In this document: in pieces, positions 1-64,000 of the stretch
Layout: the number at the start of each line of letters is the position of its first letter
Position numbering within the stretch: the stretch's first letter is position 1
Position numbers and translations under genes: made by a program
Notes under the pieces: model-generated
The model's database searches: none
What the model saw: only the letters and a program-made list of their open reading frames with translations
What the model was told of the DNA's origin: nothing
DNA from: Arctopsyche grandis
Lineage: Eukaryota; Arthropoda; Insecta; Trichoptera; Hydropsychidae
Assembly: GCF_051622035.1 (NCBI RefSeq)
Contig: NC_135360.1
Coordinates: 11,708,001-11,772,000, forward strand
Direction of reading: 5' to 3'
DNA length: 64,000 nt

Positions 1-332
1 GGACACTCAAAAGACATTAAATCACCTGGTGATTCAGTCATGTCTTTATTTTTTTTTATTAGGTACTTTTATCAAAATGGTTTTTCGTGACTTACGTAAA
101 ATCTATATGCTATCGAATTCACCCCCTACTCGACCCGCAATGGCCAATTACATTTCGTTTCAGTTTCGCATTGCATTTTGGTCAAGAAATACAACATTGT
201 TAATGCGTATAGCGGTCGGTAGAATTTGACTTTTATTTTGTTGTTAGTTTTGAGTTCGTGTTTCGTATTTTGAAATATTACATTAATAAAATTTGTTGAT
301 ATTATTAATTTATTTATGGAATACGTTTATCT

Positions 333-506
333 AATGTATAATTTTGAAAGAAATGTATGTATGTTTATTTGTTTGTTTGGTTCTTAGAATCCGTAACGTT
401 CAATTTAATAAAAAAAAAAAACAAATGAATATTCAAATAAATTTACTATTAGATTGGCCATTTTTATATTACAAATACCGAGCGAAGCCGGGTAAAAAAC
501 ACTAGT
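333..506 (+). repeat. Dispersed element with a CTAGT 3' end, copy 1
   Basis: The copy ends in a GAGCGAAGCCGGGTAAA motif followed by ACTAGT. Two further copies occur in the window, at 27825-28022 (reverse) and 38632-38836 (forward). The copy at 27825 aligns along most of its length, including the segment reading GTTTGTTTGGTTC. No terminal inverted repeat is seen. The CTAG-T end with a GC-rich run just before it would fit a non-autonomous Helitron, but this is an inference. Confidence 0.55.
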
Positions 507-1005
507 ATTTTATATTATTGGAAATTTGTATCAGTAAGTAATTATCAACATCATGTTATGGACATAGCAATGCTTACAGTAATATTATTAAAGACCTTGC
601 ATTGAATTATATTGTAATAATATTATGTATATACATATATAGGTAGTTAAAGAAGAAATTATTAAAAAAATATTTTACGTCCTCACAATATTACAACACA
701 TGGCACGAATGCCACAGCATGCTCGGTTCTCGTAAGTCTCACGTTACATCGTAGTTTCTAGTCTAGATTTGGGGCCAAAAATGTTAGAATGATTTTATTT
801 GGACATCTATATTATCTTCGTATTCCATTACAGCAATAAGGAATATAATTTAGGATGTGATAGTAACAATATATAAAAAAATGAGGAGGGTAAGTCCTAC
901 GGCACATTTTATTAGGCTTTAATACACACTTGCTTATATTCTTTACAAATGAACCACAGAAATCAACTTATTTGTTATTAACGCGTAGATATGTATATGC
1001 TAAGT

Positions 1006-1144
1006 GGTTCGGTGATTATTCCGCACAAAGCGATCTCGCGCACGTCACTAAAATCTTTTAAAATCACGTCACTAAATTCCGTATTCCTGATTTTCATGGC
1101 AACGATTGTTACGTGATCGCATTGTGCGAAATAATCCGCTTACC
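1006..1144. mobile_element. Short MITE, terminal family GGTTCGG/GGTAAGCGG
   Basis: The left end GGTTCGGTGATTATTCCGCA and the right end, which reads GGTAAGCGGATTATTTCGCA on the other strand, form an imperfect terminal inverted repeat of about 33 bases. The same ends and internal words recur at 9071-9275, and the outermost bases also match the foldback element at 11142-11512. It has no coding capacity. I see no clean target-site duplication for this copy. Confidence 0.65.
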
Positions 1145-1194
1145 ATACTAAATTTACCTTTGTACTACTATTTTAAATAAGGTTTTTGACCATG

Positions 1195-1841
1195 GGCGTC
1201 ATTTTAGGGGGGCTAGGGTGGGCAGCCCCCCCCCCCTAGGCTATTAAAGGGTACTATCCACGTTTTTAATGTATTATTATGAATTTGAATTTAAGTACTA
1301 AACCAACAAAATTAGAATATTTAAATTCTTTAGAACACTATCAGGTATAAAAAAAATATAATGTTAACTCCCAAATATATTTTGTAAAACTCGTTTATCC
1401 TTTAAAATTATTTTACTATTAATTTTATTGATAAAAATGGTGACCGGAAAAATGCACTCGAGATGTTGCACTCTTGAGGATCCAAACTTTCAAAGATGCT
1501 CAAGGAGAACTAACACAATAGAATTCCACAAAAAAGCGTCAACGGGTATTTGTATATTATCCGAGGGTCCTAACCTTTTTTTTTTGTGGAATTATATTGC
1601 GTAAGTTCTTTTTGAGCGCCTTTGAAAATTAGGAATTCTCGAAACTGCGCCACTATTCAGTGCAATTTAGTGTATTTTTCCGGGAACCGATTAAATATAT
1701 AAACAAAAAAAATGATTAAAAAAAATAGTTAACATACATATACTTATTTTATAATATACATAATACACCCCTCCCCTAGAAAGTCATTCCTTACTGGTTA
1801 AAAAATTTGCCCCCCTCTGGGTAAAGCTGAAATGACGCACC
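1195..1841. mobile_element. DNA-transposon remnant with GCGTCATTT ends
   Basis: The ends GGCGTCATTTTAG (left) and CTGAAATGACGC (right) are inverted repeats, each followed inward by C- or G-rich tracts. An internal imperfect palindrome around 1500-1620 pairs AATTCCACAAAAAA with TTTTTTTGTGGAATT. No open frame of note is present. This is probably a non-autonomous element of about 650 bases. The superfamily is not assigned. Confidence 0.5.
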
Positions 1842-2415
1842 TGATTATGTTGATATGTTTGCAAGATGATGCAAATCAATTTAAATCATTTTTCTCAGTT
1901 TTTTTTATTTTTGTAGGGCATTATTATTCCTAACGCAATTTGTTCGTAGTCTTATAAATTTGTTTATATTAAATACAATGTGTGCGTAACATGTAATATA
2001 AAAAGGTCAGGTCAAATTATACTGAAATAGGTCAGTACGCAAATCTCAATGAGGCTGTTTCCTATTGACCTCATTTCAAGTACCAATGAAATTCAAATAA
2101 AAAAATAATGCATTGATTGAACAGTGCAAATGTTGCACAATTCATAAATTTTGTATTGTAGTAAAATATGTTAATTATCTAAGTTTAATTCATTCGTATA
2201 TTTACTGCTGTAAATGTTTCACAATGTTTCATTATCCTTCACACTATTCTAAAGGTCAAAATGTAACTTCATATAAGCATACAATATGTTGAAGTTATAC
2301 TATGAAATATTTATTCAAGTATTTATTATGAAAATGAATGGTAAACCCTTATGTTTTTTGGGTTTTAGCTTAAATTTGAAAGACATTTTGCCAAAATATG
2401 TTTATTTTTCCATAG

Positions 2416-4692
<2,277 letters not shown>

Positions 4693-7600
4693 TTAAGTTA
4701 ACACATCACATATTATATCTAAAGATGCGTATCTATATTGTCTGGAAAGTGTGTTTCGTACTAACACAAGCGTTTTATTTGATGTACGTTTTTTCAAAAG
4801 GATCTCTAAACTTTTCAATGCCACATAACCTACACCGGCGCTCTTCGCTTCGGTGAATGAAAAATCGCCTTTAACTACATATCCAATTGTTTCTCGTGAG
4901 CATTGATTGCGTACGTTGTCTAAATTAGAAGACAGCCACAATTCCCTCATCCTCGATAAATAGTTCTGTATTAGTGACGAATTATTTTGTTTAGGCACAC
5001 TAATGAATTTCTTAGATTGTTCCTGCAATAATGCCAAAAAATTAGCTAACTAAAATCGTATATACGTACATATATTAAACTAATCCATGTATAGAATTTT
5101 CTTACGAGAATTTTCTTTCTCCTCCGTACACTTTTTCGTCGTAAAGATTTCAGTATTTTCCTATGTTTGTTGCGAATATCCCTTCTGATTGCTTCGTTCT
5201 TATCCTTTTTCAACGGCTCGACCAAGTGTGAACTCGACATAGTCGGTTTGTCACCATCCGACGGCAGACATATCAATGCAAAGTCTGTTATTTTACCTTT
5301 AGCCTGTGTTAGCACTTTGATGGGAATCAAACATTTTAAATTCCATGAAAAGTCTTTATTGAATTTGCCAGCGGTTATCATCACCTGTAACATCCAAATA
5401 AATAATTGTATATACGTATATCATACACAAAAATCATAGTTTCATTCAGTGGCGGCTCGTCTATATGGGCTGCGGGGCTACAGCCCTCCCAGTATATTAC
5501 ATATGCATGCTATTTTTGTCTGCATTTGATCACCGGTATGGTCAATGAGCTATTACATTCTGATTAATCTCTGCAGCCCCCCCCCCTCTGAATTCTCACT
5601 AGCCGCCACTGGTTTCATTATTATTATATGTACCTGTAATTCTTCCAGTAATTTCTTTTCGCGTAGTACAAAAAAATCGTCTTTATTAGTTTCGTCATTG
5701 TTCCAGTTGTTTATTAGAGTATTCCAATGACATAGAAAAGGACTGTTTATTGATAACTTTGTAAAATTAACTCTTTTGTTTGGCGGCAACCGGAAATATT
5801 TTTCTTTTAAAATGGCTTCTATTCTCAATTCTTCATTTCTACCCGGTAATGTATCAGGTTGAAATTCAAAATTACCACTTTCGAATAATAATTTACTTGT
5901 TTCCCTCAAACCACCGGTTCGGGCTCCTCTCAGTATTAACGATAACCAAAATGGCATTCCATAACCAGCAGGAAGAATTAAATCCCAACCACTATTATAC
6001 CCTGAAATCAATAAAATAAAAAAGTTACAAATAAAGATCCATTCGTACTATCTAGCACTGCAAGGCAACAGTAGTGCACGGAAAAGATTACTTCTATTCA
6101 TACTATACAGCAGCACACGTTCATTTGTTTTGGCCGAGTGTAAGGCAAAATCGGATTATGTCGTATCGTATTGCCACGAATATTTCCGCAGTGGCCAAAG
6201 AAAATTAGTTTTGTTTTATATGCTATGGTGACGTACTGCTGTACAATATAAATAGATTGTGTCGGCTGCTGCTGTTAAGTCTGTGCCACGTAAATATTAC
6301 GGAACATATGAATGTGTCGGGTCTACCTCACGGGACCGAAAGTGAAACGCCCGAAAACGCAAATATCGGAAGGCAAAGATCGAAAATCGAAAGATCTTAA
6401 GTCGAAAGATAAAAAAAAAGTCTCTCCCCCCGTCGTACATCCTCACTTAATTTGCGCGAGCAGGATACAACAGGAACAAGAGGAACAGGCTTTTCCTCTC
6501 GTATTCTGCGCGCGCACATTAAACAAGGCTGTATGACAAAAAGAGAGATAATTTCACCGCATGGCACTCATATATATGTACATAGTACCGTTTACCATGC
6601 ACCTTTTTTTTTTCGATTTTCGATCTTTGCCTTCCGATATTTGCGTTATCGGGCGTTTCGCTTTAGGTCCCGTGAGGGAGACCGGAATGTGTCCGTATAT
6701 AATGCACCAAAAAATACTTTTCGCACTGCTGTTTACGTGCAGCTGCCCGTCTGTGCTGTGCCAGTATGAACAAATCTTTAGACGTAATCATTTTAGTGAA
6801 AATAACAATTTAAGGGGTACTTATTGGTTATACGGGCGCATCCAAACATCAAGTATACACGCTTACATTAACTCTAAATAACTAGTGGCTTTTAGGTGTC
6901 GCAAACAGTTTGAGTAAAGTGGTATACAACCACGAACAAAATCGTTGAAATCCAAAGCGCATTTTCCAAATAATTGAATTATACATATATATATATATAT
7001 AATATGTCTATGAATTTCACATCGTATGTTCTGGTGGAGGCCAGTGTTGTCTTAAGGCAGAAAGAATCTCTTCTAATGGCTGCCATATAAACTGCAAAAC
7101 AACTTTTCATGTGTTGACAAGACATACATAGTCACTTTATTATAACTGTTTGCGATATCTAGAGGCCTTTCATATAACTGCCGTGTATTTGTATGTGTTA
7201 GTATAAGTGTGTATACTCGATGTTCGGATGCGCCCATTTAACAAACAAGTGCCATTAAAAGTGTTTTACATACCTAATTTTTTAAAATTCGAATTTTTAC
7301 TTCCGGGCTGTTGAACTAGTAATACGGGTATTCCCGATACATTTCGAAGTGCATCGTTCATTTCGCCGGGTACCAAGTTTGAATTTTCTCGCATGTTATT
7401 CATTTCAAGATTTGTTATTTTTTTGTCAAAGACCGTTTTTCGTATTTCTTCGCTCCATAAAAGGCTGAAATTTAAACCAGCTGGTATATTGATCAAATCT
7501 AAGAGGGACGGTGCGTCTCCATAATTGGGAAGCGCTTTTGTGCGCTTACGTGGAAAGTTCACTCTCGGGTCATCGACATTCAAACCCAAAACAATTTTGC

Positions 7601-8684
7601 TTTGCATTTCAGCAGGCGAACGCAAGTTCTTCATTTTTTGCCAAAAGTTTGTCTGTATACTGTGGTACTCTCTGATTTTATCATCGCATAACTTTTCTTT
7701 GAACCAGTTTGTGTCTGATTGAGACACTAGCTGGCCTTTAATGTCCTTCGATAACATAACAGGCCGCAATACCTCTGTTAATATTGCATGTGACAACGGG
7801 CCAATGAGTCTTAACCTATTTAGAGACTTATTCAATTCTACCATTTGTATTGCATTCTTATTGCAATAATGATTTAAATTTGTTAGCGTTGTATCAGTCT
7901 TGGTCAACGTGAAGCATTTAACAATTACATCGACTAAATCTTGATAAAATGAGGGATGTGCAAAAATCCAAACGAAAGCTTTTGAAATGTTCCGGTTGTT
8001 CCAGATGAATGATACTCTTCCTAGACACTCATAGGGATATTTATTAATATCGAATACAAAAGCATTGCCCTCACGTTCTCCATTCACGTAGCATTTTGCA
8101 GCAATGCCCAATCCACATTTAGGACTGGTGATGGTTTTAAAGCCTTCAGAGAGTTTTTCAACGGGACCGGATAGTTGGATACAACCTAGATAAGATATGT
8201 CTTGTAGCAAGCAATGGGCAGATCCAGCACGGTAGCAAGCGCGGAAAGCTTTGTCACAGGGTGCTTCAGGTAGACTGTAACCCCATCGTTTCGTCATGTG
8301 AAATCGTTTTGCATGCCAGATGTGAGTTTCGAGCCAGGTATGTTGGCGTTGACGGCGTGCAAAGTGTGCCAATAAGCGATGAGGGCGCCGACGTGCTCGT
8401 CGGGAGTTGACTGGAGAATCTGCTGCGGAAGCCCCAGGGCGTAGTCTTCTGGGTAGACGACGTGAATCATGGCTCATGACACGCCGTCGCATATGAACAG
8501 GCAGGGATTGAAACGCCAATTTAGTCTTCGCTGGTTGAGACAAACATTGTGTAAGTGCTGACAGCTCGCGAGCGCGTGCTGCTGCAAATTTTGTTAGGTG
8601 GACCTCATCAGGAAGCTGCTCTCTATGTTTTTCTTTTCCATAATCACCATCTTCATCTTTACACAGTGACTTGTCGAACTGCAT
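4693..8684 (-). CDS. Pop1: Ribonuclease P/MRP protein subunit POP1
   Basis: Four exons on the minus strand, read 5' to 3': 8684-7274, 6001-5634, 5384-5106 and 5022-4693. Together they give 2388 nt and a 795-residue protein. POP1 is the large protein subunit of nuclear RNase P and RNase MRP, needed for tRNA 5' processing and rRNA maturation. The N-terminal POP1 domain is basic (MRRRVMSHDSRRLPRRLR) and has the family signature HIWHAKRFHM at about residues 121-130. The POPLD domain begins near residue 471 with GYNSGWDLILPAGYGMPFW and RGARTGGLRE. The C terminus ends SLDIICDVLT. I chose the ATG at 8684 (MQFDKSLCKD) because the frame further upstream has no ATG. The first intron holds two MITEs and the second a hAT-type MITE, all spliced out. 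At 795 residues it is shorter than the human protein (about 1,020). Confidence 0.93.
5447..5611. mobile_element. hAT-type MITE inside a POP1 intron
   Basis: The termini CAGTGGCGGCT and AGCCGCCACTG are perfect inverted repeats. The element is flanked by a perfect 8-base duplication, GTTTCATT, at 5439-5446 and 5612-5619. An 8-base duplication together with CAGTGGCG-type ends is the hallmark of hAT elements. It is 165 bases long, with no coding capacity, and sits between POP1 exons 2 and 3. Confidence 0.9.
6319..6684. mobile_element. Foldback MITE with long inverted repeats in POP1 intron 1
   Basis: Terminal inverted repeats of about 70 bases start with GGTCTACCTCACGGGACC on the left, and the right end mirrors this. 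A 9-base direct repeat, GAATGTGTC, flanks the element at 6310-6318 and 6685-6693. The interior holds a degenerate palindromic core (CTTAATTTGCGCGAGCAGGA, then a run rich in GGAACAAGAGGAAC). That core is shared with the elements at 16979, 38312 and 54094. The 9-base duplication is compatible with a Mutator-like element; an 8-base reading (hAT) cannot be excluded. Confidence 0.8.
6834..7235. mobile_element. MITE with GGGCGCATCC termini in POP1 intron 1
   Basis: The left terminus GGGCGCATCCAAACATCAAG and the mirrored right terminus GGGCGCATCCGAACATCGAG form an inverted repeat of about 37 bases that differs at a few positions. The element is about 400 bases with no open frame. A target-site duplication is not clear. 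It lies 38 bases from the end of POP1 exon 1. Confidence 0.75.
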
Positions 8685-9985
8685 GGCGATATTACTAAAT
8701 ACACCATGCACGTGCTAACCTATATGTTTGACAGCTGTCAATGTCAGATAGCCGGATCGCCTTAACAGCCAAATAATCAGCCATTAAAAAAACATTACAC
8801 ACTTCACTTTAAATATTTCAATAAATTAGCTAATTGGGGGGGAAGGAGGGAGAAATTTTTATATAATATGACGGTTAGAATAGGAAGCATTGCAGAAAAT
8901 ATTATATCAAAACAAATTACGTGTAAAAATTATTGAATTTAATGTCCCCTTTTGTGACAAAAACTTTATGCAAAGAAAAATTGCGCATATGAAAGCTAGA
9001 TGTGTACCGTCAGTGTAAAGAGCAAGCGTTACAGAAAATAGCCAGGTACCAAAGGCTCTGTTTTTATTGTGGTAAACGGATTATTTCACATATTGCGATC
9101 GTGCACAAGAAAATCGTTTCCACAAAAATTTCGAACAAGGAATATCTTTCACTTGAGTTCCCGTTAGTGTGATAGTTCGCGTATATTACCCTCGATGCAT
9201 GGAATTTACGAGTGCCAGTGATCGAGATTTTGGTGATGTGTGCGAGATCACTATGTGCGGAATAATCATCGAACCTTTTGTTGCACACGTAAGTGAGGCT
9301 ATGTCACAAAAACAGGGATATTTTCACGGCACGCCACTGCTAGGTAACTCAACTAGGTAGGCTCAAATTCATCCGAAATATATGTTTACCTATATTCTTC
9401 TCGCTCGTCGAAATTCTTGTATTTAAAAAGGATGTGCTAATAATTAGTTTGTTTGAGCTTGTTTTCAATAGTAATGATAATTATCTACTACTACTTCAGT
9501 TTATAACTACACGCGGGGCATAAATATAAATATTGATTGTACATTTTACACCTAAATACTGTTTTACTGCAAACTGACAATCAATTTTCAGTTTATACAC
9601 GCTATTTTGAACATGTAATATATTTATTATGTATATATGTATGTACGTATGCCACATACATATTCATTCCTTCTATTCACACGTACAATAAGTCGATAAG
9701 TAAATGTATGTATGTATGTGTATATTCTAGCAAAACAATATGTTTTAGTGTGTGTGATATGTGGCAATAATGTCAAATGTTAACTATATACATGCATATA
9801 CCAAAGTGAATGTTTATTTAGAAGCAAAATTGTGATATGTGGCACTAGGCAATTTATCAAATTTGTTTCTTGAACCTGTCCGTGGGTTATCTTTATCATT
9901 ATCTGCATCGTGTGTTGAAATAACAGCTAAGCAAACACCGCATAGTACTATTCTTGTACAAAACAGTCAAGTCACCAGAAGTAAA
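8685..9985. promoter_or_regulatory. Divergent POP1/RidA intergenic region
   Basis: The two genes are transcribed away from this 1.3 kb gap, so it must hold the POP1 promoter on its left and the RidA promoter on its right. It also contains a MITE at 9071-9275 and ATGT-rich simple sequence around 9620-9730. I did not find a convincing TATA box or initiator for either gene. Confidence 0.45.
9071..9275. mobile_element. MITE, same terminal family as 1006-1144
   Basis: The left end GGTAAACGGATTATTTCACA and the right end, reading GGTTCGATGATTATTCCGCA on the other strand, are imperfect inverted repeats with the same sequence as the ends of the copy at 1006. It is longer than that copy (205 against 139 bases) because of extra internal sequence. 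Confidence 0.65.
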
Positions 9986-10555
9986 ATGTCGGTAATTAAG
10001 AGAATCATCAATACAGCCAGCACCTACCCACCAGTTGGTCCATACAGGTAAGTCAAAAGAAAACAATAATTGGATAATATAATTTTACTATATAAGTTAT
10101 ATTAATTTTTTTATAATGACTTAGTCAAGCAGTATTAGCCGATCGTACTCTATATGTGTCAGGATGCCTCGGCATTAACAAAGATACTATGAAATTAGTA
10201 GATGGTGGAGCAGAAGCTGAGGCGCGACAAGCACTGATTAATCTGGGAGCTATTTTGAAGGCTGCTGGAAGTGATTATACTAAAGTTGTTAAAACAACTA
10301 TTATGCTCGGCGATATTCAAAGTTTTCCCAAAGTTAACACCGTGTATCAAGAATGTAAATTATGATGTTATAACTTTACATTGGTATTGAATAATGAAAA
10401 TCATTTAGCTTCATAAACGCTTTAATTTGTTTCCAGTTTTCACCAAAGATTTTCCTGCTAGATCTACATATCAGGTTGGAAAATTACCTTTGGGTGCAGC
10501 TGTGGAAATCGAAGCTATAGCACTTACTGGAGATGTTAAAGTGGAGTCATCGTGA
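9986..10555 (+). CDS. RidA: RidA / UK114 family 2-iminobutanoate/2-iminopropanoate deaminase
   Basis: Three exons, 9986-10047, 10125-10354 and 10437-10555, join in phase to 411 nt and 136 residues, the normal length for this family. RidA hydrolyses reactive enamine/imine intermediates released by PLP enzymes and so protects other enzymes from damage; it acts as a trimer with active sites at subunit interfaces. Diagnostic segments are YPPVGPYSQAV near residues 14-24, LYVSGCLG, GAILKAAGSDYTKVVKTTIM, and the catalytic arginine in FPARSTYQ (about residue 106), followed by KLPLGAAVEIEAIA. I chose the ATG of MSVIKRIINTAS because the open frame continuing upstream has no earlier ATG. A poly(A) signal AATAAA lies at 10643. 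It is divergent from POP1. Confidence 0.95.
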
Positions 10556-11141
10556 CTAAATAAAAAATCGAAAATTTAATATAAATCCCACTTATAATTC
10601 TGTATTTACATATCTTGTAAACCAGAAGCTCAAATTATTTTGAATAAAATTAAAAAATATATTTTTCTTTTAATAAAGTTCATTTAAGCTTAAGATTTAA
10701 ACGTTCAGGTTGAAATTTCAACTTCTTTTTATTATTTTATACGATTAGGTTTTTCAAATTTGTTTTTTTTAAATTTTATTTTTGACAGAGATGAAATTAT
10801 TAAATGTATAATTACAACAATGATGGTGGTGTAAATATAAGTACAATCAAAAACTGATGCAGTAACCTGTTTTTAGCTGTAGAGAAATATTACTAAAATG
10901 CCATTGGTAATCACTAGATTATCTGCCATTTCACTGGATGAAAAAATCATGGCCACAAAATTATTTAGCGCACCCAGTAATTCGGTCTGATGTCAATTTG
11001 AGAAGTATCTATACAACACGTCTGGTATATTAAAAAAAATGTGAAGCTTAAGAAGATGGTGTGCACAGATTTTTTCCAAATAAAAAAATAAATCTATACA
11101 TATTTTGAGAATTATTAAAAAACATTACATGTACAATATGC

Positions 11142-11512
11142 GGTAAACGGACTACTAGTCATATGTGAACCAGTCACAGGACAACCGGTCTCTCTAGATC
11201 GGTTATACGTGATCACCCGTCACATTAAAACTGTTCACGAGAAAACTGGTCACACCCTAAAACCGGTCACGAGAAAACTGGTCACACTCGAAAATTAGTC
11301 ACGAAAAAACTGATCACACCCAAAAATTCGACCAATTTTTAATTTTTGGGTGTGACCAGTTTCTTCGTGACCAATTTTCGGGTGAGACCAATTTTCTCGT
11401 GACCAATTTTAGGGTGTGACCAGTTTTAGTGTGACGGGTGATCACATGTGACCGATCTAGAGCGACTGGTTGTCCTGTGACCAGTTCACATTTGACTAGT
11501 AATCACCGAACC
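11142..11512. mobile_element. Long foldback element with tandem GGTCAC units
   Basis: This is a near-complete palindrome of 371 bases centred near 11335. Its arms are made of repeated units of the type GGTCACGAGAAAACT, each containing GTCAC. The outer ends GGTAAACGGACTACTAGTCA and TACTAGTCA mirrored with GGTTCGGTGATTACTAGTCA match the terminal bases of the MITEs at 1006 and 9071. Flanking sequences CAATATGC (11134) and CAATATAC (11513) look like an 8-base target duplication with one change. It is non-coding. Confidence 0.8.
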
Positions 11513-11565
11513 CAATATACATATACTGTAGTTCAAATCATAATTAATATAAAAGTCAAATACAT

Positions 11566-11826
11566 ATATGAGCCGTTATATTTGAAAGTGGCATAAGTCC
11601 AATTTCGAGAAATATTTCGCAAAGCATTAAATATAATAATATAATGTTTTACATTTAGCAATATTTAAAAGTACTGGTGGCCTGTAATACATTTATTATG
11701 CTTTCCCGAGATTCTGGACATATCGAATTAATAAGTGATAACAATTTTTGAATAAAGTCAAACAGAAATAGTGTTTTTGGAATTGAAAATTGGACTTCCG
11801 CCACATTCAAATGTAACGGCTCATAT
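11566..11826. mobile_element. MITE with ATATGAGCCGTTAT termini, copy 1
   Basis: The ends ATATGAGCCGTTATATTTGA and TCAAATGTAACGGCTCATAT are inverted repeats about 40 bases long, also pairing GGCATAAGTCCAATTT with AAATTGGACTTCCGCC. A second full copy lies at 57392-57626 and a fragment at 59060. The interior shares the word GGTGGCCTGTAATAC with the second copy. Confidence 0.8.
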
Positions 11827-11970
11827 CATTGTTTTATTTTTAAGCAACCTTTATATATGTAGTTCCTTAATTGAATTTTAAAATAATATACAAAATGGAT
11901 TGTACATATGTAAGTGCAATGATTATATTTATAGCGGAAATTCCTTATCGCCTAAATATTTTCTGAATCT

Positions 11971-12017
11971 GACTCATTGAGTGTGTGACGTCTAGACGTG
12001 TTAGACGTGTTAAATAG
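11971..12017 (+). promoter_or_regulatory. Promoter block shared by the two ankyrin genes (gene A copy)
   Basis: A stretch reading GACTCATTGAGTG, then TGACGTCTAGACG, then GTGTTAAATAG lies about 230 bases before the gene A start codon. The corresponding stretch before gene B, at 19873-19920, is alignable through the same words while the surrounding intergenic sequence is not. TGACGTC is the core of a CRE/ATF-type bZIP site. That a bZIP factor acts here is inference. Confidence 0.5.
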
Positions 12018-12198
12018 TTTTTTTGACGATTTGCGGTTCGTATATATTTTAAGATGACATTTGTGACCATGAGATTCATGTAAAATTCAATTTATGCTTC
12101 ATACGAATATATTGTTTTATCTCTCATTTCACAGAGGACGTATTAAAGAGTAATAAGAACTATGTATTAAATTAATAAAACAATATACAAGGAAAACA

Positions 12199-15100
12199 AT
12201 GGAAAGAAATAGAGATGACTTGTTATTTCAAGCCATAATACGCCAAGAGGTTGTAAATATAATTTTTTTAATTACAATTATAATTATTTCTGTAATTTAT
12301 CCCGATACTTTTTACAGTTTAATACAGTGGAAACGTTACTGAACGACGGTGCAAAATTCACAGTGTGTGATAGGGACGGTAACACAGTTTTAATTCTTAC
12401 ATCTCAACAGAGACAAATTGGTGTTCTTCAACTGTTGATCGATCATGGTACTACACGTTCGATTAATATTTAAAAACAGTCTATTTAAATCATTATTACA
12501 TGTATTTTGACTCGACAGGTTGCAACGTGAACGAGACGAACGCCGGCGGATGGACAGCTCTGCACTATGCAGTGAATAATGGAGACTTGGATACTGCATC
12601 CGTCCTGATAAACAATAACGCTGATGTTAATCTTCGCACAGTGTTTGGAAGAAATTCAGCGCTTCACATAGCCGCCACAAAAGGATATGACAACATTGTA
12701 TGCATATACATATATAATTTTTGAAAAATTCAAATTCATGTTTTTCCGTTTGTAAAAATCAATACCCTTTAAAATTAAGGTTGCTGCATTGTTATCGGCT
12801 AATGCAAAAGTAAAATTGAAGAATGGTACAAGGCGAACACCTTTACATGTAGCGGTAGAAGAAAATCACCTCAATATTGTTCGCTTGCTTCTACAAGCTG
12901 GTTCTAACCCAAAAGGCACTGATAAATTTGGTAATTTATTTTTGAAACATGTTTTGATAGTATTTTTTTCATTTATTATTATATTGGAATTTCATTTTCT
13001 AGGGAAAACGCCATTAATATCAGCTATTGAAAATAATGCTCCACAAATAGTGAACGAATTACTTTTAGCTGATGTTTCAATTTCTTCTGATGAGTTATTT
13101 TATCAAGTTGTTGAAAATGGACAGGTTTGCACAATTAATTTTTGGTATTTTTAGCTTTCAATTTAAAAAATAACATATTCTGTTGTATGAAAAAAATGGT
13201 CCAATCTAACCTAATACCGCTATATTCAATATATTTGTTTTTTAGTTTATTAGCTCATTGTCATGAATACCATTTGAGTATTTGCTTTTAACAATTGCTA
13301 TATATTCTAGTGTCTCATTCTTTCAAAGCATAAATATTTCTATGCTGTAGCATAGAAATATTTTACTGTAGTAAAATTTGAATTTTAGGAGGAAATTTTG
13401 CAAGTTTTAATAAATTACATCCCGAATATTAACTCAATGAACGCAGATGGTGATGCACTTATCATTTTAGCATCTCGCAATGGATATGTGGGAATTGTAA
13501 GTGCGTTATTAGATAAAGGTAAATTTAAAGCATATTATTATTATTTTAAAATAAGAGTTGAAATATTTATTAATCAAATGTTAACGATAGGTAGTGATGT
13601 TGATATAGTCGACCGAAGAGGATGGAATTCCTTACACAACGCGGCACATTATGGCCACAGAGAAGTCGTTAACAAATTATTACAGTCAGAATTGAATCAA
13701 GATTGTTTAACTACAGATAATGGCAATTCAGCTTTACATTTGGCCATCCTTGAAGGACACGCAGACATTGTAATATTTTTCATTGATTATTTTTACAAGT
13801 GAACTTCTACATACATACATTTTGTATGATTCTTAAGATTTATTTTCTGAATAGATTGATTCTTTCATTTCGGACAGTTTTAATTTGGAAATGAAAAATT
13901 CCACCGGGCAAACTGCTTTGCAATTGGCTGTTGAAGAAAATCAAATCGATTGTGCTATAAAGCTTTTGGAATTTGGATCCGACCCGAATGTTGAAAATAT
14001 TCATGGTTTGTTAAGGTTAAGTTATATTTTCAGTTCTGTTAAAAATGCTGTTTGTATGTATTCCATCATTATGTATTCAAGGTGAAAAGCTAATATCCTG
14101 TGCAATACGTCAAGGTAACATAGAATTACTCACTGCTTTACTAGCACCCGGTACTAATACTACGACTGAGGATTTACTGCAACGAGCTATAGATACTAAA
14201 CAGGTAATACAACAAACCGTAATAGTTTTTATAATAAATACTATTTAGTATAGTATTTCGAATTATAATTTACAGGTGGATGTTGTCAGAATGCTATTAG
14301 AACATGGAGGGTATTTAAAGATAGAAAATGATGATGGCTTTAAACTTTTGAAATCGACTTTGTTGAATAACTTCCATCCACAAATATTTCAGCTGCTGTT
14401 AAAACATGGTGATCATTTAATCTAAATTTTAAATTAATATTTAAATCATATGATGGCTCGTTGCAGTACATGTACTTTTGTAAACGTTAAATTTTCTGGT
14501 TTCACAGGTTGTAAAATAACTGCAACAGACGAAAAAGGACAATCTTTGCTACATTTTGTAACACTATATGGCCATTTGGAACTTGTAGAATTTTTGATCA
14601 AAGCCGGAGCTAACGTCAATCATCGAACAATGGATGGAAATACACCATTGCATTTAGCGGCCATTATGGGTTTTACATATATGGTATTTATCAATTAATA
14701 ACTTATTTTATTTGCTGCTATTTAAGGTTTTTTTTTATCTATGGTAAGATTTTCAGATAGACGCTTTTGTGATTGCTGGTGCTGATTTAAATATTGGGAC
14801 AATGTCAGATCCAAAACAGACTCCTCTTATGAATGCTGTAATTCGGAATAAAACTGAGTTTGTGAAAAGATTACTTGAATTAGGATGTGATCCCAATGGA
14901 ACTGATGTAAATGGTACACAGACGTATACTGTTTTTATTGTTTTTATAATACAAATCATTTAGAATACGACTGATTTTTTTTTTTATACTAGGCAATAAC
15001 TCGATAATTTAAAATTTACCTAGGAATTCACCTTTTATCCTTGGCTACTTCACAAGGCTTCAAAGATATTGAAGAAGCATTAACAGCTGCTGGAGCAAAA

Positions 15101-18100
15101 TCTTTCGAACAAAAAGTGATTGAAAATATAAATGTATGTCGTCAAATACTTTTTTTTTTGTTGTGGCTATTTGCAGGTACTATATCTGTGAATTATTGGC
15201 TAGTTGCAGGTACTATATCTGCGAATTATTGGCTATTTGCAGGTACTATATCGTTTTAGAACTTATAATCCGATCATAATTTCTTACATTTAATGTATGC
15301 TAGACTTGTTTAATCAATCGTTCATTATACATGAGGCAAATAAATTCCGCACGTTATTATAATATATTTATATCATTTAGCTAGTTCACGGCTTGTACTT
15401 GTATGTAGGTATTATACGTTGTATATGATAATAATTTTCTAACAATTAATAATATTAACTAATTTGGATTATATTTTTTACTCAACGTCACTTTACGAGT
15501 TCAAACAAAATTTTAACAGTAAACACGCTAACAGTGACAGTTCAAGCGCATGCGCAGAAAGATTTGCGCCTGTCGCAGATATAGTACCTGCAAATAGCCA
15601 ATAATTCGCAGATATAGTACCTGCAAATAGCCAATACTTTGCAGATATAGTACCTGCAAATAGCCACAACTTTTTTTATTTGTGCACTATATCTTTAATT
15701 CAATGAAAATAAATTCAATTTTAGATGGAAGTTTTACGACTTGTTTTAAAAGATGGTGCATATATAGAATCTGATGATGATTTAAGTAAGTATATTTATT
15801 TCATGTGTAATACATATTTTCGATTAATTTGAATTTTATTAATTCAACTATAATTCTTTAGTTAGAAATTTACCCAGAAGAGACGATTTTCAATGGACGG
15901 CATTACATCATGCAGTGGCACACGGAAAAGTCGATTTGTGTGTAAGATTTTTAAATGTCGGAGCAGATGTCAATTGGGTTACAATTTCAGGAGATACTCC
16001 ACTACATATTGCCGTTGCAAATGAACAAATCGAATTGGTGATGTTTTGTAAAATTTTTGAATGTTACATAAAACATTTATAAAAATGTTTTAAGATTTAA
16101 TTTAATTCCAGATCGAAATTTTAGTCCACTATGGTGCAGACTTGTACATTAAAAATTTTGGTGGTAATATACCAATAGAGTTTGCTGTGTTGTGGGATAA
16201 AATTACCTCCGTTAAAAAAATGTTAGAATGTCATTCCAAAATTGAAAAAGACACAATGAGTAAGTTCCTGTAGATTGATGACATTAATCATGACTTTTAT
16301 TTTTAAACTAGTGTTGTACCCGATGAAATATCATCTATTCGAAATGATTAGATGAAATATCATCTATTCGAAATGATTAGATGAAATATCATCTATTCGA
16401 AATGATTAGATGAAATATCATCTATTCGAAATGGTTAGATGAAATATCATCTATTCGAAATGATTAGATGAAATATCATCTATTCGAAATATCAAATATT
16501 ATCATAGCATGGGTGTTGGCAAAATAATTTATCAAATAAGGTATGCAGTCGAAACTTTTTCAAATACCTTTTAAATATATTTAATTTAATATTTATATTA
16601 AATTGTTTAATATGAAAAAATAATGGTAATAAATACCTACCTACCTACATATAAACAATATAAAACACCAATAGAAAAATTAATTAATTAAATAAATTTT
16701 CAATAGATATCGCAAAATGCTCAGACTTATTTTTCTAGAGGAAACATTGGTAACAAACAGTATGTATATATATGTATATATAGAAGTTTTTTTCCTTTGT
16801 TATTATATTTGTACATTTTGCTGGCAGTGTTATAGCTGTGATGTATGTACATACATACATACATACATATGTATGTACATCAGAGCTGTAACACTGCCAG
16901 CAAAATGTATACATATGTATGTATGTCGAATCTAAACGACTATTATAGTACGGCGAGCGTTATCGCAGATACACAGATCAGTGGGGCGCGGTCAAATTCT
17001 CTCTCTTTTTGTCGTACAGCCTTACTTAATGTGCACGGGCAGGATACAAGAAGAACAGCCTGTTCCTTTTGTGTCCTGCTCGCGCAAATTAAGTAAGGCT
17101 GTACGACAAAAAGAGAGAGAATTTTACCGCACACCACTGACACAGATACACAGACACACAGAATAGCGATATTATATATGTATATATGATAATTTAATAT
17201 TTATTTTTCTTAAATTTCAGCAAATGTATGTGACAGATTGTGTTTGCTATCTTTAGCAGCCAAGAATAGTCGTCTAGCTATGCTCGTAGAGCTATTTGAA
17301 TGTGGTGGTAATGTTAATTTTTGTGATCCAAACGGCATGTATTTACTAAACCAGGCCACTATTTTGGGAAAAACTGAAATTGTGAGTTTATAATATTGAT
17401 CATAAAATTTTAAGATCATGACAATATTAAAAATGTGATGATGTTATTAAAACTATTTACTAACATATTGGTTATATTTTAATTGTTTCAGGTTGATATT
17501 TTGCTGTCATACCCACAAATTGACTTGGAAGCTAAGGATAGATTAACAAATGAAACACCTTTAATAATTGCTACTCGTTTTGGATATAATGATATCACAA
17601 CAAAACTAATAAAATCAAAAGCAAACCCAAATGCAAATAATTTCGATGGTAAGGATAATTATTCAGTATTAATCTTTGATTGAGTGAAAATTAGTGATAA
17701 TGAAGTATGGTAAATCAAATAAAACCTTTAGGTGGTACACCTCTTTCTAATGCTGTAAGGAAAAAAGATGCACAAATAGTGAATGATTTAATATCTTGTG
17801 GCGCTAAAATTTTACCAGAGCTTTTACTTTTACATCAAGCTGTGTCAGATGATCAGGTAACTGTTATTTACAGTAATTTATATATACATCATATTACAAA
17901 CCGATTCATAAACGTATCAACTTTGTTTTCTATTTACAAAAACATTTATTTGCCTCTAGGTTGAAATTGTAAATTTATTAATTGAAAAATCAGATGTAAA
18001 TTTACAAAATGAAGCTGGGAATACGCCTTTAATGATAACTGCTCAAACAGGCAATATAGAAATTGCTAAGATTCTTCTGGAACACGGTAAGCATTTTAAG

Positions 18101-18797
18101 TAGATTTATATGTATATACATATATAATATCTCGGAGAGTTCTTATATATTTTATATTACTCAGGTGCTTCTGTCAATGCTATTAACAGTGTCACCGAGT
18201 CTACTATTCTACACGAGGCTATTGAAAACATCGATAGTTTCTCTACTTTTAAGGAATATTACCGGTTTTTAGATGGCTACGGTGTAGATTGTAATGTTTG
18301 TATTCCAAATAAAGATACTCCTCTATTTAGAGCCATAAGTTTGGGAAGGTTAATATGATACTTAATTAATAATAAATAATTCATATATATATGTTAATCC
18401 TGATAAAATTTTTGATTATTTCAACAGAGAGGATGTAGCCATGCTGCTGATTCAGAACGGGGCCGATTTGAAGATGGGTTCTATGGTCAACGGACACGAA
18501 TGTGATAATCTTAAACTAGCTTTGGAAAAGAAGCTCGAATCGGTAGTTAAATTTATGGTGTTGAATGGTGCTTACTTACCAAATAATCTTTTTAACGATC
18601 CTTGGTCGCTTAATCATCTTGCACGATTGAAGATTCGATCGCATCTTCCCCAGATAAATTTTAGTAAATCTGTAAAGTCTCTATCATTGCCTGATCCAAT
18701 GAAGAAATTTTTAATGTATGATTTTGATGTACGTTCTTCACAACAAGCAGAAAAAAAACTTGAAGATGTTATTAAAACACACATTCAGAGATTTTAG
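12199..18797 (+). CDS. Long ankyrin-repeat protein with C-terminal SOCS box, gene A
   Basis: I read 22 exons: 12199-12249, 12318-12447, 12519-12697, 12780-12930, 13003-13124, 13389-13518, 13591-13769, 13855-14005, 14082-14203, 14276-14408, 14508-14683, 14757-14913, 15024-15133, 15725-15785, 15862-16037, 16112-16259, 17221-17381, 17492-17648, 17732-17856, 17960-18086, 18165-18348 and 18428-18797. They total 3300 nt and 1099 residues, in frame throughout. The protein starts MERNRDDLLFQAIIRQE and then consists of some 28-30 ankyrin repeats (for example GWTALHYAVNNGDLDTA, GNTPLHLAAIMGFT). The last exon ends in PWSLNHLARLKIRSHL and SLPDPMKKFLMYDF (residues about 1035-1076). I read these as an elongin-BC box and a Cul5 box, making it an ASB-type adaptor of a Cullin-5 ubiquitin ligase. 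The usual BC-box cysteine is alanine, and the first LP of the Cul5-box LPLP is LS. The substrate is unknown. A poly(A) signal lies at 18949. It is followed by tandem paralogue B. Confidence 0.85.
15160..15670. mobile_element. Foldback element built of 33-base tandem units, in gene A intron 13
   Basis: The left arm starts GTTGTGGCTATTTGCAGGTA and repeats GCAGGTACTATATCTG plus GAATTATTGGCTATTT about three times. The right arm (15570-15670) carries the same units inverted, ending GCAAATAGCCACAAC. The roughly 310 bases between are unique. On the sense strand each left-arm unit contains TTGCAGGTA, which resembles adjacent acceptor and donor splice signals. The correct gene A acceptor at 15724 lies just beyond the element. 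Confidence 0.8.
16322..16490. repeat. 29-base minisatellite, about six units, in gene A intron 16
   Basis: The unit begins GATGAAATATCATCTATTCG and ends AAATGATTA. Five complete copies and a partial sixth follow one another with a single visible difference (GGTTA for GATTA in the fourth). Each unit contains the small palindrome GATGAAATATCATC. Confidence 0.95.
16811..16910. repeat. Near-perfect 100-base hairpin
   Basis: The arms ACATTTTGCTGGCAGTGTTA and TAACACTGCCAGCAAAATGT are perfectly complementary. They continue through GCTGTGATGTATGTAC to a GTAT/ATAC-rich centre. It lies in gene A intron 16. It may be a short foldback MITE; a small-RNA precursor is an alternative I cannot test. Confidence 0.75.
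16979..17139. mobile_element. hAT-type foldback MITE in gene A intron 16
   Basis: The ends CAGTGGGGCGCGGT and CACACCACTG frame a palindrome with arms such as CTCTCTCTTTTTGTCGTACA. A perfect 8-base duplication, ACACAGAT, flanks it at 16971-16978 and 17140-17147. The centre carries the GCGCGAGCAGGACACAAAAG-type core shared with elements at 6319, 38312 and 54094. It is 161 bases long and lies 82 bases before the next exon. Confidence 0.9.
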
Positions 18798-19560
18798 TAT
18801 TTTAAATAATAAGTGTGTCATGTAAATATTTAAATACTTTTGATTTTGAATTATTTTTATTTCAAAGAAAAATATTTTTATATTTTTACATATATGTATG
18901 TATGTATGTGCATTTTCGATTTACTTTCTTATAACTAGAAGTTCTTGAAATAAATATTTATAAGAATAAATTATTAAATTGTGAACATGCTATGTAGTAT
19001 AATATTTAAACGATCAATCCAATATATTTATATTTTGATCATTCTATGTATTATATACATATGTATGTACAGGGCTTTTTTTTTAAATGTGACGGAACAC
19101 TTCTTATCAAGTTTTTTTTATTGGAAAAGATAATGTTTTAATTATATTATATAGAGTAATCGTTTGAAACGTAAAAAATGCTGAGAAAAAGGTGCCAGAA
19201 AAAAATATTTTATATTTTTACATGGAAAAAAAGCCCTATATTTTTTTTTATACAATTTCACTATATTAATTTTACAGATTAGCTCCAAGTCGTCACTATG
19301 GCTACATACATGTATTGGAAGTTCATTAAAAAATAAAAATATGCATATACATATGTACATAGAACTGAATAGAATTAATTATTATATTAACTTTGAACAA
19401 AATAAATATATGATTTCATCTTTTATATCTATTTTTCTTTATTATGTGTCGACTTTGCTACAAATTTGGACACATGCTGCCATCCAGCGTACTAATTTAC
19501 TATACATATGTACATATATACAGGTTCAAGCAATTTTTTAAATCCCACATTACTTATTTC

Positions 19561-19766
19561 CTTTCCACGTTGGTCGCGACGCGAAAACATTTGAAATTAT
19601 AGCGTTGCAATGACACCCATTCCCGTTTTTCCTGTTTTTTTACACAGTAATCTTCCCGGACATGCATACAACAAATCCTGAAAGTTCCATCGTAATCGGT
19701 TCAGTGGTTTAGGAGCCTATTCGAGACACACACACAGACAGACATTCATTTTTATATATATAGATG
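19561..19766 (+). repeat. Retroelement 3'-tail-like fragment
   Basis: The stretch ends with GTTCCATCGTAATCGGTTCA, then GTGGTTTAGGAGCC, CACACACACAGACAGACA and TTCATTTTTATATATATAGA. This order of words is a familiar 3' tail of non-LTR or SINE-like repeats in many insect genomes. I recognise the pattern but cannot name the family, and no coding part remains. Confidence 0.5.
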
Positions 19767-19872
19767 ACTGATATTATGAAAAGATTAATGGGTATGGCGG
19801 AAACTCGATAATAAATTCACTCATATGTAGTATATTATGTTATGATTCATTAAGCGCTTATTATCTTACATA

Positions 19873-19920
19873 TGATTCATTAAGCGCTTGACGTCTAAAC
19901 GCTGTGAACGTTTTAAATTG
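19873..19920 (+). promoter_or_regulatory. Promoter block shared by the two ankyrin genes (gene B copy)
   Basis: The block reads GATTCATTAAGCGC, then TTGACGTCTAAACG, then GTGAACGTTTTAAATTG, about 300-345 bases upstream of the gene B start. It aligns with 11971-12017 upstream of gene A. The first part is itself duplicated just upstream (about 19852). Neighbouring sequence does not align, which suggests selection or relatively recent shared origin of this part only. Confidence 0.5.
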
Positions 19921-20217
19921 CACACTTATGATGTGTTATTACACATATTGAATCGTAAGTCTGATCTTGATTATTAACACATTTTATTAGTTTAACAACA
20001 CAAATTCAAATTTGCTCACATTAATAACAATGTAATACAGCTACATACATATTCAGTACTTGGCGAATTCTGCAGTCTGACACCGACTTAATATAAATAA
20101 TAAGTTCAGTTGATAAGCAATATGTCAGTACCAACTCTCTATATTTATTTAAATGTGATATTTATTCGCATTTCATAAAGAACAGAATAATTCAAATTCG
20201 GACGTATGAGGAAAACA

Positions 20218-23200
20218 ATGGAAAAAAATAAGGATGACTTGTTATTACAAGCAGTGATACGTCAGGAGGTAGTAATTTTTTATTTTATCTTTATTTATCA
20301 ATACATGTAGCTTTTATTTATTAATTGTAATTGTTTGCACAGCTTATCGTGATATGTGTATGTATTTATTTCAGTTACATACAGTGGAGAAGTTATTGAA
20401 CGATGGTGTAAAATTCACTGCACGCGACAGGGACGGTAACACAGTTTTAATCCTTGCATCTCAACAGCGACAAATTGGTGCTCTTCGTTTGTTGATCGAT
20501 CATGGTATTACATGTTCGATTAATATTAAAAGTATGTATGTAAATGATTATTATATGAATTTTGACTCGACAGGTTGCAACGTGAACGAGACAAACGCCA
20601 ACGGATGGACAGCTCTGCACTATGCGGTGAATAATGGAGACTTGGATGCTGCGTCCATCCTGATCAAAAACAACGCTGATATTAATATTCGCACAGTGTT
20701 TGGGAGAAATTCAGCTCTTCACATAGCTGTCACCAAAGGATATGACGAAATTGTATGTGAATTATATGTATAATTTTTGCACAATCCAAATTTTTGTTTT
20801 TTCGTTTGTAAAATGAATTATCGCTCATTAAGGTTGCTGCATTGTTGTCGGCTAAAGCAAAAGTAAAAATAAAGAATGGTACAAAGCGAACACCTTTACA
20901 CGTCGCTGTAGTAGAAAATCATCTCCATATTGTTCGCTTGCTTCTACAAGCTGGTTCTAACCCAAAAGGCACTGATAAATTTGGTAATTTATTTTTGAAA
21001 TACATTTTTGATGTCTTTTTCTTAATATTATATTGAAATTTTATTTTATTTTGTAGATAAAACGCCATTAATTTCAGCCATTGAAAATAATGCCCCACAA
21101 ATAGTAAATGAATTGCTTTTAGCGGGTGCTTCAATTTCTTCTGATGACTTATTTTATCAAGTTGTCAATAATGGACAGGTATTCACAATTTATTTAAATT
21201 ATAATTCTATCCTGAGCCAGCTTTTAACCATCTTCTCTAATCTAATTCAATCCTTCTATATTCCAAATGTTTGTGTTATATTCCTATATGTACAATATTT
21301 CCTTTAGTTCATTTTTTTATTATCTACACATTCATGAATACCATTTGAGCATTTTGTTTTACCATTCATTTTGTTTCTTATAAATATTGTGTTGAAGCAT
21401 GAGTTGAATTTTTAGATAGAAATGTTGCAAGTTTTGATAAATTACATCCCAAATATTAACTCAATGAATGCAGAAGGTGATACACTAATTTTATTAGCAT
21501 CTCGCAATGGGTATGTGGAAATTGTTAGTACGTTATTAGATAAAGGTAAGTTTAAAGCATAATATTTTTTTTAAATAAGAGTTGAAATATTTATTAATTA
21601 AATGTTAACGATAGGCAGTGATGTTGATGCTGTCGACCGAAGAGGATGGAATTCCTTACACAACGCGGCACATTATGGCCACAGAGAAGTCGTTAACAAA
21701 TTATTACAGTCAGAATTGAATCAGGATTGTTTAACTCCAGATAATGGCAATTCAGCTTTACATTTGGCCATCCTTGAAGGACACGTAGACATTGTAATAT
21801 TTTTCATTGATTATTTTTACAAGTGAACATCTACATACATTTTGTATGATTCTTAAGATATATTTTTTGACTAGATTGATTCTTTCATTTCGGACAGTTT
21901 TAATTTGGAAATGAAAAATTACAATGGACAAACTGCTTTGCAATTGGCTGTTGAGGAAAATCAAATTGATTGTGCTATAAAGCTCTTGGAATTTGGATCT
22001 GACCCGAATGTTGAAAATATTCATGGTTTGTTAAGGTTAAGTTATATTTTCAGCTCTGTTAAAAATGCTGTTAGTATGTATTCCATCATTATATATTCAA
22101 GGTGAAAAGCTAATATCCTGTGCAATACGTCAAGGTAACATAGAATTACTCACTGCTTTACTAGCACCCGGTACTAAGACTACGACTGAAGATTTACTAC
22201 AACGAGCTATAGACACTAAACAGGTAATACAATAAACCATAATAATTTTTACTATGAATACTATTAAGTATACTATTTCGTATTATAATTTACAGGTGGA
22301 TGTTGTAAGAATGCTCCTAGAACATGGAGGGTATTTAAACATTGAACATGATGATGGCCATAAGCTTTTGAAATCGACTCTGTTGAAAAATTTCCATCCA
22401 GAAATATTTGAGCTACTGTTAAAACATGGTGATTATTTCATCTAAATTTGAAATCAATATTTCGTACATGTATATACATTTCGTGAATTTACAGGTTGTA
22501 AAATAACCGCAACAGATAGTGAAAGTCAATCTTTGTTACATTATGTAACGCTGTATGGCAATTCAGCTATTGTAGAAGTTGTGATTAAAGCAGGAGCTGA
22601 TGTCAATCACCGAACACTGGATGGACAAGCTCCACTGCATATAGCCGCTATTGCTGGTTGGACAAATTTGGTATTTATTGGTTGATTATTATCAATGGAA
22701 TTAAATAATATGCCTTCCACGCATTAAATTGGGTTTTATTTTGTATACATGGGAAATCTTTCAGATAGAAGTTTTTGTGGCTGCCGGCGCTGATTTAAAT
22801 ATTGGGACCACATTAGAACCGTTGTTCACTCCTCTTATGTATGCTGTATTTAGTAATAAAATTGATTTTGTAAAAAAATTAATTAATTTAGGATGTGATC
22901 CAAGTGCAACACACGATAATGGTATACTATACTGTTTTCATATCTTAGCACCATTGCATTTTTTGTAGAAAACAAAGGTGCCAGAACTGACATCTTGTTA
23001 AAGATAATCTTTGATACAACGTCAAAAATACGCTACAGTAGTTTTTTCATTTATGTTGTTTGATTCATCAACTACATTAATAAAAATATATTTTTGGTTT
23101 TAACTATTTACACTATAAAAAACGCACTGCATTGATATTATTACAGTTTATCCATAAGAGGGCTGCACACCAGCGCCTTGTCCATACAAACGTATTACAC

Positions 23201-26200
23201 TTCTCCCTTCCTCAATTATGGCACTAGAGAAATTATTTTTTAATATGCTTTTATTTTTTTGATTAGTTATTTTTTATAGGAGCTAGGAGCCGCCAAACTT
23301 CTATAAAATCGCCTCTTTTTTACACCCACGAAAAGAGTCCAGCGTGCTTATTTAACGGTCGATTTTAAAAAAAATACGCGCACAGGTGCATAGAAAATAT
23401 CTTTCTCATACCGATGATGAATTTTTTTTTAAAATCGGTCCAGTTTCGAAGGAAAAATTGGAGAATACGAAACCTCGATTTTGTCAATTTAAAATACGTA
23501 TTATCTGGTCGAAGCGCAACTGTCGCATTCACTCAATATATACATTCACTAAATATACATATCAAAGAAAGGAACGGCATCAAAATTAAGGTTTCGGGTG
23601 TACAGCCCTCTTAAGTCTATACAATGTACCAAAAATCTACTGATTCAAACCTCGATTTTGTCGATTTAAAATACGTATTATAATATGGTCGAAGCGCAAC
23701 TGTCGCATTCACTCAATATATATATCAAAGAAAGGAACGGCAACAAAATTAAGGTTTCGGGTGTACAGCCCTCTTAAGGATTTGTTTTGAAATTATATAA
23801 TAATATTATACAATTTATAAATTTTTCAGGAATTTCCCTCTTAACTATTGCTAGTGGACAAGGATTTAAAGATATTGAAGACGCATTAAAAGCTGCTGGA
23901 GCAAAATTTAAAACACCTGAAACTTTCGATGTAATAGAAAATGAACAAGTACATATGTCTTAATTAATTATTTATTATTCTCTTTCGATTTCATAAACTA
24001 TTACTTTTATTCGTTGAAATAAATCAAAATTTTAGATGGAAGTTTTACGTCTCGTATTAAACAATGGTGCATTAATCGAATCTGAAGATGATTTAGGTAG
24101 ATAAATTCAATTTATATACATATATATGTATATAAAACAGAATTAATTTGATTATTTTTTTTGTAATTTATTTACTAAGGTAGAAATATATCTAAAAGAG
24201 ACAAGTTGCAATGGACGGCATTACATCATGCAGTGGTACACGGAAACATCAACTTGTGTGAGAGATTTTTAAACGTCGGAGCAGATGTCAATGCAGCTGT
24301 AATTTCAGGAGAGACTCCATTACACTATGCTGCCATGTGTGAACACATCGAATTAGTGAATATTTTTTGCAAAATTGCATTTTATATGTTGAAGTGAATC
24401 TGTATTTGCCGGTGAAGTTATATTTTCGTTAGTATATACAATTAATTTTACTAACTCAGCCTATGAATACATATGTATGTATCAAACTATAGAAAAGCGC
24501 CAGACAGACTGAACCACATATTAACGACACGTGTACCTTATGCGTGCGCACTGCTCTCACTTACACTAAGCGAAATCTACCCGAAGTCCCGACATACCTA
24601 CCCTGTATACGTTCTGTGCTTCTGATACTTTAGTTCCAAATTTTTCCTTATTAAATTATTAAAAACTCACCAGAAAGATCCAACTCAATTTTAATAATTA
24701 CCATTTTAATAATTGCATCTGTGCACATCGAAAGGTTACTCGTCATCTGATGTGCAATTTTTCATTCGTGAAGTCGAGAATTGCGTTTAAAGCAGCCATC
24801 CAGTTAATCTGTGGTTCAATCTGTCTGGTGCTTTTCGATCGTTTGCACCAAACAATGAATGTATACTTATTTCACTGCTCAGTGAAAGTTTTAAATGTTT
24901 ACAAACAGATGATCCAGTACAAGATATTATATATTTAGCGATATATTTTTATTTTATTTTATTTATTACAATCAATGTACACTCGTCATAACAGATCGCT
25001 CCAATGCGACGAGTATACAATAACGGTCAGAATACAACAATAGATAGAATACATACAATATAATAATTAATGAAGTACAGAAATAATAATCACAGAGACA
25101 TCTATGGATTATTTTAGATTTTGTGCACAATTATTATTACAATTTTTGTACATATAATACACAAAAATAAAAGGAGATGTCTATAGATTTCAGATTACTG
25201 TGCATAATTTCTACAAATTATAAACACAGATTTTCGACAACAGGAAATGATCTATTACCAATTTTCAGGAACCGTTTCAACAATGATCAGATAAAATTGG
25301 CAAACTCTGATAGAGAAACGATCGATTTGGAGTCACAAAACCCCCAAATCTAACCAGCAGTTTGACGACTCGAACCATTGTTCTCAATGGTGCTAAATAT
25401 ATACGCTACCATTAAGCCAAACTGCTGGCTATGCATATGTAGGTTTATAGACCTAATATTTAAAATGGGTCCTCTCTACGGCACAAGCTCCAAGTTGACG
25501 AAGACTCGAAAAATGAACTAATCGTCAAAATGTTCCCTTGACATAATGACTGAGTGTGTACAAGCCTTAATATTAGGAATGAGGGTAGACGGTTTCGTCG
25601 GCCCTTCCCATGAATCTCACGCATACACGGGTACTTGTATTTTTTTGTACGAGTTCATTTTTCGGGTCTTTATCAACTCGGAGTTTATACCGTAGGGGCC
25701 ACCGATTGAAGATGTATTCAGAAATGATTTCACTGAAACGCCAGTGAAAATATAACTTCACTGACAATATACGTACTTTCACTGTAATTTAAATGTACAT
25801 ATAACTATGTACATTTAATAATAATACATTAAATGTACATATATGGAAAATTATTTGTTTTTATTTAATTACAGGTGGAAATTTTAGTTCATTATGGAGC
25901 AGGGCTATACATTAAAAATCATGCTGGTTATATACCAATAGAGTATGCTGTGCTGACAGAAAAATTTAACTCTGTTAAAAAATTGCTAGAATGTCATTCC
26001 AAAATTGAAAATGACACAATGTGTAATATTAATTTCATGTAGTATTAGCTTCATAGTTTTATGAACTGTAAATTTCAAAGGTTATTGATGTTTTTTTTTA
26101 TATATTTAAGTAAATGTGTGCAATAAATTATCTTTGCTTGGCTTGGCGTTGGAGAATAATCGTATAACTATGCTCGAACAACTGCTTGAATTTGGCGGTG

Positions 26201-27690
26201 ATGTTAATTTTCGTAATTCAAGAGGGATGTATTTGTTGAATCAGGCCATTTTTTTGGGAAGATTTGAAATTGTGAGTTTTTCTAATAAACTATTGTATCT
26301 AATGTTTATGGAATTTGTACCAAATTTAAAAATAATTTTATTTTTAGGTTGATATATTATTATCACATCCGCAGATTGATGTGGAAACTAAGGATAGCTC
26401 ATCAAGCGAAACGCCTTTATTAATTGCCGTTCGTTTTGGATATAAAGACATCATAACCAAACTAATAAAATTAAAAGCAAACCCAAACGCTAAAAATGAT
26501 GAAGGTAAGAGATTTAATCTTCATGGTAAAACACTATTCTCATATACATATAAACTAAAATGTATTGAAGAAAAACTATTATCTAAATCGAATGATTACC
26601 CTTTAGCGAATATAACACCACTTTGTTATGCCGTAAGAAAAAAAGATGCACACATAGTAAAAGAATTGATATCTTGCGGTGCTGAAATTTTACCACAGTA
26701 TTTATATTTGCATCAAGCTGTAACAGATGATCAGGTAAAAGTTATTTAAATAAGGTGATGATCAGATATGAGTAAGACTGATTGAATTTGTATCTCAATA
26801 AATTCCATATAAAATTACATTATATTTAAATTATTTATTTTTTATTATGTATTTTAGGTTGAAATTGTAAATTTATTAATCGATAAATCAGATATACACT
26901 TACAAAATGAAGCTGGGAATACACCTTTAATGATAACTGCTCAAACAGGCAATATAGAAATTGCTAAGATTCTTCTAGAACATGGTAAGCATTTTAAGTA
27001 GATTTATGTATATGTACTTACGTATATAATATCTCGGAGAGTTCTTATATATTTTATATTACTCAGGTGCATCTGTCAATGCTATTAACAGTGTCACCGA
27101 GTCTACTATTCTACACGAGGCTGTTGAAAACATCGATAGTTTCTCTACTTTTAAGGAATATTACCGGTTTTTAGATGGCTACGGTGTAGATTGTAATGTT
27201 TGTATTCCAAATAAAGATACTCCACTATTTAGAGCAATAAGTTTGGGAAGGTTAATATGATACTTTAATAATAAATAATTCATATATATATGTTAATCCG
27301 GAATAAATTTTTGATTATTTCAACAGAGAGGATGTAGCCATGCTGCTGATTCATAACGGGGCCGATTTGAAGATGGGTTCTATGGTCAACGGACACGAGT
27401 GTGATAATCTTAAATTAGCTTTGGAAAAGAAGCTTGCATTAGTAGTTAAATGTATGGTGTTGAATGGTGCTTACTTACCAAATAATCTTTTTAACGATCC
27501 TTGGTCGCTTAGTCATCTTGCACGATTGAAGATTCGATCGCATCTTCCCAAGATAAAATTTAGTGAATCTGTAATGTGTTTACCTTTGCCTATTTCAATG
27601 AAGAAATTTTTGATGTATGATTTCGATGTACCTCCTTCACAACAAGAAGAAGAAAAGCTTGAAAATGTTATTAAAACACACATTAACTAA
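20218..27690 (+). CDS. Long ankyrin-repeat protein with C-terminal SOCS box, gene B
   Basis: I read 22 exons: 20218-20268, 20375-20504, 20574-20752, 20833-20983, 21057-21178, 21416-21545, 21615-21793, 21875-22025, 22102-22223, 22296-22428, 22495-22670, 22765-22921, 23830-23948, 24036-24096, 24180-24355, 25875-26022, 26111-26271, 26348-26504, 26607-26734, 26858-26984, 27067-27250 and 27327-27690. They total 3306 nt and 1101 residues. Every phase matches gene A; only exons 13, 19 and 22 differ in length, by multiples of three. The start MEKNKDDLLLQAVIRQE aligns with gene A, though an in-frame ATG four codons upstream is possible. The C terminus reads PWSLSHLARLKIRSHL and CLPLPISMKKFLMYDF, so the Cul5-box LPLP is intact here. 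It is a tandem duplicate of gene A, with the same inferred role as a Cullin-5 substrate adaptor. Introns 12 and 15 are enlarged by mobile elements. An AATAAA lies 14 bases after the stop. Confidence 0.85.
23155..23777. mobile_element. Element with TTAAGAGGGCTG ends and a duplicated right end, gene B intron 12
   Basis: The left end TAAGAGGGCTGCACACC is inverted relative to GGTGTACAGCCCTCTTAA at about 23597-23614. The last 130-145 bases, from AAACCTCGATTTTGTC to CCCTCTTAAG, occur twice in tandem (23468-23614 and 23648-23777). TTAA at the right ends followed by GAGGGCTG is compatible with a piggyBac-like MITE. Superfamily assignment is inference. Confidence 0.65.
24492..24836. mobile_element. 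MITE with GAAAAGCGCCAGACAGACTG ends, gene B intron 15
   Basis: The left end GAAAAGCGCCAGACAGACTG, continuing AACCAC, and the mirrored right end GAAAAGCACCAGACAGATTG form an inverted repeat of about 34 bases. The interior has no coding capacity. No clear target duplication was found. Together with the SINE at 24943 it accounts for the large size of this intron. Confidence 0.75.
24943..25431 (-). mobile_element. tRNA-derived SINE, near full length, gene B intron 15
   Basis: On the minus strand the element starts with a tRNA-like head, AGCCAGCAGTTTGGCTTAAT, containing an A-box-like TGGCTTAATGG and a B-box-like GGTTCGAGTC. It then carries the body phrase GACTCCAAATCGATCGTTTC and ends ACTCGTCGCATTGGAGCGAT followed by an AATAAAATAAAAT tail. 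It matches the full copy at 49563-50016 in order and content. Confidence 0.75.
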
Positions 27691-27824
27691 TAGCAATTAA
27701 TTAAATAAAAAACAAGTACTTTCCACAAACTCTTATTTTTTATGAGTTAATATATTTTAAAAGATTTATTTATTGGTGAAGCATTTTGTAAATAAAATAA
27801 GCTATATAAAACCTCTTAATACAT

Positions 27825-28022
27825 AATAGTGTTTTTACCCGGCTTAGCTCGGTATTTGTAATATAAACCGCTTTAACATGTAAACACCGCCAATCTAATA
27901 TTTTCTAACATTTTATTAAATTTATTTGAATATTCATTTGTTTCTTTATTAAATTGAACGTCACGGATTCTACGAACCAAACAAACATACATACTAAGTC
28001 TCTTTCGAAATTATATATTATC
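27825..28022 (-). repeat. Dispersed element with a CTAGT-type 3' end, copy 2
   Basis: This is the reverse complement of the repeat at 333-506. It starts with ATAGTGTTTTTACCCGGCTT and AGCTCGGTATTTGTAATATA and extends through GGATTCTACGAACCAAACAA. It lies just downstream of gene B. Confidence 0.6.
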
Positions 28023-28037
28023 TGTATTTGAATTTGG

Positions 28038-28382
28038 TGCGCTCCATTCTACCAACTTGCAATATCTATCGCAAGACTCGTTTTCTCAACTTTTCGTCTG
28101 CTGAAACAGGAGTTTGTATATTGTATCCAAAAACGTTTTTTGTACACATTATGAAATAATCTTTAATATATAGACATATTGTGGTCATGCATAGATTTTT
28201 AAGCTTTTAACACACCTTTGAAACATTTAAAAACCAATTCTAACTATAATTTTTTAATAGTTTTCTTTGTAAAACATTTACGTATGTGTTTTGTATATAT
28301 GTATATACAAACTCGACGACGAAATACACTGAAATAGTTGGAAAAACGAGTTTTGAGATATTGCAAGTTGGTGGAACGCGGT
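28038..28382. mobile_element. MITE with CCAACTTGCAATATCT inverted repeats
   Basis: The left arm includes ACCAACTTGCAATATCT and ACTCGTTTTCTCAACTTTT. The right arm carries the same words inverted (AGATATTGCAAGTTGG, GGAAAAACGAGTTTT). Arms are about 60 bases within a 345-base element that has no open frame of note. Confidence 0.65.
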
Positions 28383-29631
28383 AGACACATTTGAGTCAAC
28401 TTTTCCAGAGCCGGTGAAAATAGGAAGTGGAAAATTAAATCAAAACTTATGTATTTGGATAGATGTATATTTCTATATATGAGTAAGTTATTCATGATGA
28501 ACACTATAATATCTCTATATCATTAAATATTTATTATATATATATATATGTATATATAAATTTTCTAAATATGTTAAAAAATAAACATATTACTTCTTAT
28601 AATTATATTGTATACAATTACATATCGATTTTAAACATTATTAAAAATACAAATGGCTTTTAAAGTAAACTGAATGGCAATATATAATAGTACATACATT
28701 GCACTGGAAAAGAAATATCTACACATAAAAAACTAATTTAAAAACTATCAAATTAAAAATTCTAAAATCAGTCCACAATTAGGGGGCAAAGCTTGTCGCC
28801 ACTCAAAATTGCAGACTTTCAACTACATAATCTTTGGTTATTCTAGCTCATGAGAAATAATATACAAACAAAAATATAAAAGTAAGTACAAAATGGTTGA
28901 CAATAATGTTTTACATATCGATATACATACTGGATATTTATGGCCATTTATTATATATAATATATATATTTTTAAATATTAAGTTAACCGCTTTCTGTAC
29001 AGTCACATAATGCTAAATTATTATATTAATGCAAATTGTTTTTTTGAATTAAGATATTTTTTCGTTGCTTTAGAAACCTTTTTGAGAAATAAACTTATTT
29101 GTCTTTTAGAGAGTCGTGTCTTTACTAGTCATATATCTGAATAGTTTCAAATATACTATATACACATATAATATATGTATATAAAAGAATTAGGAACAAT
29201 TACATAGTAGTAGTAGTACTCATTCAAAACAATATTTTTTTTAATTTTATGAACAGAATTTATCATATTCATTTTAAGTTCAACGTGCTATGAAATATGA
29301 CGTAAGTACAATTAAAATCAGGAATTTAAAAATGTTAATTTGTACAAATTTTTTTCATTTCAAAACAAATAAATAAAAAATAAATGATATTTATATGGCA
29401 ATATGAAATATTGTTTTGTTCAAATTCTACTTTTATTTCTATTATTGTCAAGTATGAATAATCTAGAAGTAATCAGAAATTTGAATATACCTTTAAAACG
29501 TAACTTTTAATAATATCTTTCATTTCATAAAACATTTTGGAATGACCAAGTAGGATGAAAAATCATTACAATCAATCCCACACATCGTACGTTATAATAA
29601 TATTATATAGGCAATTTACACTCATTCACAC

Positions 29632-29638
29632 AATACTG
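29632..29638 (-). promoter_or_regulatory. miR-8/miR-200 seed match (7mer) in the zfh1 3' UTR
   Basis: The minus strand reads CAGTATT, the exact complement of miR-8/miR-200bc seed positions 2-8 (AAUACUG). The following base is G rather than A, so this is a 7mer-m8 site. Regulation of ZEB1/ZEB2 by miR-200 through such sites is well established in vertebrates. Confidence 0.5.
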
Positions 29639-29808
29639 TATTATATTAATATATCCAGCTATCATCCAGCATTTTAAATTCGTGATGTCTTGAATTTATA
29701 AATTTTTCAAATGGCATTTGTTATAATAGTCCATAAACGTTTCTCTTCTCGAATAAAAAAAAAAACAGATTGGATAATTTTTTACACGATTCGCAACTTA
29801 TCGAATTA

Positions 29809-29816
29809 TAATACTG
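29809..29816 (-). promoter_or_regulatory. miR-8/miR-200 seed match (8mer) in the zfh1 3' UTR
   Basis: The minus strand reads CAGTATTA, a full 8mer match for the miR-8/miR-200bc seed. It lies about 175 bases upstream in the transcript of the 7mer at 29632. The two sites in one 3' UTR resemble the arrangement in vertebrate ZEB transcripts. Confidence 0.55.
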
Positions 29817-31585
29817 AATAATAAACAATCACATTAAATTTTATAAATAAATAAGACTTAATAATCAAAATTTGCATTCAAATGAATAGAAAAAACTAAT
29901 TTTTACTTCCGATTAAATTTTGGAGCCACTGAGGTAGAATTTTATACCTGTTTTATCAACTTACATAGATTAATCATATTATAGTAAATCTTTGGTTCAC
30001 ATAGGACTTAAACTGTTGCGATAAATCTTTGGCCATCATACATATCTTTGAAAATATATACAAACACAAACGGTGTGTAAAAAATCAATAGAAAAAAAAT
30101 TCTTAAAAACGATAAATAATAAAATCTACATTAAAAATATCATATATGTATGTATGTATAGTATTTGAACATTTTTACCTTAACATTTTGGCACATTGAT
30201 TCACAATATCAATAGTATATAAATTTTTTAATATTTATTAATTAGTATGTACATAGCGTGTTTTTGAGTTAACGAATTCCTAATTAATTTTTGGTTTTGA
30301 AAAACGTGAGAATTGTGTACATCATCCATCACAGACTACATATTGTGAATGTAAATCGATCCTGAATTAGCAAAAATAAAATATAAAATATTGGTAATTA
30401 TTTTATGGCCAGCATTAGAGAAAATTTCGCAATAAATAATCGAAATACATACATAAATCATAAATACGCATAATATATAATACATAGAATAATTTGGGAC
30501 TTATTCGTCAAGCAACATGATAATTTTAAACGTAATTGTATTGTATACTAATTAATTAGAGAAGCAAAACTGAGTATCTATATACAGGTACTGGCTCATA
30601 TCCTTACTTTGTATATGTATTTACATGTATATAGACAAAACCCTACATTTCTAACGAGGTAATGGGTTCAAGGTGGTGACAATTGGTAAAATTAAGATCT
30701 TGCAGAGTCTCACCGTGCACCGCTATTATTTGGAGAAATGTGTTTTAGGAGTACGTCTAGAAATCCGTACCGGTGTTTTTACTGTAGCAATATTTGTCTC
30801 CAAAGATGAAATAATCGATGAAAATAATAAATTAATCTGAGATCAGATGACAAAACATTAATAGCTAGTCGTCCATTATAAAGACTTATTTGAAGAGGAA
30901 AAACATTTCTATAATTACGAATTTGAAAATTCAAGTAACATTTTTATATTCTTAAAATTTTAAAAGCTTGAGATATTCGAAGGACAAATTTGCATAAACT
31001 TTAAAATCTCACATTAAATACTAGATAGATTTGGTAGTTTAAGGCTTACATAATAAATTCTGTTGTATTTTTTTTTAAATAATCATTCCATTATTCATAT
31101 ATATCAACTATAATATTAAGGAATTACAATATTAATTTGTATACTTACAATAATTTTATATATGTTAAGAGCATCTTGTTTAAAAATTTTTATTGTCTTA
31201 AGTATAACCAATGGAATCTACATATAATTTTAGCCCATTCTGGGCATTTACATGATTAAATTAAATCGAAAGAATAAATAAAAACGAAAATAATACATAT
31301 TTCACATCATACAATATATATGTATATATATATATACAGTTCAAGCAAAATTATTACATACATATCGAGAAAAGTTAAGCTAAGTGAAATTATGTTATCG
31401 GAAACAAATAGCAAAAGCCTGAAGATGCATAATATTGAATCTGGAAGGTAACAGGATCGAAAACCTTACATGCCTATATATAATCTCAAATTTATCATAT
31501 TATATACGTGTACGAAAAATGTCAGAGACTAAGCTTAACAGCTGCTTGAAGAGCTAAATATTCCGAACTTGGACGGACCGTTGGC

Positions 31586-34500
31586 TTATTCTCTGTACGG
31601 TTTGCAGTAAGAGTAGCGATGATTCATATGTTGACTATACGAGCCAGAATGCGAAAACTTTTTCAAACACTTACAGCATTGAAAAGGCTTTTCACCTGTG
31701 TGCAGTCTTTTGTGCTCCGTAAGATGGTGTTTGTGCTTGAATGCCTTCGGACATTCTATGCATTTGTACGGCCGCTGACCTGTAATGATAAAATTCAAAT
31801 ATAAACACACATGATGATTTGATTGACAGCAAGATAAAAAATTATAATTAATCGCAAAACAAACCTGAATGTTCATATTTGTGTCTCGCTAAAGAACTTT
31901 GTTTAACAAACGCCTTATCGCATTGATCGCATATAAATTGACCCTCAGGTTCTTTGTCGACTAAGTTCTTGAGCCGATTCTTCTTAGATAGGGATTCGTC
32001 GCCGTCCGTATCCTGTTGTGAAATGCGAGATTCTTCCGTCCACGATCTCCTTTCTGAGCTCGGACTCGAACTGGAGGCTCTACCGGCGTCTAAGCTATTC
32101 AACGCCGGTGAATGGGGTGCATCTTCAGGGTCATATATTGGCATTTTGTCCAAAGGCATTGCTATGATCTGATTAGGATGGGTTTTCAGCGGTTGTAATA
32201 ACTTCCGGGACCCGTTCAAGATGGCGTCGTTTGGGGAAGGAGAGTGTCTGAAGTCGGTCAACGATGAAGATGAGCAATTGGAATGTTGATAATGAGACTG
32301 GAACGGATTCCGGTACGGTGTTGGACTGCGAGAAGATTTTTGGCTCAAATTGACGGCCTCTTCACCAGAATCTGACTGCGCCATGGAAGCGTTGCAAGGT
32401 GGTGACATTGGCGGACTAGATGTAGTCGACTGGGTGACCTTTTTCGTCGATAGATCCAAAGGTTGTTCCGAGTATGAAATTGATTGGTTCATTCGTCGAA
32501 CTCTAGCTCGGTTGTTTTGAAACCAAACTTGAACCACGCGATTGTCTAATCCGAGCCTTTGAGCAATTTTTTTGAATTCCTCTCGATTGGGTCTTTGATT
32601 GCGAGCGTAGTGTTCTTTTAAAATTGACTGTTGCTCATCGCTGATTGCAGTGCGCACTCTGACTTTTCTTTCATTCTCGTGTGGTAATTTACTGTCAATT
32701 TCTTTTGAATAATCGTCGTCTTCGCTTCCGCTCATTCCGCTGTGAATTGATGCGTGGAATTCAGCCTCCATGCGATTCAACGCCAAAGTTTCAGCCACTT
32801 GAGCAGCCAAACCTTCATGTTTCCGGAACAGTTTTCCACATAATACTTGTTCATGTTGGGCTAGTTCTGTTTTGTGATTGAACGTCTTATGACATTGCAA
32901 ACATTTCAAGGTCTCATCTGGATCTGGTTTTATAGAAATTTCTGCAGGCGCATTGTTATTGGAGCAAATATCGTAAGATTGGTGACTGCTTTGAGCTTGT
33001 GATAATTTTTCAGAGTTAGGCGTCTGATGGGAAAGAACAGATTCCAAAATCATGTTTAATCCTCTATTACCATTTGCAGTAATTCCAGGCGATACTTTAC
33101 TCGGATAAGGTGCTTCGACGTTCATATGGGGATACCCATCGTTCAGTTTTTCTTGTTTAATTTTAATGGATTCTTCTTCTTCAATGTCCATTACTAATTC
33201 TCGTTCATCACCTACTGATGATCTTTTATCTTCTTCTTCGGTGACCTCTTCAATCAAATCTTCGGGATCGGAGCGAGGACTTACTGAATCTTTGGTGAAC
33301 CCAGTTTCCAACTTACGGGGCAAGTATGGATGCGCCGTAAGTCTTTCTATGAAGTGGCTAATAGACGCAGGTAGAAATGAAGTCATAGCGCCAGGATGAT
33401 GAAGAGGCATAGTTGGCGATAAATACAACGAATGAAGGGCCGAAGCGGTCAAAGGACTTGGAGAAGTCGGAAAACCTCCATCTCTTGGAGCGATCGCCGC
33501 CAAATATGCAGCGGCTGCTTCATTAGGCAACATCGGCAAAAACGAATTGTTATTATTTGCCGACGAATTATTGTTAATCTGAGGTAAAATCGAAGGAGTG
33601 CGTTTTCTCGACGGACTCCTTTCGGGATTGAGAGCGGGATTGTTTGGTCTGATTCGGCCCATTTTGAGATTCATGACGAGACATTTCTTTGAAGTCATAT
33701 GACTCGAGTAAGAACCGGAATGCGAGAACTTCTTTCCGCAATTTCCACACTCGAACGGCTTTTCGCCACTGTGTATCCTGAGATGCTCTTTCAAGTGATG
33801 CTTGAACTTGAACGCTTTATCGCAGTCGTTGCACTTGAATTTGCGCAGCAATGCACTTTCGTCGTGGCTAATCATGTGCCTTTGGAGGCGATACACGTTC
33901 GCGAAACTTTTATTGCATATCTTGCAAGACTGTGAACAAAGACACAATGGGTTAATGGAAATGAAAATCAAGGTGAATTTGAATTTAAGCTAGGCGTTTA
34001 GATCTAGTCCACGGAATAGATACAATGTACTTTGGGAATCTTGTAACTATCAAAAATGGTATACGCGTCATTTAAGTATTACCATTTTCTCGTTTCCCAA
34101 AAGAGGAATTTAAATTGATACATTAACTAAATGAACTTTAGATAGAAAATGGTAACGGTACAAAATTGTAGTTGATGTACGTACAATGGTGCTCCTCACC
34201 TGTGTGTTGGGCGAGTGCAGTAGCTCGTGTTTGTCAAGCAATTCTCTGGAGGGGTAAGCACCCCCACATTGCGGACACGTGAAAGGGCCACCAGGGCCTA
34301 AAGGCAACGACGGAGAGCGTCTTGCCCGAGAACTTACGCTTCCGATCGGAACTTCTTCATCCTCCGCTATACTTTTGTCATCGCTGCTGCTTAATGGAGG
34401 AACTGTAAACAATAAATGAGTCGTATTTTAAAATGAGTCCGAATCTGAAAATGTGACCGATAGTGAAGCGTAATATTTCGTTGTATCAATAAATATCATA

Positions 34501-37500
34501 TTTGATTCTGAAGAATTGAGTGTGGTATTTTTATAATATAAATAGATAATACCTGATTTTGTTAAGTTGATTATAAAAAAAATACAAAAGCTGATTTGTG
34601 AGTAGCGACAGTAGCGAGTGTGGTGGCGTAAAAAAAACCACAGCATTTTTCTATTACAGAATCAAAATATCTTCGCTTAAATGTAACTACTATTTATATT
34701 TTTATGTAAATAAACATAAGATTTGTATTCGTCACTTTAGAATACATATTTTGTTGTACTTTTTTATTCTCCTATTTACGTATTTTTTATTTTCACGTGA
34801 ATTATTTTTTTGTTTAAATATTTGATCAGTGTAGTTTTGGGCAACTGTAAAGACATTGTGGCAAAAAATAAAATAAATATAAATTTTAAATGATACTTTA
34901 TGAAAGAAGTTTATTTCCGATGATTCAAAACTTGGGAAAATAAATTTAAAAAATTCTAATAAAAATTAAATAAATTTATTATATATAATTAAAAAAAAAA
35001 CTTCCTTTTTATAACAGCTTTTATTTAATTTTTTAGAGTAATAGAAAACTTTTCTATTCAACTGGTAGTTTTAAAATTTTTCTACTCGCCAATAGATGGC
35101 GCTAGTGAACACGTTTCGGTCCCAAATGAAACAACTTCAATAAAATTCAAATTATAGCAAAACAGTAAATATTTTGCCAAAAGAAGGTTATTAATTGTAT
35201 TATTTCACCCGAATCGTAAGTTAGACTTGTAATAATAAAAAAAATCAATAAACGAAACTTTGAAAAAGCATAAATTTTTAGATAAAAGCTTTTTTATTAG
35301 TCAAATTTTTAATAAATTCAAAGGATACTATTTTATTATATTAAGGTATCAATAAGATTTGATTTATATATTTTTTAATTGAGTAAAAAAATCCAAATGT
35401 ACAGATAAATATATCATTATTTCCTATATATTTGTCCAAGTTTGGATGGCGTCATAGAATTCTTGGTCAAACTAATATAACAATAAGAAACCACAACGAG
35501 AAGAATCAGTGAAGTGATGCGTCATAAGTTGAAACATAATAAAAATACCTACACAGCGAGGGGTTATCGATGTTTCTACGAAATATGCTTACAGAGCAAA
35601 AGTCTCCATTTCTAAATCAACATTGCACCAATTAACAACAATTAAGCGATCGATTTTTTTGGACATCCCACACGTAGAAAAGCGGAGGGGGGGGGGGATA
35701 ATTCAGATAGGTTCACGTGATTGCTGATAAATTAATTTGCGTACTTATTGCTTACATTTTAGACTAGCGAATGTGTCACAAATAATAATAATCAGCGGTA
35801 AACAGAACACTGAAATTGACAATTACTCATTGTGTGCGGTCGTAACCTATGAGATCCAGATAAAAACCGCGTGTTCGTTAAAATTCCACGTGGTCCATTC
35901 GAATATGAAGAATTCAACTTTTAAGTATTGCGTAAATCAAACATAATGATTTGGTTGTAATTCAAAAGTTGTTGAAATATTCATCGCTTCCAATTTAAAT
36001 TGCATTGCCGTTTCATGAGTAGGTCGAATGTAATAATAAATTATTTTCTATACATATGCAGAAATTTTTGATTAAATCAGTAAGAAACATAATAAATGAA
36101 CTGTATAAGAGGTATCTAAAAAGGGGAATAATTTTAGGATGAAGAAGAAGGCATATAAAAGTGTAGTCGAAATACCAGCCAAGGCGTAAAAAATTCAATA
36201 AAATATTGTAAAACGGATATATATAAATAAAAATAAACTAATAAACAAAATTAAAAAAAAAGGAAATAAACAAAAAATAACTCTTACGGTAAGCGGCTAA
36301 CTTTGCGGCATTGGACATCGGTAATTTCTTACTTCTCATTTTCGGCTAAGGAAGAAGGCCAGGCCTGGATTAAATGGCTACTGGTGGTCTTCGTCGGCGT
36401 CTCACCTCGTCAAGACGTGGAGAACGCGCCTGGTCGACAATACCAAGTCACCAGGTAAGAAAAAGAGGAATAATTGCCCAAAACGCCCACCACCACCATA
36501 AATATTATAATTACAGATTGGGGACCAGATATAATAAATACAAATTTGAAACCTTTTTTTAATAAAAATAAGGAAACAGCCATTTCATAGATCAATTTCA
36601 ATCGTCTGTCTATTAAAGTATGTAGTGGACCAATATTCAGGTAACGTGCTCTTAATTACACGCTTCAGTTCAACATAATTCGTTTAAAACTACGACGTTG
36701 AAAAAAAATCTACTTACTACGCAAGAGTAGAAAAAATGATGAAATAAAAATAAATAGATCAAATTGTAGAGATGGGCGCCGAGAAAAGGAAATCACACAT
36801 AGAACATTGCACACAAAACTACATTTCAACGTAATGTATCAAATGATTATCTTAAAATTATAATATATTTATTTCTATATGAATGCTATTTGTAATTTGA
36901 ATGATTTATTTTCAATTGTCATAAATCGTTTAAAAAATGTTATTTTTATTATGCATACAATTGAATATTAATTTGAATTGCAAAAATAAACAAAAGCACG
37001 TAAAAAGAAAATGGTCGAAATTTTAAATAAAACGTATGCGATTTATATTCGTTGAAAATCGCACGAAGCGTAAGTAAGCTACAGGTTTACGATCTAGAAC
37101 AGTTTCTACTGATGTGCACATTAAAAATAAACATATTGTTGATATAAATTGGCACGAAATATAATAATAAGGTTTAATTCATAAGGTAATCTCAAACCGC
37201 CATTTTAAAAATTAATCGTTCACAAAATTCACGGCGAACAATTAAAACGCGACATTTTACGATTTTAACCGAAAATAAACGAACCTACGAATTAATTAAT
37301 TTTTTGAAAAAAAAAAACAATTGAAACAAAATTTTAAACGAGAGCGTCAAATCAGCGGCGACCAGCATCACGCGCGCATCCGACGGCAAACATCTTTTGA
37401 CAGGTGAGTGAAATAAAATTGAAAACTTACGCACGTCGAAAATAAAAGGCGAACACAATAACAAAACAATAACAAAACACAAACACACGCGAAAGTCGGT

Positions 37501-37871
37501 TTGGCACATTGAAAGTGAGCAGAGTGATTTGAAAAATTGAAACAAACGAAAGCGCGGGAGGGGCGTATAAACAAGGATTTCACGGCCAGGTCGTGATTAA
37601 AAATTGCACTATGTACAGTCGGCGGAATGAAACACTCGGATGCTCGGATCAGCAGCTGGCGATGGCGATGTGGAGAAAAATTGGTGAAGTGATGAGGTGG
37701 TGAGGTGATGAGGTGATGGGTTGGCTAGGTGTGGTGTGGTGTGGAGGAAACTCCCAGTGAGTGTGTGGAGTACTCACAGTGAGCTCCCGTCCAGTTGGCG
37801 AGACTCCAGAGTCGGTAAGAGTAGCTGCTGTCTCCGTAGCAGCCGAACATGGCGTCGCCGCGCGCGACCAT
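31586..37871 (-). CDS. zfh1: Zinc finger homeodomain protein 1 (ZEB family transcription factor)
   Basis: Firm coding exons on the minus strand are 34402-34200, 33929-31865 and 31779-31586. Two alternative N-terminal exons (37871-37778, or 36339-36288) both supply the one base needed for the 34402 exon. The protein is 837 residues with the 36339 start ([17 protein letters not shown]), or 851 with the 37871 start. Numbered on the 837 form: C2H2 fingers at about 60-80, 87-107, 118-138 and 146-168, a degenerate finger at 428-449, a homeodomain at 507-566 ending [12 protein letters not shown], the CtBP-binding motif PLDLSTK at 575-581, and C-terminal fingers at 752-772, 780-800 and 808-828. This order of clustered fingers, homeodomain, CtBP motif and clustered fingers is the ZEB/zfh1 signature. 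In flies zfh1 is a repressor in mesoderm, gonad, blood and neurons. The single 2065-nt exon holds most of the protein. Confidence 0.95.
34403..36287. other. zfh1 intron
   Basis: This AT-rich intronic stretch lies between the small exon at 36288-36345 and the exon at 34200-34402. It carries a G12 run near 35687 and the insulator-like word at 35089. No coding exon is evident. Confidence 0.55.
35089..35105. promoter_or_regulatory. CTCF-like word in a zfh1 intron
   Basis: The sequence CCAATAGATGGCGCTAG matches the CTCF core consensus (CCASYAGRKGGCRS) at all but one position. The word AGATGGCGC is the most conserved part of CTCF sites in flies and vertebrates. Function is not demonstrated by sequence alone. 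Confidence 0.35.
36288..36345 (-). CDS. zfh1: zfh1 small exon with an internal start codon
   Basis: On the minus strand a strong acceptor (TTCTTCCTTAG) precedes CCGAAAATG, and the exon ends ...GCTTAC-C before a GTAAGA donor. It encodes [17 protein letters not shown] plus one base, exactly the phase required by the exon at 34402. If it is joined to the upstream exon at 37778, the upstream frame hits TAA after five more codons, so this exon would impose re-initiation at its own ATG. It may therefore be an alternative start exon or a cassette that switches the N terminus. Confidence 0.6.
37778..37871 (-). CDS. zfh1: zfh1 distal first coding exon
   Basis: The exon lies inside the GC-rich island downstream of a TATA box. 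The first ATG after the predicted start site (37871) opens [14 protein letters not shown], and a second in-frame ATG is at 37850. The frame runs through [16 protein letters not shown] to a strong GTGAGTA donor, leaving one base that joins the 34402 exon as [12 protein letters not shown] infer coding use from the phase match, the donor and the position; the exon could instead be 5' UTR when the 36288 exon is included. Confidence 0.55.
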
Positions 37872-37930
37872 CGCGGCGAGCGACGCAGCTGCGGGCAGCG
37901 CGCGAGTGCCGACTCGCGCTCCGCACCCGC

Positions 37931-37937
37931 TCTTATA
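37931..37937 (-). promoter_or_regulatory. TATA box of the distal zfh1 promoter
   Basis: On the minus strand GATATAAGAGC lies about 60 bases upstream of the first ATG at 37871. That predicts transcription starting near 37906 and a short 5' UTR of about 35 bases. It is the only TATA-like word in this GC-rich island. Confidence 0.5.
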
Positions 37938-38311
37938 TCGGCCGCGACGCTCCCCGACCGGAGCCGAACTTTGCCGACGACGCCCGCCCGACTGGTGGCG
38001 CCCCCACATCTCGCTCGCCCCGCCTCCTGACACCCATACACGTGCCCACTATTCCACATTCCGAATTCACTCGCTTCACTCACTTGCTTCATCACGCCAT
38101 TTCCAATATCCCCATCACTGCACTACCATACATATACTTATATTTCATAACAAAGAAGGTGACTCGAATACAGTGGCGTAATTAAAACGGCGCTGCGGGT
38201 TTTAGGGTCAGGTGGATATGTTTATTTCAAACACTTTGGAAGAGGCGCCATAGCTACGCTGACCATACGTCTCCGTGACGAGCCAGAATGTTAAATTACA
38301 GAAAACACAAA

Positions 38312-38587
38312 TATCGGAAGGCAAATATCGAAAATCGAAAGATCTTAAGTCGAAAGATCAAAAAAAAAGGGTGCATGGTAAACGGTACATGCTCACTTAA
38401 TTTGCGCGAGAAGGATACAACAGGAACAAGAGGAACAGGCTTTTCCTCCCGTATTAATGTGCGCGCGCAGAATACGGGAGGAAAAGCCTGTTCCTCTTGT
38501 TCCTGTTATACCCTGCTTGCGCAAATTAAGTGAGTATGTACCGTTTACCATGCACCCTTTTTTTTTTGATCTTTCGATTTTCGATCG
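38312..38587. mobile_element. Foldback element sharing the 6319 core
   Basis: This is an almost perfect palindrome of about 275 bases. The outer arms carry ATCGAAAATCGAAAGATC and GGGTGCATGGTAAACGGTAC. The inner arms carry CTCACTTAATTTGCGCGAG and GGAACAAGAGGAACAGGCTT. The centre is an 8-10 base GC alternation. Interior and outer words match the element at 6319-6684, but its GGTCTACCTCACGGG terminus is missing here, so this copy is end-truncated. Confidence 0.8.
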
Positions 38588-38631
38588 TAGACCCGTCTAT
38601 TATGTATATATATGTATATGTAGATATATTA

Positions 38632-38836
38632 TTCCGAAAGAGACTATGTAAGTACATATTTAATGTTGGTTGGTAGCATCGAAAAAAAAATTAAGTGTCT
38701 ATAACGACGATTCGATATATTTTTTTTCGATTCAAATAAATTTAATGAAAAAAACAAATGAATATTTACTATTAGATTCGCCATGTTTAGGCTGTTTATA
38801 TTACAAATACTGAGCGAAGCTGGGTAAAACAACTAG
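38632..38836 (+). repeat. Dispersed element with a CTAGT 3' end, copy 3
   Basis: It ends GAGCGAAGCTGGGTAAAACA then ACTAGT, like the copy at 333-506, and shares the phrase CAAATGAATATT and ACTATTAGATTCGCC. It lies just upstream of the zfh1 promoter region. Confidence 0.6.
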
Positions 38837-39243
38837 TGTACTATAATTAACATCTGTTTAGGTTTTATTGTGCAGATTGTTTATTATTTGTAAGATTTTC
38901 GTGGATAAAAAAAACAAAGCGCGCCATAGCTTAGAGCCTATATTTCTAGAATGAACTACGAGACATTTATTTTAAAGATGCAATTCATAAATTTTATCAA
39001 ATGTGTATTGATTACATCGAGCAACAAAAAAAAAATTACCGGAACGGAGATTGGTCAATCTTTAATAAATTTGACTCACTAAATTCGATTATGACAATGA
39101 TTGTTGTTGGTTTCTTGTTTTTTTATGAGATGTGAGCATTTATAAAAATGCACAATTTTTAGTTTTTTAGGTTTTAGTCTTTAACTCGAAATCTAACTAC
39201 ATAAATGGTTTCCTTGATTGTTCTGATTTACTGAATAAGGTTA

Positions 39244-39872
39244 ATTTCAGAATCCCAGTTCGATACCCTAGACGCGTTGCACTCTTTTCACTTGATCCTT
39301 TCAATACTAATTCCCAAAAATATTTTTATCTGCAGCGCGTTTATCGTATGTTTAACGGAGAGCTGAATGAGGTTGATCTATTTGGTATTTCCCTACATCA
39401 ATTCAGGTCTAACATCAAGAGAATCTTGACCGATTGATTCATTTTTTCTTCTATTCTATTTTTCCAATATTTCCATTATTTTTATACTTTAGTTTAGTTA
39501 TGTAATGTGCTATTTAATCATATTATAGCTTTCATTCCTTTCCATTTCATTTGTTTATTTTGTATTTACCTTTTTCATTTGTTTTTTATATTTGTAAATT
39601 TCAATTTCTTCTTATATTCTATCTTATAACCTTTTCCAATTATTTTAATACTATAGTTTAATTATGCAATGTACTACATATTTTGTCATGCCTTTATTCT
39701 TTACTTTTTAATTTGTTTTCCTTATATTTATCTTTTTCATTTTTGTAAAAATCTATTATTGGACTCGGGTGTTACATATATTATTTATTTACTTTTTGTG
39801 TTTTTTATACCTATCTCTGTACATCCTGTCTGTTGATTTTTCAATTAATAAAATAATAAATAATAAAATAAA
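39244..39872 (+). mobile_element. 3' end of a non-LTR retrotransposon
   Basis: The frame RIPVRYPRRVALFSLDPFNT through YLQRVYRMFNGELNEVDLFG to SNIKRILTD and a stop (39251-39436) has the look of the extreme C terminus of a LINE ORF2. Here a run of arginines and aromatic residues follows the reverse transcriptase. It is followed by about 430 bases of T-rich 3' UTR and a TAATAAATAATAAAAT tail. The frame has no start codon because the element is 5'-truncated, as is usual for LINEs. Confidence 0.6.
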
Positions 39873-40219
39873 TAATATTTCTATGCCAAAAATGAGTATA
39901 TGAATCAATAGTCAGATCTTTTTGCTATTGATTGTGGCTTTTCAATGCTTTAAAATACTTATGATTATCTAGCGAATTTCAAATGTCAAAAATATACTTT
40001 TTTGCGTGACGCTATTATTCTCATTTTATATTGCTGATTTTTCACTTTATCACAATTATAAAGATCGGTTCAATGAATTAATTCACGCGGTAAATGTCTT
40101 AAATTTCAATAATGTGTAATGAATAAATTTGAAATACTAAATTTTGTATGAATTTTATAATAAATGTTATAAACTTTTATAACAAATATAAAGTATTTTT
40201 TTATGTGACAAAATGGCTC

Positions 40220-40712
40220 TTTATATTCTATTTCTGACTTCCATTTCAGATTAAAATAAATTATGTACTGCCAAGCTTTCGGCCAAAATTGATACAATCC
40301 ATATTATACTCAAATTGGAATTTGAATATACTTTTTGGAACCTTAATTTTAAAAAGGACATTATATGTATTGAAAGAATTTAAAAAATACGTACGGAGGT
40401 TATAATCATATGGCAATTGTAGTGGTTATAATTTTGTAAATTTCGACTAGATCGCCTTTCATTCTTCTCGTATCCAGTGTGGAAATATTTATTATTTCCA
40501 ATTTCATATCGTATGAAAGTAATTTTTAAGTTCGGAGGGTATTTTTGAAATTCTTGCAATACATATATATAATGTCCTTTTTAAAATTAAAGTTTTAAAA
40601 AGTATATTCAAATTCCAATTTGGGTATAATATGGATTTTATCAATTTTGGCCGAAAGCTTGGCAGTACATAATTTATTTTAATCTGAAATGGAAGTCAGA
40701 AATAAAATATTT
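40220..40712. repeat. Large inverted repeat with 150-base arms
   Basis: The left arm (40222-40372) and right arm (40560-40708) are nearly perfect reverse complements. Examples are GTACTGCCAAGCTTTCGGCC against GGCCGAAAGCTTGGCAGTAC, and CAAATTGGAATTTGAATATA against its mirror. The spacer is about 190 bases. It is probably a foldback transposable element; there is no open frame. Confidence 0.8.
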
Positions 40713-42699
40713 GGTAATAACGTTTGATAAGAGAATGCGATGGGCTTCCTAACATAGAGAAAGAATGGAAGAATTACGTGGACTAGTGTTTTAATTTAAT
40801 GTCGACACTACCTAAAGTTTCTATATGATCATAAATTATATTTTTAAAGTTATTTTATTCGGGATGCTCATAAATGAAGACAAGAATAATTAAGGGTAAT
40901 TTATGACGACTAATTCACAAGATTGATTTTTTTGGTATCCGTAATATTTTCTTTACTATGTATGTACATAGAATAAAATTCGTAAAATTTAATGATAGTA
41001 AATGTCAATATAAATTACGTATAAATATTTTAACCAAAACTATTTCACAAAACAGTTTTAACCAAAATTATGCACGTGGGAAAAATGTTCTTTTTTCAAT
41101 TTTTCAACTACATACATGAAACTAATATACATAATATGTATTTAAATGTATAATAAATATACGTATGTACATGCATAAAAACTACACGTACACTGTGTGT
41201 ATGATAATAACATAGTAAGGTAATTCTAATACAATACTTAAATTCAAATATGTATACATACATATTTATTATACATTCTTGTTTCTCAAATAATTTGAAA
41301 GCGATATACTTTGGACTAAACTATCTAAACTCAAGGAAAAAAAGTCTTTTAAAAGCAAATAAATATAGAGTTTATTGTCTCTAGTACATTTAAAAAAGGA
41401 AAGTTTTATATTCGCAGTATATGTATATTCATCATTATTGTGGTTTTTATTTTTATTTTCCTTTTTTATAATTTCTACTGCTGTGCGAACTATTTATGTG
41501 TGTATGTTGATTCAACATGCAAGGTTCATGTTCCGGCGGTATGAAACATACCGGAAAGCGTACAGATAAGACAAAACACAGCACGTCACAAACGTGGATC
41601 TGTAATGTATGCAGTATCAATTTCTATAAAATGGGCTACGTTTGGTGAATCTATAAAAAAATATTTAGTAACGGTATTAATTTGTACAAGTTATCAAAAT
41701 TTCAAGATGGTGGCGGATAAAACAAACTAAAAAAATCCGTGTTTAAACTTCCACTGCAACGAGTGGTGATTATGTCGCTTTGTCGGGTGGTTCCCAAGAA
41801 GGCGTAGGGATAGGATTTTACCTGGGCGAACACGTGTGCGCTGATTGGAGATTAGAATCTGCGTGCACAAGCGTCGAACAATAAAAGCCCCAGGAAAAGA
41901 AATGCATCAGATGGCATCTGGCAACCACTCCAGGCTAAAATTAACGTATTTCTCCACCAGCTGCACGAATAATCCTATCTTTTTTGTCACCTTTTCGACT
42001 CGCCTACCTTATTACCTGGTATGCTTACGGTTAGTTTATTTTTACGCGGAGATGGAACGCACAGATAATTTCAAATTATCGCCAATGTTATGAACTCTAA
42101 AATTTAAAAATAAATAAACAATAAACATTTCATTTGAACAATGTTTAATTGTGTGTGTAACAATACAAATTTTACAGTTGCGTTCTTATTCATTCGAACA
42201 TTGACGATTGCCGTTGTTTCTGTTATATCTTTCAGTGTAATATACATACATATATATGTACATATGTGCATATGTGATTCATATATGTATATTTTTTCAT
42301 TTTTAAAGCGGACACTGTTTTGAGATTTGAATTGTTTGCAGAAAAACAAAATTTTAGCGAACTATCGAACGGATGACTTATATTTTGAATCTTCGCTTAT
42401 TCTGAAGAACCTTGTTTTCAAGCGACAAGCGACGTTATTAATTTGTTTTCAAGGATGGACGGTAAATATATATTTTACTTTGATAATTGGGCCAAATGAT
42501 GCTAATTTACAAAAAGTTTAGCCCCACTCGAGAGGAACTCTTCCACTACACACGAAAAGTGACAACGCAACGGGGATAGTTTTGAAAGCACTGGCCAGAA
42601 CAATATATAAAATCCAATTTACTCTCACCCCTTTCGGACGTCAATTTGTTTTCAACGTTTTCTAGGCGTCGCTAAATAATTTTTGATTATAGTTTTCAG
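40713..42699. other. Non-coding stretch upstream of zfh1
   Basis: Mostly AT-rich sequence with ATGT-rich patches. A more balanced segment at 41750-41960 contains paired E-boxes (CAGATGGCATCTGG) and CACGTG. No gene is recognised; open frames here are short and without homology I can see. Confidence 0.45.
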
Positions 42700-43296
42700 G
42701 ATGAATGGACGACCAACTCTCTCCTCATATTTTTCAATTGCCTGAGTGAAAACACGGCCATGGTAAACATTTTGATTTCATTATATTAATTCAGTTTTAC
42801 ACTAATAGATATTTAAAAATAATATTATTTGATTTATATGTATATACGTGTGTATTCGGTTATGTAGAAAAAAAATGGCGTTGATTGTTTATTATTTATA
42901 ATTATATTATCCATGCGAGAGGAATGGAGAAGACTGGCACCCCCTCCGGTGCTTCCGGACTAACTCGCCAAGGTGCATTCATTGATGTTCAAACTGTGAG
43001 TATTTTTATATGTAACTACCATTGAAATTGTATTACATACAATGTTATAGTGATTAAATTTTAAATCTGTCTATGTATATGTATGTACACAGATCAACGG
43101 AATCGAGCGTTGAAAAATGGCAACTGAATTTTTCATTGGAAAAGACGGCAGTCTCTATACTTTTACTTATGTAGGTGAGTGTTTTAGTAAAAGTTTCATT
43201 AGTTTTGGGAGTAGTGGTAGTAAGTGGGAGTTTGATTCCAACGGTAGACGCATTACCCTCCCTCCGAGTCGCGCCACTTACTCCGCAGACCCTTAA
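42700..43296 (+). other. Possible short exons of an unrecognised transcript
   Basis: Three gene-like signals cluster here. First, 42700-42762 is an open 21-codon segment (DEWTTNSLLIFFNCLSENTA) between TTTTCAG and GTAAAC. Second, 42924-42995 opens MEKTGTPSGASGLTRQGAFI and ends at a GTGAGT donor; it joins an acceptor at 43092 to give INGIER and a stop. Third, an ATG at 43117 opens 59 codons (MATEFFIGKDGSLYTFTYV...). I do not recognise any of these proteins, the segments are short and the joins are not unique. They may be chance or parts of a non-coding RNA. Confidence 0.2.
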
Positions 43297-43764
43297 CGAT
43301 GCACTTATGCAAATCAGATGGCTTTTTTACTTCTTCGTCGGGCTACATTGTCGACAGTAGCAGTTGAAGCTGCCTTTCATAACACCGTCGCGTCGCTCAC
43401 TGTCATTTTGTATACATTTCGAGGACAAATTTCGTACCGTTCATTATCCGCATAGTTACCACAAAATTCCTCATAGGTATGAAAATACTTATCATTAATG
43501 AGCAGGAAAATAATAGTTTTTTTAGTGGTAGAAAATATTTGATGTCTACATACATATATACATACAATTTATATAATGTCTTTATGTTTTTTGAAAAAAT
43601 TTCCAGTAATGATGAGTATTTGTTATGGAATTGTGCTTAGGAAAAAAAAAATATGTACAGGAGATTGACTATATGAATTTAAATATAGTTTAGTATAACA
43701 TTTGTCAAACAATTTGTATGCAAATCGATCATTTACCAAAGAAACGGAAAATCTACAAATTAGT

Positions 43765-43845
43765 CCGGTGATTCGATTTCTAATCACGGTTCGAAGTCGA
43801 ACCCTTTACGCAAAAGCGGAACGCTCTATCAGCTGAACTATCTAT
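43765..43845 (-). repeat. tRNA-like sequence, probably a SINE head
   Basis: On the minus strand, TAGTTCAGCTGATAGAGCG resembles a tRNA D-arm with A box, and GGGTTCGACTTCGAACC a T-arm with B box, at tRNA-like spacing. The acceptor stem does not pair convincingly, so I read it as a tRNA-derived SINE fragment and not a working tRNA gene. Confidence 0.4.
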
Positions 43846-43901
43846 GTATGTGGTTTCAATAATGCGGTTTTGCAGTTTAAAATGCCACTTTGACTGAAGA
43901 A

Positions 43902-44335
43902 AAAAGCCAGAGTTTTGCCAGTGATGGTGTATGGATGCGAAACTGAAGGCATTGAATGTCAGAATCCATTGCATTGAATCAAATCTAATGCTCAAAGTAT
44001 GGAACGCTGTATGCTCGTCGCAACCAAAATATGTACATATAAAACAGAATACATGGGTGAGAAGTATGGCAAGGGTAGTTGATATAATGGAGATAGTAAA
44101 GGGATTGAAATGGCAATGGGCGCGTCACATGGTTATATGAGCGGAAAAAAGAACTGCTCGAACGGTACCCCTAAGAATGTGAAAGCGTGCAAAGAAGGCT
44201 ACAGGGGAGCTGGATGGATGAAATTAGAATAATGAGTGGGATGAGATGGATGAGAGTTGCCCAAAAAGAAGCGAATGGAAGCGTGTTGGAAAGGTCTCCC
44301 CACCCAGCAGTAGATGGCGAATGGTTGTAAACGAT
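43902..44335 (+). mobile_element. Non-LTR retrotransposon remnant (reverse transcriptase C terminus)
   Basis: With several frame breaks the sequence reads PVMVYGCETE, then a LKWQWARHMV segment, and ends with words corresponding to ...RMRVAQKEANGSVLERSPHP. The order YGCE-T, then K-W-Q-W-A-G-H, then a W-rich tail is typical of RTE-type insect retrotransposons. A sister fragment lies at 53505-53935. It is decayed and not functional. Confidence 0.6.
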
Positions 44336-47300
44336 GATGAGTTGAAATTATAAAATGTCACAAAAGACGATTTGAATTATAAATCTTCAAAAGATAAATT
44401 TATATACATACATATACATATATATTATAATTAACCTATATCACGGTTTGATTCGAATTCATCAGTAATGAGAGGATACATATAAAGAACAATGCCATAA
44501 AAAGAAGTACAAATAGGACGGTAGTATGTAGTGTGTTTTAAGTGTAGCGAAATCAAAGCGTGTACCTTTTTATAGGCGAATCTTCCTCTTTCTTTGTTTC
44601 ATCAAAGCACCTTTGCATGGTGGGTACTGGCGCGTTGATTGCCTCTTTTTATTTTTATTGGATTGCTTTTCATATGCCCCGGGGATACGATTCTTGGAAG
44701 GGAGTTATGGGAGTCTTAAAGGCGTCCGTGGATTCCATATAGTCTTACCACCCCCCCTCCCCCTCACATTGCACACCTAACCACCCACTCGCCCCCTCTT
44801 TATACACACCGACTTTATTCTTACGGCACAACTCTCGCAAATTGTATTGCTTGACGTGAAATCACAGAAATACGCTTTGATGCCGTCTTAACTGAATAGG
44901 TACGTATCCTCTCTCGCGACCCTAAGCTACAAAGTCGTCTAATTTTCCGCTACGGAAAAAATCAAGCCCCAGCACCCGGCGAGCGACTCGACTTCGTTCG
45001 CGATTTGAATTAAAATCGAGCCAAATGTGGGACGACGCGGATGCTTTGTTTTTGTGGTGTTGTTGTTCTCCGAACAAAGGAAGCACGTGTGGGTAAAGAG
45101 CAGGTCAGGTCGCGAGATAAAAGCGCTCTCGAGGTAAACGTTATCTCGTGGGTTGAGCGCGTAGTACGTACGCGTTACGGGCCAATAAGAGCCGACCAGT
45201 TCCCGCAATTCTATTGGTTTGTGTTATCTAATTTTTTCAACATAAGAAGACGACGAAATGACAACGGAAAAGCCGTCAATGAAAGCTAGAGATAAGAGTG
45301 TGGTAAAGCGCGACGACTTGCTCGTCAGGGACGGAGAACGTTCACAACAAACAAGTGTGCAGTATGAGCGATAAGCGATATTTAGGAAATCAGTCGTTAA
45401 GTCATTGGAGCTATGTAGATATTTGACGTTGATTTTGATTTGTTCTTTGTTTGGTGTTGGGTCTTATGAACATTTTTTTTCGGAAAAATAAACGTCTTTT
45501 TAGATAAAGTCATATATTATCTAATATGTACATCTCTTTGGTAAAACAAGATATAAATACGTAAGTATAATATGCTTTAGAGTTTTGTTGGTAAAACCAC
45601 GAGACACCAGCGCGGATGCAAAAAACTGTCATACTTGGGTGCTTGCCAAAATTTTATCTCGTAGTAAGTGTTACTTCTATTGCATGGAACTTTTAGTTTC
45701 CGCGCACTTGTCATGTGAGCTTAGGCCTTTTGTTGTGATTTGGTTTAAAGCATAATTATTGTTAGAAGAGTCGAAAAAAAATGTTTAATTGAATATTTTT
45801 TTGGGATTTGTTTATACAATTGAACATTAGCAATTTTGCATAAATATTTGACAATGAATTTATGACATTGTAAAAGCTCTATGACATGATCGAGTTTGGG
45901 TAGCAATCCTGCGAGTTGGGACCGATTCGACCACGTTGGCGGCTACCACTTTACTTCCTTCTCCACTGACATTTTATGTACATAAGTAGCGTGCATTAAA
46001 TTACACCGTCACTTCGTTCATTTCGCCCTCATAGAATCAATGGATTTTCAAGAGATCTGATTTGTACATTTGTATTTAAATCGATTTTTTTTCTTGACTT
46101 TATATTTTAATTGCTTATTTGGTGATTTTCTTTGCTTATAAAAATATTTTATTTGTTTATTTGGTGATTTTCAAAATGACAAGCAAATATATGCATAGTA
46201 CATACATATATATATATTCGAGACTGAAAAAGTTCTGTGGGATTCGCCAGTCTGACTCCACATATATTTATTACCAGAGAATATATTAAAACTTTTCGTA
46301 GGTGAAGCATAAGTTTTAAACATTTTTATAAATGCGCTCAATTACATGCACAAGTTTCTTGTTCAAACAGTTTGAATCTATTGTGAGGGGATGCCACAGG
46401 TGTTGCGGTTTTGGGTTCACATACATATCTCTTGCGCCCCTACGCGCTTTCAAACTTTATCTAGGAAGGTGCATTCAATACCGAATTCGTAGTTTAAATG
46501 ACACAACTGGTTGATTGGATCTACCGCGAAAAATTACAATATGGAAAATTTTCGAATACAAAGCACCAAAATTGAATCGGTTTGATATGTGTGCGCGGAG
46601 ATGACCTCGGTGGTCAGCTTGATCCCCACTTGGTGAATTGTTATCTCTGGGTTCGACCCGGTCAAGGGTCGTCGGTGATCGGTGGCGGTCCAGCAGGTGG
46701 CCTTCGCCCTAATCGAATCCTACAGATACAATCTTCCAAATTAATTGTCCGAAATCGCAAAGCGGCCAGGTTCATAAATACTCGAATCCAAGCTAAGTAC
46801 TTATGTATGTACATGCATACATACAGATACAGAATAGAAAGAAAGGGAGTTTTGAATCTCGTTCAATTTTGGTACGAAAACGGCGCTGTGCGTAAATAAT
46901 TAATACCGGTCATTTTATTTGCAACCCCTCGAGCCCTCTGACCGCCGTTATCATGATTGAATTAAGTCGAGGACTGGTACAATGCTAACCCCCTCCCGTC
47001 CGGTAGCGTTGGAAGGTCTGCGACTGTGATTTACTGCCTCCCGCTTGCCAGGTACATCCCTTCCTTAGGTCAACTCGCATATATTTATTGCCCTATTAAT
47101 TATTACCTTGTGTATTTTATTGCTTCAGTCCAAAGGATAGTGATAGTGGACCGATTGTGCAAATTTCCAACAGAGGGGAGTATAGCAAAGCAGTGCCTAT
47201 TGCGGTTCAAGTCCTTTGCGTCATATTTCATATGGCAATGAGACTATAAAATAAATGAGTTCGAATAGTATTGGAATTTAAATATATAACTAGAAACTCA

Positions 47301-49254
47301 AGTACAAGTTAGGCAAGTTGGAAAAGAATATGTATGGAGGAAAACAATCTATTGTAGTATCAGTAGCATCCAGCTATTCGCATGTTCGTTTTGTGTAGGA
47401 ACACCTTTGGCGTGTTCAGACACGAGGGATTATTGTTCCGGAAGAGCCATAACACCGTCGTGATTGCCCCCCGACAAAGATGGCACTAAAACGACCCCGG
47501 AAAATAAAGCTTTCTTCGGCTAAAGGATTTGATGCGGGCCGCTCCTGCGTCTCCTTATCTCGGCCGCGTTCCGGCTGTATCCACCTTATCTTTAAGACTC
47601 GTTCCCGATTCCCGGAAGATGTTATACGGGGAACAGTGTCCCTTGAGGGAGCAATAAACGTGCGAGCACCTAAATATCCAACGAACAGCCAACACTTCCT
47701 TTGTTTCGTCAACGGCAAGGACGACCCAACACGCGAGGACTTTCCCCCTATCGGTACATACCTACCCACACGACCCACGTGAAAGTGAGCTAGAATAGAT
47801 TTTAGCTGTCTATAGGTATATATTTTAAAACGTACTCCACTTAGAACGTTGACGCTGATTAAAAAAATATAAAAGTATCAAACGGTCAGTATATGTATAT
47901 ATTGTATTTTATATACATATAGATATATACCAAGAAGGCCTAACCCCAATGTGCCTTCTTTGACAATTAATTACAAACATTTTAGCATTTTTATTACATA
48001 AATTTCTGTATTTCGAGAGGCTGAAAAACACGAAATTAACAATTAATTAATCCATAGAGACATCTATGGATTTAGACTTGTACATACATTTTTACATATT
48101 GTACATAAATCAAATTCAGATATTTGTGACAGCGGGTAGGTATAATTTTTGTCAATAAAATCAGATAAATTGGCAAACTCTGATAAGAAACGATCGACTT
48201 GGAGTCACAAATATCCAAGTCTGACCAGCAGTATTAAATATTAGCATGGGATCGAACCCGGTAACCTCTCGGTGCTAAACATAAACGCAACCACCGAGCC
48301 ATACTGCTGGCTGCCTGACGTGTGAAATTTACCTGGAACCAGTGACTGGATCTAAAATGCCACAAGATGAAAAGTTTGCGAGCTATGTACATACAATGTT
48401 TCAGTTCATAATGAAAGAAGAATTGAAGTCGTTTAAATGTTATATTATATTTCATATCACAGTCTATTATATGTATATGGAAAGCAGGCTAGTGAATTCG
48501 TATACATGATGATTGGTTTCTTATTAAAAGTACAGGCAAGTATTCTGGTAGTTGGAATGCAGTATTATCGCGGAAATTTGGAGATACATATAACAATTGC
48601 TAATTCAAAAACACCTTATTTGTGTTGAATCTTTAATTCTATGGATTGAAAATTTCCAGGTGATGTTGCGAGTATGTCAAAAGAATGTAGTCGGAGTGAT
48701 TCAGTGCAATAATCAAGAAGAGTAAATACCGTGTGTTTGAAATTCGATTATGAGCAGACACAAGCAAGACTTGCCGTGACTATCATAGAATTTCAGTTGA
48801 AGACATTTTAATGAATGGATCCACGGGGCAATCGAGACGTATTCTTTGGTTCAGAACGAATAAAATAATATGCGATCGATCTGAGTGTTGCCGTGGGGAG
48901 CAATATAGCCCGGAGCAAACTATCGGCGTTAACTTTATAGTCGGTAATATAGCATGTGCTCGGGGAAACCGAATCAGGGTTTATTTTCACCTCAGGCACA
49001 ATGGAGTATGGTGTTCGTACCTTGGATCATCATTCAGGGAGTTTTTCCTAGGCCAACGTCAAAATTGGATCGTCGCGCGATTGCTGACGATGGCAGATTG
49101 CAAATTATCATCCCCCTTTCTTCTACCCAAAAAAGTGGGCGAACTCTCGCCGGGGAGGTTATTTAAAGATTTTCCTTTTGGTTCAAGAGCGAGGTGAGTC
49201 GTTTGATGCGCAATCATTACACTGATTAAAATTTGACCCAATTATGCGCTTTTT
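44336..49254. promoter_or_regulatory. zfh1-upstream region with GC-rich islands
   Basis: AT-rich sequence alternates with islands of near-balanced composition at about 44930-45240, 46580-47010, 47410-47790 and 48820-49200. The island at 45100 has an inverted pair of GATA words (GAGATAA 45114, TTATCTC 45141). The one at 47500 has two TTATCT words 31 bases apart (47555 and 47586). Open frames of 100-130 codons in the islands run on both strands and carry no recognisable domain. Enhancer function for zfh1 is inference from position and composition. Confidence 0.3.
48046..48314 (-). mobile_element. tRNA-derived SINE, 3'-truncated copy
   Basis: On the minus strand the head reads CAGCAGTATGGCTCGGTGG with a clear B box GGTTCGATCCC, followed by the body phrase GACTCCAAGTCGATCGTTTC and GTTTGCCAATTTATCTGATT. 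It stops after CCATAGATGTCTCTATGG and lacks the ACTCGTCGC tail seen in the copies at 24943 and 49563. It is the best-preserved promoter head of the family in the window. Confidence 0.75.
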
Positions 49255-49450
49255 ACACTTTTCCTTAGCCTCATTCGAACATACATACATACATATGTAT
49301 GTTCGAACATATTCGAACAAGTTTATATAATAAATTGAACTTATATTACACTACACTTTTCCTTAGCCTCATTCGAACATACATACATACATATGTATGT
49401 TCGAACATATTCGAACAAGTTTATATAATAAATTGAACTTATATTACACT
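49255..49450. repeat. 98-base tandem duplication with internal palindrome
   Basis: Two essentially identical 98-base units, each starting ACACTTTTCCTTAGCC, abut exactly. Each contains the palindrome TTCGAACATACATA ... TATGTATGTTCGAA followed by a second TTCGAA. The lack of differences indicates a recent duplication. Confidence 0.9.
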
Positions 49451-49562
49451 ACATTTTTCTCGTGTGTAGATGCGTTGACTTTGATCGTCTTCAATTACCA
49501 TCTTAATTGAGTCTGATCTTAATCTGTCAGGCCTGATCGTAAGCTGAAAACACATATAAAAA

Positions 49563-50016
49563 CCAGCAGCGTGGACTAGTGGTTAGCATATTATGCTTTA
49601 GAGCGGAGTAGTCACGGTTTGATTTCCACTAGTACATATGTAGCTGTTAGCCAGACCTTGGTTTTTGACTCCAGGTCGATCGTTTCCTTTCCGAGTTTGC
49701 CATTTTTTCTGATTTTCATTGAAAGGCTTCCTGTAAATTTGACATTTCCTTTCCAATCTCTCTTGAAAATCTCAGTTATTCAATTATTCAGCGTCTTGAG
49801 GTGAGCCAATTACTATAATAAAATGCTGCAAAAATTTCTCCGTAGATATTCCTGTGTAAAAATGCTTGTATTAAATGTATTATTGTATTGTATCCATAGA
49901 TATATAATACACTGTATTATACATCTATGATTGTATATGTATTAGTACACTCGTCGCTTTGGAGCGATCTGTAAAGGAGAGTCTACATGTTTGATTGAAA
50001 TAAAATAAAATAAAAT
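49563..50016 (+). mobile_element. tRNA-derived SINE, full-length copy
   Basis: The element begins CCAGCAGCGTGGACTAGTGG, with an A box TGGACTAGTGG and a B-box-like GGTTTGATTTCC 35-40 bases further on. The body carries TTTTTGACTCCAGGTCGATC and GAGTTTGCCATTTTTTCTGA. It ends TACACTCGTCGCTTTGGAGC, then GATTGAAATAAAATAAAATA. At about 450 bases with an internal Pol III promoter and a simple tail it fits a SINE. Related copies or fragments lie at 24943, 48046, 56585 and 61510. Confidence 0.8.
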
Positions 50017-50059
50017 ATTATTCAATTCGAATATTTGTGAAGAGGTATTTTCAGTCTCT

Positions 50060-50645
50060 CATAAAGTCAAATGCTTTAATACTGTGAGGAAGTCCTACAT
50101 ATGTAGGTGCCTTGATCTCAAGAGAAAGACGACGCTAATCAAAAATCCGCAGAAGAATAGTAATGGCGTTAACGTCGATGATCAATCTGACAAAAATATG
50201 GAAAAATCTGTCTATAAATAGAAGAACGAAAATCCGTCTGGTGCGATCTCCGGTGATCCTCATTGCATTGTATGGAGTCGGGATATGGACGCTTAAAAAG
50301 AGAGAAAGGTTCATGTTAGATGCCTTTGAATTAATGTGGTGTTTGAACATCTCCATCCTCAAAAATCTGGGAGTTTTAGAGAGACTCTCCAAAATATGTA
50401 GAAGGACCCTTTCCTACCTTGGCCATATTGCCAGGAAGAACGTGGAAAGTCTAGAGATGATGTTAGTCGCTGGAATACTAGAGGAAATGTGAGCACGGGG
50501 ATGGACTCCCATAAGATGGTCAGATCAAATTAAAGAAGCGATCGTCACTAAACGTTACTTTCAACTTTGTACAGGACCTAGAGGAGTAAAGGCGGATCAC
50601 TGTATTCCAGATGAAATAAATTACTACGACGCTCAGCATTGAACA
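50060..50645 (+). mobile_element. Non-LTR retrotransposon remnant, second family
   Basis: The frame from 50163 encodes LTKIWKNLSINRRTKIRLVR, then ILIALYGVGIWTLKKRERFM and LSYLGHIARKNVESLEMMLV, and continues after a stop into WTPIRWSDQIKEA. The motifs TK-RL, LYG-W-L, F/YLGHI-R and RW-D are the C-terminal region of non-LTR reverse transcriptases. The AELMWCL region differs from the fragments at 43902 and 53505, so this is a different family. It is inactive. Confidence 0.65.
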
Positions 50646-53504
50646 AACGAGGAAGAAGAAGACTTTGGTAACCTACATACCTTTGGTTCAATAGATTCAA
50701 TTTATAAACTGACATTTCTATAAGGGAGGTTTGCATGGTAATATGGAATTAATAAATTCGTTAAGATCATTTTATAGAGAAACGCTTATTGAGGTTTTAT
50801 TACGATTTTTGCAAATTTCCAACTCTAGCGGGCGTTGCGTTTTTCTCTTTGGAAGATTGTAAAAGCGAACCCCACATTAAAATAAGTTGAAAACTTTTCA
50901 AGCGTTAATCAAGGAGACGCGACCGGTGGATTTTTTTCATTTATTTTTTTTATACATTCACTCACTACCTTTGAGATGGATTGTTTGAAGATCTACATAG
51001 ATACCTAGCATTAAGTATGAAAAGTACTCAACTGAATGGTTTGCGAATATTCCAAGCACTACATGAAATAAATTTACAATTACATATAAAATATCTACGC
51101 GTGAGAAATTTATACACCTATACGATGCGTACATATGTGCAAATTTAATTTAACCGCAGCGTCAAGGCGTTTTTGAATAATTATAAATGGATTGGAAACC
51201 ATTGTTCCTCGTGTGACCGCTGAACCTCCCCGCAGAATTTCCGACATTTTATCATTCGCGGGAAAGGTGGAATTGAAATAGGCGGTCCTAATGTATCCCC
51301 GCATGTCGACAATTCAACCGGGGGATTTATTTTCGTTTAAGTCACGTGAATATCGGCGAAAATGGAAATTCTTGCATAAATTTCGGTATTCGAGCGCGCG
51401 GGGAAGACCCGTATCGTATGCTCGTTCTTTGATTACACGATGGAATTAATATCGGAACGAGAATCATCCGCTCAATTTATAAAGAACCCATTACATAACG
51501 ATAATATCGTATTACGTACAGTATTATTTTTTCCTTATTTGACATGCACAACCTTTGGCGATAATAATGTGATAACAATTTTAAGAATTTTATTAGTAAA
51601 TTTGAAAATTCTAAGAAAATTCATACCAGTATTTTGAACATAGTGTATATTAAAAAAAATACTCGTAATTACAAATCAGATGATTGAATGGAATTTTAAA
51701 TTATATATCATTTGAATTAATTCAATTAAATAAACTTTATGTTTAAAACTTCTATTGGTAGGCGTTTTTAAGTATCTATGTATACGTGAACCTCTCAATA
51801 GGTACATATTGGTTTAAACACTAACCTGATGAATTGGAATCGCGTATACCGTCAAGTTAACTGAATCGATGTAAAATCAAGCCTCTTATAAATCGCTAAA
51901 GGAAAAAGTAAAGGAAAGTTCCGCAAAAGGAAAAAGTAAGAACAAAAAGAAAAATAGTGGTATTGTTAGAAATGTGATACATGATATAACGCCCTCTTAC
52001 ATTTTTACTATTTTAGTACTTAACCTAAGAAGCCTTAGAGCGAAAACACACTGAATCAAACAGCACCAGCACGTTATTGGCGTACCGCTGTGAAAAATCG
52101 GCATGGATTTTTTTTAGAAAAGTTTCTCTAACATTTCTTTAAATATGGGAATCACCGTTATTGCCAAATCTAAGCCAATAAAAGGTTTCACGTCTGAGTG
52201 CCATAGCATAGACTATGCGTGCTAGCGTTTTTTTTACATGTGCAAAACTATCTAAAAATAGCACGTGCTGCGTGCCTCTTTGTGTTTTTTACCCTTAATC
52301 CAATGCAATCATTATAGATTGGCCTAACTGGTTTAATACGTAAAATTGAAATATGAATCAAAATGTATCATAGAGTGTTTGAGTACATATAATATACAAG
52401 GGCAATATATACAGATAGACCTTTATAAACATTAAAAAAAAGGATACAGATAAATGTGGTGAGTAGGTATATTCTATTGATTTTGAGGAGAAGGGCGGGA
52501 CAGTTTTAATTGCCGAAACCATATTTCCAGATACGCGGGTGGCTCACGGGTCCAATTGTGCGGAGGGACTTTTCATAATAATAATGCATTTTTAATTCTC
52601 GAACTAACGACGTTTCCATCAAAGTGCCAGGCGTTATTAGCCCTACGCGCCGGGGAAGAATGGGGAATAGAAGGCGGGCGTGTCGCACCAGAGGAAAGAA
52701 AGAAAGGCATGGATGAAAAAGAGGTGGATCTGGGGTGGGGTAGGTGGGTCGGATGGGACAGAAAAAAGCAAACGAAACGTACAACGGGGCCTCGGCGAAG
52801 AAGAAAGGGGTGGAAGAAAAACACAAAGGGTGAACGAATCACAGTTGCGGTCCGAGGAGAGCGGAACGGAGCTCTAGGTGAAGCGGCCCCCGCCGTTCGC
52901 GGGAAAGTAGACGAAGAAGAGTTTCCATTAATTACTTCTAATTAAATTCCCCCGCCGTAATTACTTTATATCCGGGCGGGCCGCGGGAACAGCGTGGTTC
53001 GGTCGGCCGTGAATAATTTCCCGGGAAATAAAAAGAGACGAGCGGCCCCCGGGAGCCGATAAAATTTGCATCGACTTCGAATCCGGCGAATTAGCGACGA
53101 TAGCCGATACACTATGGCCAATAGATATTCAATACTGAAACATTCAATAGATGAGATGACAAAATAATAGTCTAATTAGCATGGTCGATGCAGAAAAATA
53201 AGCAAAACTTAAAGATATGAAATTTTTGCTAGATTCATTCAAACGGTTTCAGAGAAAAATATCAAAATTTAAAGTGAATGAAGTACTATCGATTGAGAAT
53301 TGAATTAATTTTTAAAAAATTTCGAGTGTTCATTATCTATTTTACTATTTACTTTTTACAATTTACTATTTTACTATTTTATTTATTTATTTTACTATTT
53401 TTTATGTATTTATAATATCGTCTTATTTTGATGTGTGTTTATGGTATAATAGGAAAAAAAGCTCAAAAACCTAATTTATCATAGGTTAAACTAACCTAAC
53501 ATAT
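50646..53504. promoter_or_regulatory. zfh1-upstream region with islands at 51160 and 52500
   Basis: An island at about 51160-51440 contains AACCGCA (Runx-like) and CACGTG. A stronger island at 52500-53110 has three TAATTA homeodomain words in 35 bases (52929, 52939, 52958) next to GGGCGGGCCGCGGG and ATTTGCAT. Overlapping open frames on both strands at 52506-52945 are low-complexity products of purine-rich sequence. No gene is recognised. Enhancer function is inferred. Confidence 0.35.
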
Positions 53505-53935
53505 AATATATGAACGCTGTATGCTTGGCATAACGAGAGATAGGAAATGGAATACAAGGGTGAGAAGTATGAGAAGCAGAGATCGGCGGACAAATTGCTT
53601 TTGCCCATTAAAAATGGTTCACTATTGTCAATTGCTATTGTTAAGCAAGAGAGCAAAAAAAAAAGGTCGACATATTGGAGCGAGAGCAGAGAATGAAATG
53701 GAAATGGGTGGGTCACGTAGTTGGATGAATGGACGAAAGGTAGACAAGAGAAGTGCTGGGATAGTACCCGACAGAAAGGATGAAAGTAAAAAAGCTGCAA
53801 TGAAGATCGGTGGATTAAATAAGAAAAATCTTTAGGGTGTGATGGATGAGAGTTGCGCAAAACAGAGACGAATGGAAGCGTGTTTGAGAGACCTTCGTCC
53901 ATCAGTGGATGGTAGGTAGCTGTAAATAATGATGA
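53505..53935 (+). mobile_element. Non-LTR retrotransposon remnant (sister of 43902)
   Basis: The frame reads ERCMLGITRDRKWNTRVRSM, is interrupted at about 53588 by a 75-base repeat that also occurs at 60005, and resumes with words such as GGWIKKNL and DESCAKQRRMEACLRDLRPS. The order matches the 43902 fragment. A GATGATGATGA run follows, as is common at the 3' ends of such elements. Confidence 0.6.
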
Positions 53936-54093
53936 TGATGACTTATGATGAGCATGTGTGAATGTTTTAGCTGAATCGGTTGAGCGGCTTATGAGATAAA
54001 AATAATCCAAACAAAAAAAAAAAATAGACGAACGGCAGATACCTGTCAAACTAAATAAAAGCATTTAAAAACATCAAGGAGAGGGTCACTGAG

Positions 54094-54291
54094 CAGTGGC
54101 GTGCTGCAGAAATATCCCTGTTCTTATCGCACAGTCTCATTTACGTATGCGCGAGCACGTGCATCCTGTATACAATGATAGAAGATACAGGATACACGAT
54201 ATGACGTCACATAGTCCCCTTGTTTCCTACTCGCGCACATGTAAGTAAAGCTGTGCGATAAAAATGGGAAGATTTTAACGGCATACCACTG
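54094..54291. mobile_element. hAT-type foldback MITE
   Basis: The ends CAGTGGCGTGC and GCATACCACTG are inverted repeats, and a perfect 8-base duplication, TCACTGAG, flanks the element at 54086-54093 and 54292-54299. The interior palindrome carries a diverged version of the GCGCGAG-AGGA core seen at 6319, 16979 and 38312. It is 198 bases long. Confidence 0.9.
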
Positions 54292-54479
54292 TCACTGAGC
54301 ATATGTATATGTGTAATTGGAATGTGATCAATGAAGCTGTCAGATTCAAAACTTTCGTATAAAATATATTTGTATTAAAAAATATCAAAGTGAAAGTGTA
54401 TTTGTAAATAGAAAGTTGAAAAATATAAAATTAATTTCATATAAATTTTATTGCATGACTTTTACGACCACTCTGTGCG

Positions 54480-55720
54480 TCAGAAATAAGACTTCACCGG
54501 AATAATAAGGATCCGAAATGAAATGATAATAATAAAACAGATATTTACTTTTTGTACCGGATGCCGTTCCGGAAATCGATTCAATTAAAAGACACCGAAA
54601 ATCATTTACGGCACCGACTGAGTGCCCAAGATAGATTTACGCGGAATAATTAAAGGATTCGTGTCAAAAAGTTAAAAATTAAGAATTCGGAAATCTTTTC
54701 ATTAATTGCGGAAACGGGAGGACGGGGGGGGGGGGAGAGTTGGGGGTGGGACGAGGCGAAACGGTTGATTAGAACGCGGATGTTGATACTAAATTAGGCG
54801 AGGGGATTGAAATCTTAGGGGTGTAAAGAGGTGGTTATTTCAAGAAGGCGAGGAATAGATAACAAACGATACTAACTTTCATTAGAATCAGGGATGCTGA
54901 ATTTTATAATTCGCTGTATTTATATGGAAAGTTTCGTTGATTTATCAAACCCCGTTTCCTCGAAGGACGGAAATCTATCGACGCATAAAACGAAACATAT
55001 GTATATAATAAAATCATTATTAAATTTTACATAGATATTGTATAAGTTATTATTATAATATAAAATTTTTAATTAGTGAGCATTTTAGTCGGCGATTATT
55101 TGTAACACGGTCGCGAGCATATATGCTCGTAAAATATTCAGTTTGGTTTATATGATGAAGAAATTTTAAATGAAAGAACATTAAGAAAAGTTTAAACTGA
55201 ATATTTTATGAGCATAAGAATGAATGGCCGACTTTATGATAATTTCCATTTCAGTTAAATGTTGTAGTTGTTTACACCTGACGCAATTCCTACTGAGGTG
55301 AAAAGAAAAGGGTTTTAATGACAGTTTTATCATTTCTAAAATTGTGGAGGAATTAAGACCGGAAAATGTGAAGGGATCTGAAAAAGGGAGCGGGGTGAGT
55401 TTGAAACGGAAAATCTTTTCTTAAAGATTGACGCAAGCGGTGGGTAAAGGGGTGCCGAGGCAAAGATCGCGAGGGCGGCTCGTCGACTCCGACCGGAGGG
55501 GGGCTGGGGGGTGTTTTTAATTAATTTATTTTATTATTTTTGCACTCCGTTCAGTCTTTATTCGGGGCCCCGGCCGCCGTGTTGGTTTTATTGAGGAAAT
55601 TCTCAAGTAATTAGTCTTTTATTATTATATTATTTTTCTCCACGGTAGAGGGTGAGGTATAAGTGGGTGGTTGGAGACGGGAGGTTGGCGGGGGGGGGGG
55701 GGGTAAGTGTGTCACTGCTA
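54480..55720. promoter_or_regulatory. zfh1-upstream region with G-runs
   Basis: Islands at 54540-54850 and 55370-55720 are separated by AT-rich sequence. They contain uninterrupted G runs (12 at 54724, about 14 at 55690), GGGGCCCCGGCCGCCG and AGTAATTAGTC. There is no open frame with recognisable protein. The balanced composition between repeats suggests constrained sequence. Function is unknown. Confidence 0.3.
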
Positions 55721-56579
55721 CTGTGCGGCACTTGGCAGCAATTTAAATTTGAGGATTTTACGATCGCTTAAAATTAATATCGCGTTAATGTTGTGTTTTA
55801 TAGCGTCATAATTTTTTTATGATATAAATGTGACAGTGACGAAAGTGAACTGCGCCAAAGCCTTATTATCGCAATGTGCAAAATTGTACACGTGGAAAAA
55901 ATATTAATTAATTTATTTACATATATCAAAATCATACACCTTTCTTCTTTGAATTCCTTTCCTATAGGTGGTTGAACAATATATGTATGTATATATGTAC
56001 ATATATGTATGGATATAAAAGGAACATTAATTACGTTAAGAGTCAATTCCTCAAAAATTCTACCAATTTGAAATGCTCACCTCACGTCACCTCTTGAAAA
56101 TTTTAAAAATTTTTCAGGGGACTATTTTTAAGCATTTCTTGAGTATAGGGCGGACGGTAATTAGGGCAAATAACAAATAACAATAAATGCTAAACAGTGT
56201 TGAATGCAAAAGAGTAACAAAAAAAATTTTCTAAAAAGTTAACAACAAAAATAGTGCCTCAAAAACAAATTGCCATTATGACCATCTGATGTCTAGCAAG
56301 TGAGATTTGCAAGATTTTTTAAGTTTTATTTTATGTTTTTAAAAGACGTGGAAATATATATGTACTACTAGAAAGGCTAGACATAATCACATAATAAAAA
56401 TAATTTAATTTATATTTACCTTTAATTTATATTTATATTTACCATGGTGTCATTACAGGTTTTGACTCGATACCTATGTAAATATGTCTAAATTTGTACA
56501 TATTTACTTTTAATAAATTTATAACATTATTATAATATATTTAAAATTATATTCAAATAATGATGACAAATGAGGATAG

Positions 56580-56665
56580 GCTGTCAATTTATTTGGAACC
56601 GTTTAAACAATAAAATCAGATAAATTTGCAAATTTGGTCGAAACGATCGACCTGGATTCATATGA
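56580..56665 (-). repeat. SINE fragment
   Basis: The segment with AATAAAATCAGATAAATTTG, GAAACGATCGACCTGGATTC and the preceding GGAACCGTTTAAAC matches the body of the tRNA-derived SINE family (copies at 24943 and 48046). Head and tail are missing. Confidence 0.55.
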
Positions 56666-57391
56666 ATTTAACCACAGCTTGAAATTAAGATTCTACAGTT
56701 ATGAATCAAATATTTCAATCAGATTGTTTTCAGTATGGAGAAAAATAAGCGATTCTATTGGACAGCTGTGATGCTCTGACCAATAAAAATCGCGTATTTT
56801 AGGATTCTAGATTAATAATTTGTTTACGGAAAATTATATTAAATGGAAAAAACATAGAATACGCTTGTTAAATATTCAAAAAGATACGTCTATTGCAATC
56901 ACACATAAAATTTTCTTCAGTTGTGCGATTTATAGTCGACGTTACATTTGCAAAACTATTGAATAGTAAGGGCTTTTAGCATTTCTTTAGTTTTTCCCTT
57001 TTATTATTATTTTAGCAAGAGTTATGTGCACCCTAAGCGTGACCAAAAATATGGGTCGCAGCTTCCGCCTGTCTGATTAAAAACATTTTTCATTCGGCGC
57101 GCACGGCGCTGCGATACAATTCATAAACCTTTGGCGCTTGCGAACTTTTCAACGAGAAAACTTTCGGGAAAACTTTTTTGACGGGCACACAAAATAATAT
57201 GCGGACAAAACAACGGAAAATGCGTGCAGAAAAAAATACCTTTTGAAAATCCGTCTCGCAAAAAAAGCAAAAAAATAATGTATGGAAGAAACTTGTCGGA
57301 CATAAATCGTTGATGAATCTTTTTCGCCCTCAAGACGACCTAAACGATTTTATCAATATGTGATTGAATAATAATTTAATGTGACATCATT

Positions 57392-57626
57392 ATATGACCC
57401 GTTATAATTGAAAGTGTCATAAGTCAACTTTTCTATATTACGGGAAATATCTCATTTTGCGTTTATCAATATTTTAAAATTCTGGTGGCCTGTAATACGT
57501 TTATTCTATTTTTCCAAGATTCTGGACATATTGAATGAAAAAAAATGATAACAATTTGTGCATTAAAACAAACAGAAATATTGTTTTTGGAACTGAAAAT
57601 TGGACTTCAAATATAACGGTTCATAT
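57392..57626. mobile_element. MITE with ATATGACCCGTTAT termini, copy 2
   Basis: It matches the copy at 11566-11826 at both ends and through GGTGGCCTGTAATACG and GATTCTGGACATAT in the middle. The ends ATATGACCCGTTATAATTGA and AAATATAACGGTTCATAT remain inverted repeats with several changes. Confidence 0.75.
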
Positions 57627-57739
57627 GTAAATTACGTTGACATTTTACATTAAGAGCCTCTGGTTTAAGTGAGAAAATTTATTCAACGATGTATTTGAAT
57701 ATGCAAAAGTATCGACCTTTAATTAGTTTGTTGAGATTT

Positions 57740-59020
57740 TTCTATTCGTCATGGCAAAGGTTGACTTTATCCGCGTCCAGGGTGAACACCGTTCGCCCCC
57801 GTCCTCCCATCCACCCACCGGCGGACAGGAGCAGAGACTGATATTAATGAGGCAAACTTACGGGCTGACAGAGGGCGCACCTTGGCACAGGGAGGGGCGG
57901 TCGCCTGAGGGCGGGAGGGGCGGCCTCTCCGCAAGCTCGACAACCCCTAAACAATTTACAATCAATAACTCTTCTGTTCAGACATGTGTGTATGGGATCC
58001 CAAATTTACGTGAGGTCGGACGAATTTCAAAGGGCCAGTGGCGGCGGGCTTACCTATCCCAGAATCTCGGAAAATTCCAATAAAAACATTCCAATTTTAT
58101 TTTCACATTTACTGACATATTTTCCGTCATCCTGTGCGACAATTTATTGTTATTTCAAATATCTTAGATGCATTTCATTCTGGCCAACCCCCACTCCACC
58201 AAATAGATGCGCACGATAAGATTTTTGTACTGATTGTTGCTTTTGCGCACCTTTTAAGAGGAGTGGGAGCAGGCCTTCAACTTTTGTGCGAAATATATTA
58301 TTTTAAAAGCATTGCAAATACTGGGATGCTTCTTGAAATTGTTCAATGAAAAATTTTGCTGTCAATTATAGAGTAGTGTTCGGTATTTCAAGTCTCATTG
58401 TTGAAATGTTTACTTTGGTGAAATTAAAATCTGCTTTTTGTGCTAAAATTTTAATGAAAATATCCGAGCGTAGAGGTAAATTGGCACATACCACCTATGC
58501 AAATGTAGGGATAGTTGGATGTAGCGATCCAATCTTCCCGTTACATAACTGCGGTTTAAATCTTCTCAGTTGTTCACAATTAGGTGGGATGTGTACCAAC
58601 ACACGTGCGCCCTCACGTACACTCACCGCATCTTCTCGTCCTTACAATTTTACCTATATCGAGAGCAGCCAATATCCCTCGTAACACACCCATATATGTA
58701 TATTATACATAGGTTTGTGTATAGATATTACCCACATAATATACGAAATCCTTTTGTGCGATATGTACGTGGAAACTATGGGAAATTTACGGGGAGCCGC
58801 TCTGAGCTCCCATCTCCATTAGCGTGGGGATGATTGATTGAACACATCTTCGAAGACGATGTGAAATTCGTTTTTAATTTATCCGTAGCCTCTTAAGATA
58901 CAAAAATGCCTCGCGTCTGACCTGATTTATTCGCTTCTTTTGTGCGCCTCCAGTTCGACAGTTCTCTAAATGTTTGCGTTTGATGAAAGCCCTCGTTCTC
59001 GCGCGTCGATCGATGATGAT
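57740..59020. other. Balanced-composition stretch without a recognised gene
   Basis: The GC-rich segment 57740-58080 has a 110-codon frame (MAKVDFIRVQGEHRSPP...), but it is low in complexity, has no recognisable domain, and overlaps another open frame. The purine/pyrimidine blocks (GGGAGGGGCGG) resemble the other islands upstream of zfh1. I therefore treat it as probable non-coding regulatory sequence. Confidence 0.3.
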
Positions 59021-59059
59021 ATATATATAATATATGATATAATAAAAGAAGATTTGTAC

Positions 59060-59095
59060 ATATGACCCGTCTTATGTGAAAGTGGAACAAGTACA
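59060..59095 (+). repeat. Terminal fragment of the ATATGACCCGT MITE
   Basis: ATATGACCCGTCTTATGTGA followed by AAGTGGAACAAGT matches the first 36 bases of the elements at 11566 and 57392. The rest of the element is absent. Confidence 0.45.
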
Positions 59096-60004
59096 CTCTT
59101 CATTGTTTTATGATAATGTGGACGTACCATTATGTACATACTTGCTCACTGTATAATATATGTATGTAGATGAAGTGTAAGAGAATATTCTACGATATTT
59201 TTAAGAGAATAATAGTAATTGAGCGTGGAAAAGTATTTCCTTTTTACGTATTCGATGACGACACATTTTTTAATATGGTATTCAGATGCTTTGACTCCTC
59301 ATTTCATTTTTGGACGATTAGTGTAGCGTAATTGACAGCCATAGGCTATATGTATAAGAGTTAATACTAGAAAGTCAGGAAAACTGAGCTTTGCTCGGTA
59401 AATAAGTGATTAGGGAATGGGTGATTGGTTTGTAGTAATATGTGTAAATAATGTACTATGGTGGAGTTTCATGGACAGGGCTTTTGTGCTAACGCGAGCG
59501 TGGTTTTACACATCTTGCATTTTGCTCGCACACAGCCCAATTCCATGCGGGATTTATTGAGGGGTATTTTACTATCAATACGGATCGTGATTCTACTATC
59601 GCGGATTTCAATACAGCCCGGATACTCTACCAATTATCACGATATTAACCTCTCACACTATCAATACGGATCGCGATAGGCTTGGATCGTGTGATATTAT
59701 GAATAGTTTAATATGCCCCTATGCTGCGGTTACGAGATATTGATATATCACCAGTTTAAAAGAAAATAAATGAGTTTTGCAAAAACTGAGACCCATTATA
59801 TTGCTATTTTAGTACAGAATTATGGGACGTTAAAAGATTCGGCAAAATCATTTGTCTAGTTTTTGAGAAAAAATTGACAAATATATGCACATATGTAAAT
59901 ATGTATTTATGTATGTTACATTCAAATTTTTCACTCCAGTTCGTTCATGAACATACTAGTTTGCTCATACATTAACTATTAGTGTTAGTTTAAGTGATAA
60001 CCAA

Positions 60005-60150
60005 GATCGGTGGACAAGTTCCCATTGCTTACAAAAATGGTTCACTATTGTCAATTACTATTATCAAACTTTTTTTGCTCTCTTGCTTTGTAGGACAATA
60101 GTAAACAATTTTTTGTGGGTTAAAGCATCCTGGCCGCCGAAGTCTGTTGA
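60005..60150. repeat. Repeat also inserted in the 53505 retroelement fragment
   Basis: AAAATGGTTCACTATTGTCA followed by ATTACTATT matches about 75 bases at 53588-53665, including GATCGGTGGACAA at the left edge. Here the sequence continues to GACAATAGTAAAC, which is complementary to GTTCACTATTGTC, so the piece can form a hairpin. It is probably part of a small mobile element. Confidence 0.5.
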
Positions 60151-60719
60151 TAACAGTCAAAAGATATCTTCAAATAGACTCAACCAGGCATAAAACTTTT
60201 AACTGTCCAAACTTTTGAGAGTTTGTAATTGGCCTTGAAAAATATCTATAATACGTATGTACAATGTTTGACTATAGATGTTGCGTAAAATAAAAAAATA
60301 TGGCTGTATACCTGTATAAATAAATAAAATGTATAATTGTAGATAGGTTGAACTTTTTACTTTATTTTCTTATTATGCCTTAAGCACTAACATTTTGAAA
60401 AATATGTTATTATAAATATTAACAGTGAAAATAATGTATAAGATTGATAATGAGCATTGGGTCTGTAAATATCAAAATATACTTAATATTGATTGTGAAA
60501 ATAATACATATGTGAACAATAAAAAGCTTTTAAAAATCAAAGTAAAAATACACTTCGACCAAAAATGATGAATATCATATTTATCAATCTTTGCCATCAT
60601 CTAATACTCTCATAATTTTTAAAGTATTTAAATTTGTCACAATAAGCTGTAGACGCCTGTAGACGCCTGGCAAATTCAATTCGCATGATATAACTTTAAT
60701 AGATATCATGCGCCTATGA

Positions 60720-61270
60720 AAAATCAAATTGAAATAAATGAAAAGTAAGCCAAATTAAACGATCTGGTTCTCGTCAAGAGTCTGGTTTGAAAAGTGAGCG
60801 GTTTTGACGGTTGGAAATTTTTTGTCACCGACAAGCGTGACGCTCTCGAAAATGCATAATTCATTAATTTATTATACGGCATATTATAGGTAGATGATAT
60901 ACATGGTGTGTTGTAAAGTGCGGCCTGAAATTGAGCTTCCCTGCGAGGCCGCAGAGCGGTTGTAAGCGCGGAGCAAAAAACAGCTACACGGCGCGTCGCC
61001 AACCTGTCAAGCGGCTGCTGGGATAGGGGGGGGGGGAGGGAAGGGAGATATGAAGGAGTAGGGGGTGGGTTGGGTGGTTCGGTGAGGTGTCAACCGCCGA
61101 ATTACATTTCCATTACGCCACACCATCGGGCAAAAAACGTCCGTGCCCGAAGAAAGGAGCCATCGCCATTTACCGGCTGCTAAATTACCGCCACCCGAAA
61201 TTTACCGCCGACGTGGAAAATATCGATCGATCGAAAAGACGACGTGTGTGACGTAGGATACCTACCCAAT
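60720..61270. promoter_or_regulatory. GC-rich island far upstream of zfh1
   Basis: About 550 bases contain GGGGGGGGGG near 61026, repeated ACCGCC words (TTACCGCCACCCG, TTTACCGCCGACG) and ATCGATCGATCG. A minus-strand frame of 92 codons shows no recognisable domain. It resembles the other islands between 44 and 58 kb. Regulatory function is inference. Confidence 0.3.
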
Positions 61271-62297
61271 GTGACAAATTGTCGAGTGTAATTTGATGTG
61301 GTTCGAATGGCCGGTGGTTCTTGAACGTACGTACATATGTATATGTACATAGTTATTCTCTACTTACAGTCCTACGTCTGTAGAATGTACTACATATGTA
61401 GATTGTGCGAATTTTAAATTATATAGTTTGTAAGCATCTTCATTGAAGTTTGAAGAATTAATTTCAACAGGACAATGATGACGTATAGAGGGTAGGTAGT
61501 CAATTTGTGATGAACCTTTCCAATAAAATCAGATAAATTTCCAAAAACTCTGATTGGAAATGATCTACTTGAGTCACAGATATCCAAATCTGACCGGCAG
61601 AAATTCTGCAAATCATACAACGTATGATTCTTTTCAATCGAGGTCCAACCAGGGCTTGAATCAAGGACCTTTTATTTGGTTAACTATTGAATTATAGACC
61701 GGGGTTCCACCGTGAGCAGAGCTAAACGGGAGTGAAGTTAGAAATGGGATAAATGAGGTGAAGCTGCACCGAAAAATAGTTTGATGAAGTTAGTGCGAGA
61801 AACTTTCTGACGACGAGCAATTGACACAGTAGTACAATCGGTCAGATTTCCGATTCTAAAAAAAGTCGAAAGATTCTTTAAACAAGTGAAATATAGAAGA
61901 GCCTTGTAAAAAAAAATTTATTGCTCAATAAATAAAATAAAAAATCTAAATAATATTATGAGGAAGGACATTAATTATCGTAAAGAAAACTCTAAAAGAA
62001 AAATTACTTAAGAAACCATACTACTAAGTACAGTGGAGCTAAGCTAAGCTAGAAATGACTGCTACGCTCGTTGTGGAGTATATATGTATAACAAGAAGAG
62101 ACGATACAAGAAATATAGTACATAGAGTGTAAAGAATGGCAATTGATGGACAAGGAATGCTAGAATGCTACCCAAAACTCAAGAGGGTAGCTGTTTTAAG
62201 GCAGAAACAAACAACGGTCGAAGCTATGCATAGATTTTTAGTTTTGTGAACGTATAAAAATCATTATCATCATTGGAGATCGAAGAGCGTTGACGGC
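61271..62297. other. Non-coding stretch with SINE debris
   Basis: AT-rich, with a SINE body fragment at about 61510-61690 and no gene recognised. Confidence 0.5.
61510..61690 (-). repeat. Degraded tRNA-derived SINE fragment
   Basis: AATAAAATCAGATAAATTTC, then GATCTACTTGAGTCACAGAT and TCTGACCGGCAG, match the body of the SINE family on the minus strand. The tRNA-like head is decayed beyond recognition of its boxes. Confidence 0.5.
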
Positions 62298-62477
62298 TAT
62301 GGGCCGGGCCGCACCGTGCGACTTGCGAGCGACTTGGTTGAGGGCGACCAGACTAATGCATGCAGGTAGATGGGACATGCCACACCCGTTAACTTGTTTG
62401 TCGCACACATTTCCATACATTTTTTCGTATCGCGCAACTAGTCGGCCGACAAATTTGCACGGTGCGGCCCGGCCCTA
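62298..62477. mobile_element. MITE with GGGCCGGGCCGCACCGTGC ends
   Basis: The left end GGGCCGGGCCGCACCGTGC and right end GCACGGTGCGGCCCGGCCC are perfect inverted repeats of 19 bases. The interior of about 140 bases contains CGGCCGACAAATTTG. The open frames on both strands across it are by-products of the palindrome. The superfamily is not assigned. Confidence 0.8.
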
Positions 62478-64000
62478 TGGATATTGTAATGGATGGATAC
62501 TGTAAAATCATTAGTTTCATATTTGTAAGTATTTCATGTGCACTCTAACCGACTCGGCACGGTCGACTCCAGTATTTTAACTTTAGACCAGAACTCATTA
62601 AAGCGTCCAGTTTTATCTGTTTGTAATACATATAGCGAGAATGATGAATATAACGTGTCATATGGATGATTTTCAGAATTGAAAAGTTTGGAGGCGTATA
62701 TTAGAGAATTGATAATTCTTACACATACATATGTAGTATGCTAAAGTGATAAGCACACAAACGATAAAATGTGTGCGTATCAAAATTTGATTCCTAACTA
62801 AGATATGTAATTGAATATGTTTCATTGAATTTGGATTATTGAGATAACTTTTTTTAATGCCATAGTTCTGTTTTACATATGTCTGTAAAACACATAAATA
62901 TGTTCACTATCATAGTACCGTTGGCGATTACGACATGTTTTTTTTATTATTAATTTTTAATTTAAAACATACTATTATTTTTATATGAAAGGTGAGTATG
63001 GAGTCAAGGCCGATTTATCACTACTGACACACATTTCGAATTCGAACGTAAATAGTACGATTAAAAAACGTGCGTCGCAATTTTTTTTTGCGATGTGCTT
63101 ATATCAAATTAAATGGGCCCACGATACACGAACGGTGTCCGGGAAGACTTAAAAGAGAGAGAGAGGTCACATTGAAATTGTGTGTTGGACTATTGGGGAG
63201 AATGATAGAGGTGATTCTGAGGCCCGGTGCGACCGTGGTGGCTGGAGTCAGAAACACCTTTTTCGTGTCGCTCAGCCTGAATGGGTGATGAGGGTCTTCG
63301 GGGAAATGGGGAAATATGCAAAATTCACAGGGAACCGGGAAAACTTGAGAAGCAGGTTTTCTATAAATCGTATATACATACATCTACATACGAATGTGTG
63401 TGTGGGCTTTATATTTATATTACGCAGTGGGCATGAAAAAATTACCGGGCCTGAAATGGATTCATCCATTGTGTTTAAAAGTGGAACTACGTACATTCTG
63501 GTTTGTGATTTTTTTTGCCAATATGACAATACTAGAGTTGTTGCTTTACAAACAACACTTTATTGAATCGTTTTGATTGTTTTCTTTGTATGAATAAATC
63601 ATTGAAGTTAGCAATTGTCTTCTACTTACGCGATTTCATACAAAAATGACATTCTGTAAATTACCAGGCCAACTTATTATTTATTGGTTATAAAGTGCCA
63701 TTCTTGCTCTATTTAATGGTTTAATGGTAAGAACTAGTCTTCGGCGCAGTACGGTGCTTTTCCAAGAAAGAGAAAGGAAAAGAAAGGAAAGCTATAGAGC
63801 AAAAAATAGGTGCACAATAGAAATGGACAATGGGGTGCAGAGTCACGCCGGGCTATAGTAAGAACAACCGAATTGTACGGCATGGATGTGCTCTTAGTTT
63901 CCAGATATGATGGGCGTATCTTCATACATATCATCTTTTGTATGTAGATAAATAATTCATGGAAAGAAAAGAATAGGGATATAAAACTTCACTGTTAAAT
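62478..64000. other. Right-edge stretch, no gene recognised
   Basis: AT-rich to balanced sequence. Overlapping 85-128 codon frames on both strands at about 63070-63570 have no recognisable domain, start context or splice structure. I see nothing further that I can support. Confidence 0.45.

Follow-up and report, generated by a model that had tools for sequence, protein, structure and literature searches.

The ankyrin arrays encoded by two tandem genes of Arctopsyche grandis, here called A and B, are built from a copied unit of four exons that encodes 194 residues, or six ankyrin repeats. In the window (the whole 64,000-nucleotide stretch of DNA analysed) the exons follow the order exon1-a-(b c d a)-(b c d a)-(b c d a')-(b c)-(b? 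c d a)-b*-SOCS, the letters denoting exon classes. Taking all parts of the reading jointly, we consider it likely that the two genes are paralogues arranged in tandem, each encoding a large ankyrin-SOCS protein that grew by four-exon blocks and has a ligase role, and that gene conversion later acted on them.

The gene models (Table 1) came from an exon finder based on dynamic programming, which scored splice sites, open frame, codon usage and lengths. Its splice matrices were entered from general knowledge, its first codon table was taken from frames chosen by eye in gene A, and gene B was scored with the same table. For gene A the sole input was the start and stop of the gene; the exon lengths of a previous sequence-only reading were known to the analyst beforehand and were not used by the finder. 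Gene A was predicted to have 22 exons, of 54, 130, 179, 151, 122, 130, 179, 151, 122, 133 and 176 (exons 1-11) and 157, 110, 61, 176, 148, 161, 157, 125, 127, 184 and 370 nucleotides (exons 12-22). Gene B gave 22 homologous exons, with the exon 7 donor placed at 21793 from homology with A (the finder favoured 21784). An additional 48-base exon in the first gene B model vanished once introns longer than 1.5 kb were permitted. The two-exon module sums were 309, 273, 309, 273, 309, 267, 237, 309, 282 and 311 in A and 309, 273, 309, 273, 309, 276, 237, 309, 285 and 311 in B, and in both genes introns 1-20 alternated between phases 0 and 1, the last intron being in phase 2. The finder thus reproduced exactly the 22 exons and module lengths that the sequence-only reading had given for gene A, and it recovered the 22 exons of gene B (one donor by homology) and, in both predicted models, the 0/1 phase pattern with its exception at the end. 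The predicted exon structure is in this sense confirmed.

Table 1 Predicted features of genes A and B and of a short relative (positions in the window unless a contig is named)
Feature	Position	Strand	Evidence or remark
Gene A, 22 exons, 1100 residues, ~31 ankyrin repeats (hand-cut) and C-terminal SOCS box	12199..18797	+	exon finder, Pfam, repeat list
A exon 1	12199..12252	+	exon finder
A exon 2, class a	12318..12447	+	exon finder, exon matches
A unit 1: b 12519-12697, c 12780-12930, d 13003-13124, a 13389-13518	12519..13518	+	
A unit 2: b 13591-13769, c 13855-14005, d 14082-14203, a 14276-14408	13591..14408	+	
A unit 3: b 14508-14683, c 14757-14913, d 15024-15133, shortened a 15725-15785	14508..15785	+	
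A unit 4, incomplete: b 15862-16037, c 16112-16259; d and a putatively lost	15862..16259	+	
A unit 5: b-like 17221-17381, c 17492-17648, d 17732-17856, a 17960-18086	17221..18086	+	
A exon 21, terminal b-type (b*), phase 1 to 2	18165..18348	+	matched by C7 exon 7 only
A exon 22, final repeat and SOCS box	18428..18797	+	exon finder, Pfam, exon matches
SOCS box of gene A, residues 1036-1074, 37.5 bits (cut-off 23.5)	18600..18716	+	Pfam
Conversion-like tract 1 in A, intron 6 to intron 9	13549..14212	+	660 aligned sites, 95.9% identity to B
Counterpart of tract 1 in B	~21573-22232		projected
Conversion-like tract 2 in A, exon 20 to exon 22	18002..18650	+	646 aligned sites, 96.4% identity to B
Counterpart of tract 2 in B	~26900-27549		projected
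Gene B, 22 exons, 1101 residues, exon-class order as in A	20218..27690	+	exon finder
B exon 1 20218-20268 (alternative ATG possible at 20206) and exon 2 (class a) 20375-20504	20218..20504	+	exon finder
B unit 1: 20574-20752, 20833-20983, 21057-21178, 21416-21545	20574..21545	+	exon finder
B unit 2: 21615-21793 (donor by homology), 21875-22025, 22102-22223, 22296-22428	21615..22428	+	
B unit 3: 22495-22670, 22765-22921, 23830-23948, shortened a 24036-24096	22495..24096	+	exon finder
B unit 4, incomplete: 24180-24355, 25875-26022	24180..26022	+	exon finder
B unit 5: 26111-26271, 26348-26504, 26607-26734, 26858-26984	26111..26984	+	exon finder
B exon 21 27067-27250 and exon 22 27327-27690	27067..27690	+	exon finder
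SOCS box of gene B, 39.4 bits	27499-27615	+	Pfam
Short ankyrin-SOCS gene, locus L054	C7:13,645,413-13,647,461	minus	found through its SOCS box

When codon usage was taken from the POP1 and zfh1-like frames of the window, identical exons were obtained for 19 of the 22 in A and 18 of the 22 in B; with codon information omitted the figures were 15-17 and 10-14 of 22. When A was aligned with B, gap length was divisible by three for 4 of 4 exon gaps and 10 of 36 intron gaps, and differences at codon positions 1, 2 and 3 numbered 129, 93 and 221. The overall dN was 0.109 and dS 0.313 (dN/dS ~0.35). A pseudogene reading was rejected on this dN/dS and on the open models of both genes.

The size of the copied unit was read from ankyrin repeats delimited by hand. 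Repeat similarity was 0.71 at a lag of six repeats and 0.57 at a lag of 12, falling to -0.06 at lag 3 and -0.17 at lag 9 (full repeat set). None of 10000 label shuffles matched the six-repeat value, whether short repeats were included or excluded, and the value for full-length repeats that lie three but not six apart was reached by 8345 of 10000. Hence, with peaks at lags 6 and 12 and none at 3 or 9, the duplicated block is four exons. Exon lengths behave likewise: across exons 2-13 the mean difference was 3.0 at a lag of four exons and 6.0 at a lag of eight, compared with 27.9-41.0 at lags 1, 2, 3, 5 and 6 (39.6 at lag 2). A BLASTP self-comparison yielded nothing off the diagonal, and window alignments were used in its place. 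In these overlapping windows the best downstream local match fell within 12 residues of 194, 388 or 582 in 19 of 31 cases for A and 16 of 31 for B, and near 97, 291 or 485 in one of 31 and none of 31, respectively. The sequence-only reading had proposed instead that a two-exon, three-repeat module was the copied unit. Its alternating phases and lengths are as described and the module pairs 1-3 and 2-4 have high scores (135 and 105), but the values at lags 3 and 9, the shuffles of repeats three apart and the exon lengths at lag 2 make that unit very unlikely. Any earlier step of three repeats could have eroded too far to be visible.

The symmetry of the phase-0 modules, from which that reading had argued for frame-safe duplication, is real. 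It is a weaker argument than was thought, because introns alternate between phases 0 and 1 and any block with equal start and end phases therefore keeps the frame; the putative loss of a d and an a exon spans phase 1 to phase 1. The ten two-exon modules also hold in their lengths, but 'module 8' mixes two exon classes and is best read as a c exon and a b-like exon that would have been joined when two exons were lost. Nearby, the a exon of unit 3 in A has 61 bases and lacks about one repeat. In the irregular 3' part the expected class was the best match for six of 12 repeats (r20, r21, r22, r25, r26 and r28) and not for r23, r24, r27, r29, r30 and r31. Exon 17 of A is weakly assigned to a b-like class, r23 giving no support for classing it as b. 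The reading of exon 1 as a possible former d exon is half supported. Exon 1 and the start of exon 2 encode a short repeat closest to the d9|a10 junction (about residue 395), whose score of 31 was the highest of all tested 30-residue windows; the d13|a14 and d19|a20 junctions scored 11, the background mean.

In a tree of the 20 modules each A module paired with the same-numbered B module, and module identity within a gene was only 19-39% in A and 20-42% in B. These results support an internal duplication older than the A/B gene duplication. Thus modular growth followed by whole-gene duplication, as proposed from the sequence, was borne out in its order, with the two-exon unit replaced. Deep nodes of the unit tree had 63-86% bootstrap. 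Modules 1 and 3, and 2 and 4, which had been expected to pair, were not sisters despite their high scores: the module tree, with modest support, placed 3 with 5 and 7, joined 2 to 9 and put 4 beside 6.

Genes A and B are not uniformly diverged. Two tracts of about 96% identity gave scores of 393 and 363, the maximum of 500 shuffles being 98, and this mosaic points to gene conversion between the paralogues. Misassembly was rejected as its cause, the tracts being 96%, not 100%, identical. Uneven selection or mutation could in principle produce a mosaic, and dN/dS varies along the genes as well: exons 1-10 and 20-21 have values of 0.13-0.24, exons 11-19 and 22 of 0.28-0.58. Also consistent with it is the GC content of the introns, which is 0.20-0.21 inside the tracts and 0.26-0.29 elsewhere; as tract introns are not richer in GC, they give no sign of GC-biased conversion. 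However, introns should not track protein constraint, and their A-B identity is 93-96% for introns 6, 7, 8, 20 and 21 versus 51-80% for the ten introns 10-19. Similarly, exons 6-9 and 20-22 have dS values of 0.13-0.18, whereas those of exons 11-19 are 0.38-0.67. We regard uneven selection or mutation as improbable and favor gene conversion.

Both proteins begin with an ankyrin array (PF12796, 451.7 bits in A and 453.2 in B) and end in a SOCS box (PF07525), and with this ending they resemble receptors of the ASB type that serve a Cullin-5 ubiquitin ligase. The ASB family comprises the ankyrin repeat and SOCS box proteins, of which there are 18 in humans, and its members are receptors of Cullin-5 RING ligases. 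The BC boxes are LNHLAR in A, LSHLAR in B and LTHLTR in a short relative on another contig, C7; the SOCS box of that relative has 37.2 bits, and the boxes of all three exceed the Pfam cut-off of 23.5. Each has five of the six positions of the ASB9 L-x-x-L-C-R, and the strict ASB9-type motif is absent from all three proteins; other BC boxes tolerate residues besides C. The CUL5 box pattern L-x-hydrophobic-P-x-x-hydrophobic-x-x-aromatic-L, as given in an excerpt of PMC7280518, is present as LSLPDPMKKFL (A), LPLPISMKKFL (B) and LPLPVALKDFL (C7). Exon 22 of A matched no solved structure at E 0.01, and the fold predicted for exon 22 from the two sequences of A and B had a pLDDT of 41.8, unusable for a fold search. 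Among the best 60 of 275 matches listed for the C7 end there was no ASB protein, generic ankyrins standing there. From these domains and motifs, A and B are probably very long binding proteins that tag other proteins for destruction. The SOCS box, the C7 relative and the A/B mosaic were absent from the sequence-only reading.

The C7 gene, with about ten repeats by the analyst's reading, has a single b-c-d-a block followed by b*-SOCS, the order shared with A and B. Its exons of 182, 151, 125, 130, 187 and 304 nucleotides, with phases 1-0, 0-1, 1-0, 0-1, 1-2 and 2-0, match those of A and B in length and phase. The top five matches in A of the C7 b exon are all five b-called exons, and those of its c exon all five c-called exons. 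Its d exon best matches d19 (75), d13 scoring only 1. Its a exon matches a6 and a20 equally (92), and b11 (63) and c4 (52) outscore a10 (39). The C7 b* exon scores 108 with A exon 21 (next 22) and the last exon 163 with A exon 22 (next 8). With the 162-residue C7 end as query, A, B, C7 and one weak match (C11, E 0.0035) were found. The relatives search scored 42 of 265 candidates, and C7 was not among the matches listed; the genome may hold further short relatives.

Exon matches fit growth from a C7-like gene and shrinkage to one about equally. If the C7 gene descended from the long array by shrinkage and does not portray the ancestor, this would explain why the C7 b (77, 74, 81) and c (104, 109) exons match units 1-3 best and the d, b* and last exons the 3' end, a mixed pattern also expected from collapse by recombination. 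We think shrinkage rather unlikely, since it requires more steps, the ASB proteins in the literature consulted are short (two repeats in ASB17 and six in ASB9, according to excerpts of PMC8003104 and PMC2852384) and the C7 model has an N-terminal stretch missing from A and B, its 5' end being uncertain. Common exon lengths and phases also bear on an origin of A and B as PRANC-type ankyrin genes from Wolbachia, like the CLANKs of chalcid wasps. The insect-like setting and the fast-evolving ankyrin gene pair recall those duplicating insect genes, and PRANC is described as F-box-like in an excerpt of PMC6161386. However, Pfam found no PRANC domain in A, searched to an E-value of 1, or in B and C7, searched to 0.01, a SOCS box stands instead, and the genes are intron-rich, with phases and exon lengths conserved in the relative on another contig. 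A PRANC origin is extremely improbable.

On the favored reading of growth from a short gene, a one-unit ancestor would have lengthened as four-exon blocks were duplicated in tandem, the breaks falling in introns; a single d-a pair would have been lost and one a exon shortened. Whole-gene duplication would then have given A and B, and later gene conversion would have homogenised two stretches, one covering exons 7-9 and the other running from exon 20 into exon 22. The ankyrin superhelix would bind substrate and the SOCS box Elongin B/C and Cullin 5, so that the substrate would be ubiquitinated; a longer array may offer a larger or multi-site binding surface. More tentatively, and with doubt outweighing confidence, A and B might be a lineage-specific ubiquitin-ligase receptor whose binding rod was lengthened by copies of a four-exon, six-repeat cassette, with two functional ends, unit 2 and the 3' end before the SOCS box, kept alike by gene conversion and the intervening units 3-5, as the substrate-choosing face, diverging faster in protein.

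Periodic ankyrin arrays and ASB proteins were already known. Excerpts of PMC7314423 describe long ankyrin arrays with periods of 3, 5, 6 and 7 repeats and duplication of several repeats at once, and report that no common mechanism of repeat-protein lengthening was detected. A and B share the six-repeat period and multi-repeat duplication with those arrays and differ in that the period is a four-exon block with a single-unit relative in the same genome. From the ASB proteins cited above, A and B differ in their ~31 repeats (A), their regular six-repeat units and the residue A in place of C in the BC box. In the open-licence literature we recognised no paper on long ankyrin-SOCS genes in insects. 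The useful part is exon-resolved growth beside a single-unit relative: because protein period, exon pattern and short relative occur together in one genome, the step from short to long receptor is directly testable, including intron breakpoints, the loss of two exons without a frame break and the subsequent exchange between A and B. Binding of Cullin 5 by the tail would make the A/B pair an unusually long substrate receptor.

Genes A and B, the tandem ankyrin-SOCS paralogues on contig C6 of the assembly (475.7 Mb in 189 contigs), lie between POP1 (PF06978, 128 bits) and a gene for a zinc-finger homeodomain protein that appears similar to zfh1/ZEB; together with the short introns, this second neighbour points to an insect. 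A dynamic-programming exon finder, supplied with the start and stop positions of A, predicted 22 exons, which reproduced exactly all ten of the two-exon module lengths (exons 2-21) proposed in the sequence-only reading. For gene B 22 homologous exons were predicted, with one donor placed by homology. With codon usage taken from other window genes, 19 of the 22 exons of A and 18 of the 22 of B were unchanged; without codon information the values were 15-17 and 10-14. Gaps between A and B were multiples of three in 4/4 cases in exons and 10/36 in introns. As both reading frames are open, with dN 0.109 and dS 0.313, A and B are probably both working genes.

The repeating unit of these genes is four exons, a, b, c and d (130, 179, 151 and 122 bases), which together specify 194 residues as five ankyrin repeats of about 33 residues and one of about 29. 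Three comparisons lead to this unit. When the first 19 hand-cut repeats of gene A (r0-r18) were compared after subtraction of the consensus at each column, similarity was 0.71 at a lag of six repeats and 0.57 at 12, and all other lags up to 14 gave -0.17 to 0.10 (lags 15-18 had at most four pairs apiece). When the four short repeats were dropped, lags 6 and 12 gave 0.80 and 0.62, and lags 3 and 1 gave 0.15 and 0.21. None of 10,000 label shuffles reached the six-repeat value, with or without the short repeats, and pairs three but not six repeats apart showed no excess similarity (8345 of 10,000 shuffles reached their value). The lengths of exons 2-13 differed by a mean of 3.0 bases at a lag of four exons and 6.0 at eight, against 27.9-41.0 at lags 1, 2, 3, 5 and 6. 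Finally, when overlapping 97-residue windows were matched downstream, the best match lay no more than 12 residues from 194, 388 or 582 for 19 of 31 windows in A and 16 of 31 in B; only one window in A and none in B matched best near 97, 291 or 485.

By class, exons 2-21 read a, bcda, bcda, bcda', bc, b?cda, b*, where a' (exon 14) is an a exon cut down to 61 bases and b* is a terminal b-type exon. Exon 17 directly follows the c exon 16, without the expected d and a. Its phases, the c exon next to it and its score of 49 with the b exon of a short relative on contig C7 (next score 30) are b-like. Because its first repeat, r23, lacks any affinity to class b and, of the 12 repeats beyond r18, just 6 match the expected class best, the block count is less certain here than in units 1 to 3. 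Loss of d and a would span phase 1 to phase 1, so frame-safe changes are not bound to the phase-0 modules of the sequence-only reading.

Exons in the C7 gene (locus L054) measure 182, 151, 125, 130, 187 and 304 bases, and their phases are 1-0, 0-1, 1-0, 0-1, 1-2 and 2-0; the 5' end of the gene is uncertain (the top two models score 117.7 and 116.3). Its b exon matches the five b exons of A (81-49) and its c exon the five c exons (109-50). Its d exon scores 75 with d19, its a exon 92 with both a6 and a20, its b* 108 with exon 21 and its last exon 163 with exon 22. Weak matches were those with d13 (1) and a10 (39, under b11 at 63 and c4 at 52). A genome search with the C7 end returned the C7, A and B genes plus one weak match and nothing more. 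The C7 gene could be a collapsed descendant of the long array, but it is simpler to suppose that the long array grew from a gene like C7.

In trees all ten A modules pair with their B counterparts (97-100% by both support measures), as do all five units. Because every module and unit pairs across the genes, internal growth is older than the A/B duplication, in agreement with the sequence-only reading. The sister pairs it predicted, 1+3 and 2+4, are absent; modules 3, 5 and 7 group together, as do 2, 9, 4 and 6. Deeper nodes have 57-86% bootstrap, and the trees leave the internal steps unordered.

Divergence between A and B is uneven. Introns 6, 7, 8, 20 and 21 are 93-96% identical, intron 9 is 88%, introns 10-19 are 51-80%, and the DNA flanking the genes, taken as the baseline, aligns at 41-49%. 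The dS is 0.18 in exons 6-9, 0.13 in exons 20-22 and 0.38-0.67 in exons 11-19. Two tracts stand out (see table); the shuffle maximum for the tract score was 98 in 500. Gene conversion best explains the mosaic, and more than one event is likely because the 5' introns 2-4 are intermediate (72-86%). The GC content of the tracts gave no added support for conversion. For dN/dS, exons 11-16 give 0.49-0.52, exons 17-19 give 0.28, and exons 1-10 and 20-21 give 0.13-0.24; the 0.58 of exon 22, the SOCS-box exon, counts against a simple "conserved ends" story.

Intron sequences also carry repeats. The sequence at 15573-15690 has at least 48 matches in the genome (40 of 976 candidates scored), so the inverted copies there look like a small mobile element that made gene A's intron 13 longer. 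In gene B, the 1519-base intron 15 probably contains repeat insertions.

Positions of features (window coordinates unless a contig is named)
Feature	Position	Strand	Description
Conversion-like tract	A 13549-14212		95.9% over 660 sites vs B; score 363
Conversion-like tract	A 18002-18650		96.4% over 646 sites vs B; score 393
C7 gene, a SOCS locus	C7:13,645,413-13,647,461	minus	exons b-c-d-a-b*-SOCS
Gene A intron 13	15160-15252 and 15578-15670		short sequence in two inverted copies (96% identity)
Gene A intron 16	16322-16490		tandem repeat, 29-base period, copies ~98-100% identical
Gene B intron 15	24943-25361		pieces 82-88% identical to 48152-48232 and 49660-50018
Direct repeat	49254-49459		98-base period, 99% identical
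L056	C6:18.9 Mb		ankyrin gene with SOCS-box match
L057	C9:0.5 Mb		ankyrin gene with SOCS-box match
L058	C8:12.5 Mb		ankyrin gene with SOCS-box match
Ankyrin open frames	C3:34.23-34.27 Mb, C11:4.66 Mb, C7:28.37 Mb, others		1000-3696 residues, no introns within

PMC4403949 describes varying repeat number in ASB proteins, and in ankyrin arrays PMC7314423 reports periods of 3, 5, 6 and 7 repeats. Searches of open-licence papers turned up no case of a six-repeat period that equals a four-exon block with a one-block relative in the same genome; annotated relatives may well exist in animal protein collections. Within this genome, 15 SOCS-box matches were found at E up to 1, 13 above the cut-off of 23.5 bits, A and B being two of these. 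A scan with a gene A-derived profile found ankyrin-like frames near 4 of the 13 remaining SOCS loci (L014, L015, L017 and L020). By inspection, the exon patterns of L056-L058 are unlike the a-b-c-d block. Elsewhere the genome has many long ankyrin open frames, with at least 205 matches (150 of 1030 candidates scored); the intronless frames are distant from A and B (at most 31% in the best long matches listed).

The A and B proteins (1100 and 1101 residues) each have a C-terminal SOCS box, which scores 37.5 bits in A and 39.4 in B. The CUL5-box pattern given in PMC7280518 is present in A, B and C7. Their BC boxes are one position off the ASB9 pattern (A or T instead of C). Cut by hand, A has 31 ankyrin repeats, which would exceed one turn of the superhelix, as a full turn is 24 repeats according to PMC7314423. 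The ankyrin rod would hold the target and the SOCS box would bind Elongin B/C and Cullin 5; judged by its parts, the A/B protein would be expected to serve as a substrate receptor of the ASB type.
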